This document shows positions 1-64,000 of a stretch of DNA of 64,000 nucleotides, piece by piece. Origin of the DNA: Acinetobacter sp. C32I. Its GTDB lineage: Bacteria > Pseudomonadota > Gammaproteobacteria > Pseudomonadales > Moraxellaceae. A model generated the notes under the pieces. It was not told where the DNA came from, ran no database searches, and worked only from the letters and a program-made list of their open reading frames with translations. A program made the translations under genes and the position numbers. Each line of letters starts with the position of its first letter. The first letter of the stretch is position 1. The stretch lies in the NCBI RefSeq assembly GCF_023702715.1, contig NZ_CP098480.1:2604001-2668000 (forward strand). Reading direction: 5' to 3'.

Positions 1-243
1 CCATTTTAATAAATACAAAAAATAGACATCGGCAACAAGCGGCAAAGCGACTCAAGCTGAAAATAGATGAAATTCAGCGGCGATCCGAATAACGACGATG
101 TGGACTAAACGCACGCTTGATTACTGCCTCAACCTGAAGAATCGCTAAGCGATTTGGGCGCAAGATGTGGTCCTCTCTATGGACAGCGTGCGCTAATATG
201 AATAGAACTGAATGTTCAGGTAATGAACTGGAATTTAAGTGCG
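1..243 (-). ncRNA. Structured untranslated RNA or long leader at left edge (candidate)
   Basis: No convincing gene is visible here. A strong minus-strand promoter (251-279) should transcribe leftward through this stretch. The predicted RNA can fold into several helices: a 9-bp stem pairing 185-193 with 109-117, a hairpin at 140-154 (AATCG/CGATT), a GTCC/GGAC hairpin near 169-184, and another (GCTGAA/TTCAGC) near 57-79. This could be a free small RNA or the 5' leader of a gene lying left of the window. An ATG is possible at 4-2 but has no Shine-Dalgarno. I do not recognise the RNA family; it lacks the single long rod expected of 6S RNA. Positions 280-460 show nothing I can identify. Confidence 0.35.
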
Positions 244-250
244 TGGGCGG

Positions 251-279
251 ATTATAGCAGAATAATTTTAAAAGTCACC
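251..279 (-). promoter_or_regulatory. Sigma-70 promoter, minus strand
   Basis: Read on the minus strand there is a perfect TATAAT at 256-251, preceded by GGTGAC (279-274) with 17-nt spacing, or GTGACT with 16-nt spacing. The predicted transcription start is near 243, immediately before the structured region. Confidence 0.55.
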
Positions 280-460
280 TTTTTTGATAGGTTTTTCTCA
301 TGGACCACCTTTATTATTCGTATCTCAAGCCACTTTCCATCTTCAAATAAGCGCTATTAACTTTAAATATCAATTGAGATTTCAGCAAGTTGCCTACCAG
401 TGAAAAAGTCGATTATTCAAAATTTAATCTTCTGTTTCTCTCAGCTTGAATTGTTAATTT

Positions 461-1018
461 TTACAAAAAACTGAAAGAAGCAAACGAATGTAAGCGCATG
501 TTAATCCCTACTACAACCTTGTCAGGGGGCGGTTCTGTTAATATAAGATGACATTTTAAACCTACATAACTAAAGAACCGTGAACGAATTTTCAATTCCT
601 CTTTTTCTCTACTTGTCTTTAAATAAGTTCGATTCATCTGTCTCGTTACAATAAGTTGAACACACAACTCTAGATCTACAGCAGGAAGTAATAAAAACGT
701 GAAAGGATGATTTTCTACTGCTTCTTTAACTTTAATATAGTCACGATGAATATGATTTGGATAGGTCATAAATCCTGAAGAACAGACGATCAAATTGATT
801 GAACCTGATTGTTGTTTTGCCTTCAACTCAAGAAATAGTTCAAAATTACGTAAAGCATAGCGCTCATAGCCTTTTGTTGTAATGTACTGTGCGATATCTC
901 CTTCTAACGTCATAAAATATTCATCTAGATCATAACAAGTACACTTTAATTGTGATGCTAATAATTTTGCAGTTGTTGTTTTTCCTGCCCCGCCTGGGCC
1001 AATGAAATAGATCAGCAA
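461..1018 (-). CDS. Small P-loop kinase-like ATP-binding protein
   Basis: A cytosolic nucleotide-binding protein of about 185 residues. The N-terminus carries a Walker A loop, GPGGAGKTT, directly after a beta-strand (LLIYFI), followed by a shikimate-kinase-like YDLDEYF segment and an RxxxR-containing C-terminal half (SREKEELKIRSRF). This matches the shikimate kinase/AAA_33 type fold, but the substrate cannot be read from the sequence. The open frame extends upstream to a TTG at 1060 that lies inside the suhB terminator hairpin, so that start is unlikely. A TTG at 1018 has an AAGG about 8 nt upstream and begins right at the P-loop strand, and I use it. It lies downstream of suhB on the same strand but beyond a strong terminator, so it is probably transcribed separately. 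Confidence 0.6.
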   Translation of the reverse strand: MLIYFIGPGGAGKTTTAKLLASQLKCTCYDLDEYFMTLEGDIAQYITTKGYERYALRNFELFLELKAKQQSGSINLIVCSSGFMTYPNHIHRDYIKVKEAVENHPFTFLLLPAVDLELCVQLIVTRQMNRTYLKTSREKEELKIRSRFFSYVGLKCHLILTEPPPDKVVVGINMRLHSFASFSFL

Positions 1019-1044
1019 TTTGTTTACCTTATTTTCTGAGCCTA

Positions 1045-1078
1045 TAAAAAAAGCCCTCAAATATTGAGGGCTTTTTTA
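1045..1078 (-). terminator. Intrinsic terminator after suhB
   Basis: The stem AAGCCCTCAA / TTGAGGGCTT has an ATA loop and is flanked by A- and T-runs on both sides. It works on the minus strand for suhB, whose stop is at 1091, and could act in both directions. Confidence 0.85.
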
Positions 1079-1090
1079 TAAATCTACAAA

Positions 1091-1921
1091 TTATTTTGCA
1101 GCATCGCCCCAAGCTGGAACAACTGCTTGCATCAACGGCTTTAACATCTTAAGTGAGCTCGCAATAACCTGACCATTATCAAATGATTCATTACCACCGC
1201 GTGCATCAACAACCACACCACCCGCTTCTTTCACAATTAACTCACCCGCAGCGATATCCCACGGTTTTAAACCCAATTCAAAGAAACCATCAAAACGACC
1301 CGCAGCAACATAAGCCAAGTCAAGTGCCGCTGAACCACCACGACGGATTTGTGCGCCTGATTTAGTCACTGCCAATAATGAAGCGAAATGCTGTTCAGCA
1401 TAAGAAACGATCTCACCATTACGCTTTGCACGGTATGGATGACCGACTGCAAGGAAGGTATTTTCCAAGCTATCTTTTACATTGACACGAATACGACGTT
1501 GGTTCATGACTGCACCGCGACCACGGCTAGCAGAGAACAATTCATCACGAACTGGATCATAGATCACGCCGTGTTGCGTTACACCTTTATGCTGTACAGC
1601 AATCGAAATACAGAAATGTGGGAAGCCATTGATAAAGTTTTGTGTGCCATCTAGAGGATCAATCACCCAGCACCAATCTGCATCGTGACCTTTACCTTCT
1701 TGCATGCCAAACTCTTCACCAAGGAAGCTGTGGTTTTTATAGCTTTTACGGAGGGTATCAATTGTAAGTTGTTCCAAGTAACGATCAACACGCGTTACTG
1801 GACCATCAATGCCTTTTTCTTCAACTTGTAAATCGAGTTTATGACGATTTTGATGTGCCTTTAAAAGCTCTTGACCAACTGTTTGAGCCGCACGCGCAGC
1901 CATAACCACCATAGGTTCCAT
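1091..1921 (-). CDS. suhB: Inositol-1-monophosphatase family protein SuhB
   Basis: This is a 276-residue member of the Mg-dependent, Li-sensitive inositol monophosphatase/FIG superfamily, which hydrolyses myo-inositol phosphates. In enterobacteria SuhB also joins the rRNA antitermination complex; whether it does so here is inference. The metal-site motifs are visible: GEE at residues 68-70, WVIDPLDGTQNF at 85-96, and PWDIAAGELIVKEAGG in the C-terminal part. Length matches the family (about 267 in E. coli). The ATG at 1921 gives MEPMVVMAARAA, the usual family N-terminus. It is followed by a strong terminator. A near-perfect 12-bp inverted repeat lies just upstream (1971-2000). Confidence 0.95.
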   Translation of the reverse strand: MEPMVVMAARAAQTVGQELLKAHQNRHKLDLQVEEKGIDGPVTRVDRYLEQLTIDTLRKSYKNHSFLGEEFGMQEGKGHDADWCWVIDPLDGTQNFINGFPHFCISIAVQHKGVTQHGVIYDPVRDELFSASRGRGAVMNQRRIRVNVKDSLENTFLAVGHPYRAKRNGEIVSYAEQHFASLLAVTKSGAQIRRGGSAALDLAYVAAGRFDGFFELGLKPWDIAAGELIVKEAGGVVVDARGGNESFDNGQVIASSLKMLKPLMQAVVPAWGDAAK

Positions 1922-1970
1922 TGAACACCCACTACAAATTTGAAGATTTTGACAAAGAATAATGCATAAA

Positions 1971-2000
1971 AGCGCGTATATTCTAGCAAATATAAGCGCT
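1971..2000. promoter_or_regulatory. Imperfect palindrome between suhB and dxs
   Basis: The arms AGCGCGTATATT (1971-1982) and AATATAAGCGCT (1989-2000) are inverted repeats matching at 11 of 12 positions around a 6-nt centre. It lies 50-80 bp upstream of suhB. It could be an operator, or a terminator remnant after dxs without a T-run. Its role is unknown. Confidence 0.35.
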
Positions 2001-2054
2001 TTTAGGGGAAAAATGTTGCGAAAAATTATTTTCGCTTTTACATAAGCTTATAGA

Positions 2055-3962
2055 TTAAAACCAAGCTTGCTCAATTGAGGCCAAGATTCCTTGAGCATCT
2101 AAACCACAATCTTGCAGCATTTGCTGATGAGTGGCTTGATGCAAGAAGCTATCAGGCAAGCCCAAATTCAAAATCGGTTTGAGGATGCGTGCTTGTGCCA
2201 AAAATTCATTCACTGCACTGCCTGCACCTGCCATCACCGCATGTTCTTCTACCGTTACAAACAGTTGAGAACGTGGTGCTAAGTCACGCAGTATTTGTTC
2301 ATCCAATGGCTTCACAAAGCGCATATTCACGACACGCACACCCATCGAATGTTTGTTCGCAAATTGCTGCGCGGCTTCTACTGATGCTGCAATACGACTA
2401 CCAAAAGCAAGAATACTAATCTGCTGTTCAGCATCAGGATTGAATTCAGCGACAATTTCAGCCTTACCAATTTCCAACGCTGTCATCTGTTGTTGAATTT
2501 CAACACCTGTACCGACACCACGTGGATAACGTACTGCTGTTGGCCCTTCATAGAGATAAGCAGTATGCAGCATTTGACGACATTCATTTTCGTCTTTTGG
2601 TGCCATGATCACCATATTCGGTACGGTACGCATATAGGCATAGTCATAAGCACCGGCATGGGTTGGGCCATCTTCACCGACCAAGCCAGCACGATCAATA
2701 CCAAAAGTCACATCTAAATTCTGTAATGCCACATCATGGATTAACTGGTCATAACCACGTTGCAAGAAGGTCGAATAAATCGCAACCACAGGTTTTAGAC
2801 CTTCACATGCCATACCTGCTGCCAAAGTCACTGCATGCTGCTCTGCAATGGCCACATCGAAGAAACGCTCTGGATATTGCTGAGCAAATTTAACCATACC
2901 CGAACCTTCACACATCGCCGGTGTAATTGCCAGTAAGCGCCCATCTTGTGCAGCTTCATCACACAGCCATTGCCCAAATACATCGGAATATTTAGGCGGT
3001 GCTTTTACTGTCGATGTTTTTATAGCTGTAGTCGCCACGGGTGCAATCTTAGTAATCGCATGATAGGTAATCGGATCTGCTTCTGCAGGTGCAAAACCTT
3101 TACCCTTTTTGGTATAAATATGAACTAAGCGTGGGCCTTTACGTTTTTTTAGCGCATGAAAAACTTGTGCCAGCTGTTCCACATCATGACCATCAAATGG
3201 TCCAAAATAATCAAAACCAATCGCTTTAAATAAATTGTCTGCGGCATCTGTGGCAGATTGATGTAAGCGTGAGTTATAGGTCCACTTTGGATGTGGCTGA
3301 ACATAGGCTTCACCTTGTTCATTCACATTGACCAATTGACCTGTTTCCCAAATCGCAGCCAAGTGTTTAGCAAAACCGCCGGTACTACATGAAATCGACA
3401 TATCGTTGTCATTGAGAACCACGATTAAATCAGCATCGTGTGCAACGGCATCATTCATCGCTTCAAAAGCCATGCCCGCAGTCATTGCTCCGTCACCGAC
3501 GATTGCAACCACATCACATGGATCTTTTTGATAGCGACGTGCCAAGGCCATACCCAGACCTGCCGAAATTGCAGTCGAGGAATGCCCTACACCAAAAGTA
3601 TCAAACGCGGACTCATCACGTGCAGGAAATGCGGCCAAACCATCTTTACTGCGAATCGTGGTAATACGATCACGACGACCTGTCAGGACCTTATGCGGAT
3701 AAGCTTGATGACCTACATCCCAAACTAGACGATCGTTTGGTGTGTTAAAACAATAATGCAGCGCAACCGTCAGTTCGATTACACCTAAATTTGCGCCAAA
3801 GTGTCCACCACTTTGCCCTGCCGCATACAAAATATATTGACGCAACTCATCCGCCACTTGTGCGAGTTGGCTTTGCTCGAGCTGACGTAATTGTTGTGGA
3901 TGATCAATATCATCTAACAATGGCGTAACAGGGCGTTGAGTTGGAATTTCGGTATACAACAT
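2055..3962 (-). CDS. dxs: 1-deoxy-D-xylulose-5-phosphate synthase
   Basis: This thiamine-diphosphate enzyme condenses pyruvate with glyceraldehyde 3-phosphate. It is the first step of the MEP isoprenoid pathway and also feeds thiamine and pyridoxal synthesis. The protein is about 635 residues, close to the usual 620. Visible features are the N-terminal GHQAYPHK segment, the ThDP-binding [13 protein letters not shown] followed by LNDNDMSIS, and the pyrimidine-domain [14 protein letters not shown] containing the catalytic glutamate. The end is a transketolase C-terminal domain. The frame is open 30 nt further, to a TTG at 3992, but the ATG at 3962 gives the expected [11 protein letters not shown] start. 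It is divergent from ribA. Confidence 0.95.
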
Positions 3963-4268
3963 AATGTGGCAAAGCCTTTTTAAGCCTGGCAAGTCCGAAG
4001 CTGGGTTTTAAATGGGGGCAATCATACAATTAAATATGATCTGCCTTCAATCAGCCACACGTGCGAATGATGTAGTGCTGAACATTCTCATGCAAATTTT
4101 AAAGAATGGCCCGTAGATTATCCTGAATTATGTCACTGTTTATCAACCATTATTGTGTGCTTTGTATGAAAAAGAAAAACTTATGTGAAAAATCAGAAAT
4201 TCCAATTCACGCAATCTTCACACATTAAGCTATACTCGAACTGTTTTTATTATCATAGTGAGCTCTCT

Positions 4269-4871
4269 GTGCCGATTGAATTTATTGCAACATCAAAGCT
4301 TCCCACCGCTTTTGGTGACTTCAATATTTCCGTGTTTCAAGACCCCGCAACAGGTGAAGAACATGTGGCGCTTTCCAAAGGTTTAGAAACGGCTCCAGAT
4401 CAGCCTGTACTCGTGCGTATTCACTCGGAATGCTTGACAGGTGATGCTTTTGCCTCACTGAAATGTGATTGTGGACCTCAACTGCAAGCCACACAACGTT
4501 TAATTAATGAGGCGGGTCAAGGCGTGATTTTATATTTACGCCAAGAGGGTCGTGGTATTGGTTTAACCAATAAAATCCGTGCTTATGCCTTACAAGATCA
4601 AGGGCATGATACGGTTGATGCGAACTTATTATTAAACCTGCCTGCCGATGCGCGTCGTTATGATATGTGCAGCATTATGTTGGATCACCTTCAGATTAAA
4701 GAAGTGAAACTACTGACCAATAACCCTTTAAAATTAAAGGCACTGACTGATTTAGGCATTAATGTGGTTGATCGGGTTCCCTTAACAGTAGGCCGCAATC
4801 CATTCAATGAACAATATTTAAAAACCAAACGTGAGCGTATGGATCATCTCTATAAAAAGGATGACTTCTAA
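4269..4871 (+). CDS. ribA: GTP cyclohydrolase II
   Basis: RibA opens GTP to the 2,5-diaminopyrimidine that starts riboflavin synthesis. The zinc site is seen in [17 protein letters not shown] (three cysteines), followed by [10 protein letters not shown] and LLTNNPLKL, which are hallmark substrate-binding segments. The frame is open from an ATG at 4185, which would add 28 residues unlike any RibA. The GTG at 4269 gives [17 protein letters not shown], the standard family start, a 200-residue product (E. coli 196), and a GTGAG sequence about 6 nt upstream. A TATACT hexamer around 4230 could be the -10 box. It is a standalone gene, not part of a rib operon. Confidence 0.93.
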
Positions 4872-4911
4872 GTGTAGAGTCATCTAACTCATTAAAAGAG
4901 TATTTATTAAT

Positions 4912-5385
4912 ATGAAATTATTAAGTATTTTCTTAGTAACAGGTCTCCTGTTACTAAGTGGCTACACTCAAGCAAATGAGCATAAAGCATCCCCTTTAAA
5001 TACTAAAATTATCAATCAATTACATAAATTTCAACAGCAAGATCATTTTTTAAGTGATGGCTATCTATATACAGGCGTTCAAGATTCTCAATTAAAAAAA
5101 TTATTGAATAAAAAGGTAGCTGAGACTGCGGAAGCGTATATCCAACTCTATCAGCATTCTGCTCAACCAAGTAAACAACAACGGCTAAAAATACTGTCGG
5201 ACGGTATCCATCAAATTGATCCCGATTCACTGGGTACTGATGATAGAGAGCAAGTTGCCGGTACATTTGAACATTTTTTAGATATTACTGGCTTGGAAAG
5301 TTCTGAGGGTATTTTAAATACTTGGCTATATAACGAAGAAATTAATAGACTTATCGAAAAGAATCGCGCTGCGCAGTCTAAATAA
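4912..5385 (+). CDS. Exported DUF4844-like protein
   Basis: A 157-residue protein with an N-terminal secretion signal (MKLLSIFLVTGLLLLSGYTQA) and no lipobox cysteine, so probably periplasmic. The C-terminal half carries the pattern TDDREQ...FLDITGLESSEGILNTWLY. I associate this pattern with the DUF4844 family of small Acinetobacter proteins; that link is from memory and the function is unknown. It follows ribA by 40 nt on the same strand and may be co-transcribed with it. Confidence 0.7.
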   Translation: MKLLSIFLVTGLLLLSGYTQANEHKASPLNTKIINQLHKFQQQDHFLSDGYLYTGVQDSQLKKLLNKKVAETAEAYIQLYQHSAQPSKQQRLKILSDGIHQIDPDSLGTDDREQVAGTFEHFLDITGLESSEGILNTWLYNEEINRLIEKNRAAQSK

Positions 5386-5480
5386 AAAGTAGTATTGGCT
5401 CTCCAAACTTTTCATCCTAAATCATGTATCTGAATATAGATTTAAAAATCCCTTACTTTTTTTATGGATTTATGTTTTGA

Positions 5481-6458
<978 letters not shown>

Positions 6459-6466
6459 ATTATATT

Positions 6467-6498
6467 CCTCATCCCTAGCTCAGATGTTAGGGATGAGG
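6467..6498 (+). terminator. Stem-loop downstream of hemF
   Basis: An 11-bp perfect stem, CCTCATCCCTA / TAGGGATGAGG, with a 10-nt loop, followed by only TCTTT. It probably terminates hemF, but the weak U-tract leaves some doubt. Confidence 0.55.
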
Positions 6499-6511
6499 TC
6501 TTTCAAGAGCC

Positions 6512-7093
6512 TTAAAATAAAAAAATTGCTGTATTTTGAATTGGCCGATGAATTAAATCTGATCTAAAGCTTTGCATCAGTTCTCGGCTCAAAGGTTGTG
6601 GTTCATGCTTTAATGTCAGCAATAATTGTAAAAATTGACCGTGTGTAAATACCACTAAATTCTTTTCTGCATACTCTCGTTCTAATTGCCTTAATTTTTT
6701 ATGAAATAGTTGCACCCGAGAATGCAAGTCAGCAAAAGACTCTGCATCATCAGCCTCGTGATAATCATAATCCATCCTTTCCCAATAAGCATTTACCCAT
6801 AACTTACGATCATCTAGATTCGTGTTGAAACACTTCTTTTCTGAGAGATAGCTAAATTCATGCAAGTTCTCATCAATCTCTGCACTCAACTGATATTTCT
6901 GCAAAATCGGCTCTGCTGTCTGATACGTTCGCAAGTACTTAGAAACAATGACATGATCGATTTTTGGTAATAGCTCGCATAATTGTCTGGCTTGTTCTTT
7001 TCCATGATCGCTCAAACAGATCGATGCATGGGATAAAGCGCGCCCATTAATATTCGCTGCACTTTGTGCATGTCGAATTAAGAAAATACTCAT
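6512..7093 (-). CDS. Histidine phosphatase (phosphoglycerate mutase-like) family protein
   Basis: A 193-residue cytosolic protein beginning MSIFLIRHAQSAANING. The RHAQS motif contains the phosphorylated histidine of the branch 1 histidine phosphatase superfamily. The second catalytic histidine is in VVFTHGQFLQLLL, and SKYLRTYQTAEPIL supplies the usual arginine. Substrates in this family vary widely (phosphoglycerate, sugar phosphates, alpha-ribazole phosphate, phosphoproteins) and cannot be assigned here. It is convergent with hemF and divergent from aroE. Confidence 0.85.
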   Translation of the reverse strand: MSIFLIRHAQSAANINGRALSHASICLSDHGKEQARQLCELLPKIDHVIVSKYLRTYQTAEPILQKYQLSAEIDENLHEFSYLSEKKCFNTNLDDRKLWVNAYWERMDYDYHEADDAESFADLHSRVQLFHKKLRQLEREYAEKNLVVFTHGQFLQLLLTLKHEPQPLSRELMQSFRSDLIHRPIQNTAIFLF

Positions 7094-7244
7094 AATGAGA
7101 TTAATGTTTAGATAATGGTTTGGAAATATCAGAACATGTTCTGATGATCAAATCACGGTATTACCATGCCATAGATGTAAATCCATATTGCAGCTTCTCC
7201 TTCAACTTTATAAACTTCAAACAACCTCACCATGTTGATCACTC

Positions 7245-8033
7245 ATGACCAAACAATTTGCTGTTATTGGAAATCCGATTGAACAATCCCGCTCACCTGA
7301 GCTTCATCATGCATTTGCAGCAAAAACTGGGGTCGATCTACACTATAAAAAAATTCTTGCACCCTTAGATGGTTTCGAAAGTGCTGTAAAAGATTTCTTT
7401 GCGCACAACGGCATCGGCATGAATGTCACCGTACCATTTAAAGAACAAGCCTTTGTCCTTTGCGACCAACTGACTGAACGTGCCAAGATCGCCAAAGCCG
7501 TCAATACGTTGTGGATGCAGGACGGCAAACTGTATGGTGATAATACTGATGGTCCAGGCTTGGTTGCAGCAATTCAGGCATTGGGTTGGAACCTAGAAAA
7601 TAGCCGTATTTTAATTTTAGGCGCAGGTGGTGCAACCCGTGGTGTGATCTACCCTTTGGTACAGGTAGGTGCAAAACAGATTGTGATTGCCAATCGCACC
7701 CTTGCCCGTGCTGAGCAGTTGCTTGCAGATTTAGAAAATGCGGTTCCGCAAGCTGAGCTAAAAGCCATTGGCTTAGATCAATTGACAGGTGAGTTTGATG
7801 TTGTGATTAATGCAACCTCTGCAAGTCTAACAGGCGATGCCCTAGAACTGCCTGAAAGCTTAGTGTTCCATCATGCTTATGAAATGGCTTATGGCAAACC
7901 ATCCAGTTTTCTAGATCAGGCCAAACAACGCCAGATTCCGTCTACTGATGGTTTCGGCATGCTGGTTGGGCAAGCGATTGAAGCATTTTCGATCTGGAAT
8001 GGGGTTAAACCTGAACTGAAAGACTTTTTATAA
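7245..8033 (+). CDS. aroE: Shikimate dehydrogenase (NADP+)
   Basis: AroE reduces 3-dehydroshikimate to shikimate in the chorismate pathway. The substrate site appears as NPIEQSRSPELHH at the N-terminus, NVTVPFKE with the catalytic lysine, and DNTDGPGL with the catalytic aspartate. The NADP loop is GAGGATRGV, followed by NRT at the strand end that usually selects NADP. Length (262) matches E. coli AroE (272). It stands alone between a divergent phosphatase gene and a two-way terminator. Confidence 0.96.
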   Translation: MTKQFAVIGNPIEQSRSPELHHAFAAKTGVDLHYKKILAPLDGFESAVKDFFAHNGIGMNVTVPFKEQAFVLCDQLTERAKIAKAVNTLWMQDGKLYGDNTDGPGLVAAIQALGWNLENSRILILGAGGATRGVIYPLVQVGAKQIVIANRTLARAEQLLADLENAVPQAELKAIGLDQLTGEFDVVINATSASLTGDALELPESLVFHHAYEMAYGKPSSFLDQAKQRQIPSTDGFGMLVGQAIEAFSIWNGVKPELKDFL

Positions 8034-8050
8034 TCTTCAAAGCACAAAAT

Positions 8051-8077
8051 AAAAAACCTGCACTTTGCAGGTTTTTT
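8051..8077. terminator. Bidirectional intrinsic terminator
   Basis: The stem AAAAAACCTGCA / TGCAGGTTTTTT has a 3-nt loop and lies between aroE (+) and the convergent lipoprotein gene (-). Both strands have a T-run after the stem. Confidence 0.88.
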
Positions 8078-8093
8078 ATTGAGGATAAAGAAA

Positions 8094-10439
8094 TTATTTA
8101 ACGGTGAGCATCTTCTGATACACCTCTTTGAAAATCTCATAATCAATAAATTCGTTATGCTCGATTTTTAAAGACTGAATCGATTTCTCAGACAATTTAT
8201 TCTTACGCGCATCCACATACACTTGTCCTAAGATATTTGCGGTCTGTCCAAGTAAGACTTTTTCCTCACTTGAAGCGCCGTTCTCTTGTTCGAACTGGAT
8301 TTGATATTGCTTGGCAAATAACTGCTGTGGTTGCTTATATTGCGCTTGTAGCTTTTTCCACGCTTGGCGACCTGTATCACCATGCACGGCATCCAGTACA
8401 ATACGATTTACCGCTTGCCCCAATGTATCATCAAACTGGTCTTCGTTTTCAAGATGATGCTTCTTCTGTAAGGCTTCTATGCTTTGTAGCGCTTTCCCTT
8501 TTGGATTATAAACCTCTTCATTGGCATACCAGTACGCATATACAGTGGCAATTTCTTGCAACTCTTGACTTGAATAGCGCTGTACAATTTGTGGCGCACT
8601 TTCTGTCAATTTTGCAATAAACACTGCTTTATAAGTTTGATCATAAGCATGTGTTGCATCATAGCGTTGTTCCGCAATTGCTTTAAGTTGATCTTCCAAA
8701 GACATGGTATATGGTTCGGCTGAACGTTCTTGAACCCCTGCTTGACCTAACTTCTCAGAAAAACTGCTCACTGCTTGTTCCAGCATTGAGCCTTTGCTTG
8801 TTTCTGACCAACTCTTCGCACGTTTCAATTGTGCCTGATCAATTGGTGTTGCTTTACCATAATTTGAAATCAACATATCGGCTTTGACACTAAAACGTGA
8901 CTTCAATTCAGATAAACCATAGTTTAAATCATAGTCTAATTTAACCGCACGCCCTTGGGCATCCAAACCGATATCCATAATAAATGGATTTCGTTTCTCA
9001 ACTGGTGGCAATGCTTTTGCAATATCCGCTTGATGCTTGATCCAAAGTGCCTTAAATGCCTGATCATCAATAAATTGATTTTGATCATAGGCAGCAAACT
9101 GTTTTTCGACCGTTTGTAATTTAGTGATATAACTCAAGAAACCAGATTCAGCTTGTGTACCAAAGACATCTATGTCATACATACTTTGACAATACTGTGC
9201 ATCACCATATGTGGTTTTTGCCGTATTTTGCAGGGCCGTACATTGCTCCTCGGTTAAACCGACCTGTTCGTCTTCGGATACGTCTGAATCATCAGATGCT
9301 TCAGCTTCTGGATCGTCAGCCGCGGCTGCAACTGCTCGTGCCGCTGCTGCTTCTACCGTATCCTCTTCGGCTTGATCACTATCTTCCGATTCAGCATCAT
9401 ATTCAGTTTCCTCATCCTCCACGCCAAAGTGTTTATTCACCAAGCGATACAATTCTTGGCTGACCACACTGGCATCATCTGCTGAATCTTTCTTATCCAA
9501 CAATGAAGCGGCTTTGGTTGATTTAGATGAACTTGCTGCATCAACCTCATTGGCAATCAGTTTCTCAAGATTCTCTTCTTTAATGTTGAGAACATTTTGC
9601 ATGAAGTATTTTTCATTGACCTTGCTATACAAACTGGCTTGTAAAATCAGTTCTTCAATTGAACTTTTTAAACGAATTTTCTCGACCACACCTGCTGCTT
9701 GATCAGCAGAAGAAACCGATAAAGCTTGAAGGTTATTTTGATCTGCTAGACGATAATAGACAGCGCCAGAAGCTTTCGTATATTCAGCAAATTTCTTGTA
9801 ATCCACGTGCTTGAACATATCTTGATATTTAGAAAAATCTAAATAAGCCAGATTGTTCTGACTATCTTTATTGACCAAATACGGCATCAAGGCAAAATAG
9901 TTGATATAAAACTTATAATTATTCAGATCAATGACCATCGGTATTTTAGCTTGTACCAGCAAAGTTGGCTTTTCATAACGTGCTGTCAGGTTAAATGAAC
10001 CCATTTTCTGGCGATAATGCACTGAACCATCATATTCAAACTGCATGTCATTGAGGACATTGGCCATGATTTGGGTAAACTTATCTACCTTGGTCTGACC
10101 ATTGCTTTTTTGTTCTTGTGCCAAGGCCACATACAAGGCTTGTTTTTGTTTTGTGTTTAAATTGACCTTTTGATCACGTAAATATTGATCGACTTTTTGT
10201 TTCAATGCCGTATCCAGAACAGCATTTTCTGCTTTTGTATTGCTATGCTGTTGACTCGGTTCAACATGAATATTAAATTTTCCGCGATAATCATAGCTCG
10301 GATATTCGTACATCGCATTCATACTATTGATGGCTTTCTGTTCCAGATTGGTCGAAGCTGTATTGGTTTTAATGACATGTTGTGAACATGCCGAAAGACT
10401 CAGACCCATTAAGCATAAAGTTAAATATTTTATACGCAT
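8094..10439 (-). CDS. Large putative lipoprotein with acidic linker
   Basis: An approximately 781-residue protein of unknown function. The N-terminus MRIKYLTLCLMGLSLSAC is a lipoprotein signal ending in an LSAC lipobox, so it is probably anchored in the outer or inner membrane and faces the periplasm. The middle (roughly residues 330-400) is a very acidic, Ala-rich low-complexity stretch (repeated D/E/S with AAAARAVAAAA) separating two folded-looking halves. The C-terminal half is rich in Gln and Lys and helix-like. The frame opens from a GTG at 10454 that overlaps the likely Shine-Dalgarno AAGGTG, so the ATG at 10439 is preferred. I recognise no domain. Confidence 0.7.
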   Translation of the reverse strand: MRIKYLTLCLMGLSLSACSQHVIKTNTASTNLEQKAINSMNAMYEYPSYDYRGKFNIHVEPSQQHSNTKAENAVLDTALKQKVDQYLRDQKVNLNTKQKQALYVALAQEQKSNGQTKVDKFTQIMANVLNDMQFEYDGSVHYRQKMGSFNLTARYEKPTLLVQAKIPMVIDLNNYKFYINYFALMPYLVNKDSQNNLAYLDFSKYQDMFKHVDYKKFAEYTKASGAVYYRLADQNNLQALSVSSADQAAGVVEKIRLKSSIEELILQASLYSKVNEKYFMQNVLNIKEENLEKLIANEVDAASSSKSTKAASLLDKKDSADDASVVSQELYRLVNKHFGVEDEETEYDAESEDSDQAEEDTVEAAAARAVAAAADDPEAEASDDSDVSEDEQVGLTEEQCTALQNTAKTTYGDAQYCQSMYDIDVFGTQAESGFLSYITKLQTVEKQFAAYDQNQFIDDQAFKALWIKHQADIAKALPPVEKRNPFIMDIGLDAQGRAVKLDYDLNYGLSELKSRFSVKADMLISNYGKATPIDQAQLKRAKSWSETSKGSMLEQAVSSFSEKLGQAGVQERSAEPYTMSLEDQLKAIAEQRYDATHAYDQTYKAVFIAKLTESAPQIVQRYSSQELQEIATVYAYWYANEEVYNPKGKALQSIEALQKKHHLENEDQFDDTLGQAVNRIVLDAVHGDTGRQAWKKLQAQYKQPQQLFAKQYQIQFEQENGASSEEKVLLGQTANILGQVYVDARKNKLSEKSIQSLKIEHNEFIDYEIFKEVYQKMLTVK

Positions 10440-10678
10440 AGCTTTACCAAACACCTTTATATCATTATATTTTCAATTCTAAAATTGAGTAATTTTCACA
10501 TTTCATATCCGTTTTGACACCAACAGAAATGTGGTTTTTCTAAGAACTTATCTTCAAGGAAATTCGCTTTTCTGACATTCTTTTCCCTAGTGATTATCAA
10601 TGTATTTTTATCACCATTGTGAATAATCAAAGTATCGAAACAGATAATCCAAAATGATTCAAATACAGGATTAAGATT

Positions 10679-12502
10679 ATGCCAGCTTATAAAGCCCCGC
10701 TCCGTGATATTCGTTTCTTAATGAACGAAATGTTAGATTATCCAGCACATTACCAAACTTTGACAAGTGGTCAAAATGCGGATGCTGAAACAGTTGATAT
10801 GATTCTTGAAGGTGCAGCAGATTATTGCGAAAACGTACTTTCTCCGCTGAATCAATCTGGTGACGAAGAAGGCTGTACTTTTAACAACGGCGAAGTCACT
10901 ACACCTAAAGGTTTTAAAGAAGCATACGACCAATTCGTTATGGGTGGTTGGCAAGGTCTTTCTTATCCAGAAGAATTTGGTGGTCAAGGCTTACCAATGT
11001 CTTTAAACCTGATCAAATCTGAAATGATGGGAACAGCGAACTGGTCATTCACTATGTATCCAGGTTTGAGCACAGGCTGTATGAACACGATCATGCAGTT
11101 CGGTACAGACGAACAAAAAAATACCTATATGCCTAAATTGGTTGAAGGGACTTGGTCTGGCACGATGTGCTTAACTGAACCACAATGTGGTACTGACTTA
11201 GGTCAAGTTAAAACCAAAGCAGAGCCTGCTGCTGATGGCACCTACAAAATCTCTGGGACTAAAATCTTCATCTCTGCAGGTGAGCATGATTTAACCGAGA
11301 ACATCATCCACATCGTATTGGCTCGCCTTCCAGATGCGCCAGCAGGTACACGTGGTATTTCTTTATTCATCGTACCGAAGTTCATCCCAACTGCGGATGG
11401 CGGCGTAGGTGAGCGTAATACTGTTTCTTGTGGTTCAATCGAACACAAAATGGGGATCAAAGCCTCTGCAACTGCAGTGCTTAACTTTGACAATGCAACT
11501 GGTTATCTGATCGGTGAAATCAACAAAGGCTTGCACGCAATGTTTACCTTTATGAACACTGCCCGTATCGGTACAGCAGTTCAAGGTATTGCACACGCTG
11601 AACTTTCGTTCCAAGGTGCTTTACCGTATGCAAAAGACCGTATGTCTATGCGCGCCCTTTCTGGTAAGAAAGAACCTGAACGCGTTGGTGATGCGATCAT
11701 TCACCATGCCGATGTTCGTCGTATGTTATTGACGCAAAAAGCAATTGCTGAAGGCGGCCGCTCAATGATCTATCATGCTGCAAAACTTGCAGACAAAATG
11801 ACAGATGCATTGGTTAATGGTGATCAAGCCGCTTATGAAGCTTACGATGACAAACTTGGTTTCTACACCCCGATCCTAAAAGGCTTCTTGACTGAACTTG
11901 GCTTAGAAGCAGCCAACCACGGTATGCAAGTATACGGCGGTCATGGCTATATCCGTGAATGGGGTATGGAACAAATCGCACGTGATGCACGTATCTCAAC
12001 CTTGTATGAAGGTACTACAGGGATTCAAGCACTGGACTTAATTGGTCGTAAAGTTCTACTCAGCTCAAAAGGTAAAGTGGTTCGTGACTATACCGCTGAA
12101 ATCTTGAAGTTCTGTGCAACACATGCACGTAACAAGTATCTCCGTCGTTTTGCTTGGGACTTAACTAAGCTTTGCGCTCAATGGAATACCTTAACCGTTC
12201 GTATCATGCTTGCTGCACGTAAAGACCGTGACATCGTTTCTTCAGCTTCAGTTGATTTCTTGATGTTCTCTGGCTATGTGATGATGGCTTACTTCTGGGC
12301 ACAACAAGCAGTGGTTGCTTCTGAGAAACTAGAAGCAGGGAATGGTAGTGAAACCCCTGAATTCTATAAAGCAAAAATTAAAGTTGCTGATTTCTACTTC
12401 GACCGTTTATTGCCACGTGCACAAGGTCATGCAGAATCAATGGTAACGACATCTCGTACCTTGACTTCACTTGCACCTGAACATTTCAGCTTCGATTACT
12501 AA
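10679..12502 (+). CDS. Acyl-CoA dehydrogenase (long, about 600-residue FAD type)
   Basis: An FAD-dependent acyl-CoA dehydrogenase of 607 residues, the longer class with an extra C-terminal domain (the group that includes DmdC-like and many fatty-acyl enzymes). Visible features are MCLTEPQCGTDLG (FAD/substrate loop), KISGTKIFISAGEHDLTE, the conserved GGHGYIREWGMEQIARDARI, and LYEGTTGIQALDL with the likely catalytic glutamate. It should oxidise an acyl-CoA to the enoyl-CoA and pass electrons to ETF. Chain length or substrate cannot be set from sequence alone. No other beta-oxidation genes adjoin it. A strong terminator follows. Confidence 0.88.
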   Translation: MPAYKAPLRDIRFLMNEMLDYPAHYQTLTSGQNADAETVDMILEGAADYCENVLSPLNQSGDEEGCTFNNGEVTTPKGFKEAYDQFVMGGWQGLSYPEEFGGQGLPMSLNLIKSEMMGTANWSFTMYPGLSTGCMNTIMQFGTDEQKNTYMPKLVEGTWSGTMCLTEPQCGTDLGQVKTKAEPAADGTYKISGTKIFISAGEHDLTENIIHIVLARLPDAPAGTRGISLFIVPKFIPTADGGVGERNTVSCGSIEHKMGIKASATAVLNFDNATGYLIGEINKGLHAMFTFMNTARIGTAVQGIAHAELSFQGALPYAKDRMSMRALSGKKEPERVGDAIIHHADVRRMLLTQKAIAEGGRSMIYHAAKLADKMTDALVNGDQAAYEAYDDKLGFYTPILKGFLTELGLEAANHGMQVYGGHGYIREWGMEQIARDARISTLYEGTTGIQALDLIGRKVLLSSKGKVVRDYTAEILKFCATHARNKYLRRFAWDLTKLCAQWNTLTVRIMLAARKDRDIVSSASVDFLMFSGYVMMAYFWAQQAVVASEKLEAGNGSETPEFYKAKIKVADFYFDRLLPRAQGHAESMVTTSRTLTSLAPEHFSFDY

Positions 12503-12515
12503 TCGATACTGCAAT

Positions 12516-12545
12516 AAAAAAGAGCGCTTAATGCGCTCTTTTTTA
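12516..12545. terminator. Intrinsic terminator after the acyl-CoA dehydrogenase gene
   Basis: The stem AAAAAAGAGCGC / GCGCTCTTTTTT has a short loop. It is symmetric enough to serve the convergent minus-strand lipoprotein gene too. Confidence 0.88.
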
Positions 12546-12562
12546 TTTTGAATACAGATGAT

Positions 12563-13240
12563 TTATTCAACTTTCTTGAATACATAGGCTTGTTCTGGGA
12601 ATGGATATTCTTTAAAGAATTTACGATTCCGCCCATTATCGCCATTCCAGATCTTGTCCAAATCCATCACCAAGTCCTGATTCGGACTGACTTGATAGTA
12701 CAAGTTGACATCCGCAGCATCACAACGAATCATAATTTCGTTCAGTTCTTTATGCACATGCCACTGTACCTGTTTACAGGTTTGCTCAATCTTGGCAATG
12801 TTGCGTGACGGATCTGAACCGAGGCGGCTGAAACTGGTATTGGTCCAGAATACCGAGCCATCCTCCATTAAATTCAGAATATATTCCGCTTCTTTCTCGT
12901 TATTCACACAGCCAGCAAAAGCATCACTACAAGGAATGCGTGCATGATAACGGCCCGCATATACCAAATCGGCTTCGGAAGGTTGACTCAAATTATGTTT
13001 ACGGTCCGCAGAATACGGCAATGTTGCTTGGCCAGCCACTTGGGTCAATGACAACCCTTGTGCATCAGATGCAACTGGCTCCTGTTCATCGGCCAGTACT
13101 TCGCTTGCATTACGACTCGATTGCATCTGGGCTTGTTGTTTCATTGGCTCGGGATGGTGGCTATCACAAGCACTCAAACCAAGACTCAATAGAACTCCTA
13201 CACTCACATACTGTAAGAATAACCTGAACTGCATATTCAT
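12563..13240 (-). CDS. Putative lipoprotein, NlpE-like fragment
   Basis: A 225-residue predicted lipoprotein: signal MNMQFRLFLQYVSVGVLLSL followed by GLSAC, then a Gln/Ser-rich linker. A globular region begins near residue 90 with YAGRYHARIPCSDAFAGC. The pattern G-x-Y-x-x-x-x-PCxD resembles the start of the NlpE/copper-homeostasis N-terminal domain, but the second cysteine is displaced and I would not assign NlpE function. The C-terminus (VMDLDKIWNGDN...FPEQAYVFKKV) is unassigned. A second in-frame ATG at 13234 is possible. No operon partner is evident. Confidence 0.65.
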   Translation of the reverse strand: MNMQFRLFLQYVSVGVLLSLGLSACDSHHPEPMKQQAQMQSSRNASEVLADEQEPVASDAQGLSLTQVAGQATLPYSADRKHNLSQPSEADLVYAGRYHARIPCSDAFAGCVNNEKEAEYILNLMEDGSVFWTNTSFSRLGSDPSRNIAKIEQTCKQVQWHVHKELNEIMIRCDAADVNLYYQVSPNQDLVMDLDKIWNGDNGRNRKFFKEYPFPEQAYVFKKVE

Positions 13241-13579
13241 AAATCTCTAACATCAATATCGTTATCGCGTGCGTTTCACAAACAGACCCCGAACCTCGGA
13301 AAATATAGGGATCATTGCCATGTTCGTCTATTCCCCAAATGGGTAATAGCCAATGCGATAGGACTGAAATAGCAAATTGACAAAGCAGTATGCTTTAATT
13401 CGGTGCATTTTAGGCGATGCTGTTGGTTTTTCCATCAAAGATTTACACAACTTAACTAATTTCCCATCTGTTTAAACTTTAAAAAATTCAGTTCGACCCT
13501 ATCTCTTAAATAACAGCATCTTAAACTGCAAAAATTTAATTTTTTACTGCTGTTTCATAAATTTAAGGAGACAAACTCG
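13241..13579. other. Intergenic region of 339 nt
   Basis: It separates divergent genes. The right end carries AAGGAG 10 nt before the PspC gene. A perfect TTGACA occurs near 13376 without a good -10 box at the right spacing. I see no RNA gene or repeat. Confidence 0.4.
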
Positions 13580-13849
13580 ATGGCCAACTCTGGTTTATAT
13601 CGCTCAAACCAACAAAGCATGATCGCTGGTGTGATGGGCGGTATTGCGGAACGATTTGGTTGGAACGCAAATTTATTACGCCTGATCTTTGTTGTGATCT
13701 CACTCATGAGTGCAGCCTTTCCAGGTATTTTGGTCTATCTGATTTTATGGTTGGTGATTCCAAAACAGCAGCAAGCGCGTGTTGATCATGTGCAAGGTTA
13801 TAACCAACCTGTAAAAACCATTTATGAAGACCAAAGCATAAAACGTTAA
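13580..13849 (+). CDS. PspC-domain membrane protein
   Basis: A small 89-residue protein that is almost entirely a PspC domain: LYRSNQQSMIAGVMGGIAE (amphipathic start with the GV-GGIAE signature), then a membrane segment LLRLIFVVISLMSAAFPGILVYLILWLVIP. In enterobacteria PspC works with PspA/PspB in envelope-stress sensing; here the gene stands alone, so its role is uncertain. It has a good AAGGAG Shine-Dalgarno and is closed by a strong terminator. Confidence 0.85.
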   Translation: MANSGLYRSNQQSMIAGVMGGIAERFGWNANLLRLIFVVISLMSAAFPGILVYLILWLVIPKQQQARVDHVQGYNQPVKTIYEDQSIKR

Positions 13850-13870
13850 TTCTCTTTTACCTTTTTGGTC

Positions 13871-13913
13871 GCTACGGTTGAAATTACCCCTAATCCAACC
13901 GTAGCTTTTTTTT
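13871..13913 (+). terminator. Intrinsic terminator after the PspC gene
   Basis: A perfect 10-bp stem GCTACGGTTG / CAACCGTAGC with a 15-nt loop, followed by eight T residues. Confidence 0.9.
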
Positions 13914-13921
13914 CTTAAAAA

Positions 13922-15022
13922 TTAGCCCATCCGATTCAGTTGCTGTTGCAAAGCCGCAATCATATCGGCACGACTGATCATTCCAATCAAGCGCTGTTCT
14001 TCAACCACAGGAATATAGTTAAACGACTTTTCCACAAAATAAGGCACCAAATCCTGAATCGGCTGTAAGGGGCTGACTGTCACGACTTTATGGCTCATGA
14101 TTTGTCGGACATAATGCTGCCACGAATTGCGTGGATCAGCCGCTCCTTTAAACCACTCCACCACTTCATATAAGGCCAAGGTCCCGACCAACTGATTATC
14201 GGCATTGACAACTGGCATACTCATTAAATTCACAGCCTTAAACTTGTCTAAGGCTTGATGAATATCATCATGCTCATGTAACTTAATCACATCACGGCTC
14301 ATAATGTCCTGACAGACAAAGGAGTTCACCAAACGTTCATTGGCATGTGATTGAGCTTCCAGAATGATTTTTTCTAAATCGTACTGGCTAATATCCAATA
14401 GTTCCGTGTGATGCTCGAGCGCATATTCAATATCTTTGGGTTGAATCGAAACTTTCTGGGTGGGTGTCGGATCTTTTGAACGCTCATTCACATGTGCGGT
14501 CAGTGGATAATGACGTCCAATCAAACGATTAAAGAACACGGCAAACAATAATAATAAAATCGAGTTCAACAATACGGGGTACAAAATAAAATAAAACCCC
14601 AAACGATGCACCGCATCCCCTCCTAATACTGCAGTAATTGCAACTGCACCACTCGGTGGATGTAATGAATCCGTTGTCATCATCAGGAAGATGGCCAAAC
14701 CGACAGCAACACTAAAAGCCCCAGTTAAGTCGGGTAGATATTGCGTACAGACCACACCGATAAACCCAGCCAAGGTATTTCCAACAATGACATTCCAAGG
14801 TTGTGCCAAAGGACTATTTGGCACCGCAAATAACAGTACCGAAGATGCGCCCATCGGTGCGATATACCATGCATTCATGCCACCAAGCACATACCAGCTG
14901 ATCAGTGACGAAATTGCCAAGCCACACAATGCACCAAAGGCAGAGAGTCCCCTTTCTTTTAAAGGCAGAACTTTATAGTTGGGTTTTAGATAATTTAGCC
15001 AGTCTGATTGGGTCAAGCTCAC
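13922..15022 (-). CDS. HPP-family integral membrane protein with tandem CBS domains
   Basis: A 366-residue protein. The first half (about residues 1-170) is the HPP family membrane domain with several helices and the TTDSLHPPSGAVAI segment containing the His-Pro-Pro that names the family. The second half holds two CBS domains: DIMSRDVIKL...MPVVNADNQLVGTLAL and IMSHKVVTVSP...IPVVEEQRLIGMIS, which usually bind adenine nucleotides as regulators. HPP proteins have been linked to nitrite transport in plastids and cyanobacteria; the substrate here is unknown. The minus-strand start MSLTQSDWL is the first good ATG. Confidence 0.85.
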   Translation of the reverse strand: MSLTQSDWLNYLKPNYKVLPLKERGLSAFGALCGLAISSLISWYVLGGMNAWYIAPMGASSVLLFAVPNSPLAQPWNVIVGNTLAGFIGVVCTQYLPDLTGAFSVAVGLAIFLMMTTDSLHPPSGAVAITAVLGGDAVHRLGFYFILYPVLLNSILLLLFAVFFNRLIGRHYPLTAHVNERSKDPTPTQKVSIQPKDIEYALEHHTELLDISQYDLEKIILEAQSHANERLVNSFVCQDIMSRDVIKLHEHDDIHQALDKFKAVNLMSMPVVNADNQLVGTLALYEVVEWFKGAADPRNSWQHYVRQIMSHKVVTVSPLQPIQDLVPYFVEKSFNYIPVVEEQRLIGMISRADMIAALQQQLNRMG

Positions 15023-15505
15023 AATGCACCTTGCTGGAATCGTGTTGTTTTATTCGATGCAGCAGTATACGCCTAAATTACAATGAAGGTGTATTTAAGT
15101 TATATCTTTCAGCTATACGCAATTTGAATAACATTGAATCATTCCTTCTTAGCAACTTAGGCCAAATTTAGCGAGAATATATGCCTTTATGCACCTATCA
15201 TTTTGATTTTTTCAGCATTGTTGGTAGTTTCAACAAAGCAGTCTGTATACGTGAACAGACTTTAGCTATTTACACTTAACATCAGCCGAATACTTCAAGC
15301 TTTCGTCATACTTGTTGTTATTTTTATTTTTCATACTTCAGGAGCCTCTCTCGTCTGACCTTGGATATTTTGAGTAACTTTTATTTTTCCTTTTTTCTTA
15401 GGCTTTTCTTTGATTTTAATCGCCTATTTTTTATTGATAGTTTCAATTTAACACATCAAAGCGTTCTAAAACGGTTGTATCTTCACGCTTGAATAAGGAT
15501 ATTGT
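15023..15505. other. Intergenic region of 483 nt with a small palindrome
   Basis: An AT-rich stretch between divergent transporter genes. A perfect 7-bp inverted repeat, AGTCTGT (15240-15246) / ACAGACT (15255-15261) with an 8-nt spacer, could be an operator for either gene. AAGGA precedes the SLC13 start at 15506. No RNA gene was recognised. Confidence 0.35.
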
Positions 15506-16918
15506 ATGAATGTACCTCACTTGGAAACCCCAACCAATGCAATGCCCAAAGGCCTACTAAGAGGCTGGATCATTATTAGCATTGCCACTTTGTTATCTTT
15601 GGGTCTCTATCAGGTTTTGCCTTATGACGAGCATGCCAATAAGGGTTTAAGTCTTTTATTGTTTATTGCCATTTTATGGCTGACGGAAGCAATTCACATC
15701 ACTATTACCGCACTATTGGTACCTGTTTTGGCTGTACTGATCGGAATGCCCTCCGACAGTAATGGTGAGCTGGTGCCTATTAGTACCAGTAAAGCATTAA
15801 GCACTTTTGCCGACCCGATTATCTTTCTGTTTTTTGGTGGCTTTGCACTTGCAACAGCACTGCATATCCAAAAGCTGGATCGTAAAATTGCCATGTGGAT
15901 TATCTCCATGTCCCGAGGGCATTTGGGTATTTCCGTTCTGACCATTTTTATCGTTACTGCTATTTTATCCATGTGGATTTCCAATACAGCGACGGCGGCA
16001 ATGATGCTTCCCTTGGCACTCGGCCTATTATCACATTTGGATATTGCCAAAGAACGTAGAACCTTTGTTTTTATCCTGCTTGGCATTGCTTATTCAGCCA
16101 GTATTGGTGGTTTAGGAACCTTAGTCGGTTCACCGCCGAATGCCATCGCTGCAAAAGCTTTGGGCTATGACTTTACAGACTGGATGAAAATCGGCTTGCC
16201 AATGATGTTACTAATCTTGCCTGCCATGTTAGTGAGCCTGTATTTAGCATTACGTCCAAAACTCAATCATAAAGTTGAGTTTAAAACAGAACATATTCCT
16301 TGGACCAAGATGCGTATTGCCACCATGCTGTTATTTATCGCTACAGCTATGGCTTGGATTTTCAGCAAGAGCATCAGTGAAATGTTTGGAATTAGTCAGC
16401 CTGATACTTGGGTAGCGCTAAGTGCAGCATGTTTGGTGGTCATTTTAGGAACTGCGACATGGAAAGACATTTCTGATAATACCGATTGGGGCGTCTTGAT
16501 GCTATTCGGGGGAGGTTTAACCCTAAGCGCGGTGCTTAAAGATTCAGGAACCTCTTTAGTCCTAGGGCAAACCTTGGCCAATGCCTTTGGTGATACCTCA
16601 CCTTTGCTGATCATTATTATTGTGACTGCTTTTATTATTTTCTTAACTGAATTTACCAGCAATACAGCTTCCGCAGCATTATTGGTTCCCGTATTTGCAG
16701 CCATTGCAGATCAAATGGGGATGCCTAAAGAAATTCTCGTGATTGTCATTGGTATTGGTGCGTCATGTGCCTTTATGCTTCCCGTTGCAACACCACCTAA
16801 TGCCATCGTGTTTGGTACAGGCTTTGTGCAGCAGAGTGAGATGATGAGAGTTGGTATTATCCTCAATGTCCTTTGTGTTGCGCTGATTTCAAGTTTTGTT
16901 TATCTATTCTTTCTTTAA
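15506..16918 (+). CDS. SLC13/DASS-family anion:sodium symporter
   Basis: A 470-residue inner-membrane carrier of the divalent anion:Na+ symporter family, with about 11-12 hydrophobic segments. The two family signatures are both present: SNTATAAMMLPL in the first half and SNTASAALLVPV in the second, each with a paired Pro-Pro-Asn-Ala turn (GSPPNAIAA and TPPNAIVFG). These form the two Na+/carboxylate sites in the VcINDY structure. Likely substrates are C4-dicarboxylates or related acids; sulfate is less likely. It is monocistronic, ending in a TTCG-loop terminator. Confidence 0.88.
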   Translation: MNVPHLETPTNAMPKGLLRGWIIISIATLLSLGLYQVLPYDEHANKGLSLLLFIAILWLTEAIHITITALLVPVLAVLIGMPSDSNGELVPISTSKALSTFADPIIFLFFGGFALATALHIQKLDRKIAMWIISMSRGHLGISVLTIFIVTAILSMWISNTATAAMMLPLALGLLSHLDIAKERRTFVFILLGIAYSASIGGLGTLVGSPPNAIAAKALGYDFTDWMKIGLPMMLLILPAMLVSLYLALRPKLNHKVEFKTEHIPWTKMRIATMLLFIATAMAWIFSKSISEMFGISQPDTWVALSAACLVVILGTATWKDISDNTDWGVLMLFGGGLTLSAVLKDSGTSLVLGQTLANAFGDTSPLLIIIIVTAFIIFLTEFTSNTASAALLVPVFAAIADQMGMPKEILVIVIGIGASCAFMLPVATPPNAIVFGTGFVQQSEMMRVGIILNVLCVALISSFVYLFFL

Positions 16919-16920
16919 TA

Positions 16921-16943
16921 AAAAAGCGCTTCGGCGCTTTTTT
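16921..16943. terminator. Intrinsic terminator with TTCG loop
   Basis: The stem AAAAAGCGC / GCGCTTTTT closes on a TTCG tetraloop. It lies between the SLC13 gene and the convergent repair gene and is usable from both sides. Confidence 0.9.
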
Positions 16944-16968
16944 ATATTTTAAATCGATACGTCGCTAC

Positions 16969-17760
16969 TCAAATCAATTTTTCATTCAGATAACGCCAAT
17001 AACGTTTCGGCAGATATTGCACATGTAATTTGATATTTTGACGGGCTTTAATATTGATACTATTAAAATAATCTTTCCAAAGCTGATCGTATAAAACTTC
17101 CTGCTCATCAAGCTGCAACTGGAAGCTTTGGCTGCTGCCATTGTGAATATTGCGATCGATCTCATTTGCATCCATACAAATCTCATAGACATCATGTAAA
17201 TCATAATAAAGTCCATAATTGCGTTGTTCATCATAAATCAACCAACGTTGATCCTGATAACGGCGCCTAAAATGCGATTGAATCAAAGGTAATACATTAA
17301 AATCAGGACGAACTAAACTTAAAAATAGCCCATCTGTGGTTTTCTTAAACCGTACAAACGCTTCCATCCGATGCTTTTCACGGCCTACTTTTTTGGTCCA
17401 TTGAGAAATGGCCAACACACTCGGATGTAAATAATCTTTTTCTATAGAATGCTGCTGTTGAAAGACATAAATACAGTAATTAAATACATGCTGGTAGGCA
17501 TCTAGTGACTCCGACAAAGACGCAAAATAAATCTGCTTTAATGCTGCTTTAGACAGTTTTTGTTGTAAAGCAGACCAAACCCGCTGTGCATGCTGTTCAT
17601 GACTCGGAACCTCAATGACTTCAGAAAACAAGCCATGTTGTGCGCCATCCAATAAACCAAGCTGAACCTGAAACTCTTTAAACTGAAAGGCACGAAATAC
17701 ACAACTTAGTAAACCTGTCATGGAACCATCAAAATAATAGCTCAGTTGCTCATTCGACAT
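16969..17760 (-). CDS. TIGR03915-type DNA-metabolism protein (radical-SAM partner)
   Basis: A 263-residue protein without a membrane segment. It starts 2 nt after the stop of the upstream radical-SAM gene, so the two are certainly co-transcribed. The partner is recognisable as the TIGR03916 radical-SAM protein, whose usual neighbour is a TIGR03915 'probable DNA metabolism' protein. The visible pattern (YYFDGSMTGLLSCVFRAF at the N-terminus, KKVGREKHRMEAFVRFKK in the middle, then WLIYDEQRNYGLYYDL) fits that partner. In other genomes it can be fused to or linked with a uracil-DNA-glycosylase-like domain, which I do not see here. The biochemical role is unproven. Confidence 0.8.
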   Translation of the reverse strand: MSNEQLSYYFDGSMTGLLSCVFRAFQFKEFQVQLGLLDGAQHGLFSEVIEVPSHEQHAQRVWSALQQKLSKAALKQIYFASLSESLDAYQHVFNYCIYVFQQQHSIEKDYLHPSVLAISQWTKKVGREKHRMEAFVRFKKTTDGLFLSLVRPDFNVLPLIQSHFRRRYQDQRWLIYDEQRNYGLYYDLHDVYEICMDANEIDRNIHNGSSQSFQLQLDEQEVLYDQLWKDYFNSINIKARQNIKLHVQYLPKRYWRYLNEKLI

Positions 17761-17762
17761 TG

Positions 17763-19025
17763 TTAAAACCCTAAACTCAACTGAGCTGAAAGCTGCTTGA
17801 TATATTTGGATGAGCCTTGGGTTAAAATCTGCTGACGAATAAAACTAGAAGATAATTCCTTCTGAAAACGCGGACTGTCTTCACAACGAATAAAATACTG
17901 CGCGCGTGAATAGGCCACACCTAACTGCTTTAATAAATCGATATGAATTTTGCCAAAACGACGCGCCTGTACAATTTTCTTGGCAGATTTCACCCCAATA
18001 CCCGGCACGCGTAAAATCATAAGGTAATCAGCACGATTTAAATCGACTGGAAAATGCTCTGGATGCCGCAATGCCCAACTGAGTTTCGGGTCAACATCCA
18101 AATCTAGATGCGGGAAACGCTCATCCACAATTTCATTGACCTGAAAACCATAAAAACGCATCAGCCAATCACTCTGATAAAGCCGATTTTCTCGTAGCAA
18201 CGGTGGTGCAGAGCCGACCACAGGTAGATAATTATTCTCGGTATTAATCGGGATATAGCCTGAGAAATAGATCCGTTTTAATTTAAATTCTTTGTAATGT
18301 CGATCTGCCATAAACAGCACATCCTGATCCGTTTCCTGATGTGCGCCAACCACCATCTGCGTAGTCTGCCCTGCGGGAACATATTTCGGCACATGCTTGA
18401 TAATCTGACGTTCATCTTTCAATTGAATCAAGCGATCTCGAACCAGCCCTAAATCTTTTTGTACTTCTTGATGTGATTTTTCAGGTGCAAAGGCTTTTAA
18501 ACCGACTTCGGTTGGCATTTCCAGATTAATACTCATGCGATCGGCATACAGACCCGCTTCATGAATCAATTCAGGTGAAGCCCCCGGAATAGTTTTAAGA
18601 TGAATATAGCCATTAAAATTTTCTTCTAGGCGTAGTTTCTTCACCACCTGCAACATACGCTCCATGGTGTGGTCGGCTGACTTGAAAATCCCAGAACTGA
18701 GAAATAGCCCTTCGATATAATTACGTCGATAGAAATTAATGGTCAGGTCAACCACTTCCTGTACCGTAAATGCAGCCCGTTTCACATCGTTGGAACGGCG
18801 CGACACACAATAGGCACAATCAAAAATACAGACATTGCTAAACAGGATTTTCAGCAAGGAAACACAACGTCCATCTTCGGTATAGCTATGACAAATCCCT
18901 GCCCGACTGGCATCACCTAGACCTTTGTCTTTATTTTTACGGTCACTGCCACTAGAGGAACAGGACACATCATATTTGGCAGCGTCCGCTAAAATTTGCA
19001 GCTTTTCACGAATGCGATCAGACAT
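17763..19025 (-). CDS. Putative DNA modification/repair radical SAM protein (TIGR03916-like)
   Basis: A 420-residue radical-SAM protein. The cluster-binding motif CIFDCAYC (CX3CX2C) near residue 70 would hold the [4Fe-4S] that cleaves S-adenosylmethionine. The C-terminal part contains a helix-hairpin-helix DNA-binding motif, LRVPGIGVKSAKKIVQARRF. A radical-SAM core fused to HhH, followed by a TIGR03915 gene, is the arrangement expected for this predicted DNA-repair pair. The N-terminus holds an extra Ser/Cys-rich segment (YDVSCSSSGSD) conserved in the family. The lesion or modification handled is not known. Confidence 0.85.
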   Translation of the reverse strand: MSDRIREKLQILADAAKYDVSCSSSGSDRKNKDKGLGDASRAGICHSYTEDGRCVSLLKILFSNVCIFDCAYCVSRRSNDVKRAAFTVQEVVDLTINFYRRNYIEGLFLSSGIFKSADHTMERMLQVVKKLRLEENFNGYIHLKTIPGASPELIHEAGLYADRMSINLEMPTEVGLKAFAPEKSHQEVQKDLGLVRDRLIQLKDERQIIKHVPKYVPAGQTTQMVVGAHQETDQDVLFMADRHYKEFKLKRIYFSGYIPINTENNYLPVVGSAPPLLRENRLYQSDWLMRFYGFQVNEIVDERFPHLDLDVDPKLSWALRHPEHFPVDLNRADYLMILRVPGIGVKSAKKIVQARRFGKIHIDLLKQLGVAYSRAQYFIRCEDSPRFQKELSSSFIRQQILTQGSSKYIKQLSAQLSLGF

Positions 19026-19239
19026 TTCAAACGACCTGAGGAGAACAGAGAATATCGTTTAAAAATTAACATTTCAAAGTTGTGAAATTAAGAGCATGTG
19101 AGATGCAATACGTCATGAGGTGACGCTTAAATAAAGAATGTATAAAAATTTAATAACTATCAAAAAATTAAGAGTTTAAAATAATATAGGTGTAAATATG
19201 TGTAACTTAAAATCATATTCATACCTATTTTCACATTCA

Positions 19240-20034
19240 CTAGAATCTGCTTTTATCCTTACAAGTATTTGGATAAGTCTCTTTTCTCTTAAGGTCAAAA
19301 TCAAAAACAGGCTGAATCGGTATTTCCTCAGTACGGTAATAACACATTTCTCGCCATTTCATTGCTTCTTCTTTATTTTCTGGCAAACCATTGAGTCCAG
19401 AATAATAATTTTGAAACATATTCTCCTGACCATTTGCATAACCCATATTAGCAGCTTTTATGTACCATTCTGTTGAAACCTTACCATTTTTCTCTACCCC
19501 TAAACCTTGCTGATAAAGTACTCCAATATTATTCATTCCGGCTGGATTACCCTGCTCAGCAGCTTTTGTATACCAATACATTGCTTTTTTATAATCTGTA
19601 TCTACACCATAACCTAGATGAAAAAATGTGCCTAACCTGAACTGAGCATCAGCATTGCCTGCTTGCGCAGCCCCTTCAGATAGTTTGAACATCTTAACTA
19701 CAAAAGTACTTAAGTCTTCTTTCCGATAATAAAGCGTAGTCAAATTCAATTTAGCTAAAGCACTCCCTTGTTCAGCCGCTTGTTGAAAGAGCTTTTCAAT
19801 TTCTAAGGCTTTTTTTGCTTTTGTCGCTTCGTCGTAATTTCTATCTCGGATATGATCATTCATATTCTTATAATAGACTAAGGCTGCATAATCATTTAAT
19901 TCATCGGCACTTAAATCTTTAAAGTGGTAATCATAAGAGGCTGAAAGGTAAGTCCAATTATGTTTTAAATAGTTAAAACCCAAAAACCCTAAAAATAATA
20001 TAAAAACACCAAGATAATACTTTTTTAAATTCAT
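19240..20034 (-). CDS. Membrane-anchored Sel1-repeat protein
   Basis: About 264 residues with one N-terminal membrane segment (YYLGVFILFLGFLGFNYL) followed by Sel1-like (TPR-related) repeats. Repeat units are visible as AAEQGSALAKLNLTTLY, GAAQAGNADAQFRLGTFF, AAEQGNPAGMNNIGVLYQQG and AANMGYANGQENMF. It should face the periplasm and bind protein partners; no specific role can be inferred. The frame also opens from a GTG at 20064 with AGGA 4 nt before it. I prefer the ATG at 20034 because it begins directly at the membrane anchor. It is monocistronic. Confidence 0.8.
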   Translation of the reverse strand: MNLKKYYLGVFILFLGFLGFNYLKHNWTYLSASYDYHFKDLSADELNDYAALVYYKNMNDHIRDRNYDEATKAKKALEIEKLFQQAAEQGSALAKLNLTTLYYRKEDLSTFVVKMFKLSEGAAQAGNADAQFRLGTFFHLGYGVDTDYKKAMYWYTKAAEQGNPAGMNNIGVLYQQGLGVEKNGKVSTEWYIKAANMGYANGQENMFQNYYSGLNGLPENKEEAMKWREMCYYRTEEIPIQPVFDFDLKRKETYPNTCKDKSRF

Positions 20035-20185
20035 TTCAGAACAATCTAATTTATACCAGTACACACCATCCTAACAAAATTTCATAGAAGCCTAAATACA
20101 AAATATAATCGTTATATTTTAAATACCAATAGACATGAACAGCAGATCATCTTAAAATTTTTAAAACCCTGAAAATACTTTATTT

Positions 20186-20662
20186 ATGATGAGCACAACA
20201 ACGACAAATATCAACTATCAACCAAAAACCTCTCTTATTATTACCCCCCTTATTCCGATTAGTCTGCTGATCCTATTTTCGTTATTTACAGGAAAATTCG
20301 GACTTGATCTTCTTTATATTGTGGGTCTATTTACTGGTATTTACTACATACTTTTATTCCCATTATTGCTTCGGATTTGCCAAATACTGATTGCCAAAAA
20401 TTGTTTTATCTTTCCAGTGATGTGGTTCGGCGCACATGTATCGTTTAGCCTAATTTATTTCTTTCTTGCAATCTTTGAAAATATTTCCCATAACCAACCA
20501 ATATTCGAATACGTTTTTTCCACTGTTGGACGTACATTTGCATCGACCTCTACACTGACAATCAGTTTTATTCTTAGCCTGATTTTTTGGTCTTTCGCCT
20601 CATTCCAACCAAAATTAAAAGCCAAACGTGCCAGAGAATCTCAAACAAATACGCTCCAATAA
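20186..20662 (+). CDS. Small integral membrane protein, unknown function
   Basis: A 158-residue protein with about four hydrophobic segments (LIPISLLILFSLF, LLYIVGLFTGIYYILLFPLLL, VMWFGAHVSFSLIYFFLAIF, STLTISFILSLIFWSF) and a basic, soluble C-terminus. I recognise no family. The start MMS has two adjacent ATG codons and no clear Shine-Dalgarno. It is divergent from the Sel1 gene and sits upstream of glyQ, but is separated from it by about 90 nt. Confidence 0.6.
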   Translation: MMSTTTTNINYQPKTSLIITPLIPISLLILFSLFTGKFGLDLLYIVGLFTGIYYILLFPLLLRICQILIAKNCFIFPVMWFGAHVSFSLIYFFLAIFENISHNQPIFEYVFSTVGRTFASTSTLTISFILSLIFWSFASFQPKLKAKRARESQTNTLQ

Positions 20663-20753
20663 TTTTTTACAGGTATAGGAACAAGCCTTTGCCACTCCTC
20701 CCCAAAATCCTTATACTTAACCACAATTTTTGTTTGATTCCAGTGGATGCACC

Positions 20754-21743
20754 ATGAGTCGTGCTATATCGCATATTGATACATTTCAGGGCTTAATTCT
20801 TGCCCTACAAAACTATTGGGCGGAGCAAGGCTGCGTCGTATTACAACCATATGATATGGAAATGGGTGCAGGTACTTTCCACACTGCGACCTTCTTACGT
20901 GCATTGGGGCCAGAAACTTGGAACGCGGCTTATGTTCAACCATCACGCCGTCCGAAAGACGGTCGTTATGGTGAAAACCCGAACCGTTTACAACACTACT
21001 ATCAGTTCCAAGTGGTACTTAAACCAAATCCAGACAATATCCAGCAGCTTTATCTCGATTCATTAAAAGCAATCGGGATTGATACCCTAACTCACGACAT
21101 TCGTTTCGTAGAAGACAACTGGGAATCTCCAACCCTTGGTGCATGGGGCTTAGGTTGGGAAGTTTGGTTAAATGGCATGGAAGTGACTCAGTTCACTTAC
21201 TTCCAGCAAGTCGGTGGTATTGAATGTTACCCAGTCACAGGTGAAATCACTTACGGCTTAGAACGTCTGGCGATGTACCTTCAAGGTGTAGACTCAGTTT
21301 ACGATCTGGTTTGGACCAAAGGTCAATTCGGTACAGTAACTTACGGTGATGTATTCCATCAAAACGAAGTTGAGCAATCAACCTATAACTTCGAATATGC
21401 ACCAGTCGATAAAATGTTTGAATTATTCGACTTCTATGAAGCCGAAGCATCTCGTTTAATAGAAGCTGAATTGCCACTTCCAGCCTACGAACAAGTGATC
21501 AAAGCATCACATTGCTTTAACTTGCTTGATGCACGTGGTGCGATTTCTGTGACTGAACGTCAACGTTATATTTTACGTGTCCGTACTTTGGCGCGTTCAA
21601 TTGCACAAAGTTATGTGGCGGCCCGCGCGAAACTTGGTTTCCCAATGGCAGAACCACATTTGCGTGATGAAGTATTGGCTCAACTTAAAGCACAGGTTGA
21701 AGCAGAAGCAGCCCAAGCTGAAAAAGCGAAGGAGAATAAATAA
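20754..21743 (+). CDS. glyQ: Glycyl-tRNA synthetase alpha subunit
   Basis: The alpha subunit of the bacterial alpha2-beta2 glycyl-tRNA synthetase, holding the class II catalytic core that activates glycine. It is recognised by [54 protein letters not shown] and QYYQF-like segments. The open frame extends to a TTG at 20730, but the ATG at 20754 gives [13 protein letters not shown], the normal start and a 329-residue product. The stop TAA shares its last A with the glyS start codon. Confidence 0.96.
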
Positions 21744-23812
21744 TGACAAAGCATACTGTTTTATTCGAACTTGGCTGTGAAGAACTTCCACCAAAAAGCT
21801 TAAAAACATTGCGTGATGCACTCAAAGCAGAAACCGAAAAAGGCCTAAAAGATGCAGGCTTAAACTTCGCTGCGATCGAAGCCTATGCTGCACCACGCCG
21901 TTTAGCATTGAAAATTGTTGATATTGATGCTGCTCAAGCGGACACACAAAAACGTTTTGATGGCCCTGCTGTACAAGCGGCTTATGATGCTGAAGGCAAA
22001 CCGACCAAAGCACTTGAAGGCTTTATGCGCGGTCAAGGCATCACGGTTGACCAACTTTCGACGTTCCAAGCAGGTAAAGTTGAAAAAGTTTGCTTCTTGA
22101 AAGATGTCAAAGGTCAAAGTCTTGACGTTTTACTGCCACAAATTTTACAAACTGCATTGGATAACTTGCCAATCGCAAAACGTATGCGTTCAGCGGCAAG
22201 CCGTACTGAATTCGTACGTCCAGTAAAATGGGTGGTATTGCTGAAAGATGATCAAGTGGTTGAAGCAACCATTCAAGATCATAAAGCAGGTAACGTGACC
22301 TATGGTCATCGTTTCCATGCACCTGAAGCCGTGACTTTGGCGCATGCAAATGACTACTTGGCAACTTTAGAACAAGCATATGTAGTTGCGAATTTCGAAA
22401 AGCGTCAAGCGACCATTCAAGCACAAGTCAAAACATTGGCAGATGAAGTCAATGCGACTGCAATTGTGCCAGCAGACTTGCTTGATGAAGTCACTAGCTT
22501 GGTTGAATGGCCTGTCGCTTTACGTGCAACCTTTGAAGAGCGTTATTTGGCTGTTCCTCAAGAAGCGTTGATTACCACCATGCAGGATAACCAGAAGTAT
22601 TTCTGCTTAATCAATGCAGAAGGTAAATTGCAGCCTTACTTCATTACCATTTCAAATATTGAGTCGAAAGATCCGATTCAAATTATTGAAGGGAATGAGA
22701 AAGTTGTACGCCCACGTTTGTCTGATGCGGAATTCTTCTTCTTACAAGACCAAAAGCAACCGCTTGCGTCGCGTAAAGAAAAATTAGCCAACATGGTATT
22801 CCAAGCGCAATTGGGCACACTTTGGGATAAATCAGAACGTATTGCTAAATTAGCTGTGGCATTGTCTCCAATTACGGGGGCAAATGTTGCTGATGCTGAG
22901 AAAGCTGCGTTACTTGCGAAATGTGACTTAACCTCTGAACTTGTGGGTGAATTCCCAGAACTTCAAGGGATTGCAGGCACGTACTATGCGCGCCTTGAAG
23001 GTGAAAATAACGAAGTTGCCGAAGCTTTGGGTGAACAGTATTTACCTAAGTTTGCTGGTGATGTATTACCGCAAACCAAGACGGGTACAACGATTGCCCT
23101 TGCGGATCGTTTAGACACATTGGTCGGTATCTTCGGTATTGGTCAAGCACCAACAGGTTCTAAAGACCCATTTGCATTACGTCGTTCTGCAATCGGTATC
23201 TTGCGTTTAATCATCGAAAATGAACTTGATGTGACGATTGAAGAACTAGTTAACTTTGCATTGCAAGGTTATGGCGACATCATTAAAGATCACGATAAAA
23301 CCCGTGCTGATGCAGTGGCATTCCTTGAAGGTCGTTACCGTGCCAAGTATGAAGACCAAGGTGTAGCGGTTGATGTGATTCAAGCGGTTCAAGCACTTGC
23401 ACCAAAATCTCCACTTGATTTTGACAAACGTGTGACTGCGGTCAATCATTTCCGTACCTTACCAGAAGCGGCTGCATTGGCTGCGGCAAATAAACGTGTT
23501 GCCAATATTCTTGCTAAAGAAGCGACACCTGAAGGTGCTGTGGTTGAAGCCAATCTGGTTGAAGCAGCTGAGAAAGCACTTTATGCAGAATTGTCTGCCC
23601 TCTCTCCAGTAGTTCAGCCTTTACTTGCTGCGCGTAATTATACCGAAGCATTGTCTAAGCTTGCTGCGCTTCGTGCACCAATCGACGCCTTCTTTGAAGG
23701 TGTAATGGTCATGGCAGATGATGCAGAATTAAAAGCCAACCGTTTACGTTTATTGGCTCAGTTGCGTGATTTATTCACAGCGATTGCAGATGTAAGTGTA
23801 TTACAGGGTTAA
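21743..23812 (+). CDS. glyS: Glycyl-tRNA synthetase beta subunit
   Basis: The 689-residue beta subunit (E. coli 689), needed for tRNA-Gly recognition and aminoacylation. The N-terminal [17 protein letters not shown] and the internal [26 protein letters not shown] and [11 protein letters not shown] blocks are diagnostic. The C-terminal part is the anticodon-binding-like DALR domain. It overlaps glyQ by one base (TAATG), with AAGGAG inside the glyQ end, implying translational coupling and equal subunit output. A clear terminator follows. Confidence 0.97.
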
Positions 23813-23840
23813 GTATTTATAATCCTTGAGCTTTCAAATA

Positions 23841-23870
23841 AACCCCACTATATATTTAGTGGGGTTTATT
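23841..23870 (+). terminator. Intrinsic terminator after glyS
   Basis: The stem AACCCCACTA / TAGTGGGGTT has a short AT loop and is followed by TATTTTAT. Confidence 0.8.
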
Positions 23871-23988
23871 TTATCAGGTAATCATCAGCCAAATTTTAAT
23901 TCAAATTGCCATTCTGTGATTCATCTGAATTATATTACTGATACTTAGCGTTGGCATTCAGCCTCCTCTCGGCTTGAACGATTTGCTA

Positions 23989-24027
23989 GGTGACTGGACA
24001 TTGTACTTGTTAAAGTGCGAGTTAAGA
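23989..24027 (-). mobile_element. Half attC-like site at the cassette-array end
   Basis: On the minus strand, immediately overlapping the stop of the cassette gene at 24022, the sequence TTAACTCGCACTTTAACAAG continues as TACAATGTCC. It aligns closely with the left arm of the complete site at 24417-24540 (AACTTGGCACTCAACAAGGATAATGCCCC). The complementary right arm expected about 100 nt further is absent, so this is a truncated site marking one border of the array. Confidence 0.55.
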
Positions 24028-24408
24028 TTTTTGAAGGAAGTATTTTGCCTTTTGTTGACCACCAACAATTAATTTAAAAATAAGAGAATTACCTTCAAAA
24101 TTAAATGATACAGACAAGTTTTCGTCACTTTCTGTAAACAAAATCTCTTGACGGGAGCTAGCTTCTTCTAAAGCATGAGGCCAACTAAAAGTAAGAATAT
24201 TCGGAAGCCCCATACTTAAATGCAGCTCTAAATTTTTACCTGCCACACCAATTAAACCATATATTTGGCTAAGACTAGAGATTCCTTTGGTATTTATAAC
24301 GAAGTTATATCCATTCTTTCTAAGCTCTAGCTCAAACTCGCCCTCAACCGTTTTATAGATACCAGTCATTTTATTTAGAAAATCTATTATTGGATATCTC
24401 GTTATCAT
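24022..24408 (-). CDS. Cassette-borne hypothetical protein
   Basis: A predicted cytosolic protein of 128 residues with no recognised domain; the sequence (TGIYKTVEGEFELELRKNGYNF...) suggests a beta-rich fold. The frame is open upstream to an ATG at 24477, but the extra 23 residues would be encoded within the attC-like site at 24417-24540. The ATG at 24408, 9 nt after the site's GTTAGGC end, is therefore the likely start. The stop overlaps the half attC at 23989-24027. Gene cassettes typically carry such orphan proteins. Confidence 0.6.
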   Translation of the reverse strand: MITRYPIIDFLNKMTGIYKTVEGEFELELRKNGYNFVINTKGISSLSQIYGLIGVAGKNLELHLSMGLPNILTFSWPHALEEASSRQEILFTESDENLSVSFNFEGNSLIFKLIVGGQQKAKYFLQKS

Positions 24409-24416
24409 TTTCAGAA

Positions 24417-24540
24417 GCCTAACTAAAAAATTAACAGGCAATGGCCCACAACAAAATTGTAATTTCAAGGTTGCCAAAATTATTAAAAAATTGCCCCATA
24501 AGTGGTTGGGGCATTATCCTTGTTGAGTGCCAAGTTGGTG
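24417..24540 (-). mobile_element. attC-like recombination site (cassette boundary 2)
   Basis: A 124-bp imperfect inverted repeat. On the minus strand it begins CACCAAC (24540-24534), 3 nt after the stop of the gene at 24544, and ends GTTAGGC (24423-24417), matching the GTTRRRY core. The arms TCAACAAGGATAATGCCCCAAC and, reverse-complemented, TTAACAGGCAATGGCCCACAAC pair with the small bulges typical of attC. A terminator-like hairpin (TGCCCC / GGGGCA then T6, 24485-24513) lies in the central spacer and would end transcription of the preceding cassette gene. Confidence 0.75.
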
Positions 24541-24543
24541 TGT

Positions 24544-25077
24544 TTACTTCGACACAAGATCACTTCTCAGCAAGATAACAACAATGGCTTTCTGATCTAC
24601 ATCCCAAACGACTAGGTTTTTACCATTATTGTAAAAGCATTTATAATTCATCATGTCGCCATATGCTTGCGTAATTTCCATCTTTTCTGGCTTTCCAAAT
24701 TCTTCTTCAAATTGCTCAAAGTTTTTAATGTAACTATAGTAATCTTTATGTGCGCCATAGATTGAAAACTCACGAATTTTTCCATTTTTTACTACAAAAC
24801 TAATTTTTTCATAAAAATGAAAAACACCACCTTCTTGAACTACATTATTTATTACTTCAGCTTTCGATAACTCATTTTCGTTTTCATCATAATATCGACT
24901 GCCTTCTGCTTTAGACCAAGAAGAGCCTTTCACAATTGGAGCTAATGTAATATCAGTAATCTTTTCGAATGGGAATTCATTTACATCACTTCCATATTTC
25001 ACGCCAGCCAAAGAAAGGTTATCTAACTCAAGTGAGCTACTCTTCAATATTTCAAAATTTTCTAGTATTTCGATCAT
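24544..25077 (-). CDS. Cassette-borne hypothetical protein
   Basis: A 177-residue acidic, presumably cytosolic protein with no signal peptide or membrane segment and no domain I recognise (begins MIEILENFEILKSSS). It fits exactly between two attC-like sites: the start is 11 nt after the GTTGGGC end of the site at 25089-25212, and the stop is 3 nt before the next site. This tight packing is the signature of an integron gene cassette. It has no visible promoter of its own, as usual for cassettes. Confidence 0.7.
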   Translation of the reverse strand: MIEILENFEILKSSSLELDNLSLAGVKYGSDVNEFPFEKITDITLAPIVKGSSWSKAEGSRYYDENENELSKAEVINNVVQEGGVFHFYEKISFVVKNGKIREFSIYGAHKDYYSYIKNFEQFEEEFGKPEKMEITQAYGDMMNYKCFYNNGKNLVVWDVDQKAIVVILLRSDLVSK

Positions 25078-25088
25078 GCTTTACTCAT

Positions 25089-25212
25089 GCCCAACTACCC
25101 GCGTAAGGCGCAAGCACCCATAACAAAATTAAAAACTGAGAGTACATCAGAAGCATAAAAAATAACACAATAATTGGCTGGGTGCTTGTCGCACTTGACG
25201 CAAAAGTTATGC
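25089..25212 (-). mobile_element. attC-like recombination site (cassette boundary 1)
   Basis: A 124-bp inverted repeat, the same length as the next site. On the plus strand it runs from GCCCAAC (25089-25095) to GTTATGC (25206-25212). The arm GCGTAAGGCGCAAGCACCCA and the reverse complement of the other arm, GCGTCAAGTGCGACAAGCACCCA, match almost throughout with extrahelical bases, as in attC hairpins. The minus-strand end GTTGGGC fits GTTRRRY. It starts 1 nt after the stop of the gene at 25214. Confidence 0.8.
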
Positions 25213-25213
25213 A

Positions 25214-25909
25214 CTACCATTCTTTTGGAGGCTGAGCCAACCCCAAGCCACCTTTATGTGTCTCAGTTATATAATTAACAGCACCTGTCGGTAATTGCTG
25301 CAAACACTCCTTAGAGCACGTATGTACTAATAGGGGTAAAACATCTGTAGCCACCTTCAAAGAAATCCATACTTGATTCAATTCGCGATCCGATGTTTCA
25401 CATCGACAAATACTACATTTTGCACGCTCACGATATAAATCAACAGGATTTCCCCTAAGAGAAGGAAATGGTGTTCGAAACTTATAATTACCGTATAACG
25501 CACGCGTGCTAACAGTACTAGCCTTCAAATTTTTACAATACGTAATTTCAAATGGAAACCAATGTAATTTATATGATGTGTATGGTGTAAATTCAGCTAA
25601 TGACTCCATGTCTCCAATTTCTGGCGGTAGCCAAGTGAGATTGCTGCCATAAAGTAACAAATGCTTTACGTTTTTAAGTTTAGAAATTTCAGATGGTAGC
25701 GTCGAAATTTTCTGCCATGCATTAACTCCCAAATCTTTGGCAGGCGCAAAAACTTCGCGCTGATCATTTGCCGCCTCATCAATGAGGCATAAAAGATCAC
25801 GCCACTCAGCAGTAGTGCGGTCTTGGGTATCTGGGTGAACCTTTAACTCTGATCGCCATTTTTTATTTGAATAGCATGGCTCAAAACAGTTGCATATTTC
25901 ACTTGCCAT
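25214..25909 (-). CDS. Cassette-borne leucine-rich-repeat protein
   Basis: A 231-residue protein. The middle contains two to three bacterial leucine-rich repeats (ISTLPSEISKLKNVKHLLLY, SNLTWLPPEIGDMESLAEF, then WFPFEITYCKNLKAS), a module for protein binding. Cysteine pairs occur at the N-terminus (CNCFEPC) and after the repeats (CSICRCETSDRE) and could bind a metal. No signal peptide is seen. It is the first gene of the cassette array in its own direction. The start ATG lies 7 nt after a GTTAAGGC sequence and 24 nt after a GTTATGC half-site, and the stop directly abuts an attC-like site. Biological role unknown. Confidence 0.7.
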   Translation of the reverse strand: MASEICNCFEPCYSNKKWRSELKVHPDTQDRTTAEWRDLLCLIDEAANDQREVFAPAKDLGVNAWQKISTLPSEISKLKNVKHLLLYGSNLTWLPPEIGDMESLAEFTPYTSYKLHWFPFEITYCKNLKASTVSTRALYGNYKFRTPFPSLRGNPVDLYRERAKCSICRCETSDRELNQVWISLKVATDVLPLLVHTCSKECLQQLPTGAVNYITETHKGGLGLAQPPKEW

Positions 25910-26274
25910 AAAAAAGCCTTAACTCTCGCCATGCATAACTACGCTTATGCGGCAGAAGTGACACATAATATCCCAACCTCGGCTTCATAACATACCTATT
26001 GTGATGAAAAATAGAACGGGGAAATATTGATTTTGCTGAATTAAAACTATCATGGGGAAAACAAGGCGTCAACGATCATAAAATGTCAGATTAATATCCC
26101 AATCTTCTTGATTTGATGAAGCAGCGAATACGCTACAAACATATGTACTATCGAACTGAACAGACATAATTTTTACGTACCGTATCAATTTCATCTCATC
26201 CCCACTCTTTTCTTCAATCCAACGATAAGATATAAAATCTCGATTGCGACACTATCGCGGAAAGGACAGACAAG
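25910..26274. other. Intergenic region of 365 nt at the array border
   Basis: The left end carries the half attC-like site. The rest has no integrase, transposase or RNA gene that I can see. A 28-codon open stretch ending near 26098 looks coding-like but has no start or recognisable match. AAAGGAC precedes the ATG at 26275. Confidence 0.4.
25916..25960 (-). mobile_element. Half attC-like site upstream of the first cassette gene
   Basis: On the plus strand, GCATAACTACGCTTATGCGG (starting 25933) resembles the arm of the site at 25089 (GCCCAACTACCCGCGTAAGG). On the minus strand it ends in GTTATGC, with a second GTTAAGGC at 25923-25916. No complementary arm is found up to 26274, so the site appears truncated. 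Confidence 0.45.
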
Positions 26275-26697
26275 ATGATGAATAAAGTACAACTATTATG
26301 TGTTACGACTGCACTGATTGCATCGTCTTCGCTCTGGGCAGCGGACACAACTAGCACCACAAACAATGCTTCTAATGCTGTGCCTGAAAAAGCCATGCCC
26401 TATGGTGACAATCCAAGCCTAGGTCGTATCTTGTTATATAAAACAGGTAAAGGCATGCAGAATTTGGGCGACTCAATCCAAGGTGCATCTGATAACACCT
26501 CACAAAAGATCAGTGAAAGATGGCAAGACACCAAGAAATATACAGAAGAACAATCTGAAGTTGTTCAAGCACAAACTGAAAAAGCCAAACAATACACAGC
26601 CAAGAAATGGCAAGACACCAAAGATGCTGTGGTGGGTACCAATGAAGGCAATGTCCCGATCGAACGAGCTGAACTGAGTCAGTCTTCAAAAAATTAA
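26275..26697 (+). CDS. Exported alpha-helical protein, unknown function
   Basis: A 140-residue protein with a cleavable signal peptide ending ...SSSLWA. The mature part is hydrophilic and helix-prone, with a repeated KWQDTKD/RWQDTKK unit (SERWQDTKKYTEEQ and AKKWQDTKDAVVG) about 35 residues apart. It is probably periplasmic. No family is recognised; the pattern is loosely like YtxH/LEA-type stress proteins, which is only an impression. It has a good Shine-Dalgarno (AAAGGAC) and its own terminator. Confidence 0.65.
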   Translation: MMNKVQLLCVTTALIASSSLWAADTTSTTNNASNAVPEKAMPYGDNPSLGRILLYKTGKGMQNLGDSIQGASDNTSQKISERWQDTKKYTEEQSEVVQAQTEKAKQYTAKKWQDTKDAVVGTNEGNVPIERAELSQSSKN

Positions 26698-26701
26698 ACC
26701 C

Positions 26702-26729
26702 AAAAACCTCTACACCGTAGAGGTTTTTT
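26702..26729 (+). terminator. Intrinsic terminator
   Basis: The stem AAAAACCTCTAC / GTAGAGGTTTTT has a 3-nt loop and a T-run. Confidence 0.9.
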
Positions 26730-26906
26730 ATTTCTTCAAAACATCTAGCCTGATCATCTGAAATATCATTTTCTAAAGACTGCGCTGTTATAGTGATTTG
26801 AAAAATAGACTTTAAATTTACAGTGTCCGCTCAAAACATTCATTGAACTTCACCGATTTTGCCGACAGACTAAATCGCATAAATTCATCGGACTGGAATT
26901 TTGCAC

Positions 26907-27317
26907 ATGACGCAACGCACTTTCAAAATAATTTTTCTTTCCTGTATCAGTACAATCAGTTTTACTGCTTGCTCAGCGCTCTCAACACAGAACAATGGCA
27001 CACAAACATTACAGCAAGTGAAGAATATTGGGGCCACACCATCCACAGAAGGGAATATTGCAAAACTAAGCAAACAAGAGCAACACTGCAACATCGAATT
27101 TACGGGATATTTTGATGGCGGTCAGGCGGTTGAACATTGGCGCTTTAACCAAAATGGTTTAATTTCAGCAAGCTCGACCACTCAACACTATCAAGATAAA
27201 ACGCTTGCTCAACCAACAACCGCAACCGCCTTTGATGTGCAAGATGCAACTGTTCAAGCCAATTTTCACAAACTACAAAGTAACTTTAGTGCGGATAAGC
27301 TAGCACAGTGTCATTAA
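26907..27317 (+). CDS. Small putative lipoprotein
   Basis: A 136-residue protein with signal MTQRTFKIIFLSCISTISFTAC; the FTAC lipobox gives lipidation at that cysteine. The mature part has two further cysteines (EQHCNIEF and the C-terminal AQCH) that could form a disulfide, and a GYFDGGQAVEHWRFNQNG segment. I do not recognise the family. The open frame begins at a TTG (26901), but the ATG at 26907 is the better start. Confidence 0.6.
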   Translation: MTQRTFKIIFLSCISTISFTACSALSTQNNGTQTLQQVKNIGATPSTEGNIAKLSKQEQHCNIEFTGYFDGGQAVEHWRFNQNGLISASSTTQHYQDKTLAQPTTATAFDVQDATVQANFHKLQSNFSADKLAQCH

Positions 27318-27323
27318 ACACAT

Positions 27324-27360
27324 AAAAAAACTCGTTGCATCTATCGCTAGCTGCAACGAG
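27324..27360 (-). terminator. Intrinsic terminator of the protease gene
   Basis: The 9-bp stem CTCGTTGCA / TGCAACGAG is followed on the minus strand by seven T residues. It serves the minus-strand gene ending at 27411. Confidence 0.85.
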
Positions 27361-27410
27361 TCATGGCTTTTAAACTATTTTTGGATCGATCTTTAAACTA
27401 TAAAATCATC

Positions 27411-28766
27411 TTAATTCGAACTGAGTCCGCTGGTTGCAGCCAGTAAATCAATACGTGGGAATACCAAACCAGTTCGCGTATCAGTAATCGGTTTACCTGT
27501 CACTCTTAAACGATTTACGGTTTGGTCAATGCTCTCTGATGGTGTCACGCCATTGGCACGTAATAACGCAATTGCCCCTGCTACATGGGGTGCTGCTTGT
27601 GAAGTTCCACCTTGAGTTTCACCACCTGCAGTAATCATTGCCCCTGGCGCCAATAGAGTCAGCAAGGAGCCACCATTACTAAAGCAAGTCACTTTATCCG
27701 CCGCTGTAGTTGGATCAGAGCATTTCAATGGATTGCCCCAAGACACGCCACCAATATTGCTGTCATACACCGCGCCTACTCGTACTGCACCTTTCACACA
27801 GGCTGGTGAAGAAATCCCATCAGCAAATGCATCGTTGCCCGAAGCCACCACAGGCACAACACCTGCTGCACGTGCGTTGGCAAATGCCGTACTGTAACTG
27901 CTATTGTTACATTCCGAGGTGTATTTCACTCCAGGCACACCTAAGCTTAGATTAATCGCTTTAATGTTATAAGTTGGTGCATTATTTACCGCCCAGTTAA
28001 TCCCCGCCAGAATGTCGCTGTCATAGGCTGTACTTGCCCATTGCCCTTGTGATCGGACTTTTCTAAACGCATCAATCCCAATAATTTTGGTTTTAGACGC
28101 AACTTTGGCAACAATCCCAGACACATTACTGCCATGCCCATCATCATCCAGAGTATTGTCATCTGGTGCACTATCAAAAGCATAAACCACGCGACAAGTT
28201 GAAGCTGGGGTATTGACTGCGGTACAACCAAAGTCAGCATGTTTATAATTCACCCCAGTATCAATCACCACCACACTCGAGCCTTCTCCAGTAAAACCAT
28301 TTGTAACCGCTTGCGGTTGGTTAATTAAAGGAAGACTTTCCATGGTGGTGGTTACATTTTTACGGTTTGGATAAACACCTTTCACCGTCGGATCATTTAA
28401 CACTTGCGCTAAGGTTTCACGGTTTTGAATCCGATATAAGCCTAAAGGTAAGCCATTGAACTCACGCAAGGTCTGAAAACCTGCGGCTTTGCTGAATTTA
28501 CTTTTGAACTGATTTTTACCATCTGCAATCAGGCTACGTTTTTCTCGCCCTAAAGTGGTGCTCGTTGCACTGCTATCATATTCAATCAGTAAATCATTTG
28601 AGTCATTGTCGACTAAGGCATCAATATTAATTTTGCCATTCGACACTTTATTTAATGCTGCGGTGCTGAGTCGTTGTTTGAGTTGGACAGCATCGAGTGC
28701 TGCAGCAGAGGTTGTGGTGGTATAAAAAGCACACAAGCTTAAAAGTAGTAAGGTTTTATTGTTCAC
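27411..28766 (-). CDS. Secreted subtilisin-like serine protease (S8)
   Basis: A 451-residue exported peptidase: signal peptide (residues 1 to about 22), an inhibitor-I9-like propeptide (about 55-140, ending VKGVYPNRKNVTT), then a complete S8 catalytic domain. The catalytic triad is seen as D169 in VVVIDTGVNYKHADFG, H211 in DDDGHGSNVSG and S389 in GGTSQAAPHVAGA. The oxyanion asparagine is N311 in VVASGNDAF. Cysteines in the catalytic domain suggest disulfides. It ends soon after the domain, with no autotransporter or C-terminal sorting segment, so export beyond the periplasm would need type II secretion. Its upstream neighbour on the same strand, 76 nt away, is a small acidic membrane protein. 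Confidence 0.9.
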   Translation of the reverse strand: MNNKTLLLLSLCAFYTTTTSAAALDAVQLKQRLSTAALNKVSNGKINIDALVDNDSNDLLIEYDSSATSTTLGREKRSLIADGKNQFKSKFSKAAGFQTLREFNGLPLGLYRIQNRETLAQVLNDPTVKGVYPNRKNVTTTMESLPLINQPQAVTNGFTGEGSSVVVIDTGVNYKHADFGCTAVNTPASTCRVVYAFDSAPDDNTLDDDGHGSNVSGIVAKVASKTKIIGIDAFRKVRSQGQWASTAYDSDILAGINWAVNNAPTYNIKAINLSLGVPGVKYTSECNNSSYSTAFANARAAGVVPVVASGNDAFADGISSPACVKGAVRVGAVYDSNIGGVSWGNPLKCSDPTTAADKVTCFSNGGSLLTLLAPGAMITAGGETQGGTSQAAPHVAGAIALLRANGVTPSESIDQTVNRLRVTGKPITDTRTGLVFPRIDLLAATSGLSSN

Positions 28767-28842
28767 TATTGATCTCCATCGTTCTTGGATAAAGAACGGT
28801 TCTTAATATCTGTTTTTCTTGGATAAAAGAAGCCCAGACGAT

Positions 28843-29154
28843 TTAAAGTTTTTTAATTTCATTGGCTGGATCAGTGTCAGGATCAATCGGTTGTATCGAA
28901 GGATCACTTTTGGTGTCATAAAATTGGGTATCTTTTTGAGTTGTCTCCAATTTATTCAACATAGTTGAGGTGGTATGTTCAACGGTCTTGGTTTCCTCCT
29001 TAGGTAAAAGGGTTGACAGCCCTGCTGAAGGCTCAGAGGTCATTTGATAAATCGCGGTTTCATCGCTTGAAGCGGCGGGCTCTGCTGGTTCAAAATAAAA
29101 AACCACCACACCCAGTGCAATCAGTACAAGTAGAAATGCTGCAATCTGTTTCAT
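28843..29154 (-). CDS. Small membrane-anchored acidic protein
   Basis: A 103-residue protein with one N-terminal hydrophobic segment (MKQIAAFLLVLIALGVVVFYF) and an acidic, Thr/Pro-rich tail that looks unstructured (DPSIQPIDPDTDPANEIKKL). There is no lipobox. It is the first gene of a likely two-gene unit with the S8 protease 76 nt downstream, so it could be a helper or inhibitor of that protease; this is inference from position only. Confidence 0.55.
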   Translation of the reverse strand: MKQIAAFLLVLIALGVVVFYFEPAEPAASSDETAIYQMTSEPSAGLSTLLPKEETKTVEHTTSTMLNKLETTQKDTQFYDTKSDPSIQPIDPDTDPANEIKKL

Positions 29155-29771
29155 TCATATTCTCCAGCGCTTTATTTACTGGCCATTACTTGGTTTTCAA
29201 TTCTTTTTCTATAAATAATGCGAATACAATTTAAGATTCACTTTAAATTTCATCTATATCTTTAAATAAAATACGATTCAAACCGTAAATTGATCTAAAA
29301 ATAAAATGATGATATTGCTTAATCGTGTACTGCAACAAATGCAGTGAATGCAACAAAGAAGCATCTTGTGAGAAAATAAAATTACCCAAAAAAGTGCAAT
29401 CATTATTTCACATAGATATACCAAGCAATAAAAATGCCATTTTTTTAATCTTTTTAAAAGCGGTTTAAATCAATTTATATATTCTTAATTTTCATATTCA
29501 TTTAGATGAAATATAACCAGAAGAGTAGTAATATTATTATCATTACTTTTCTCAAAATTGATTTACTACAATAATTTATACCAATTAAAAACTATACTTT
29601 TCACGTGCCTATCAACATAAACAATCTCCACAATTTCTCTCTAGATTGTTTTTCAGCTGTAATCTGGTTGTAACGTTTGATGAAAATCACACATTTCTGT
29701 TTTTTTGCTCGCTATGATGCAATTGCGTTAATGAAGTACCCCAATACGGTACATCGCTTAAGGAAATCGCA
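29155..29771. other. Long AT-rich intergenic region of 617 nt
   Basis: It separates divergent genes and is unusually AT-rich. Near its right end an inverted repeat GTACC (29736-29740) / GGTAC (29748-29752) lies in the probable 5' UTR of the gene at 29772, and AAGGA lies about 10 nt before that ATG. A partial Fur-box-like sequence around 29530-29550 matches too weakly to call. No gene or RNA is recognised. Confidence 0.35.
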
Positions 29772-30386
29772 ATGAAAAAAATGATCAAAACAGCTATCGT
29801 GACAACTTCTATTCTTGCTTCTGCTTCAGTTTTTGCGCAGAACGTAGGCGCAAATGCCAGTGGCTCAGCTCAAGTCAATGTACAATCAGGTGGCCTACTT
29901 AAAGGTGTCACAGGTGCAGTGAAAGGCACAGCACAAGGCGTCGGTCAAGTGGCTCAAGGTGTTGGTCATACTGCACATAATGTCGGTCATACTGCCCTAA
30001 ATACTGGTGTTGCAGCAACTCAAAAAACCGTAAGCACAGCTACGCATGTAGGTTCACAAGTCGCAAATAAAACCGGTGAAGCTGTAAAAACCACAACCAA
30101 CTATGCCGTAGACAAAGCTGTTGATGGTAAGGAATTGGCTGCGGATACCACAGCCAATGTAAAACAACGAATTGCAGACAAGAAAGCAGCAACTCAATCT
30201 AAGTCTTTAAATTTAGGGGCTGAAACCAATGCTCAAGCACAAGTGAATGGCAAAACTTCAGCGGTGAATGCACAAACTGGCTTAAATGCAGATAAAAAGA
30301 GCCTACAAACGGGTGCGAATGTAGGTGTGAAAGTATTAGGCGTGAATGCCAACGTGAATACCAATGCAAAAATTGGTGCTAACTAA
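29772..30386 (+). CDS. Exported repeat-rich protein, unknown function
   Basis: A 204-residue protein with a clear signal peptide ending SVFA. The mature protein is Ala/Val/Gly/Thr/Asn-rich with amphipathic repeats such as GVGHTAHNVGHTALNTG and VGQVAQG. Its second half repeats NAQxQVNGK/NANVNTNAK-like units. The composition suggests a periplasmic or surface structural or stress protein, not an enzyme. No family assigned. It has a good Shine-Dalgarno (AAGGAAATC) and its own terminator. Confidence 0.65.
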   Translation: MKKMIKTAIVTTSILASASVFAQNVGANASGSAQVNVQSGGLLKGVTGAVKGTAQGVGQVAQGVGHTAHNVGHTALNTGVAATQKTVSTATHVGSQVANKTGEAVKTTTNYAVDKAVDGKELAADTTANVKQRIADKKAATQSKSLNLGAETNAQAQVNGKTSAVNAQTGLNADKKSLQTGANVGVKVLGVNANVNTNAKIGAN

Positions 30387-30400
30387 TTTAAATCATAGCT

Positions 30401-30437
30401 AAAAAAAGCCCTTTGAATATTCAAAGGGCTTTTTTTA
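30401..30437. terminator. Bidirectional intrinsic terminator
   Basis: The stem AAAAAAGCCCTTTGAA / TTCAAAGGGCTTTTTT lies between convergent genes. Confidence 0.92.
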
Positions 30438-30452
30438 TTGCAGTGCAGTCAT

Positions 30453-31724
30453 TCAGCATAATTGCAGTCTGGTCTGTTCATCCGCATTATTTTCAATAAA
30501 CTGAGTCAAGCCTTGTGGATCACAACTTAAGGTCAGCTGCTTATAACTTAGATGATAAAAATCGGCATAGTGTTTAAACACCAACGGCGATTGATCCAGT
30601 GCAAAGGGTTCACCCTCTTTGACCAATTTGTGAATCCCGCGATCATTCATGCTCAACAGATAATATTCATCATTCAATCTGAGTTTCACCAAACTATTGG
30701 CCGTCAAGTTTAATGGCAAGAGATAGGTTGGATTGGCCGCAATGATCTCAGCGTTATAGCACTCTAATTTCAAGCTTGCCAAATTAAAGACCAAGAACTG
30801 ATTCTGCAGATTCACCACATTGGCTGCTTGAGTCTCGGTATGTTGCGCAAAATGCAGATGTACGCCGAGCTTATGTAAATTCTGTTCAGTGCCTTGTTTG
30901 AGATTAAACAGCTGCTGTACCAGTTTTTGTTTAAGTACCGCATCAAAATAACGCTCATCTAAAGCAATGTCGTTCTGTTGCAGTATTTTTAATAAAGCTT
31001 GATGATGGCGCGGCAACAAAGCATCCAACACATGTCGATAATAGAACTTGCTTTGCTTTTTAACCTCTCGAACCCGCTGATAGAAATAAGTGATCTCAAA
31101 TGGTTTAACCACAAAATCATTCAGCAACTGGGAACTTGCCAAGACCGAAAGTGCTTCATGTCCAGTAAAAGGCAGATGAATCACATGCATTTTAGGCAAT
31201 AACGGTTGGATCTTTAAGAAGTGTTCTTTATCTTCTGCATAGTATGGATCATAGACGATGATGTATTCACGCGATGAATCGACTTCATCTGCCTGAATTT
31301 GCATATCTTGGTGGATAGACGCATCAAAAAACTCAGCATAACGGCGATCCTGTACCACATCAGGGTCAATGGAATACTGCGGTACAAAAGCCACGATCTT
31401 TTGCATATTCAATAAATTTGAATATTTGATTGCAGCATAGCCGCCCATTGAGCCGCCATAGCCGACAATGCCTTTAAATTGCTGCAAAATCGGTTGTATC
31501 TGCTGCTGCATCTGCAACATGCTACTTTTTGGAAACCATGATTTTTGCTTCGGCATAATGCCGATCACATTGTATTGATATTTTATTAAGGATTTTTCAG
31601 CATTAATTGACATGCCTTTAGCGCGACTAATCAAATCGCCAAACGAAATCACTAAAGTGTCACTTGAACCTTTTAAAAAAATAACGCGAATGTGCTCATC
31701 TTCAAATATTATTTGCTTATCCAT
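30453..31724 (-). CDS. Alpha/beta-hydrolase-like protein
   Basis: A 423-residue protein with an alpha/beta-hydrolase-like first half. The nucleophile elbow is VGYGGSMGGYAAIKYS (G-x-S-x-G-G), preceded by YNVIGIMPKQKSWF. Candidate acid and histidine are in YIIVYDPYYAEDKEH and LPFTGHEALSVL. The second half (about residues 215-423) has no recognised domain and ends in a beta-rich region. The substrate is unknown. The frame can start at a GTG (31730), but the ATG at 31724 is preferred. It is monocistronic and divergent from the methyltransferase gene. Confidence 0.6.
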   Translation of the reverse strand: MDKQIIFEDEHIRVIFLKGSSDTLVISFGDLISRAKGMSINAEKSLIKYQYNVIGIMPKQKSWFPKSSMLQMQQQIQPILQQFKGIVGYGGSMGGYAAIKYSNLLNMQKIVAFVPQYSIDPDVVQDRRYAEFFDASIHQDMQIQADEVDSSREYIIVYDPYYAEDKEHFLKIQPLLPKMHVIHLPFTGHEALSVLASSQLLNDFVVKPFEITYFYQRVREVKKQSKFYYRHVLDALLPRHHQALLKILQQNDIALDERYFDAVLKQKLVQQLFNLKQGTEQNLHKLGVHLHFAQHTETQAANVVNLQNQFLVFNLASLKLECYNAEIIAANPTYLLPLNLTANSLVKLRLNDEYYLLSMNDRGIHKLVKEGEPFALDQSPLVFKHYADFYHLSYKQLTLSCDPQGLTQFIENNADEQTRLQLC

Positions 31725-31845
31725 GCTCACACTGAAAAGTTGATCCTAGGTCTGTAGCAAAAAGTCACCAAATGATGGCTTTGCCAAACCATAATTGCGG
31801 AGTATCTTATTTTATAGAGATAAGACAGATTAAAAAGCGCAAAAA

Positions 31846-32625
31846 ATGACACAATCCTTACATCCTGCTGCTCAAAAAGGCTTTAGTTTAGGGGCTGAAC
31901 TGTACCAACAGGTTCGCCCCAGTTACCCGCAAGAAATAGCGGTTTGGCTGCAAGATCGGCTCCAAATAGATGAAAGTTCCACTGTTGTTGACCTCGGTGC
32001 TGGGACTGGCAAATTCTTACCCTACTTGATTCAGACCCAGGCAAAAGTGATCGCGGTCGAGCCTGTCACTGAAATGTTACAGCAGCTTCAACAAGCCTAT
32101 CCGACAGTCGATTGTCTGCAAGCATTCAGTAGCGAACTGCCATTCTCCGATGCGTCAATTGATGCCATTCTCTGTGCACAATCGTTCCATTGGTTTGCCA
32201 ATATTGAAACCTTAACAGAAATGCATCGTATACTCAGCCCAACAGGACATCTTGGTTTGATCTGGAATCAGCGCGATACCGCTGTCGATTGGGTCAAAGC
32301 CTTGGCTGATGAAATTGCCCCTTTAGAAGGTGATACCCCGCGTTATCATAGTGAATTATGGAAACAGGTCTTTGAAGGACAATCCTTATTTAAACTGGAT
32401 GGATTAACCACCTTTCAACAGGCGCATCAGGGCACTGTCGAACAAGTGGTGAGTAAACGCTTGCTGTCTACCAGTTTTATCGCTGCGATGCCCTCCGCAG
32501 AGCAACAACAGTTAAAAGCAAAGTTTGAACAAATTGTATTTGATTTTACGGGCTTAACTGCGCAAGATCAGATTAGTTTCCCCTATACCACTTTTGCCTA
32601 CCATTTTCAGAAAATATCCAACTAA
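31846..32625 (+). CDS. Class I SAM-dependent methyltransferase
   Basis: A 259-residue UbiE/Methyltransf_11-type protein. The SAM-binding motif I is VVDLGAGTGKFLPYL, with an acidic residue closing the second strand (VIAVEPVTEML). Motif post-I is FSDASIDAILCAQSFHWF, the FHWF form common in small-molecule methyltransferases. The acceptor cannot be told from sequence. It is followed 19 nt later by a lipoprotein gene on the same strand. Confidence 0.85.
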   Translation: MTQSLHPAAQKGFSLGAELYQQVRPSYPQEIAVWLQDRLQIDESSTVVDLGAGTGKFLPYLIQTQAKVIAVEPVTEMLQQLQQAYPTVDCLQAFSSELPFSDASIDAILCAQSFHWFANIETLTEMHRILSPTGHLGLIWNQRDTAVDWVKALADEIAPLEGDTPRYHSELWKQVFEGQSLFKLDGLTTFQQAHQGTVEQVVSKRLLSTSFIAAMPSAEQQQLKAKFEQIVFDFTGLTAQDQISFPYTTFAYHFQKISN

Positions 32626-32644
32626 TTCTTGAACGAGCTCTGCT

Positions 32645-33208
32645 ATGCCTAACCTAAAAACCACATTTGCCATCACCTGTGTACTCAGTTCAGCGCTGAT
32701 GCTCAGTGCTTGTAATAAGGACAAAGAGCCAGCTGCAACGCAACAACAGCAAAGCAGTGCAAGTAATGATGCAATTGGTCAACTGAATCAAACCCCGATC
32801 AAACAATTTCCTGCCACAGCAGATGATGGACATGATATTGCGGTATTGGATGACTATGATCATCGCTTTACCGACATCAGCGATAGTATGGAAATGGAAT
32901 TGGCCAAGATGAAAGAAGCCAATAGCCTCACCCCTGAATTCGAGCAGCAACGTCAAAAAGATAATGTGAACTCAGCCTTGAAGATGCTCAAAGAACTGGA
33001 ACTCAAAACTGAGCAGGGTCGCTATATTCAAGGCTTGCTTTATGATTATTGGGAACATCAAGCCCAAGTCTTGGAACACGCCAATACTGCTCAAACCACA
33101 GATGCAAATCAGCAAGTCAATCAGCTGAATGAATATCTACATGCACAAAGCCAGTTGCATCATTGGAGAAATGCGCAAACAGCGGAAAGCAAAATGCAAG
33201 CTGAGTAG
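32645..33208 (+). CDS. Putative lipoprotein
   Basis: A 187-residue protein. The signal MPNLKTTFAITCVLSSALML ends in a LSAC lipobox, followed by a Gln/Ser linker and a helical, Gln/Leu-rich mature part (LAKMKEANSLTPEFEQQRQ, LKMLKELELKTEQGRYIQG) that could form a coiled coil. No family recognised. It closely follows the methyltransferase gene and probably shares its mRNA, which ends at a clear terminator. Confidence 0.65.
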   Translation: MPNLKTTFAITCVLSSALMLSACNKDKEPAATQQQQSSASNDAIGQLNQTPIKQFPATADDGHDIAVLDDYDHRFTDISDSMEMELAKMKEANSLTPEFEQQRQKDNVNSALKMLKELELKTEQGRYIQGLLYDYWEHQAQVLEHANTAQTTDANQQVNQLNEYLHAQSQLHHWRNAQTAESKMQAE

Positions 33209-33218
33209 CGGAAATAAA

Positions 33219-33244
33219 TAAAAAGGGGCTGATGCCCCTTTTTC
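33219..33244. terminator. Intrinsic terminator
   Basis: The stem AAAAAGGGGC / GCCCCTTTTT has a tight loop, between convergent genes. Confidence 0.9.
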
Positions 33245-33259
33245 ATTGCAAATTTATTG

Positions 33260-33823
33260 TTAAATATTCTGTTTCTCAATCCAGTGAATGGAACTCACAC
33301 GAAATAACTCACAGGCACCATCACCCACTCCACCTGGAGTTAAAGACGATTTCCACACCAAGTCCTTATCTCGGATCTCGACCAACTCACCTTTGAGTTG
33401 AACCAAGTCACCACGTTTCACTTGCTTGATTTGTTTGGCAATCTCAGGATTGGCAGGAATAATATGCATATTGGACACCAGTTTGATCGCTTGATCGGGT
33501 GGCACAGGCAGTGTATTCATTTTCCAATTCAAATAACGATCATATTGACGCACATCAATCGTTCGGGCGATTGCAGGATCAGTAAATGCTCCCAAACTCA
33601 CCGCATAGTCGATCGGAGAGAATTTGGCTTGCTCATCGTCATGATAGACTTTTGAACCGAGAATACGGAAATTACCATCAAAAGGTTTTAATACCGAAAT
33701 CGATTGATATTCCACAACAGGTGCTAAGCCATTGGCAATGTTATATTCTGCCTGACCGGTTGATGCATGTGTTTGCCCAATTGCAGCCACCATGCATAAA
33801 CTCATCCATAGACGTTTTTTCAT
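33260..33823 (-). CDS. Exported protein of unknown function
   Basis: A 187-residue protein with a signal peptide (MKKRLWMSLCMVAAIGQTHA). The mature part contains FSPIDYAVSLGAFTDP, QYDRYLNWK and a C-terminal small beta-domain, RGDLVQLKGELVEIRDKDLVWKSSLT, followed by GDGACELFRV with one cysteine. The C-terminal pattern recalls uncharacterised proteins from Acinetobacter and Pseudomonas, some phage-linked, but I assign no function. It is monocistronic. Confidence 0.65.
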   Translation of the reverse strand: MKKRLWMSLCMVAAIGQTHASTGQAEYNIANGLAPVVEYQSISVLKPFDGNFRILGSKVYHDDEQAKFSPIDYAVSLGAFTDPAIARTIDVRQYDRYLNWKMNTLPVPPDQAIKLVSNMHIIPANPEIAKQIKQVKRGDLVQLKGELVEIRDKDLVWKSSLTPGGVGDGACELFRVSSIHWIEKQNI

Positions 33824-33984
33824 GGCTCGATTATCCTCGAAAATATTAGAAAAGCCTTTCTCTTGATAGTATGCTGAGATGGTGAAAAAAAGTGCTTTTT
33901 TTGGTAACAGTCAAACTCACTTTAGTCATATTTTTGTGCTGTTAGTAAACTATCCTCTTTATTAAAACCGACGAATGGATCTCT

Positions 33985-34620
33985 ATGATTTACCAATTTT
34001 ACCAACGTCATATCTTTCCTCATTTACTGAATCAGGTCATGCAAACCGCCAGCTTGATGGACCGACGTCGTGAATTATTGCTACCACTCGAAGGTGAAGT
34101 ACTCGAAATTGGTTTTGGTACAGGGCTGAATATTCCCTTTTATGGCAATGTCGATTCACTCTATGCCTTAGAGCCCAATCCTGATATTTATCAATTGGCC
34201 GTTGAACGGGTACAGCATGCACCTTTCTTTATTAAGCATGTACAATCCAGTGCAGAGAAATTACCTTTCGCAGACGCATCTTTAGATCATATTGTGTCGA
34301 CATGGACACTGTGTAGCATTGCTGATCTTGAACAAGCCTTAGCCGAAATACATCGGGTACTCAAACCAACAGGGACCTTCCATTTGGTTGAACATGTCAA
34401 ACATCCAAACTCGGCAAAAATACAGTCCTTGCAGACATTATTAACTCCGATTCAGAAACGTATTGCTGATGGTTGTCATCTAAATCGAGACATTGAACGC
34501 CAACTCTTGCAAGCCAAATTTAAATTCATCGAAAAAGAATATTTTGATGCAGAAGGTATTCCTGCCGTCGCACAAACAATGCTGTTGGCGCGTGTACAAA
34601 AATTAGAAACACCTCATTGA
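33985..34620 (+). CDS. Class I SAM-dependent methyltransferase
   Basis: A 211-residue methyltransferase with motif I VLEIGFGTGLNIPFYG, acidic strand-end residue in LYALEPNPDI, and LPFADASLDHIVSTWTLCSI (motif post-I/II). The form is typical of PhnX/UbiE-like lipid or small-molecule methyltransferases; the acceptor is unknown. Its stop overlaps the stop of the convergent minus-strand gene by 7 nt, with no room for a terminator. Confidence 0.85.
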   Translation: MIYQFYQRHIFPHLLNQVMQTASLMDRRRELLLPLEGEVLEIGFGTGLNIPFYGNVDSLYALEPNPDIYQLAVERVQHAPFFIKHVQSSAEKLPFADASLDHIVSTWTLCSIADLEQALAEIHRVLKPTGTFHLVEHVKHPNSAKIQSLQTLLTPIQKRIADGCHLNRDIERQLLQAKFKFIEKEYFDAEGIPAVAQTMLLARVQKLETPH

Positions 34621-35084
34621 TCTTCAAAATCAATGCGCAAGGTTTCAAATCGGATACTCCCTTCTGCAACCGCTTGAGCAATCGCCTGCTGTCCTTTGCT
34701 TAAGCGTGCACCACCACTTTTAATATCCAATAAAATCACTTCAATATCTTCGGCTGTGCCATCCCCATCTCGAAAATCGGTATAACCATCAAAAATAACG
34801 TAGTCGACCGGATCACCTAAAAACTTGGCATCACTGGGTAAATAACGAAACTCTGGTAGGATCGGTGCAAACTGCTCCGCCATTTTGCCTTTCAATACCG
34901 CACGGCTGGTATTGACACTGCGCTTCTGCGCATCAAGCAAAGCCTGCTTATGTTCTAACTCTAGTTCAGCGATATATTTTTCATACTCAGCCTGAATCCG
35001 ACCATTACGGGTACTGGATAAAATAATCGTGGTGATCACGACACCAATACAACCACCAATCAGCATCGCCAACCAAACCGACAT
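34614..35084 (-). CDS. Membrane-anchored Holliday-junction-resolvase-related protein
   Basis: A 156-residue protein with an N-terminal membrane segment (LAMLIGGCIGVVITTIIL), a coiled-coil-like basic/acidic stretch, and a C-terminal PD-(D/E)xK-like domain: LGDPVDYVIFDG...IEVILLDIKSGGARLSKGQQ. The D...(I/V)xLxxIK spacing matches the family annotated as predicted endonucleases distantly related to archaeal Holliday junction resolvases (Endonuc_Holl). Nuclease activity is unproven, and membrane anchoring is odd for a DNA enzyme. It is convergent with the methyltransferase. Confidence 0.75.
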   Translation of the reverse strand: MSVWLAMLIGGCIGVVITTIILSSTRNGRIQAEYEKYIAELELEHKQALLDAQKRSVNTSRAVLKGKMAEQFAPILPEFRYLPSDAKFLGDPVDYVIFDGYTDFRDGDGTAEDIEVILLDIKSGGARLSKGQQAIAQAVAEGSIRFETLRIDFEDQ

Positions 35085-35214
35085 AGCAACTTTCCTATTC
35101 TTGAATGCAGCTATTTAACTGCAACATGAAACTTTTGTCATGTGTAACACACTTGACCGAAAAAGATGCTAAGGTATAAACGAATACGAGAGCCTAGTTA
35201 ATAAATCTAATTTC

Positions 35215-35859
35215 ATGAAAACCATATTAATCGCAAATCAAAAAGGTGGCTGTGGCAAGACCATGACAGCTATTACACTGGCTGCAGCATTATCGCAAAA
35301 AGGATATAAGGTTGCGCTGGCTGACGCTGACAACCAAAAATCGTCTTTGCAATGGCTCAAGCAACGTCCTGAAACCGTCACAGACATTCAGAGTCTGGAT
35401 TGGCGACATGAAAAATCGATTGGTGAAGCGCCAAAGAATTTAGATTATTTAATTATCGATGCACCTGGTGCACTTTCAGGTGAACATGCAGAGCAATTGG
35501 TCAGCGAAGCACATGCGATTGTGACACCGTTGCAACCATCGTTCTTTGATATTGACAGTACCCGTCGCTTCTTAAAACATTTACAAGACATTAAACGTAT
35601 TCGTAAAGGTAAAGTGCAAATCCTGTTGATTGCCAATCGTGTCAAACCGAACAGCGCCAGTTCCAAAGATATTCAGGACTTCTTTAGCAAGATTGAGCAA
35701 GATCCTGTGGCATGGATTTCTGAGCGTAGTGCCTACGGTACATTGGCAATGCAAGGGCTGAGTGTGTTTGATAAAACCCAGAAAAATTTTGTCAGTATCC
35801 AAAGCCAATGGCAGCCTGTTTTAAACCAGTTGGTCGATGATCCAAGCGAGTGGTTCTAA
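35215..35859 (+). CDS. ParA/MinD-family ATPase (orphan)
   Basis: A 214-residue deviant-Walker ATPase beginning MKTILIANQKGGCGKTMTA. The KGGCGKT loop with the signature lysine, DADNQKSS (switch I) and YLIIDAPGA (Walker B) place it in the ParA group that partitions DNA or positions protein complexes. There is no parB, no parS-like repeat cluster and no replication gene nearby, so it is not the chromosomal Soj/Spo0J pair. A role in positioning another cell component is possible. Its neighbour is an AI-2E family permease 123 nt downstream. Confidence 0.85.
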   Translation: MKTILIANQKGGCGKTMTAITLAAALSQKGYKVALADADNQKSSLQWLKQRPETVTDIQSLDWRHEKSIGEAPKNLDYLIIDAPGALSGEHAEQLVSEAHAIVTPLQPSFFDIDSTRRFLKHLQDIKRIRKGKVQILLIANRVKPNSASSKDIQDFFSKIEQDPVAWISERSAYGTLAMQGLSVFDKTQKNFVSIQSQWQPVLNQLVDDPSEWF

Positions 35860-35982
35860 GGCTTTGCAAAGAAACGTAATCTTTTGATATCAAATCTTAA
35901 AATGGGGAAATGAAAATTTCCCTTGCCTGCTTTTTCAGTTAAGATGGTTTTATTCAATTTCTAGCACTAGAGAAATACTATC

Positions 35983-37077
35983 GTGCAACAATACGCTCCC
36001 ATCTTACAACGCGTTTTGCTGTTTGGACTGTTCTTTGTCCTGCTCTTTTTGGGATTTAGTATTCTCAAATACTTTATTGTCCCTGTCCTTTGGGCCGCAA
36101 TTATTGCCTATATGACTTGGCCCGTATATCTATGGGTACAGCGTCGTTTCTTTGGTGAAAACCGACCTACACTGAATGCCACCCTGATGATTAGCTTGGT
36201 CATTATCGTGATTGGTGTGCCATTTATTTGTGCAATCTTTATGTTGCAACTTGAAGGTCGTAATTTATATTTTAATTTACAGCGACAACTGTTTTCAGGT
36301 CATGTTCAAGTTCCTGAATTTATCAAAAACCTCCCGATCATCGGCAAAGACATCAGTCGTACGGTCAATGAACTGAGCAGTGATCCGAACAGCATTACCA
36401 AAAATATTGCCGAATGGATTCAAAGCCATCTGAGTTATGGCCGTTTTGTGTTGAGCGAGATTAGCCGTAACTTGGTCAAACTCACATTTGCACTGATGAC
36501 TCTGTTCTTCTTCTACCGTGACGGACAAATGATTTTGGCACAAGTGAGTCGTGCCTTGGAAATGGTGATTGGTCCGCGTGTGCATCATTATTTAGATACC
36601 ATTTCGGAAACGACTCGTGCTGTCGTCTACGGCGTTGGTTTAACTGCAGTTGCACAAGCCTTATTAGCAGGTCTCAGCTATTTTGTTGCAGGCGTACCAA
36701 ATCCAATGCTGTTGACCATGGTCACCTTTATCTTGGCACTGATTCCGTTTGGAACACCAATTTCATATCTTGGGGTAGGCCTGTGGTTATTTGCGCAAGG
36801 GCAAACCATGGAAGCCATTGGGGTTGTGGTTTGGGGTGTGGTGATTGTGAGTAGCTCAGACAATGTGATTCGCCCATTGGTGATTTCAGGCGCGACCCAG
36901 ATTCCATTTATCTTGATCATGTTCGGGGTATTAGGCGGTATTGCCAGCTTTGGTCTGGTCGGCTTATTCATTGGCCCTGTGATTTTAGCTATCCTGTTAG
37001 CGATTTGGCGTGAATGGCTGCATGAAAACGTCGATGAGCCTGTTGCGGCTTTGGAGGCTCCTCCCGAAACTAAGTAG
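35983..37077 (+). CDS. AI-2E family (PerM/TqsA-like) membrane transporter
   Basis: A 364-residue inner-membrane protein with about eight hydrophobic segments. Family features are the N-terminal ALL-like PVLWAAIIAYMTWPVY, a periplasmic loop, TLFFFYRDGQMIL, and the C-terminal signature VVWGVVIVSSSDNVIRPLVIS followed by FGLVGLFIGPVILAILLAIW. Members include E. coli TqsA (autoinducer-2 export) and YdiK/PerM; the substrate here is unknown. It starts at a GTG (35983). No close partner downstream. Confidence 0.87.
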   Translation: MQQYAPILQRVLLFGLFFVLLFLGFSILKYFIVPVLWAAIIAYMTWPVYLWVQRRFFGENRPTLNATLMISLVIIVIGVPFICAIFMLQLEGRNLYFNLQRQLFSGHVQVPEFIKNLPIIGKDISRTVNELSSDPNSITKNIAEWIQSHLSYGRFVLSEISRNLVKLTFALMTLFFFYRDGQMILAQVSRALEMVIGPRVHHYLDTISETTRAVVYGVGLTAVAQALLAGLSYFVAGVPNPMLLTMVTFILALIPFGTPISYLGVGLWLFAQGQTMEAIGVVVWGVVIVSSSDNVIRPLVISGATQIPFILIMFGVLGGIASFGLVGLFIGPVILAILLAIWREWLHENVDEPVAALEAPPETK

Positions 37078-37185
37078 GTTTATTTTGTTTAATTTTTTGT
37101 CATGAATTGATTAATGTTGCTTGCGAGATATCGCTTACTTTGTTTGAATCGTCAAATAAAGATAATTTATAAGGATATCTTCGCA

Positions 37186-37767
37186 ATGACTTCAATGCTT
37201 CAAAAAATGTCTCTGCTCGGCTGTCTGAGTTTAAGTCTCGCAGCCTGTTCTTCGGTTTCTCTCGATAACAATGCGGCTAAAATCCAGACCAAAACCAGCA
37301 CAACGGATCAAAAGCAGTTGATCCAAGTCTATCAAGTCGATGCCAATGGCGTGGGTGCTTCAATCGGAACGGTTGCTTTTCAACAAACGCCTAAAGGTTT
37401 ATTAATCACCCCTGCGCTTTGGAAACTTTCTCCTGGCGAACATGGCTTCCACATCCATGAGAACCCATCCTGTGAAGCTGCATTAAAAGATGGAAAAATG
37501 GGGGCAGCCTTGGCAGCAGGCAGTCACTTAAATCCTGAAAAGGTCGCGCATCATGGTACGCCTGAAACAGGCCACTTAGGCGATTTACCGGTGTTGGTGG
37601 TGAATGACAAAGGCTTTGCAACCACTCCAGTGATTGCGCCACGTTTAAAACTGGCTGATATTCAAAATCGTGCGATCATGATTCATGTCGGTGGAGACAA
37701 TTATTCGGATACACCTAAGCCATTAGGCGGTGGTGGTGACCGTATTGCCTGTGGTGTGATTAAGTAA
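37186..37767 (+). CDS. sodC: Cu/Zn superoxide dismutase, lipoprotein form
   Basis: A periplasmic SodC that dismutates superoxide. The metal ligands are visible in EHGFHIHENPSC (copper histidines), SHLNP and HHGTPETGHLGDLP (bridging/zinc site), and IMIHVGGDNYSD near the end, with the disulfide partner in DRIACGVI. The N-terminus MTSMLQKMSLLGCLSLSLAAC ends in an LAAC lipobox, so this SodC is probably membrane-tethered. The open frame reaches a TTG/ATG region at 37114, but the ATG at 37186 has AAGGA 10 nt upstream and starts the signal peptide; the product is 193 residues. Confidence 0.93.
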   Translation: MTSMLQKMSLLGCLSLSLAACSSVSLDNNAAKIQTKTSTTDQKQLIQVYQVDANGVGASIGTVAFQQTPKGLLITPALWKLSPGEHGFHIHENPSCEAALKDGKMGAALAAGSHLNPEKVAHHGTPETGHLGDLPVLVVNDKGFATTPVIAPRLKLADIQNRAIMIHVGGDNYSDTPKPLGGGGDRIACGVIK

Positions 37768-37793
37768 TTTAAATACTGTGGGTATCTTACGAG

Positions 37794-37802
37794 TTATCCA
37801 CA
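37794..37802 (+). promoter_or_regulatory. DnaA-box consensus TTATCCACA
   Basis: A perfect 9-mer between sodC and the YccS-like gene, in the context G-TTATCCACA-G. The same 11-mer recurs at 42083 and 60002. A single box may be chance or a titration site. Confidence 0.35.
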
Positions 37803-38009
37803 GTTGCTTTGCTTTTAGTCATTTTTTATGTGTTCTTTAATCTCATCATAACAAAATACAACTGAGCACGATTTTTGCATCTTATCTATTATTTGAAAAA
37901 TCATGCAAATATTGATGCTAAAAAATAGTGCTACTTGTTGGTTAACAATGCTTTCCTTTGGGAAATTTATTTGTATGATGAATCCAGAACATATTAAAGA
38001 ATAACAATC

Positions 38010-40160
38010 GTGAAAAATTTATCCCGCCTGTTCAATCGCTTTCGCTCCAACTCAATTGTTCTTTATTGCCTACAAATCTTGATCGTACTGTGCGGTACAA
38101 CATTAGGCTTATATCAGCTTGGATTCGGGCAACTGATTGTTCCTGTCACCTTAGGCGCAATTGCGACCGCACTGACCGACTTTGATGATCGTCTCAGTAT
38201 CCGTTTACGTAATCTGATCTATGTCTGCGTGCTGTTCTTTACGGTCAGTACCATTTTAGAGTTTCTTGCCCCCTATAAATTTTTGTTCATTGTTTATCTC
38301 AGCCTCTCCAGTGCAGCACTGGTCATGATGGGTGCACTTGGGCAACGTTATGCCACCATTTCCTTTGGTACGATTTTACTTTCGATCTATACCATGTTCG
38401 GTCTAGGTGAATATCCAGCTTGGTATCAGCAACCGAGTTATTTTGTATTGGGTGCCTTGTGGTATGGACTGACTTCAATCTTATTTTTTGTTATTCGCCC
38501 AACCTTACCTTTACAAGAAAAGATCTCTACTATTTTTCAGGATATTGCTGAATTACTTCAAGCCAAATCACGTTTATTCGACCCAGATAATATTGATAAT
38601 GTCGAAACACTGCTATTCGAACTTTCTCACAAAAATAGCCAAGTGGTCAGTAGCCTGAATCAAGCCAAGAACTCCTTACTGACCCGCTTAAAAGCGTCTC
38701 GGGTTAACAACACCAGTATTTATTGGCTGAACTTATATTATTTTGCCCAAGATATGCATGAACAGGTGACCTCCAGCTATCTGCATTATGAAAAAATTCA
38801 TCAGAATTTTAGCCGCAGTGATTTAATTTTCCGTATTCAAAAAAACATGCAGCTGCAAGCCTTGGCGTGCCATGATTTAAGCCGAGCAATCTTAGATCAT
38901 CAAAGTTATCAGCCCCATGAATCTGCCAGTAAAGCACTAGAAAACCTAGAATTGTCGATGCGTGATTGGGTGCAACAACACCCCTATAATCTTGAAGTTA
39001 AAAATCTGGAATTGATCCTCAATAATTTAAAGAGTGTGCATGAGCAGTTTGCTCAACTGCAACTCAATCAAAATATTGAACAGCTTTCACCGCAGCAACA
39101 TCAAGATCATTTGAACTTACTCGATGATGATATTCAGGGTGTGCAGGATCTGATATTAAAAATCAAACAGCAACTCAGTCCACAATCTGCGCTGTTCCGC
39201 CATGCCGTGCGTTTGGCGGTGATCTTTGCAGTGGGTTATGCCATTTCCTTATTGCCCTTTGCCCAAAATGGCTACTGGATTTTACTCACCAGTTTATTCG
39301 TTTGCCAAATTACTTATTTTGCTACCAAGAGCCGTCTCAAGCTCAGAACCATTGGCACTTTACTCGGGGTGTTATTAGGTATCCCCATTCTTTATTTTGT
39401 GCCAAGTATTGAAGGTCAATTGCTATTAACCGTTATCTGTGGGGTTTCATTTTTCTATTTAAGACAAAAGAAATATGCACTTGCCACGGTTATGGCCACT
39501 TTGATGGTGTTACTGATTTTTAATTTAAAAGGTGCAGGTTTTAGTATTATCCTGCCACGCATTATTGACACTTTTATTGGCTGTGCAATCGCATGGCTGG
39601 CGGTCAATTTCATTTGGCCCGATTGGAATTTTCGCAATATCTCCAGCAACATCAAGAAAAATAATCAAACCACCTTCGATTATTTTCATGTGGTGGTACA
39701 GCAGTATCACCAAGGACGTGAACTCAATCTGGAATACCGAACCACTCGACGTGCCGCACACAATGCCCAGATCGAGCTGTCGAATATGATTTCAAGTCTG
39801 AGTACCGAACCTCAGCCTAACCAAGAACTCATTCAACATGCGTTTCGCTATTTGGTCTATAGCCATAGCCAACTCAGCTATGTCTCAGCCTTAGGACATC
39901 AACGGGAAAAAATCGAAGATCAGGCGTTATTGGAGTTACTAGATAAAATTGAGCATGTGCTCAAGCAAAGTCTGATCGAACAAGCACCTGTTTCACAACA
40001 ACAAGTAGAACGCTTGCTCGAAGAGATTGAGATCCTCAATCAACAGCATCAGGTCTCTGCAAAGCACCCGTTGCTATTAAAACAAATGAGCCTGTTACTC
40101 GAGACCTTACCTGAGTTAGTCCTATTAAAAAATAAACTGCTCGCCTTAGAAATCAAGTGA
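38010..40160 (+). CDS. yccS: YccS/FUSC-family membrane protein
   Basis: A 716-residue inner-membrane protein with two blocks of about five to six hydrophobic segments (residues about 20-165 and 395-525) separated by a long helical soluble region, and a C-terminal helical tail. This two-block layout, with the RLAVIFAVGYAISLLPFAQNGYWILLTSLFV segment entering the second block, is that of the YccS/YhfK/FUSC family, thought to be aromatic-acid-type efflux components. Length equals E. coli YccS (about 717). It starts at GTG 38010. Function remains unproven. Confidence 0.82.
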   Translation: MKNLSRLFNRFRSNSIVLYCLQILIVLCGTTLGLYQLGFGQLIVPVTLGAIATALTDFDDRLSIRLRNLIYVCVLFFTVSTILEFLAPYKFLFIVYLSLSSAALVMMGALGQRYATISFGTILLSIYTMFGLGEYPAWYQQPSYFVLGALWYGLTSILFFVIRPTLPLQEKISTIFQDIAELLQAKSRLFDPDNIDNVETLLFELSHKNSQVVSSLNQAKNSLLTRLKASRVNNTSIYWLNLYYFAQDMHEQVTSSYLHYEKIHQNFSRSDLIFRIQKNMQLQALACHDLSRAILDHQSYQPHESASKALENLELSMRDWVQQHPYNLEVKNLELILNNLKSVHEQFAQLQLNQNIEQLSPQQHQDHLNLLDDDIQGVQDLILKIKQQLSPQSALFRHAVRLAVIFAVGYAISLLPFAQNGYWILLTSLFVCQITYFATKSRLKLRTIGTLLGVLLGIPILYFVPSIEGQLLLTVICGVSFFYLRQKKYALATVMATLMVLLIFNLKGAGFSIILPRIIDTFIGCAIAWLAVNFIWPDWNFRNISSNIKKNNQTTFDYFHVVVQQYHQGRELNLEYRTTRRAAHNAQIELSNMISSLSTEPQPNQELIQHAFRYLVYSHSQLSYVSALGHQREKIEDQALLELLDKIEHVLKQSLIEQAPVSQQQVERLLEEIEILNQQHQVSAKHPLLLKQMSLLLETLPELVLLKNKLLALEIK

Positions 40161-40238
40161 GCGTAATGAGTGCAAGTAAAACTGAAATCAGCTAAAAATA
40201 TGATACTCGGAAGTGTCATCTGCAACCTGCGGATTATC

Positions 40239-40480
40239 TATAATATACTGTTTTTGCAATACTATTCTTCAGGTGAAAGAAGTGAATAGGTTTTGCAGAT
40301 GAGCAGCGCTAAAGCTGCGCAAGATGGTTACCCTTGCGGAGCTGCGCTCCTCATCCCGAAAGAAAAGTAGGTCGAACCTGAACGAGGTTGAAATATATTT
40401 CAACTGAAGAGCAAGACGCAGTGGTTTATCCTAAACTAAGGTGAGAGCTCGGGACGACACCGTTAGGATTACTCACATCG
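40239..40480 (+). ncRNA. Highly structured intergenic element (small RNA or dispersed repeat)
   Basis: It lies in the 378-nt gap between the YccS-like gene and craA. It begins with a TATAAT (40239-40244) whose -35 is weak. Four consecutive stem-loops follow: CTATTCTTC (40262-40270) with GAAGTGAATAG (40279-40289); a long rod from GATGAG (40298) to CTCATC (40355) with inner stems AGCGC/GCGCT, AGCT/AGCT and CGCAAG/CTTGCG; AACCT/AGGTT (40375-40389); and the palindrome GTTGAAATATATTTCAAC (40387-40404). A final domain pairs ATCCTAA with TTAGGAT. There is no open frame. It could be a structured RNA or a REP/MITE-type repeat; the family is not recognised. Confidence 0.4.
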
Positions 40481-40538
40481 CAAATGTTGGAAATGAATTT
40501 CATTAAACTCAAGCTAAATAAGCCCTATAAACCTAAGC

Positions 40539-41777
40539 TTAATTCAACCCGTCTTGCTGACGTGCCAGCATATGTTGTTTCAAGGCATGACGTGGTGAAC
40601 TAAACCAAAATAAAATCAAGACCAGACTGGCTAAAGCAAACGCCCAAATATGGAAATGCGTATACAGCACACGAACCAATTCAATCACGACAAAATAACT
40701 GATCATCATCAACATCGAGACCGCGGCTGCGACTGTTCCTTTTGAGACTTCCGAAGACATCAGTGCAAAACGGTACATCACCGAGAAGCTAATCCCCTCG
40801 CCCAAACTGATTAAGGTCATACCAATCAATAAACAAGGTACCAAATAGCTTTGCCAAATGACACCGAGCAGCAAGAATGCAGTACCCAATAACATGATCG
40901 GCAAACCAAATAGAATGGTTTTACCTAGCGGGAAACGATCAATAATCTTGATCAGGATGATATTGCCTGCAATTAAGCCAAAGAACACAGGAAACTGTGC
41001 CAAGCCATATTGCACACTAGTCAATTTCAGCTCATCAACCAAAATGATTGGTGATAAAGCAATCCATAGCATCAACGGCATCCCCACCATCGGTAAGGCG
41101 ATGCTTAAACCCAAGAAGCGACGATTACTCAATACCTTTTTAAAGTCATCAAAGATATAACTAAAAGGCTGCTTCGGTTGTTTACGACTTTCTTGGGTCG
41201 CAGGCATAAATTTCTTTAAGCCAAACCAACTGATAAAGGACACCGCAGCAATGGCGACGAAACCCCAATGCCATGACACATAATCAATCAGAAATGCCCC
41301 CAATACAGGACCAAGTAAAGGTGCCAATAGGGAAATATTCGCCATTAGTGCCATGACTTTGATCGCATCACGCTCTTCAAAAGTTTCTTGAATAGCTGCA
41401 TAACCCACTGCAGAAATGACGCTCAGCCCCATTCCCTGCAAGAAACGCAGCGTTAGGAATTGTTCAATATTGTGCGTCAATAAAATCAGCAAACAGCACA
41501 GCGTAAAAAATGCCACGCCTGCCAAAAGTACTTTTTTACGCCCGAGACGATCCGAAAGCGGTCCCAACAGCCATGCGACACTGGCACCACCCAACAAATA
41601 AAATGACATTGACGACGGTGCCCACGTTGCACTGACTGCAAATTGTTCTGTAATCGACAACATCGCAGGTTGAATCAAGTCATTACCGATATAAACTGAA
41701 AATTCGAATAGCACTAAAGCTAAAGGAAACATGAGCGTTATACGGTTTAACGTCATGTTCTGATTATTCGTCATCAT
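40539..41777 (-). CDS. craA: MFS multidrug/chloramphenicol efflux transporter, CraA/MdfA type
   Basis: A 412-residue, 12-helix drug:H+ antiporter. The sequence follows E. coli MdfA closely: FPLALVLFEFSVYIGNDLIQ (with the membrane-embedded acidic residue of MdfA helix 1), the motif A loop GPLSDRLGRKKVLLAG, IEQFLTLRFLQG and VGYAAIQETFEERDAIK, ALMANISLLAPLLGPVLGA. The Acinetobacter member of this family is CraA, which exports chloramphenicol and other compounds. The symbol is given on that resemblance. It is monocistronic, with no regulator adjacent. Confidence 0.85.
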   Translation of the reverse strand: MMTNNQNMTLNRITLMFPLALVLFEFSVYIGNDLIQPAMLSITEQFAVSATWAPSSMSFYLLGGASVAWLLGPLSDRLGRKKVLLAGVAFFTLCCLLILLTHNIEQFLTLRFLQGMGLSVISAVGYAAIQETFEERDAIKVMALMANISLLAPLLGPVLGAFLIDYVSWHWGFVAIAAVSFISWFGLKKFMPATQESRKQPKQPFSYIFDDFKKVLSNRRFLGLSIALPMVGMPLMLWIALSPIILVDELKLTSVQYGLAQFPVFFGLIAGNIILIKIIDRFPLGKTILFGLPIMLLGTAFLLLGVIWQSYLVPCLLIGMTLISLGEGISFSVMYRFALMSSEVSKGTVAAAVSMLMMISYFVVIELVRVLYTHFHIWAFALASLVLILFWFSSPRHALKQHMLARQQDGLN

Positions 41778-42133
41778 GTTTTATTCACAAAAATAACCAA
41801 CTCGTGTACGCCCCATTTTTCAAAACGAAAAAGGGATCATCACCACAAGATTTTATGGCTTAGATTTAAATTAAATTTTGATTTCATGCTGTGAGAAAGC
41901 ATGTGATAAATGTGAAAACACCGTATTCACTAAGTGTATATAAGAAAAACAATTTATTTACGTGAGATTGGTAAATGTTTTACCGTTTGGCTAAATTGCC
42001 ACGCGCAACTGTAGCACTTTTTCAAAATGACCGCAATTTAAACAACCCATAACGAGGATTCAGCAATGTGCATAACCAAAAAGTTATCCACAGTTTTGCT
42101 GATCTTTTATTCACTGTTTGATGGTGCATCGAA
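41778..42133. other. Intergenic region of 356 nt
   Basis: AT-rich DNA upstream of craA and downstream of a small lipoprotein gene. It contains a perfect DnaA box at 42084. No RNA gene is recognised. Confidence 0.35.
42084..42092 (+). promoter_or_regulatory. DnaA-box consensus TTATCCACA
   Basis: Second of three perfect boxes in intergenic DNA of this window, again flanked by G on both sides. Confidence 0.35.
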
Positions 42134-42505
42134 TTATGGGCATAACTCGAATTGGAAAGTTTCGGTATTCTCTCCTCGGGCACATTGGTAGCTTTGCTTT
42201 TTATTGACCACTTTCCAAACATCTTGATTTCGTTTTAATTGATATTCTGTCCGTACCGCAATCACCGAATCATCTAATTGTGCTTGCTCAACCGTGACCT
42301 GTGCATCGGTTGGGTTTTCAGCACTGTTAAATTGCTGATCGATTTTTAAATTGCTGTCTGCATGAAATAGATCAGGCTGATCCGATAAAATTGCATGCAT
42401 CACCGTACTTTTTTGAACCTCAGCTTGCTGCTGTGAAGGTGCTATCGGCTGATTACATGCTGTGAGTAATAAAGCAGAACCTAACATCAATGCAATTTTA
42501 TGCAT
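42134..42505 (-). CDS. Small putative lipoprotein
   Basis: A 123-residue predicted lipoprotein: MHKIALMLGSALLLTAC with an LTAC lipobox, then a Gln-rich linker. A short domain follows (VTVEQAQLDDSVIAVRTEYQLKRNQDVWKVVNKKQSYQCARG) with a cysteine pair near the C-terminus (QCARG...FELCP). The open frame extends 99 nt further, but the ATG at 42505 begins the signal peptide and has a GGATGGG-type Shine-Dalgarno. Unknown function; divergent from the DUF4349 gene. Confidence 0.7.
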   Translation of the reverse strand: MHKIALMLGSALLLTACNQPIAPSQQQAEVQKSTVMHAILSDQPDLFHADSNLKIDQQFNSAENPTDAQVTVEQAQLDDSVIAVRTEYQLKRNQDVWKVVNKKQSYQCARGENTETFQFELCP

Positions 42506-42686
42506 TTTGTACCCATCCAATCCATTTAGCTCATTTATGCTACTATGCAAAACTAAATGGCCACGCAACAAAATGTATGTGGCGTGCATTAAATTTGTTG
42601 TCATTGTCTAATGATGATGATCATAACAAATGATTAAAAAAACACAGTTTATAACATCAAAATCACCTTAGTTTGGACATGCCGAT

Positions 42687-43562
42687 ATGTCAGATTTAGC
42701 AAAGAAATTAACCATTATTTTAATCCTTGGGAGCACTGCCTTAGGCTGCTCGAAAAAACAAGAAGGCCCTGCCAGTGAAGCTGCGATGGCAACTGAAACT
42801 GCTGCGGCAGACAGTCAAGCAGTGCAAGACAATGCAGTTCAAAATCCAGAACAACTGGTTAGCAATCAACAAAGTGCTTTAGAACAAAATCGTCAATTGG
42901 TCAAAAGCGCACAATTGCAATTTGAAGTAAAAGACGTGTTAAAAACCACATCAGCACTGGAACAACAGTTATTGCAATACAATGGTTATATCGAAGAAAA
43001 ACAGATTAATTATCAAGTCAGTGACCGATCTGAGCGTGACCGTATTGATGGCAGTGTCGATATTTATGAAAAGATCACCCCCACCGTCCAGCTCACAGTA
43101 CGTATTCCCAATGCGCAGGTAACCAACTTCTTAAATAATTTATTGCCACTCATGCTGAACTTTAATACCCAAAGTTATGAAGCCAAGCGTTATGAATTAA
43201 AATTGCTCGAAGAAAAACTGAATACTGCCAATCAAAGTAACAGCGGATCAAATGCAGTGAACAATCAGCTACAGCAACTGACCAATTTAGAAGTCAAAGA
43301 CCGCTTGGCCTATAGCACCATTCGACTGGAATTCTTCCAACAATCACAAGTGCGTAAATCCCATGATCTGAATATCAATCGTATAGCCACTTTAGACAGT
43401 GATCCGTTATTCAGTCGGATCTGGGAAGCGATTAAAGTAGGCTTGTACGGCTTTAGAGAAACCATCATTTGGCTGGTGATGCTGTGGCCGCTGTATGTAG
43501 CGATTGCGATTTTATGGGGAGCTCGTCGCTGGTATAAAGCGAAAAAATCCAAAGCTGAATAG
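42687..43562 (+). CDS. DUF4349-domain lipoprotein
   Basis: A 291-residue protein with a lipobox-like signal (LGSTALGC), a Ser/Ala/Gln linker, and a DUF4349-type domain: QLVKSAQLQFEVKDVLKTTS, LQYNGYIEEKQINY, TPTVQLTVRIPNAQVTNFL, then a coiled-coil stretch YEAKRYELKLLEEKL. A membrane segment near the C-terminus (LVMLWPLYVAIAILWGA) is typical of the family. Envelope location is likely. The function of DUF4349 is not established. Confidence 0.8.
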   Translation: MSDLAKKLTIILILGSTALGCSKKQEGPASEAAMATETAAADSQAVQDNAVQNPEQLVSNQQSALEQNRQLVKSAQLQFEVKDVLKTTSALEQQLLQYNGYIEEKQINYQVSDRSERDRIDGSVDIYEKITPTVQLTVRIPNAQVTNFLNNLLPLMLNFNTQSYEAKRYELKLLEEKLNTANQSNSGSNAVNNQLQQLTNLEVKDRLAYSTIRLEFFQQSQVRKSHDLNINRIATLDSDPLFSRIWEAIKVGLYGFRETIIWLVMLWPLYVAIAILWGARRWYKAKKSKAE

Positions 43563-43673
43563 TTCAATTATTGATTTTTGATCAATAGTATTTTGCTCAT
43601 TTATGCATTTTTACTCATGAATAGATTTTCTAAAATGCTTTCCAGTTTTAGAGATTTATTTTTGAGTAATCGC

Positions 43674-44264
43674 ATGAGCAATATTTTAATTATTAATGGC
43701 GCCAAACAATTTGAACATTCGAATGGTGAGTTGAACGATACCCTGACCGAGTTTTCTCAAACACATCTAAGCACCTTAGGCCATCAGGTACAAGTCACCC
43801 GAACGGACAGTGACTATGACATTCAAGCCGAAATTGCCAAATACCTATGGGCAGATGTGGTGATTTACCAAATGCCAGGTTGGTGGATGGGTGCACCATG
43901 GACCATGAAAAAATACATCGATGATATCTTCACGATTGGACATGGTTCACTTTATGCCAGTGATGGCCGTAGTCGTTCAGACGCCTCTAAAAAATATGGT
44001 TCAGGTGGTTTAATCCAAGGTAAAAAATATATGTTGTCTTTGACATGGAATGCACCGATGGAAGCCTTTACTGATCCAGACCAGTTCTTCCACGGCGTTG
44101 GTGTGGATGGCGTTTACCTACCTTTCCATAAAGCCAATCAATTCTTGGGTATGGATTCACTGCCGACCTTTATCGTGAATGATGTGATCAAAGCGCCAAA
44201 CGTACCAAGTTATATCGAAGCGTATAAAGCGCATTTAGACCAACTTTTTGCAGCAAGCCATTAA
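43674..44264 (+). CDS. mdaB: NAD(P)H:quinone oxidoreductase, MdaB-like
   Basis: A 196-residue flavodoxin-fold protein. From the ATG at 43674 it reads MSNILIINGAKQFEHSNGELND, then YQMPGWWMGAPWTMKKYIDDIFT and GVDGVYLPFHKANQFLGM, close to E. coli MdaB (193 residues). It reduces quinones by two electrons and protects against quinone toxicity. The frame is open to 43578, but the extra 32 residues have no counterpart in MdaB. The ygiN-like gene follows 13 nt later, the same pairing as in E. coli. Confidence 0.9.
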   Translation: MSNILIINGAKQFEHSNGELNDTLTEFSQTHLSTLGHQVQVTRTDSDYDIQAEIAKYLWADVVIYQMPGWWMGAPWTMKKYIDDIFTIGHGSLYASDGRSRSDASKKYGSGGLIQGKKYMLSLTWNAPMEAFTDPDQFFHGVGVDGVYLPFHKANQFLGMDSLPTFIVNDVIKAPNVPSYIEAYKAHLDQLFAASH

Positions 44265-44277
44265 GTGAGAAAATAAG

Positions 44278-44592
44278 ATGCTAACCATTATTGCTGAAAT
44301 TTATACACATGCAGGCGCTGAACATCGCCAAGCCGTTTTAGATGCCTTTGAAAAAATTATTCCAACCGTTCTTGCAGAAGACGGCTGTCATGGCTATGAG
44401 CCATTGATTGATCATCTTCCTGCAATTGAGATGCAGGCCACTGATGAGAATACGATTGTCATGTTAGAGAAATGGCAGAGTACTGCTCATTTAGCAGCCC
44501 ATATGCAAACTGCCCATATGCAGCAACATTTTGAAGCGACCAAAGACCATGTTGCCGATGTAAAAATCCGTATTCTAAACAGTGGGATTTAA
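44278..44592 (+). CDS. ygiN: Quinol monooxygenase YgiN family protein
   Basis: A 104-residue single-domain ABM-family (antibiotic biosynthesis monooxygenase) protein that aligns end to end with E. coli YgiN: MLTIIAEIYTHAGAEHRQAV, GCHGYEPLID, TAHLAAHMQTAHMQ, VKIRILNSGI at the C-terminus. YgiN is reported to oxidise menadiol. Together with mdaB, 13 nt upstream, it would form a two-gene quinone redox cycle or detoxification unit. Confidence 0.9.
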   Translation: MLTIIAEIYTHAGAEHRQAVLDAFEKIIPTVLAEDGCHGYEPLIDHLPAIEMQATDENTIVMLEKWQSTAHLAAHMQTAHMQQHFEATKDHVADVKIRILNSGI

Positions 44593-44692
44593 CAGATAAC
44601 ACCATACAGCTGAGTCCGACAAAATATGAAATTCAGAAAATGAGATCATAGAATCTTTAAGTCGAACTCGGCTGATGAGTAAACGCCTTGTT

Positions 44693-45457
44693 CTACTGGT
44701 AGTAATGCTGTTTTAAATGACGGCTATAATCCGTTAAATAGGTTTCCAAACTGGCACGACGATCCGCCTTCTGCATCGACTGTACCGCCAGTTGCTCTAT
44801 CTTACTTTCCAATAACTCAAGAATCGCAGCTTGTTCCGCTTGGGGAAGCTGTGCTTTCTCTTTCTGCTGTTTCTTAATTTCCAGATAATCTTCTGCCCAA
44901 TGCCGTAATGGATCATTTGCATCCACTTGAGCAAACAGATCGGTAATCAGTAATTCAGGCATCTGCTCCTGGGTTGCTAGCTCTGCTGACATCAAGCCAC
45001 GAATCGAATAAAACACTTTCTTGTAGGTAAAGTTATCTGCGGTTTGCACCACTTTCATGCCACCTTTTGCCAACGATAAATAGTGGTAATACAAGGCGCT
45101 ATAGTCGATTCGCTCCAGCAATCCATCACGGAAGATCTGCCATTCTGGAAAGGCATTAAAATACACAATATGTGCTCTGACCCACTCCAGAACAGTCGGA
45201 TTACTTTTTGCCAATAACCCAAACATTTTATCGAGGTCATAAGAAACAAAGTCGAAATCTCCATCCATGATCTCGATCAAGTCACGATGCTTTTTATAAT
45301 CAAAATATTGGTCTTTGCTGGGTAGATGAAAACCGCGTACATCGTAGTCACTATCAGGACTGGCCATGCCCCATAAACGGCTGCCACTTTCAATATAAAA
45401 TAATGGAATATCTTGGCGTTGTTGAAATAGTTTTTCGATTTCGTGATGGATATTCAT
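44693..45457 (-). CDS. Predicted nucleotidyltransferase (RlaP/YcgL-type, DNA polymerase beta fold)
   Basis: A 254-residue protein with the nucleotidyltransferase signature YIESGSRLWGMASPDSDYDV (GSxxxG...DSDxD), whose two aspartates would bind Mg. This form belongs to the PF10127 RlaP-type predicted nucleotidyltransferases, some linked to RNA repair. The C-terminal half is helical. The frame is open upstream to an ATG at 45523, but the fold begins at MNIHHEIEKLFQQR (45457); neither start has a strong Shine-Dalgarno. No RtcB/RtcA or other RNA-repair gene is nearby. Confidence 0.75.
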   Translation of the reverse strand: MNIHHEIEKLFQQRQDIPLFYIESGSRLWGMASPDSDYDVRGFHLPSKDQYFDYKKHRDLIEIMDGDFDFVSYDLDKMFGLLAKSNPTVLEWVRAHIVYFNAFPEWQIFRDGLLERIDYSALYYHYLSLAKGGMKVVQTADNFTYKKVFYSIRGLMSAELATQEQMPELLITDLFAQVDANDPLRHWAEDYLEIKKQQKEKAQLPQAEQAAILELLESKIEQLAVQSMQKADRRASLETYLTDYSRHLKQHYYQ

Positions 45458-45592
45458 TGCGATGACTTCATTATTTAAAAATTTATACTTGTGAGAGACA
45501 ATACTATTTTTTACCGTACTCATTCATTTGATTTTAAAAAATTATCGTTTGATAAAATCAATCTCTATTCAATATAACAAATAGGATCATGC

Positions 45593-46381
45593 ATGCAACT
45601 GACTTATGCGGGACAGGTTTTCTTGGTGGTGGTTGCGATCTTGTGTATCTGGTCTTTTGTGCTGACAAAGTTTTGGCTAAAACGTTTAGCTAAGAATCGT
45701 GACAGCAGTAAGTTTGAATTTGCTTATTTATTTGTTGTGGTGTTTAGCATCAGCTCCCTATTTTTTCCTTTTACTTATTGGGTGTCGCAAGCTGTATATG
45801 GTTTAGCAACCAAACCGAGCTACGATGCAACCATCGTGAGCTATAGCTCTGAATGGGTCGATACCGAACGTACGGATTCCAACGGGCGTAAATATAAAAC
45901 CCAAACTTTAATGCATACGGCTCAGGTGCAATTCAAAGATGATCAAAACAGAACATTGGTCTTGGATAATTCAGTCCGTTCAGGTGATGTGCCTGTAGTC
46001 GGAGATCATATTCAAGTCGTTTATGAGGCAGGAGATCATTCCGCACAAGAAAAGAGTTGGCGCACAGGTCTGCTGTTTACCGCTACCCTATTTATGCTGT
46101 TTATTATGGGCTATATCTTGGTCATGATTATTGCTTATGCTTTGAATCAGAATATGGCACCTTACAAAGCATTTGCTAATGTCTTAATTTTTAGAGTTAG
46201 CCTTCCACTTGGCACAATGGCGATGTTTGGGATGCTGTCTTATTCGGCTTTTGCTTATTTCTTTTTAGGCAATCCACAGAATATACCTGTCTGGGCAGTT
46301 GCAATTTGTGGCTTCTTTGCACTCTGCCTTTTACCGCTGATTTATCATATTTTGACGGGTTGGAAAGCGTATAAGAAATAA
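45593..46381 (+). CDS. DUF3592-domain membrane protein
   Basis: A 262-residue membrane protein with two N-terminal hydrophobic segments, a periplasmic or cytosolic beta-domain (YDATIVSYSSEWVDTERT...VVGDHIQVVYEAG) of the DUF3592 type, and three further membrane segments toward the C-terminus. Unknown function. It is divergent from the nucleotidyltransferase gene. A dispersed repeat begins just after its stop. Confidence 0.7.
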   Translation: MQLTYAGQVFLVVVAILCIWSFVLTKFWLKRLAKNRDSSKFEFAYLFVVVFSISSLFFPFTYWVSQAVYGLATKPSYDATIVSYSSEWVDTERTDSNGRKYKTQTLMHTAQVQFKDDQNRTLVLDNSVRSGDVPVVGDHIQVVYEAGDHSAQEKSWRTGLLFTATLFMLFIMGYILVMIIAYALNQNMAPYKAFANVLIFRVSLPLGTMAMFGMLSYSAFAYFFLGNPQNIPVWAVAICGFFALCLLPLIYHILTGWKAYKK

Positions 46382-46382
46382 A

Positions 46383-46460
46383 AAAAAGCGAAGATCGTCC
46401 AAATAAAGGAATGAAAAAGGAAATAGATAACTCCCAACCTAAACAAGATTGAGGCATGAG
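46383..46460 (-). repeat. Dispersed repeat, copy A
   Basis: A segment of about 78 nt that aligns at roughly 75% with 48449-48522, sharing CTCCCAACCTAAACA, GGAATG/AGAATG and an AAAGCGAA end. The GTTTAGGTTGGGAG part can form a hairpin with the bases downstream. It contains short hydrophobic open frames that look like repeat by-products, not genes. Confidence 0.55.
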
Positions 46461-46510
46461 TTTTGGGATGTAGCCCCAAAGTTAAGAAAAATTTGGGGGG
46501 AATAGAGAAT

Positions 46511-46978
46511 TTACTTTAAAGTTGAGCAAGGAACATCAAATATTCTTTTATCTTGACGGGATAATAAACTTTCCCATTTTTGTTGTTTTTTACTAAGCCA
46601 ACCATAGAATTCTGCATAAACATCCCCTTTTAAGTTCAATGCATCTTTATATTTATCTGAAAGTAAGAATTTCCCCATTATACATAGAGAATTAATTTGG
46701 GTGATCTCAATATCTTTTTCGAAGTCATCATTTTCACCAGAATCATTTAAAAGCCTTTTAAAAAACATTGCTTTGGATATTGAGGAATCATAAATACTTT
46801 TTGTTAAGTCAGATGGTTGTTGTTGTAATGCTTTCGCATAAACAACACTATCAAAACCAATTAAAATAGGAGGCAATGGTATTTGCAATGCAAGTTGTTC
46901 TTTTGGAGGTGTTTTATTACTACAACCACTAGAAAATAATAAAAGACATATGAGTATAATTTTTTTAGCAGCTAACAT
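46511..46978 (-). CDS. Two-cysteine lipoprotein, candidate immunity protein
   Basis: A 155-residue lipoprotein (LFSSGC lipobox). It shares a layout with the two genes upstream (47030-47518 and 47810-48312): a helical N-half, a central Ile-Asn-Ser-Leu-Cys-x-x-x-x-Phe pattern (INSLCIMGKFL) and a C-terminal cysteine (FDVPCSTLK). This suggests a small paralogous family with a conserved disulfide. Last gene of the minus-strand T6SS cargo island; periplasmic immunity to a toxin is the likely role, inferred from context only. Confidence 0.6.
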   Translation of the reverse strand: MLAAKKIILICLLLFSSGCSNKTPPKEQLALQIPLPPILIGFDSVVYAKALQQQPSDLTKSIYDSSISKAMFFKRLLNDSGENDDFEKDIEITQINSLCIMGKFLLSDKYKDALNLKGDVYAEFYGWLSKKQQKWESLLSRQDKRIFDVPCSTLK

Positions 46979-47029
46979 ATTACTTGAACCTGTATCAATA
47001 TCTGAGGGTGTAAATAATTGATTTAAAAA

Positions 47030-47518
47030 TCACTTGCAAACCTCTACAAAATTCTTAGCAGTCTTATCTTTACTATCACGCAGTTTGATAATTTTTTGTC
47101 TTTCATTATAAAGATTATGAACATCATTTAAGGTTTCATCTTTAAGGTCTTTTTTGTATTTCCCTTCAATATTGTTTACATAGTTTTCCATGAATACTGT
47201 CATCCAACACACAGTGTTAAGATCTCCATAGTCATAACCATTTTTCTCCAACCCATCAATCCAATCAGGGTACTCTTCGTTTAAAAGACTTCGAGCCGTT
47301 TCTAACTTAACATATGTATTGTTAAACAAGGAGTTTTTCAATGCTGGCTCAGTGTTTACGTTTTTATTGGCTTCAATAAGCAATCTATAATTGTCTGTTG
47401 CATAATTTTTTAAATCTACTTTCACATAATTATCAATATCTTCTTTATCTGTCGATGCCTTACATGAAGTTAAAAAGATACAGGAAAGTACCAATATTGG
47501 TAGTAAAGTAATTTTCAT
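47030..47518 (-). CDS. Two-cysteine lipoprotein, candidate immunity protein
   Basis: A 162-residue lipoprotein (MKITLLPILVLSCIFLTSC). The central LNTVCWMTVFMENYV and the C-terminal NFVEVCK keep the paired cysteines of its neighbours, and LYNERQKIIKLRDSKD aligns with the frameshifted gene upstream (LQPIYLEKLRGSKD). The start codon overlaps the stop of the preceding open remnant as ATGA, the coupling seen between effector and immunity genes at 49182-49185. It probably protects against the toxin whose 3' end survives at 47515-47814. Confidence 0.65.
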   Translation of the reverse strand: MKITLLPILVLSCIFLTSCKASTDKEDIDNYVKVDLKNYATDNYRLLIEANKNVNTEPALKNSLFNNTYVKLETARSLLNEEYPDWIDGLEKNGYDYGDLNTVCWMTVFMENYVNNIEGKYKKDLKDETLNDVHNLYNERQKIIKLRDSKDKTAKNFVEVCK

Positions 47519-47814
47519 AGTGAGAAGCGGTTTTTAGGTGGTGTGTATAGGTAACTCTGAATATATTGAGATACTGTTGCTCTATCATATGGGCGACCAA
47601 AGACATTTTGATACATGTATTCGTTGATTCCATATGGTCCATTGTTAGTAAAGGTAGCCAAAGCATTGGCTGCCAATACTGGTTTACTGGCATTGCATAG
47701 TGCTATATCTATAACTTTACCAAAACTCTTTTTAGCAATTGCCATACGAGTAGTAAAACTATCTTTGGCTAGCTCTGAAATAAACTTTTCCTCTTCATTG
47801 ATTACATGTTTATT
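47515..47814 (-). pseudogene. 3'-end remnant of a toxin/effector gene
   Basis: An open frame of about 99 codons with no plausible start until an internal ATG at 47745, entering directly from the end of the upstream frameshifted gene. It encodes EEEKFISELAKDSFTTRMA and ends VSQYIQSYLYTPPKNRFSL. The internal segment NNGPYGINEYMYQNVFGRPYD looks like part of a folded enzyme domain. Its stop overlaps the next gene's start (ATGA). It reads best as the C-terminal toxin module of a lost effector, kept beside its immunity gene. The enzymatic type is not recognised. Confidence 0.55.
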
Positions 47815-48312
47815 TTAATTTTAAACATTTTAATTGATCTAAATAATCCTTACTTCCTCTGAGTTTTTCAAGATAAATCGGCTGCAATGATAAAGCTTTA
47901 TTCATATCTTCTCGGAGGCTTTGTGGAAATTTTTCCATATCGGTTGTATTAGAATATTTTTTAAAAACTTATTAAAAATACAAAGTCCATCGACTCCTTC
48001 AATATCAATATCTTTATTGTTTTTAATTTCGTTTTCAAAATTTTCATTATTCATCTCATAACTGCCAAATAAAGAGTCAGTTTTATTTACTGCATAAATG
48101 AGTAGTTCATTATTAATCGCTGATTTTTTATCAGCATTTTCATAAGCTGAAACATACAACCTTCTAGATTTATTAATATCATCACTAATAGTTATTGATC
48201 TGGCTTTTAGAATTTCACCAATAAGCTTTTCGCTTTCTTCTTTGTTTGTATTATTTGCATGGCTACATCCGAAAAGAGCAAAAATTAAAAAAGATATGCA
48301 TAAACGTTTCAT
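47810..48312 (-). pseudogene. Frameshifted two-cysteine lipoprotein (immunity-like)
   Basis: The gene starts MKRLCISFLIFALFGC (lipobox FGC) and reads normally to CIFNKFLK. In the frame as given it then stops at 47902. Adding one A to the minus-strand A-run opposite 47957-47962 restores a frame that continues KKYSNTTDMEKFPQSLREDM to a stop at 47810 and includes LQPIYLEKLRGSKDYLDQLKC. That restored end aligns with the neighbouring lipoprotein's C-terminus, so the shift is real relative to its family. It may be decay, phase variation or a sequencing error. Confidence 0.65.
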
Positions 48313-48333
48313 TAATTATTCCAGTTGTTGAAC

Positions 48334-48471
48334 TTAAAATTTTTCATATTCTTCTGATTTTGGAACGTGATAACCATATTCTGTTCGGCACAGTTCATAG
48401 GCTTGTCTATTCAATTTTTTACCACAGCCACAAAAAATCTCATAATTAAAGCGAATATAACCCACATAAAA
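48334..48471 (-). pseudogene. 3'-end remnant of a second toxin/effector gene
   Basis: A startless open stretch of 45 codons, ending 21 nt before the immunity-like gene at 48312. It encodes FNYEIFCGCGKKLNR followed by QAYELCRTEYGYHVPKSEEY. The two CGCG cysteines and the aromatic composition look like protein-coding sequence. Its 5' part merges into the dispersed repeat (48449-48522), which suggests that recombination at the repeat removed the rest of the gene. Identity unknown. Confidence 0.45.
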
Positions 48472-48522
48472 GAATGGAAAACAGAAATAAACACTCCCAA
48501 CCTAAACATAGGTGGGTTATGA
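48449..48522 (-). repeat. Dispersed repeat, copy B
   Basis: Second copy of the repeat at 46383-46460. On the minus strand it reads CTCATAACCCACCTATGTTTAGGTTGGGAG and continues to an AT-rich part ending TTCGCTTT. CCCACCTA and TAGGTTGGG form a hairpin. Copies A and B bracket the lipoprotein/remnant block. Confidence 0.55.
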
Positions 48523-48540
48523 GCTGTAGAATATAAATGG

Positions 48541-49185
48541 CTAATTTAAAACAATCTTTTTACTTTTTATATTATAGATAAAAGTAGTAGTAAATTTATT
48601 GGAGTCAACACCTACTCCTATGTCACTATTATTCTTAATAAAAAAACTAGATATATCTGAATAAGCAACCCTTTTTTTATTCTCAATTAGGCTTTGTAGT
48701 GTCATATCAGCACAGTAATCAGGTAGATCTTTTTTTACGGAAAGGCAAGGTAAAATAAAACTATTTATACTCTTCAATACATCATACTTAGAAATTTTTT
48801 TATCTTTAAGATATTCTGAAAGACTTAGCTCCTTTTTATTGGATAGACTCAGTGTGTAATATTTATTAAAGTATCTTTCTGTTGAGTTACTGATGTTATA
48901 ATTAATTGAAAAACTTAATATATCCTCATTCTGAAATAGTTTTTCAAAACTAATTTCTGTAGGGTACTGCTCATCTTCTCTATCAAAATTAGTTGCAATA
49001 AATTTAGAAATAGAATCATTAATCTCTTTAAATTGTTTTCCTTTTATTGATGGATATGAACCACTTAATTGAAGATTATGGCTTGGCATAATATGGTTGC
49101 TAATTAACTCATTATTTGTTTTTGTATGCCCTATAGTTATGTATGAAAAAAACATAAATATTAAACTGAATACTTTAAACTTCAT
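48541..49185 (-). CDS. Periplasmic candidate immunity protein (RsiV/DUF3298-like)
   Basis: A 214-residue exported protein with a signal peptide (MKFKVFSLIFMFFSYITIGHT). The mature part (ISFEKLFQNEDILSFSINYNI, YFNKYYTLSLSNKKELSLSEYL, then a helical segment with two cysteines) resembles the DUF3298/RsiV C-terminal fold, known to bind lysozyme. Its ATG (49185) overlaps the effector's TGA as ATGA, with GGAAAG 5 nt upstream, so the two are translationally coupled. Together this suggests a periplasmic immunity protein against a cell-wall-attacking effector. The fold call is tentative. Confidence 0.65.
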   Translation of the reverse strand: MKFKVFSLIFMFFSYITIGHTKTNNELISNHIMPSHNLQLSGSYPSIKGKQFKEINDSISKFIATNFDREDEQYPTEISFEKLFQNEDILSFSINYNISNSTERYFNKYYTLSLSNKKELSLSEYLKDKKISKYDVLKSINSFILPCLSVKKDLPDYCADMTLQSLIENKKRVAYSDISSFFIKNNSDIGVGVDSNKFTTTFIYNIKSKKIVLN

Positions 49186-50304
49186 GCTGCTTTCCAAAAA
49201 ATAGTATGGCCTGCTGTTACTTTGGCAGTTAGTGATTTGCTAACGTTGCTACCCGTGTTGTATTCAAAATTACCAGTCGTCCAGTTTGTATTATCTTTAA
49301 AAACTTTTGCAGGAATTTCATAGAAAATACCACTATATTTAACTCGTCCTTTAGGATATTCCTTCAATGAGCCGACTAGGAATTCATCATATATCGCTTT
49401 AGAGATTGTGATTTTCTTATATTCTCTAAACTTAGCATGTGGCTTATTTGTATTATCTTTATATTTATACGGACTTTCTAACCCCCATGCTAAGAAATCT
49501 GTTCCATCCCAATGTGTTGCACCATCTGTAGGATCTTCCTCTCCTAGACAAACTTTTAAAACCCCCTTACGAGCAAGTCCATACTTAGGATCTTCCACTT
49601 TCCCATTGTTGGGTTTATCTGGTAAAGGGGTCTTTGTTCCAGCCGGCATCGTAGAATAGCCTGACATTAATAATGAATGTAAATCCTTTTTTACTTGTTT
49701 TGCGTAATTGTTAGCAGTGAAAGCAATAAATATACATTCTAAGGTCGCTGTTCCAGATTCATGTGAAACAACCCTTGAGCATTCTTGGAATTTTTTATGA
49801 GTAATATTTGCATATTGAGGGGAGATAAAATCGCTATCTGATTTCTTTCCATTACAGGCATATACATTTTCAAGATTACCTTTTCCATTGGAAATTTTTC
49901 CTTCATATAACCCAGTATTTATATTGTAGTAATAACCATTCAAAAGCTCATTTTTGCTATCAGTTAAATTGTTATTGAAACTTTGTTGAGACCTAGTAGG
50001 ATGAAAAAGAGAGGAAGCTGAACCTAAACTAGAACTGCCACTTTCTCCCACAACATGAGATTGTTTCGGTAAAATTTTAGCACCACAAGTAAGCTGATCA
50101 CCGACATAAGCAACAGCTTTACCATCAAGAATAATATGATCATGACTTTTAATAATCTTTGACCAACATTTACATTTAGGGCAAAAATGGCCATCACCTG
50201 CTACCAAAAAATAAATTACCCATTTGAGAGGTTCTCATTTGGGTTGCAGGAATGATACCACCATGATTTGTCATCGAGTTATGAATTGCAAAGCCTACAG
50301 CCAT
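49182..50304 (-). pseudogene. PAAR-domain T6SS effector, frameshifted in this sequence
   Basis: The gene should start at ATG 50304 (AGGAG 7 nt upstream) with MAVGFAIHNSMTNHGGIIPA, but the frame breaks at a minus-strand T6 run opposite 50206-50211. Removing one T joins it to the long downstream frame: AGDGHFCPKCKCWSKIIKS, GKAVAYVGDQLTCGAKILP (PAAR-type tip domain), a Ser/Asn linker, then a C-terminal domain with ECSRVVSHESG, ARKGVLKVCLGEEDPTDG and ATHWDGTDFLAWG. The last motifs resemble PAAR-linked cell-wall-hydrolase-like toxins. Restored length is about 373 residues. It may be a true pseudogene, phase-variable or a sequence error. It lies between a PAAR gene and its immunity gene. Confidence 0.75.
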
Positions 50305-50321
50305 GATTGTCTCCTAAGAAA

Positions 50322-50744
50322 TTAGTCATGACTGAGAAAACCTTGAGGGATTTCTCGATCAGCATACAAACGGTACTCAAAAACAGACTGTAGGCTTTCA
50401 ATGATTTCATCACCATTTTCTAAACGACTACCAACAAGTGCAATGTCATATCCTTCAATCGACCCTGCTTCGCCAGCACCCGATATAATTTTAGAGGTTG
50501 TCCCATCCTCATAAATGGCTTCATCACCAACAACAGCAAGAAGATGTCCTTGTGCTTTAATTTTTTGGTTAATCGTCGCTCTGATTAAACCTCCATTTTT
50601 TGTTTTAGAACCATGTGTCGCAACAAAGAACTTTTTATGTTTTTGTTTATTCATAAACTCTTGTTCAGCAGCAATACGTTCATGAATTTCCTCTATAGAT
50701 AAATTGGATACTTCATCTTGAGATAAATGTTTTTTAGGATTCAC
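50322..50744 (-). CDS. PAAR-domain protein (T6SS spike tip)
   Basis: A 140-residue cytosolic protein. After a helical N-terminus (LSIEEIHERIAAEQEFMNKQ) comes a PAAR-like beta domain: ATHGSKTKNGGLIRATI, GHLLAVVGDEAIYEDG, GAGEAGSIEGYDIALVGSRL. PAAR proteins sharpen the VgrG spike and carry effectors. It is the first gene of the unit; the effector gene starts 17 nt after its stop. No VgrG, Hcp or sheath gene is in the window, so it must serve a T6SS encoded elsewhere. Confidence 0.78.
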   Translation of the reverse strand: MNPKKHLSQDEVSNLSIEEIHERIAAEQEFMNKQKHKKFFVATHGSKTKNGGLIRATINQKIKAQGHLLAVVGDEAIYEDGTTSKIISGAGEAGSIEGYDIALVGSRLENGDEIIESLQSVFEYRLYADREIPQGFLSHD

Positions 50745-50937
50745 TTATATATCCTCATTCTTATTTAATTGAACAATTAATATTAAATACATTATTTTTC
50801 TTTATTTATTCAATAAAAACCATATACAACACTTATAATTGGCATGTAATGTCAACAAATAATGATAATTAAGTTTATATATTTACATTTTGTATTATAA
50901 GAAAAAGTACAGCATTAACTTTTGATTTACAGAAAAT

Positions 50938-50968
50938 AAAAAAGCGCATCTTTCGATACGCTTTTAGC
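50938..50968 (-). terminator. Intrinsic terminator after the FAD-dependent dehydrogenase gene
   Basis: On the minus strand GCGTATCGAAAGATGCGC (stem GCG/CGC plus ATC/GAT) is followed by TTTTTTATTTT. It lies just beyond the stop at 50994. Confidence 0.75.
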
Positions 50969-50993
50969 AAAACTTCTTTTATCTAATCAAGCA

Positions 50994-52403
50994 TTAAAGA
51001 TCAAATAATTTGCCTGGGTTCATAATCCCATTCGGGTCAAACGCCAACTTCAATGCCTTCATATATTCAATTTCTTCAGGCGAACGTGAATACTCTAAAT
51101 ATGGCTTCTTAGTCATACCGACACCATGCTCGGCAGAGATCGAACCATCATATTTTTTCACGGTATCAAACACGTATTTATTCACCACCTGACACTTGGC
51201 AAAGAACTCATCTTTGGTCAAGTTTTCAGGTTTTAAAATATTTAAGTGCAAATTACCGTCACCAATATGACCAAACCAACAGATTTCAAAATCTGGATAA
51301 TTGTCAGCAACAATCGCATCAATTTCCGCAATAAATGCAGGTACATGAGTAATTAATACTGAGATGTCGTTTTTGTATGGAATAAACGGCGCAATCGATT
51401 CTGAAATATCTTCACGCAAACGCCATAAGCTTTGAGCCTGTTCAAGACTTTGGCTCATCACCCCATCAATCACCCAACCTTGTTCCATACAATGCTCAAA
51501 AATCTGCATTGCCTTGTCCATGATTGGTTCATACGGTGCTTCAAATTCCAATAACACATAGAACGGGCATTGTGTTTCAAATGGACGTTGTACATGACCA
51601 CGATCCAATACTTTCTGCATTGCCAATTCACCAAAGAATTCAAAAGCAGTCAGGTCAATTGCGTTTTGGAAGGCATGTAATACAGGCATCACGGCTTCAA
51701 AGTCTGGCGCACCCAAGACCATCACTTGTAAGTTTTGTGGCTGACGCTCAAGCTTGATTTCAGCTTCTGTCACTAGACCCAGCGTACCTTCACCACCAAT
51801 AAATAAGTGTTGCAGCGAATAACCTGTCGCATTCTTAATCATGCCTTTGTTTAAACGCAGCACATCACCTTTACCTGTCACCACAGTTAAACCGAGTACC
51901 CAGTTACGGGTCATGCCATACTTGATGACTTTAATGCCGCCCGCATTGGTGCCGATGTTACCACCAATCTGGCTTGAACCTGCTGAAGCAAAATCGACTG
52001 GATAATACATGCCCTGTTCTTCGGCATAATTCTGTAATTGTTCAGTCACCACGCCTGCTTGCACACGGACCATACGATCTGCTGGGAAGAACTCAAGAAT
52101 CTGGTTCATCTTGTCAAAGCTAATCACGATCTCGCCATTGGTCGCCACCGCACCCGCTGACAGGCCAGTACGCCCTCCTGATGGGGTAATCGCGACATTA
52201 AATTGATTGGCAAGTTTAACAATGGCCTGAACGTGTTCAGTGCTTGAAGGGAAAACGATGACTGATGGGTTCGGATCAAAATGTTTGGTATGATCTCGTC
52301 CCCAATTTTCCAAACTATCGGCATCGGTTTTAATTCGGTTTTCACCCACAATTGCCGTTAATTGGGTCAATAACTCAGGTGTTAAAGCGACTGAAGCATT
52401 CAT
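50994..52403 (-). CDS. FAD-binding dehydrogenase, probable D-2-hydroxyglutarate dehydrogenase
   Basis: A 469-residue member of the GlcD/D-lactate dehydrogenase flavoprotein family: PCMH-type FAD domain (VIVFPSSTEHVQAIVKLAN, TPSGGRTGLSAGAV, GGNIGTNAGGIKVIKYG) and the FAD-oxidase C domain with WFGHIGDGNLHLNIL and SAEHGVGMTKKPYL (metal/substrate site). It is divergent from serA. In Pseudomonas a D-2-hydroxyglutarate dehydrogenase works with SerA by removing the D-2-hydroxyglutarate that SerA makes, so the location favours this substrate over D-lactate or glycolate. Electron acceptor unknown (probably ETF). Confidence 0.82.
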   Translation of the reverse strand: MNASVALTPELLTQLTAIVGENRIKTDADSLENWGRDHTKHFDPNPSVIVFPSSTEHVQAIVKLANQFNVAITPSGGRTGLSAGAVATNGEIVISFDKMNQILEFFPADRMVRVQAGVVTEQLQNYAEEQGMYYPVDFASAGSSQIGGNIGTNAGGIKVIKYGMTRNWVLGLTVVTGKGDVLRLNKGMIKNATGYSLQHLFIGGEGTLGLVTEAEIKLERQPQNLQVMVLGAPDFEAVMPVLHAFQNAIDLTAFEFFGELAMQKVLDRGHVQRPFETQCPFYVLLEFEAPYEPIMDKAMQIFEHCMEQGWVIDGVMSQSLEQAQSLWRLREDISESIAPFIPYKNDISVLITHVPAFIAEIDAIVADNYPDFEICWFGHIGDGNLHLNILKPENLTKDEFFAKCQVVNKYVFDTVKKYDGSISAEHGVGMTKKPYLEYSRSPEEIEYMKALKLAFDPNGIMNPGKLFDL

Positions 52404-52750
52404 CGTTTACAGGCCTAGCAAGAAGTAAAGATAGAGCATTTGAATAACAACACAATATTTTTCAATATCTTAAAATGCTGTATTCAACATATAGAAACTC
52501 GGCAGAACAGCGCAAACCTGATGTTTTCAGATTTGACTATCAGATCTCTGCATTTTACATAGAAGCAGGCATAGGATAAAGCTTAGGATAAAGATACTGT
52601 AATAACAAAATGTGTATAACCAATAAAATTCAGCTTCAACTGAAAAATTATCAATAATTCTGCTGCGCTAATTTTAAACCAAATATTTATATCTCAAAGC
52701 TCTATGCTATAGTACTGCAACTAAATTTTGGCCTTTGTAGCGGAGCCGTA
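52404..52750. other. Divergent control region of 347 nt between the flavoprotein gene and serA
   Basis: It contains a TATAGT hexamer near 52708 as a candidate serA -10 box with no good -35. GGAG (52742-52745) is the serA Shine-Dalgarno, 5 nt before the start codon at 52751. No RNA gene is recognised. Shared regulation of the two genes is plausible but not shown. Confidence 0.4.
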
Positions 52751-53983
52751 ATGAGCCAACATCTATCACTACCTAAAGACAAAATCCGTTTCCTTCTGTT
52801 AGAAGGTGTGCATCAAAATGCCATCGATACTTTAAATGCAGCGGGTTATACCAACATCGATTATCACAAAACTGCGCTTGAAGGCGATGCTTTAAAAGAA
52901 GCAGTTAAAGATGCTCACTTCATTGGTATTCGTTCCCGTACGCAATTAACTGAAGAAATCTTTGAAGCTGCGAACAAACTGATCGCAGTCGGTTGCTTCT
53001 GTATTGGTACCAACCAAGTCGATTTAAAAGCGGCGATGTCTCGTGGTATCCCTGTATTCAACGCACCGTATTCAAATACACGTTCGGTTGCAGAATTAGT
53101 TCTTGCTGAAACAATTCTGTTGCTTCGTCGTGTACCTGAAAAATCGAAAGATACACATGCGGGCGGTTGGAATAAAGCTGCGGTGGGTTCGTTTGAAACT
53201 CGTGGTAAGACTTTAGGTATCGTCGGTTACGGCTCGATTGGTTCACAACTTTCTGTTTTGGCAGAAAGCTTAGGTATGAAAGTCATCTATTTTGATGCTG
53301 TGACTAAATTACCATTAGGTAATGCACGTCAAGTTGGCTCTTTAGATGAACTTTTGGAAACTGCGGATGTGGTAACGCTACACGTTCCAGATGTTCCGTC
53401 AACGCGTAACTTCTTCAAAAAAGAACAATTCGCGAAAATGAAAAAAGGCTCAATCTTCTTGAACGCAGCACGCGGTACATGTGTGGTGATCGAAGATTTA
53501 GCGGATGCGATCAAATCAGGTCACATCGCGGGTGCAGCGGTTGACGTATTCCCGAAAGAACCAAAAGCCAATGGTGAAGAGTTCCTATCACCACTTCGCG
53601 GTTTAGACAACGTGATCTTAACCCCACACGTGGGTGGTTCAACCATGGAAGCGCAAGCAAACATCGGTTTAGAAGTGGCTGAAAAATTCGTTGCTTATTC
53701 AGACAAAGGGATGACCCTTTCTGCGGTGAACTTCCCAGAAATCGCATTACCACTTTCTGATGGTCAACACCGTTTGCTGCACATCCACAAAAACGTTCCG
53801 GGTGTGTTATCGAAAATCAATACATTGTTCGCTGAACAAGGCATCAACATCTCTGGTCAGTCGTTAATGACTAAAGGTGATATCGGTTACTTGGTGATGG
53901 ATGTTGACGCATCTGCATCTCAAGAAGCGCTTGATACTTTGAACCACGTTGAAGGCACCATCCGCGTTCGCGTATTGTTCTAA
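52751..53983 (+). CDS. serA: D-3-phosphoglycerate dehydrogenase
   Basis: The first enzyme of serine synthesis: oxidises 3-phosphoglycerate with NAD+, and can reduce 2-oxoglutarate to D-2-hydroxyglutarate. The 410-residue protein equals the E. coli length. Seen in order are GIRSRTQLTEEIFEAANKL, the Rossmann loop GIVGYGSIGSQLSVLAESLG, the catalytic FLNAARGTCV arginine segment, the LTPHVGGSTMEAQANIG histidine segment, and a C-terminal ACT domain (HIHKNVPGVLSKINTLFAEQ) for feedback by serine. Ends at a strong terminator. Confidence 0.96.
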   Translation: MSQHLSLPKDKIRFLLLEGVHQNAIDTLNAAGYTNIDYHKTALEGDALKEAVKDAHFIGIRSRTQLTEEIFEAANKLIAVGCFCIGTNQVDLKAAMSRGIPVFNAPYSNTRSVAELVLAETILLLRRVPEKSKDTHAGGWNKAAVGSFETRGKTLGIVGYGSIGSQLSVLAESLGMKVIYFDAVTKLPLGNARQVGSLDELLETADVVTLHVPDVPSTRNFFKKEQFAKMKKGSIFLNAARGTCVVIEDLADAIKSGHIAGAAVDVFPKEPKANGEEFLSPLRGLDNVILTPHVGGSTMEAQANIGLEVAEKFVAYSDKGMTLSAVNFPEIALPLSDGQHRLLHIHKNVPGVLSKINTLFAEQGINISGQSLMTKGDIGYLVMDVDASASQEALDTLNHVEGTIRVRVLF

Positions 53984-54004
53984 GCAATATTTAGAATAAT
54001 GTCG

Positions 54005-54035
54005 AAAAAGCCACAGTTGATGCTGTGGCTTTTTT
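54005..54035 (+). terminator. Intrinsic terminator after serA
   Basis: The stem AAAAGCCACAG / CTGTGGCTTTT has a 6-nt loop, followed by TT. Confidence 0.9.
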
Positions 54036-54086
54036 ATGGGCGTTTGACTTATTATGTGAATATTATACCAACTGTTAAATAATAAA

Positions 54087-54968
54087 ATGTCTACCCCAAT
54101 GCTGAAAACACCACTACATGCTTTATTGCTGTTGATGATTGCCATGTTGTGTGTGCAAGGCAGTGGTTCTTTGGCCAAAATTCTGTTTCAAAGCTTTCCT
54201 GTATTAACCGTTTCCGCTATGCGCCTATTTTTTGGTGCGATCATATTGGCGGTGATTTTTAAAATCTGGACCATCAATTTCAAAGTAGTGCGTTGGAAAG
54301 CCATTCTCACTTATGGGGTGGCACTTGCAGGTATGAATGCGCTGTTCTATTTATCATTAGAACGCTTACCGCTAGGCCTTGCCGTTGCCTTTGAATTTAT
54401 TGGACCTTTAAGTGTCGCGCTATATCATGCTCGGCAGAAATATGACTTCATCTGGGTTGGCTGTGCCATTCTGGGCTTAATGTTGCTCTTTCCTTTGCAA
54501 CAGGCACAACAAGGTCTCGATCTGCTTGGCGTATTCTTTGCCATCAGTGCAGGTGCGTGTTGGGCACTGTATATTATTGCGGGGCAAAAACCATCGGGCA
54601 TCTCAGGCAACCATACAGTTTGCCTAGGCATGTCGATTGGTATGCTCTGCTTGCTGCCCTTTGCACTCTTTTCAGGCGCCATCGATCGGGTATTTGAACT
54701 GCCAAACTTATACTATTTTATTGGTCTTGCGATCTTAGCCAGTGCCTTACCCTTTACCCTAGAAATGATTGCATTGCGTAGTTTAACCCCGCTCAGCTTT
54801 GGTACCTTAATGAGCTTGGAACCCGCAGTGGCTGCACTCTCAGGCTTTATCTTCCTAGGTGAAGTGTTGCTTTGGAATCAATGGTTAGCATTGGGCACCA
54901 TTATTATTGCCTCGATTGGCTGTACCTTTACCACGCAACAGGCTCGACAGCAAAAAGAGGCCAAATAA
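54087..54968 (+). CDS. EamA-family exporter (RhtA-like)
   Basis: A 293-residue, ten-helix drug/metabolite-transporter-superfamily protein with two EamA repeats. It has the RhtA-type pattern LPLGLAVAFEFIGPLSVALYHARQ in the first repeat and LTPLSFGTLMSLEPAVAALSG in the second. RhtA exports threonine/homoserine, so amino-acid or metabolite efflux is likely. A second, related EamA gene follows 53 nt later on the same strand. The pair looks like a tandem duplication that has diverged. Confidence 0.82.
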   Translation: MSTPMLKTPLHALLLLMIAMLCVQGSGSLAKILFQSFPVLTVSAMRLFFGAIILAVIFKIWTINFKVVRWKAILTYGVALAGMNALFYLSLERLPLGLAVAFEFIGPLSVALYHARQKYDFIWVGCAILGLMLLFPLQQAQQGLDLLGVFFAISAGACWALYIIAGQKPSGISGNHTVCLGMSIGMLCLLPFALFSGAIDRVFELPNLYYFIGLAILASALPFTLEMIALRSLTPLSFGTLMSLEPAVAALSGFIFLGEVLLWNQWLALGTIIIASIGCTFTTQQARQQKEAK

Positions 54969-55021
54969 ATGATCTTGCCTCAACATCAGAAAAACGCTCT
55001 CGCTTATCTTGGAGATCTTAG

Positions 55022-55879
55022 ATGAAAAATCTCCAATTGGTTGCCGTGCTGTACATGGTATTGTCCATGCTGTCTTATCAGATCAGTGCATCCTTTGCCA
55101 AACAATTAATCGCCACGCTTGATCCACTCACCGTGACAATTTTAAGACTGTGTTTTGCGACCATTCTGGTGGCAATCATGTTCCGTTCATGGAAAATCAT
55201 TTCCAAATTGAAGGAGCTAAAATGGCGAGATTTACTCTGTTATAGCGCAGCCTTGTGTTGTATGAATATTCTGTTCTATACCTCTTTGGGTAAGTTACCT
55301 CAAGGAATCGCAGTAGGTTTAGAGTTTATTGGCCCATTGGGTTTAGCCCTACTCTCGATTAAACAGCGCAGTGATTACATTTGGGTGGCATTTGCGATTT
55401 TAGGCATTGCTTTAATGGTGCCTTGGCACAGTGCCAATGCGCAGCATTTTTCCTATATCGGTGCAGCCTGTGCGCTGGGTGCAGGATTCTTTTGGGCCTT
55501 ATATATTTATTATGGGCATCGCGTGGTACAGCAAAATATTGGCATGCATGCGCTAACGATTGCTATTGGTCTATCCGCTCTGACCTTACTGCCTTTTGGT
55601 CTATGGAATAACGCGCCAGTGCTACTAGATACTCAATATTGGGGCAAAGCACTGGTGATTGCCCTAATGGCAACTGCGATTCCTTATGCTCTGGATTTAA
55701 TGGCACTCAAACGGCTAACTAAGCTCAGTTATGGGACGCTTTCCAGCCTTGCGCCTGCATTGGCAGCCTTAGCAGGTCTGGTACTGCTACATGAGCGAAT
55801 TAGCTTAATTCAGTGGGTGGCTTTGGCTTGTATTATGGTGGCTTCGATTGGTGTTACCTTACGCGGTGGAAAAGCTTAG
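55022..55879 (+). CDS. EamA-family exporter (RhtA-like), second copy
   Basis: A 285-residue ten-helix transporter closely patterned on its upstream neighbour: LPQGIAVGLEFIGPLGLALLSIKQR in place of the first copy's segment, and LTKLSYGTLSSLAPALAALAG in the second repeat. It probably shares the upstream transcript, with GGAGATCTTAG before the ATG. The substrate is unknown; its neighbourhood with serA does not prove a serine link. Confidence 0.82.
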   Translation: MKNLQLVAVLYMVLSMLSYQISASFAKQLIATLDPLTVTILRLCFATILVAIMFRSWKIISKLKELKWRDLLCYSAALCCMNILFYTSLGKLPQGIAVGLEFIGPLGLALLSIKQRSDYIWVAFAILGIALMVPWHSANAQHFSYIGAACALGAGFFWALYIYYGHRVVQQNIGMHALTIAIGLSALTLLPFGLWNNAPVLLDTQYWGKALVIALMATAIPYALDLMALKRLTKLSYGTLSSLAPALAALAGLVLLHERISLIQWVALACIMVASIGVTLRGGKA

Positions 55880-55893
55880 TTAGATCTAAGCCG

Positions 55894-56661
55894 CTATCCT
55901 GTAATAATTTGATAGCCCAAACGACAGATCAAAATACTCACCAGTATCAAGAATAAAATACGGATAAATCCACTGCCGTATTTTAGAGCCAAACGTACAC
56001 CCAATAACGAGCCGGCAATATTGGCAACCGCCATCATCATTCCCAAGGCAAACAACACATGTCCTGTCGGAATAAAGAAACTGAGTGCAGCTAGATTGGT
56101 CATGAAGTTGCCGATTTTAGATAATGCCGAAGCATGTAAGAAATCGACCTGTAAAAAGCGAATAAAAAAGAAAATAAAGAAACTGCCCGTCCCCGGGCCA
56201 AAAATACCGTCATAGAAACCAATCGCTAGACTACCCATCGCAGCCAGCACCAGTAACTTTGGCGTGATTTTTTGATCGACGTGCACTTGCCCGAATTGCT
56301 TTTTCATAAAGGTGTAAATCGCAATTACGATCAGCATGATCAAGACAATCGGTCTTAAGATGTGCGTCGGCACCAATGATACGCAGGCCGCGCCAATGAA
56401 TGAACTAATAAAGGCAAATAATGCAATCACACCGAGTAGTGACCATTGCAATTTGACCCGACGCACAAATGAAAATGCGGCCGACCCTGTGCCACAAATC
56501 GAGGCCAGTTTATTGGTGCCAAACAAGGTGGCAGGTGCGGTTTGTGGTAAAGCTCCCATCAAGGCAGGAATCTGAATCAAACCGCCGCCACCGACGGCAG
56601 CATCAATGGTTCCTGCACAAAAAGCAAAGAACACTAAAGTTAGAATCAGTTCCCATTCCAT
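55894..56661 (-). CDS. TSUP (TauE/SafE) family permease
   Basis: A 255-residue, eight-helix membrane protein with the TSUP repeats: FCAGTIDAAVGGGGLIQIPALM in the first half and GFYDGIFGPGTGSFFIFFF in the second (the paired G-x-x-x-G-x-G-[GT] turns). The family carries sulfite, sulfoacetate or other organosulfur anions; the substrate here is open. Its start is 12 nt from the truB stop on the same strand, so it probably reads through from truB. Confidence 0.87.
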   Translation of the reverse strand: MEWELILTLVFFAFCAGTIDAAVGGGGLIQIPALMGALPQTAPATLFGTNKLASICGTGSAAFSFVRRVKLQWSLLGVIALFAFISSFIGAACVSLVPTHILRPIVLIMLIVIAIYTFMKKQFGQVHVDQKITPKLLVLAAMGSLAIGFYDGIFGPGTGSFFIFFFIRFLQVDFLHASALSKIGNFMTNLAALSFFIPTGHVLFALGMMMAVANIAGSLLGVRLALKYGSGFIRILFLILVSILICRLGYQIITG

Positions 56662-56672
56662 TGACGATACTC

Positions 56673-57566
56673 TTATAAATTTAACAAGCGTTTTGGTACT
56701 AGACGTTTTTTATCGGTGATTTCAGCTAAACCTAGGCAACGTTCACCATCAAAAACCAACACTTCAGCTGCAGCTTCATGATCAATATTGCTTTCCTGAC
56801 CGTTACCAAAATACTTTTCACGGCCTTCAGGCAATTGCACCCGAGGAAAATGCTCAACAGGTGCATAAACTGGCAGCAATAAGGCATCGCGTTGTTCTTG
56901 GGTAAGGCTTTCGAGATATTCAATGGTATAACTTGGATTAATCTCAAAATGGCCTGTTTGGGTACGATGCAATTGGGTTAAATGCCCACCACAGCCCAAA
57001 GCCTCACCAATATCTTCGCCTAATACACGGATATAAGTGCCTTTTGAACAAGTCACATCCAGCGTTAAGCTATCTTCAGTAAAACTAATCAGTGTTAATT
57101 CATAGATGGTGACTGGGCGGGCTTCACGCTCAATCTCAATGCCTTGACGTGCCAACTCATAGAGTGGACGACCCTCGCGTTTTAACGCTGAATACATCGG
57201 CGGTACTTGCTGAATATCACCACGGAATTGCTCAAGTATTTGTTCAATTCGTTCTTCGGTCAATGCCGGCACTTCTCTCTGCTGGAGGATTTCGCCTTCA
57301 ACATCACCGGTCGCTGTAGTTTGGCCCAATTTCACCGTAGTTTGATAACGTTTGGTTGAGTCCAGTAAGTAATGTGAAAACTTGGTCGCTTCGCCTAAAC
57401 AGATCGGCAATAAACCTGTCGCTAATGGATCGAGCGCACCTGTATGCCCTGCTTTTTGTGCATTGAACAGACGGCGCACTTTTTGTAATGCAGAATTAGA
57501 ACTTAAACCTAAAGGTTTATTTAATAGGAAAACACCGCTCAAATGACGATAAGAACTTTTTTTCAT
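56673..57566 (-). CDS. truB: tRNA pseudouridine-55 synthase
   Basis: Makes pseudouridine at position 55 of the T-loop of tRNAs. The 297-residue protein has the family start [20 protein letters not shown], the catalytic aspartate in [40 protein letters not shown] and [19 protein letters not shown], and a C-terminal PUA-like region. It is not next to rbfA or infB as in enterobacteria; here it lies between the TSUP permease and rplS. Confidence 0.95.
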
Positions 57567-57656
57567 AAAAGAAAAATCAAAGCATAAAGACCTATTTTAG
57601 CAAAACTCGGTCTAGGATTTAAAAAAAGGATTGGCTTTTAGCCACAAACAGACATA

Positions 57657-57682
57657 AAAAAATGCGCCAAAGGCGCATTTTC
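57657..57682 (-). terminator. Intrinsic terminator after rplS
   Basis: The stem AAAATGCGCC / GGCGCATTTT has a 3-nt loop. On the minus strand it is followed by a run of T. Confidence 0.88.
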
Positions 57683-57704
57683 TTGCTTTAAAACAAAGTT
57701 AAAA

Positions 57705-58076
57705 TTAACCTTGTTTACGAGCTGGTAACTTTTCACGAATACGTGCAGCTTTACCAGACAACTCGCGTAGGTAGTAAAGTTTAGCACGACGAACGTCACC
57801 ACGACGTTTCACTTCGATTTTAGCAACGATTGGAGAGTGAGTTTGGAAAACACGCTCAACACCAACACCGCTAGAGATTTTACGAACTGTGAAAGCAGAG
57901 TTTAAACCACGGTTTTTCTTCGCGATTACAACACCTTCAAATGCTTGAAGACGCTCACGGTCACCCTCTTTTACTTTAACTTGAACGATAACTGTATCGC
58001 CCGGTGCAAAAGCAGGGATGTCTGATTTTAACTGTGCATTTTCAACAGCTTGAACTAAAGGATGTTTACCACTCAT
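57705..58076 (-). CDS. rplS: 50S ribosomal protein L19
   Basis: A 123-residue L19 (E. coli 115), which sits at the 30S-50S interface. Diagnostic segments: [75 protein letters not shown]. Last gene of the rpsP-rimM-trmD-rplS cluster, but separated from trmD by 193 nt that contain several hairpins, then closed by a clear terminator. TTGGAGATTCCACA precedes the ATG. Confidence 0.97.
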
Positions 58077-58269
58077 TGTGGAATCTCCAATATGTGCGGG
58101 AGAGAAGAGGTCTCTGACACCGCTGGGAATAGAGGCTAAAGCGCATATCTCCCGTTTAACTTTCCCCTTAAGACCAACGTCTTAAAGAGCCTATTTTTAA
58201 CTTAAACTAAGTTTAAGTAGAACTCGAAGCAAAGCTTCTCGTTGGGTACAAAGACAAACTGATATCAGT
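58077..58269 (-). promoter_or_regulatory. Structured leader/intercistronic region before rplS (candidate)
   Basis: Between trmD and rplS the minus strand can form three successive hairpins: GAAGC/GCTTC with an AAA-type loop, the palindrome CTTAAACT/AGTTTAAG, and CTTTAAGAC/GTCTTAAG around GTTG. A spacer with GGAGA near the start codon follows. This could tune L19 output relative to trmD by mRNA processing or autoregulation. No known leader family is claimed. Confidence 0.4.
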
Positions 58270-59010
58270 TTAACCTTTGGAATTTTTTAACCATTTAATT
58301 TGCTGCTTGGTCAACTCAACTTTTTCTACCAATTCTGGTCGACGATCTAAAGTTCGTTGATAACGCTGCAAAAAGCGCCATTTCTCAATATTGGCATGAT
58401 GCCCTGATTTAAGTACCTCAGGCACATCCAGCCCTTCAAAATGATCTGGCTTGGTATATTGTGGACAATCCAATAGACCATCCACAAAAGAATCTTGTAT
58501 CGCAGATTGCTCGTCAGACATGACATTAGGCAATCGACGAATAATACTGTCAAGCAACACCATCGCTGGTAGTTCACCACCCGATAAAACGTAATCCCCA
58601 ATTGACCACTCTTGATCAACATAATGCTGAATTAAACGCTCATCGACCCCTTCATAACGCCCACACAATACAATCAAACCATCATAATCAACGAATTGTT
58701 GTACTGCCTGTTCATTTAAGGTTTTGCCTTGCGGTGACATATACACCACTGGCGCATGAACACAGCCTGCTTGTGTTGCAAGTTGTTTGGCATGGTTAAT
58801 TGCTTGTGCCAACGGCTCAGCCATCATCACCATACCTGGACCACCACCGAAAGGACGTTCATCCACTCGTTTGTAGTTGCCCTCAGCAAAATCTCGTGGG
58901 TTAATGCAAGTCACTTGCACGATGTCACGCTTTGCTGCACGTCCGCTAATCCCGTACGCTGTAATCGCTTCAAACATTTCAGGAAACAATGTGATGACTG
59001 CAAAAAACAC
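58270..59010 (-). CDS. trmD: tRNA (guanine-37-N1)-methyltransferase
   Basis: SPOUT-fold enzyme that methylates G37 beside the anticodon and prevents +1 frameshifting. The 246-residue protein (E. coli 255) shows the start [40 protein letters not shown], the knotted SAM site [18 protein letters not shown] and [20 protein letters not shown]. It follows rimM by 45 nt in the conserved rpsP operon. Confidence 0.97.
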
Positions 59011-59055
59011 CGCAGACTCCTCTATTTTCCTGCTGCGCTACACTCCCCGAAAGGA

Positions 59056-59604
59056 TTAGTAGTCTACGCCCCAATTGACGTAAATACGACCAGCTTCAAG
59101 ATCAACACGTTGTACCACATCTTTATGCCAAGGAATCATTCGCTCTTCAGCATCAATACTGTCAGGGGTCGCTTTGACAACCATGACATCATTGGCACCT
59201 GTTTCAAACAGTTCGTAGATTTGACCGAGATTGACTTCTTGCTCTTCATCATCAAGACCTAACACCGTTAAGCCTTTAAGATCAGACCAGTAGTACTCGT
59301 CTACATCTGCTTTTGGAAGCTGAGATTTGGCAATCCAGATATTCGCACCAACTAAGTTTTCTGCACCCGTGCGATCATTTACGCCTTTTAATGCAACAAC
59401 CAAGCCTTTGCCATGTGGTTTCCAACGTTTTACATCTATAGTTTGCCAACCTGCCTTGGTTTCAATGTACCAAGGAAGGTAGTCAAACATATTGCTCATC
59501 GGTTCAGTATTTGAATAAACCCAGAGCCACCCATTCAATCCATAAGCTGAACGTAACTGTCCAATCTGAATTCGATCTTCTGGCACATTCTGTGTCGATG
59601 TCAT
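59056..59604 (-). CDS. rimM: Ribosome maturation factor RimM
   Basis: A 182-residue protein (E. coli 182) needed for maturation of the 30S head; binds S19. The N-terminal barrel is RIQIGQLRSAYGLNGWLWVYSNTEP and the C-terminal PRC-like domain holds EYYWSDLKGLTVL and LGQIYELFETGANDVMVV. It lies 17 nt after rpsP and is followed by trmD, the usual order. Confidence 0.96.
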   Translation of the reverse strand: MTSTQNVPEDRIQIGQLRSAYGLNGWLWVYSNTEPMSNMFDYLPWYIETKAGWQTIDVKRWKPHGKGLVVALKGVNDRTGAENLVGANIWIAKSQLPKADVDEYYWSDLKGLTVLGLDDEEQEVNLGQIYELFETGANDVMVVKATPDSIDAEERMIPWHKDVVQRVDLEAGRIYVNWGVDY

Positions 59605-59620
59605 GGGCTACCTACTACAC

Positions 59621-59878
59621 TTATGCAGTAGTTGCAGCTTTCTTAGCTTGAGCAGCTAAAGAAGCAACGCGATCTGAAGGTTGAGCGCCTTGAGCAACCC
59701 AGTGAGCAAAACGGTCAGCATCTAAACGAATTTTTTCAGCTTTACCTTGTGCAGTTGGGTTAAAGAAACCAATACGCTCGATGAAACGACCATCACGTGC
59801 ATTGCGGCTATCAGTTACAATGATTTGATAGAATGGACGTTTTTTTGCACCACCGCGCGCTAAACGAATAACAACCAT
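59621..59878 (-). CDS. rpsP: 30S ribosomal protein S16
   Basis: An 85-residue S16, an early-binding 30S assembly protein. It begins [20 protein letters not shown], followed by [14 protein letters not shown] and [19 protein letters not shown]. The frame is open to 59938, but the ATG at 59878 gives the universal S16 start, with AAGGTTG just upstream. It heads the minus-strand rpsP-rimM-trmD-rplS operon. A TAGAAT near 59965 is a possible -10 box. Confidence 0.97.
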
Positions 59879-60002
59879 GAGAACAACCTTATAATTTTTA
59901 CGGATTATCCCTGCTACCGACCACCGGAAACACTTCAAACCCCTTTCATAGAGGGCAATATTCTACGTTATATTTGCCTTGAAAGAAAGATTAAATTTTA
60001 GG

Positions 60003-60011
60003 TTATCCACA
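60003..60011 (+). promoter_or_regulatory. DnaA-box consensus TTATCCACA
   Basis: Third perfect box, again as G-TTATCCACA-G, in the gap between rpsP and pilE, upstream of the rpsP promoter region. Confidence 0.35.
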
Positions 60012-60042
60012 GCTTTGAATTTAATTTATAAAATCTGCTGAG

Positions 60043-60624
60043 TTACCAGTCTTCTGTCTCATTACCACAACTTGATGCCGTAATATTAGCTGCTGTTTTG
60101 GTCTTACATTTAAAACCCGCACTGGTCATCAGTAAGGAATAATTCCTTGGACTTTGACTGACGCCTTTTAAAGACCATGTCTGAGCATTCACAGTTAATG
60201 TGAGCGTAAACTTCTGATTGCCACTGATCGCATTTAAAGGAAGTAATAAGCTGCTATTGGTTGCACTCGGAACAGTGTAGTAAGCACCTTGATTACTCGC
60301 AGTACCTTTCAGCACAAAACCATCATAACTAAAGTTACGTGCCCGATGTTTTTCCAATAGCTCGGCAACTTTGAGCATTTCTTGCTGTGCTGTAGATAAA
60401 TCTGCACGGCGGATATAGGTGTCATAGCTCGGAATCGCGATCGCAGCAATAATTGCCACGATTGCAACCGTAATCATTAGTTCAATCAAAGTAAAGCCTG
60501 AATTGCAACAATGATTTCCCTGCTCAGTAGGCCCGCGACTCCACCTAAGGAGGCGAGCGTGCAAAGCCCCGCCCTCATCTGAATAAATACACGGATATAG
60601 CTTCTTTTTATTCATTGCGTTCAT
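60043..60624 (-). CDS. pilE: Type IV pilin-like protein, PilE-type minor pilin, with long leader
   Basis: A 193-residue prepilin. The PilD cleavage/methylation site and N-terminal helix are [20 protein letters not shown], with the essential glutamate. The C-terminal cysteine pair (FKCKTK...SSCGN) forms the D-region disulfide. The leader before the cleavage glycine is about 43 residues, far longer than the usual 6-12. It is encoded by unusually GC-rich DNA (about 60525-60575; peptide [20 protein letters not shown]). The ATG at 60624 overlaps the end of pilY1, and another ATG lies at 60615. Position after pilY1 matches the Acinetobacter minor-pilin cluster. Confidence 0.87.
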
Positions 60625-63600
60625 ACCAAGTCAGTGGCACCAATTGGCGACGCATGGTATTTACAGGAAGCTTGCTATTGCCAATTTTATCTTTTGCATT
60701 TGGATTCAGTAATTGACGAGTCAAACCATTTTTATCACTTAATCCAATTCCTGCACCGACCATCGAATCAACAATGCCATGCCCTGCACCAAAGCTCATA
60801 GTCACGTCTTTGACATCTTGCTCACAAACCCCAAAAGGTAAGCAAAAACGTTGCACTGTCGTGGCACCATTGGCCTGAATTTTACAACCATCTCCTGCCA
60901 CAGTATTTGGGTTGTAGATACTGGCATAAAGGCTCTTATTCATCACCACCATCTCGTTTAGCACTTTGCTGCCTGTTTGATTGGTAAGATTCACTTCATT
61001 GCCTTGTGCATCCAACTCTTTACCCACAACTGTATTGGCAAGTGCATACCAACCATTTGGAATCATCGCTTTAACTTGTACTAGATTTTTCCCTTTTAAA
61101 TCACTGGCAGTGAGCATCGCTTTCAAATCTGTGATGAGCAGTTTAGGCGTACTGTTATTGCCATTACCCGTAGTAGTAAAGTTACGACTCACGACATCTT
61201 GATCGAAAAGGTTATAAATCGTGCTGCTCGATGCCTTGTCACTATAGGGCAAACTACGATTCCCTGAAGCAATACTGACCACTGCAAGGGGTTGTTCATA
61301 ACCATAAACACTAAAGTTTGGTGCTTCATAGAAACGGCTACTACTGTCTTTAAACAGCATGCTATAACGACCACAACCACCACCTTTTGTACCAAAGTCC
61401 TTACTTAAGTCAACTCTCCAGACTTGCCCTCCCAAATCGCCAAAGTAAAGATGATCGCTAATGCCATCACCATCACGATCTACGGCATTGATCCGACTTA
61501 CTACACTATATAGATCTTTCATTTTTAAACCGTGATTGGCATCACCTTGACCACAAGAGGTACTTGGATTGTCCCCACCGGCATACCAAATCAAGTCCCC
61601 ATTATCGGCATCAAACATATAAACCATTCGGCCTTTGGTCGCATTGGTAATACTTGGTGTTACTTTTTCATATTCCATATCATAACCACCACCCACCAGC
61701 ATCACACGTTTTACGGTACCGTTAAACATGACTGTAGTAATGGTTGGTTTAGACCAACTCTGCCCCATTAATGCCAATGCAGTATTGGTCGTGGTTTTAT
61801 AACTACCATCTGCTTGCAAACTAATAATACGGTTATTATCAGGATCGATATGAAACTTCAGTTTTGGCTGAGTGATATCGCTTAAATCCAGGGCATAATA
61901 ACTACGTCCCCCCATACGTAAACCGCCATAAGCAACTTGTTTACCTTTTGCGAGAACTTTTCCGTCTTTTTTAATTTCACCAACAGTTGCAACCACTTCA
62001 CTACTGGTACTACCGCTACTTACAGCTTTCATGCCATAGACATATTCACTATACAGCGTCCACGCACCATCAACTCCATAGGCCATATTGGCTTTTATGC
62101 CCGATGGTTTTTCCAAAAATGCTTTACTTTGTTGTGTGTTTTCCAGCATTTCATTCGGAACAAAGGCAAAGCTTTCCTCACCCGTTTTAGCATCAACCAC
62201 ATGTAATAAACCTTGTGCTGTCCCAAACAACATATAGTCTTTGCGTTCTTTCACACTATTGTCCGCATTAAAAACGGCTTCCTGTGTCAATTTAATCGGG
62301 GTTGAGTGCAGATTCATTCCCACCTGCCAGTTGGTACGATTTGCCTCAGTCAAATCAGCTGTTGTTGCGGCATTACCCACGTTGTAGCCCAATAAATTCA
62401 TCAGTAAATAGCCTTTAGCATCCGTCTGAGCAGTTGTTCCAAAGCCACATTTCACATCTAGATATTTATTATCAATCGTTTTTAGACCACCCACTTCTGT
62501 AAATTGATAAGTTGTCGTATTTGTAATTTGTTGGCAATCACGGTTTATCAATACTTTACGCTCGGTAATAATCGGTTTGGTTGGATCCGAGTTATTCGTT
62601 TTATTCTTTAAATTTTTAAGTTTGGCGAGCACACCACCTTTATTCCAATCTTGCACATCATAAGTTGTTGAAGCAGCATCCCATGCATCTTTGAGTTTAT
62701 TCACCGAATTATCGCTTTCTACATAATATTTTTTAAAGTTACCAATCCAACTAGCTTTCTCAGTCGGTTCAAACATACTTTTATAGACTTCATTACTCAT
62801 GCGATATGGCGTGAGCGGGTCTTCAGGTAAAGTTTGTAAACCTATTGGGTCTCCGTCAGTGACACCTAAATCGTCATGAAAATCCTTGATACTTTGTGCA
62901 ATATTCTGGCTATTCGCGGCGTTATACCATCCTCCACCACCAATGACTCCCCAACGCGCCATATTTTTAATATCTTCTGGATTGCGTGGTAATAAACGAT
63001 CTAACAGACTGGTAATTCCTGTGGTTAAACCACTACCGATCAAACTATTCGGCAATAGACCATCAAGCAGTGCACCAGTCACCCCTAATAAATCTCGAAC
63101 TGCTTTCGGTACAATGCCTGTTAACAGCTGATCTTGTGCCACATTGGTACTTGAGATTTGGGTTAAGCCTTTGGTATCCGTGCTATTTTCCTGTCCTGCA
63201 ATATAACTTGGCAATTGTAAAAATGAGCGATCCAAACCAATCACGGCGGTTTTAATTGGATTAGTTTTTAATGCCCGAATATCCCGAGCATAGGCACCAA
63301 TACACTGCCACGTTGCAAAATCAGTATTATCATTTGAGTTTTTATTATTTCCTAAAGTCGTGGCTTTTAGCTCTGTTGAATTACATCTAAATCCCCAATT
63401 ATCATTCAAACGTCCATCTTTATATTGCACACTTAAAGCCTGACTATTATCCAAGGAACGCGCCATCAAGCGCTCCATCGCAACTTTAGTCGCATCAGAC
63501 TGGCTGCCTTGAGGTTGTAATAAAGAGTCCGTCAAGGTCGGCGCAATTGTCGGCACCCCACCTGCGATCACCATTAAACCATTGGCATCACATTGCGGGG

Positions 63601-64000
63601 CTGTAGATGGGGGTTGATAAAAATTACCATTACTTTTAATCAGTGGATTGATACTGCTGTTATTTTTTTGACTATCTTTGAAACCGCTATATTTAGCATC
63701 TACATCAGCACGATACTCATAAAAAATTTCTTGCTTACCAACCTGCAAAATACCTAACAAGTTCAATAAGTTTCCATCGACTTTTTTGTAACCACTGGTA
63801 TTTACACCCAACAAGCCTGCATATTTCCAATCGGCACAAGTCATGCCATCGGCTTTCCAAGCATTACATTCATAGTCAGTCCATATCAATGATATCCCGC
63901 CGAGCCCCAACAAGGCATTTCGTTTAGCATATTGTCTTGCGCCTGTTCCCTTAGTAGTGTTACCCAATAAGTAAGCACCTGTTTCAGCATAGGTACTCGC
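60608..64000 (-). CDS. pilY1: PilY1-type pilus tip adhesin/assembly protein, 5' end cut by window edge
   Basis: At least 1,130 residues are encoded; the frame is open to the right edge ([15 protein letters not shown]...), so the true start lies outside. The C-terminal half is a PilY1-type beta-propeller: [64 protein letters not shown], and the calcium loop [15 protein letters not shown] followed by GGQVWRVDL. PilY1 sits at the pilus tip and promotes extension, adhesion and twitching. An N-terminal von Willebrand A domain, found in some members, would lie beyond the window. The stop codon overlaps the pilE start. Confidence 0.92.

Follow-up and report, generated by a model that had tools for sequence, protein, structure and literature searches.

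The closest described case is the chromosomal integron of Xanthomonas, which lies at ilvD with an inactivated intI, and decayed chromosomal integrons are known in that genus (PMC12444791). In the part of that source cited here, the integron has a fixed locus in the genus, arrays differ by lineage and intI is often truncated or deleted, so that CALINs are left, although full-length intI is kept in some Xanthomonas; the same part relates earlier work in which the same intI lesions usually go with identical arrays. In the literature searched, no description of decayed chromosomal integrons in Acinetobacter was found.

In this study, we analysed a stretch of 64,000 nt from Acinetobacter sp. C32I (the window) and found three minus-strand gene cassettes which, with a probability of about 90%, are the remains of a once complete chromosomal integron, an eroded integron by origin and a CALIN by definition. 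This origin, rather than cassettes dropped into the chromosome, is favoured because attI and the start of intI persist at the array. Leftover integrons are a known kind of thing, and what is peculiar here is that the site is filled by different genes in related species. As in Xanthomonas, there is a fixed chromosomal locus within a genus, with truncated intI, arrays differing by lineage and CALINs left. Unlike in the cited part of the Xanthomonas account (PMC12444791), seven other genomes carry attI and an intI stub at this locus, truncated at one common position and accompanied by cassettes that mostly differ, so that eight genomes of different species have one cut point yet seven different first ORFs behind the common stub; full-length intI is kept in none of the eight. 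Furthermore, the flank is glyS instead of ilvD, and only some of the 175 genus genomes carry attI-stub DNA (at least 12, eight of them at the glyS locus; this is a lower bound, a further carrier, G115, having been recognised later).

Like a CALIN, as characterised in the cited part of PMC9024848, the array lacks an integrase gene and has two or more attC-type sites, and loss of a recognisable intI, a route to CALINs given in the cited part of PMC8618304, fits it. Unlike CALINs generally, as far as these two sources describe them, it still makes its route of origin visible, through attI and a 28-codon intI stub. The initial annotation had called the array CALIN-like, which is right for an attC-type cluster without integrase gene but incomplete, since attI and the start of intI remain.

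An integron relic on Acinetobacter plasmids (NZ_MT742180.1 and NZ_CP032285.1, with a further match in NZ_CP043309.1) shares the attI and intI lineage at 69-70% DNA identity across attI and stub, but unlike the window it keeps 157 IntI-like codons before other sequence follows; one such relic (L012) has two attC matches of 72 and 59 nt. All seven plasmid records matching the region are from Acinetobacter, which agrees with the genus guessed from the sequence earlier. The general layout is that of a class 1 integron, and residues 7-157 of the plasmid relative share 54% identity with IntI1; unlike class 1 integrons, the window's genome has no intI1, and its two main sites are 124 bp long.

Structure of the array head

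The three cassettes start at the attI crossover, and beyond attI, in divergent orientation, lies the 5' end of intI. The features are as follows (R1, covariance model described below).

21743..23812, plus strand: glyS (glycyl-tRNA synthetase beta subunit; Pfam PF02092, E 4.9e-202), left chromosomal flank
23943..23991, minus strand: distal short attC-like site, degenerate core GCTAAGT, not GTTRRRY (R1 18.2 bits, E 0.06)
24022..24408, minus strand: cassette A gene, 128 aa, start ATG at 24408, no known family
24417..24540, minus strand: attC of cassette B, GTTAGGC core (24423-24417), poor R'' box CACCAAC (R1 15.4 bits, E 0.26)
24544..25077, minus strand: cassette B gene (177 aa) of no known family, within cassette unit 24423-25094
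25089..25212, minus strand: attC of cassette C, complete, GTTGGGC core (25095-25089), long paired arms (R1 26.9 bits, E 5.9e-4 in the window)
25214..25909, minus strand: cassette C gene, encoding a leucine-rich-repeat protein of 231 aa whose C-terminal part is Cys-rich, within cassette unit 25095-25938
25938..26010, minus strand: attI end of the former integron (minus-strand crossover G25939^T25938), its outer boundary being approximate
26083..26169, plus strand: remnant of intI, cut off after 28 codons that are homologous to the IntI N-terminus, with an in-frame stop at codon 4
26275..26697, plus strand: rg, small conserved gene (in 126/175 genus genomes at E<=1e-10), right chromosomal flank

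In pairwise comparisons, the homology of the other seven glyS-locus relics to that of the window ends at array positions 340-344, with the crossover at 336/337; judged from where this homology stops, attI appears to adjoin the first cassette. The window's attI was also aligned with the plasmid and second-locus copies. Together, attI and stub match the plasmid integrase region at about 70% DNA identity (E 7e-15 against 7.3 Gb; E 5e-16 as a short query), and the stub alone gives 64% over 28 aa in tblastn. Thus, the earlier statement that no integrase lies within the window stands for a working gene but passes over this relic. The genome search for intI that had been proposed returned no integron integrase over the cut-off of TIGR02249, intI1 included; two recombinase frames of the genome (317 and 320 aa) do not cover the middle of the IntI profile and, in our reading, resemble XerC and XerD. 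No intact integrase of the window's IntI lineage was found, the broken copies reaching at most 157 IntI-like codons, and so we infer the ancestral integron from broken copies only.

Conservation of attI, averaged over seven of the eight heads, was no higher than that of spacer or flank (G034, with too little glyS in its stretch, was left out of the means), so functional retention of attI is not supported. Promoter-like sites were not commoner than in shuffles (8 versus a mean of 8.8), which gives no support for expression from the relic head.

attC-type sites

An initial scan for attC, based on R boxes and the pairing of the arms, was dropped, since ten shuffled windows gave 4-21 matches each against 12 in the real one. 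Because of this lack of specificity, a covariance model, R1, was used instead, trained on 19 attC-type sites from other loci and none from the window. Three of the 19, from the L094 array, are related to site 25089-25212 at 76-81% identity, and the distal site has 23 bp at 91% to L009, within a fourth training site, L060:1704-1810. Searching the 64 kb of the window, R1 gave three matches at E<=10, each of them within the array and on its strand, while the 347 kb of 25 control loci yielded none at E<=1. The assignment as a CALIN rests on R1, built in this analysis, and not on the model of IntegronFinder: three neighbouring matches at E<1, one strong and two weak, lie within 1.3 kb on one strand, with only the 28-codon relic as trace of an integrase gene nearby. 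Genome-wide at E<=1, where 150 of 709 candidates were scored, only 25089-25212 was reported (E 0.039). R1 found no site within the insert of G158 or G166, two of the other seven relic loci. The distal end of G158 is homologous to that of the window's array at 86%. Rfam at the gathering threshold and a tRNA search found nothing in the window.

The two 124-bp sites recognised in the initial annotation were found at the same positions, 1 and 3 nt after stop codons and ending in GTTGGGC and GTTAGGC, respectively, and the following genes begin after a further 11 and 8 nt, against the 9-11 nt stated there. However, only one of these two sites, which had been called complete, is good. Site 25089-25212 folds better than most shuffles (z -2.76; 4/200 equally good) and has GTTRRRY, its 5' box (RYYYAAC) being off at one position. 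Site 24417-24540 also has GTTRRRY, but its 5' box is off at two positions, it folds no better than shuffles (z -0.04), and it contains a terminator-like hairpin (24492-24513); it is probably degenerate. The short site 23943-23991 likewise folds no better than shuffles (z 0.11), and both sites are individually weak by R1. A half-site had also been noted at each border. The right one is attI, and the left one is, in our reading, the 5' part of a long attC-like site (approximately 23992-24021) run into the short degenerate attC.

The glyS hotspot and probable exchange of alleles or cassettes

Among 33 glyS loci, the window included, eight have attI and the intI stub, five are empty (174-176 bp) and 20 hold other DNA, glyS being the left flank in all 32 relatives compared; the glyS-rg interval is an insertion hotspot. 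In loci without the relic, rg-side homology starts at 26170 at the earliest. The sample started from the top 30 matches to rg, the window's own and 29 others; L079 (G137), which ended before glyS, was excluded, and we chose four more distant genomes in addition. This makes 32 of the 126 rg-bearing genomes (the window's own among the 126), and 8/33 in this chosen sample is not a genus frequency. The pattern proposed as contrary evidence, a cassette order conserved across the genus as ordinary genes, was not seen: the cassettes are not conserved, though the locus is shared.

Cassette B of the window and its copy in G166, which is frameshifted and lies behind another first cassette, are 97% identical over 638 bp of DNA, whereas the heads of the two loci are 82% identical. 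Head plus array of G034 and G074 are 92% alike, whereas rg differs by 23% and xerC by 20.5%. Head distances track neither xerC (r -0.02) nor rg (r -0.14), although they are noisy because the head is just about 235 bp; rg distances do track xerC (r 0.47; 53 of 5000 permutations). Since seven different first ORFs stand behind the same stub and stub distances do not follow species, alleles or cassettes appear to have been exchanged.

We considered the common truncation with differing cassettes as proof of integration in trans. This was withdrawn as a main claim, because heads do not follow species, so that recombination between alleles can account for the pattern equally, and because attI has no extra conservation. 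We consider it rather doubtful that the attI platform continued to serve as a docking site once its integrase was lost, despite eight species with seven first cassettes at the attI crossover. If true, integrase-less attI sites would receive their cassettes in trans, from the integrases of mobile integrons that pass through the genus, and there would be a genus-wide pool of orphan attI platforms swapping cassettes without an integrase of their own.

Origin of the array

Intact intI, as a complete integron has, is missing here. Two of the three attC sites are weak by R1 score and fold, which counts against a former complete integron, as do the inserts of G158 and G166 without an R1 site. The weakness of the sites, together with a genome devoid of an integrase over the cut-off, would suit an off-target CALIN, where an integrase encoded elsewhere placed cassettes next to glyS, at a site that never held an integron. 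But attI and the 5' part of intI lie in canonical divergent layout at the array head, and do so in eight of 33 loci, and we therefore regard such an event as very unlikely. It is hardly credible that the repeats are just common terminators or REP-like hairpins separating unrelated genes, with GTTRRRY ends by chance: the hairpin within 24417-24540 and the poor fold there would agree with this, but an attI head is present, R1 matches are restricted to the array, and the three relatives of site 25089-25212 in L094 stand beside another attI.

A platform truncated before its arrival, with attI, intI stub and cassettes copied as one block between chromosomal sites, deserves more attention, albeit still improbable. 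The stub could have been truncated in this way, and a working integrase at the glyS site would then not be implied. A similarly short stub is indeed found at a second relic locus in G143, G122, G166, G057 and G115. There, the homologous part reaches codon 29 in G166 and in both copies of G122, and about codon 22-24 in G057 and G143; the stub continues into different sequence, an antisense fragment which in our reading is a TonB-receptor gene. A short similarity between the TonB-receptor-like gene and intI (10/12 bases, by eye) could explain this junction. Moreover, the head of the window's array is less alike to the plasmid copy (spacer 43/68, stub 55/82) than is the second-locus copy (60/69 and 62/82), which places the two loci in separate lineages. 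We considered the second locus as proof of a mobile truncated unit and rejected it, as the joining to another gene is more simply explained by a separate deletion.

For the favoured origin as an eroded integron, we infer that an integron of the Acinetobacter-type IntI lineage was inserted or assembled in the glyS hotspot, and that intI was then lost through deletion. The platform would since have persisted as one among many hotspot alleles, passing from one species to another via homologous recombination in glyS and in the gene downstream, and an integrase in trans may also have added or removed cassettes at attI. The array cannot move by itself today; at most, cassette C, which lies between attI and the sole good attC, could be a unit excisable by an externally supplied integrase.

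The locus clearly illustrates how a cassette cluster without integrase comes about, its origin still marked by attI and the first intI codons, and it suggests that an integron lineage of its own formerly existed in Acinetobacter, present here only as relics. With the same platform carrying different cassettes in several species, array change after integrase loss becomes testable, as integrase in trans versus homologous recombination.

Cassette genes

As stated in the initial annotation, three consecutive minus-strand genes without known family are present. They are sporadic, of unrelated families and moved as units, as expected for gene cassettes: A and C were each found in one of 175 genus genomes, that of A being its own, and B in two. 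The start of A had been corrected rightly, since the listed TTG start at 24477 would fall within attC. No Pfam family over the cut-off was found for A (tested as the longer frame 24022-24477), nor any NCBIfam, PADLOC or plasmid tblastn match; B and C gave no family over the cut-off in Pfam, NCBIfam or PADLOC. For C, weak leucine-rich-repeat matches under the cut-off were seen in Pfam and NCBIfam, and leucine-rich-repeat structures were also matched. An assignment as leucine-rich-repeat effector (NCBIfam) was rejected, the matches being far under the cut-off and reflecting the repeat only. To its best matches on Streptomyces plasmids, cassette C shows about 50% identity over 98%.

A decayed integron between glyS and rg

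The window (G000:C1:2604001-2668000, in a genome of 4.19 Mb) carries three minus-strand genes between glyS and rg, a small conserved gene to the right of them, which the initial annotation had taken for an integron cassette array. This observation is upheld, and the array is somewhat richer than claimed, in that attI and a stub of intI are additionally present.

Features of the locus (R1, covariance model of attC)
21743-23812, glyS (Pfam match)
23943-23991, minus, attC-type site, distal (R1 18.2 bits, E 0.06)
24022-24408, minus, cassette gene A
24417-24540, minus, attC-type site (R1 15.4 bits, E 0.26)
24544-25077, minus, cassette gene B
25089-25212, minus, attC-type site (R1 26.9 bits, E 5.9e-4)
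25214-25909, minus, cassette gene C
25938-26169, head (attI and intI stub; stub 26083-26169, plus)
26275-26697, rg, small conserved gene

The right border of the array, previously described as a half-site, is actually the end of attI. In blastn comparison of the region with plasmids, besides glyS, three Acinetobacter plasmids matched window positions 25934-26162 with 69-70% identity. The matched stretch covers the first part of a plasmid gene whose annotation reads phage integrase with N-terminal SAM-like domain; over about 150 residues its product shares 47-55% identity with other integron integrases. The first 28 codons of the plus-strand frame from 26083 match the start of this plasmid integrase (64% over 28 residues); the stub has a stop at codon 4 and ends at codon 29. 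The sequence conserved from the stub toward the first cassette reaches a point fitting an attI crossover at G25939^T25938. With stub and attI on one side and cassettes reading away on the other, this is the layout of an integron, and the array is a decayed chromosomal integron.

None of the cassette genes reached the curated cut-off of any family in searches of Pfam and further family profiles, and none matched any listed defence family. Cassette C encodes a leucine-rich-repeat protein, whose plasmid matches come from Streptomyces in 13 of 16 records, the best with about 50% identity across 98% of its length; for cassette B one weak match to plasmids was obtained, and for cassette A there was none. 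Among 175 genus genomes, A and C occur in one each and B in two.

Quality of the attC sites

Model R1 was built from 19 attC-type sites, all from loci other than the window, with the structure of the R and L boxes supplied by hand. Its training arrays lie next to integron integrases (L060, L061 and L062, of which the L061 integrase has an internal stop and that of L062 matched only 252 of 315 profile positions), on a plasmid (L012), or beside relic integrases (L094, L096, L097, L098, L100). In the 64-kb window, R1 gave three matches at E<=10, every one inside the array and on its strand, and it gave zero at E<=1 in 347 kb of control sequence, made up of 25 loci that occupy the same chromosomal position but lack the relic. 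Four training sites are related to window sites, three to 25089-25212 and one to the distal site; this makes the test independent of the window, though not of the site families concerned. Genome-wide at E<=1, only 25089-25212 was matched (E 0.039, with 150 of 709 candidates scored).

Both 124-bp sites lie where they had been placed, have the ends attributed to them (GTTAGGC and GTTGGGC) and begin 1 and 3 nt past stop codons; the distance to the next gene, predicted as 9-11 nt, is 11 nt in one case but 8 nt in the other. At the left border, the supposed half-site reads as a long attC-like site of which the 5' part remains, immediately followed by the short degenerate 23943-23991. As single-stranded DNA, 25089-25212 (bottom strand) folded better than 196 of 200 shuffles (z -2.76), but 24417-24540 (z -0.04) and 23943-23991 (z 0.11) were no better than shuffles. 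Comparison sites folded likewise gave a good structure for L060 (z -3.45) and not for L094 (z -0.37). Thus, 25089-25212 is judged to be a good attC, and the other two window sites are probably decayed ones.

One head with different cassettes at an insertion hotspot

Homologues of rg were found in 126 of 175 genus genomes. The glyS-rg stretches of the 29 best rg matches besides the window and of four more distant ones were fetched, and 32 of these 33 reached both genes. Of the 32 relatives, seven have the attI-intI head between the two genes and five no more than a gap of 174-176 bp; the remaining 20 contain other DNA (gaps of 652-5,089 bp), so that, with the window counted, the head is present at 8 of 33 loci compared. 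Varied inserts, empty gaps and heads at one place indicate an insertion hotspot. In loci without the relic, rg-side homology starts no earlier than window 26170, directly after the stub. The glyS terminator itself differs between alleles, which fits allele replacement by homologous recombination. In the glyS-locus stretches among L065-L104, gaps downstream of glyS range from 174 to 5,387 bp and hold varied genes.

In the seven relatives with the head, homology to that of the window stops at array positions 340-344, close to the crossover at 336/337, and the genes after it differ. Compared at the DNA level, G074 and G034 are the only pair with the same first ORF, a 1,590-aa frame; each of the other six genomes has one of its own. 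R1, run with filters off on the seven relic loci, gave 13 matches at E<=5. Seven of these (E 8e-4 to 0.81) fall within inserts and on the strand of the cassettes, with three from G143 and one each from G021, G152, G074 and G034. The remaining six (E 1.4 and above) either fall outside any insert or lie antisense to a counted site, and the inserts of G158 and G166 contain zero R1 sites at E<=5. In G074 and G034 (L068:1979-7367, L082:1949-7326), no large gene other than the 1,590-aa frame stands behind the relic attI, and for a cassette this frame is of unusual size.

G166 has a frameshifted copy of cassette B with 97% identity over 638 bp, whereas the heads of the two genomes are 82% identical, and the shared block runs from within the 3' arm of the preceding attC to the middle of B's own attC. 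Between G074 and G034, a 5.4-kb stretch of head and array shows 92% identity, yet rg differs by 23% and xerC by 20.5%. Across eight genomes, head distance was uncorrelated with distance in xerC (r -0.02, a value reached in 2519 of 5000 permutations) and in rg (r -0.14; 3717 of 5000), although rg and xerC distances correlated (r 0.47; 53 of 5000). These sequence comparisons argue for a head that would have been exchanged between species rather than simply inherited vertically. Since head distances do not track xerC or rg, seven first cassettes behind one truncation are not by themselves proof of in-trans integration, as alleles recombining inside the 235-bp head could have the same outcome. Mean pairwise identity over seven of the eight heads is 0.87 for attI, 0.81 next to attI, 0.88 for the spacer, 0.84 for the stub and 0.87 for the flank, as compared with 0.71 at four-fold sites of glyS; the alignment has many gaps in the stub and zero in attI. 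That attI is no more conserved than its neighbours speaks against a platform kept in use, without excluding it.

CALINs and their proposed origin by intI loss are already described (PMC9024848; PMC8618304). The closest parallel is Xanthomonas, with inactivated integrases at one locus; the paper on it cites earlier work in which strains sharing intI lesions usually had identical arrays, and states that CALIN mobilisation in trans can occur (PMC12444791). Among the Acinetobacter papers listed by full-text searches, mostly open access and judged by titles and abstract starts, none describes this element. Decayed integrons are thus a known kind, to which the glyS-locus relic adds a case; its main value lies in a visible decay route and in apparent cassette or allele exchange between species at one hotspot.

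Search for a working integrase

The integron integrase profile TIGR02249 matched the C32I genome only in four pieces of two frames (317 and 320 aa), which we take to be XerC and XerD, with none over the cut-off and the profile middle unmatched; the lack of an integrase noted for the window therefore holds genome-wide at this cut-off. At E<=1e-60 the profile matched 7 of 175 genus genomes, none being one of the eight glyS-relic genomes, and at E<=1e-40 it matched 22 of 328 genomes in a family draw, 20 over the cut-off. A search of a species-level genome collection with the plasmid relative turned up 11 loci. Two are from Acinetobacter towneri (100% and 76%) and are broken; the others are integrases with 47-55% identity or match the foreign tail of the query or a short piece of it. 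Among the best 5000 plasmid records, 3 carry the same integrase gene and 4997 are below 60% identity. An intact integrase of the relic's lineage was found in none of these sets. An A. towneri contig (L096:7178-9449) carries five attC-type sites, of which one measures 119 nt and the other four 57-63 nt, next to an intI of which the first 62 codons remain, the rest perhaps having been cut off by an insertion sequence.

A second relic locus

G143, G166 and G057 have related heads at another place, flanked by genes read as glpD and pckG; the same is probably true of G115, where only the stub end is visible.

L094:6223-11131, second chromosomal integron relic (attI, intI stub and attC sites); also L097, L100, L143, L095, L098

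G122 has this relic split between two locations, suggesting that a large rearrangement ran through it. Homology of the second-locus stub reaches codon 29 in G166 and in both copies of G122 but only about codon 22-24 in G143 and G057; beyond it comes an antisense fragment of a gene read as TonB-receptor. Stub ends at codon 29-30, a few bases apart, occur at the glyS locus (window 26165-26170), twice in G122 and in G166, with cut points at L095:10205 and L100 near 10463, despite different DNA beyond the stub than at the glyS locus.
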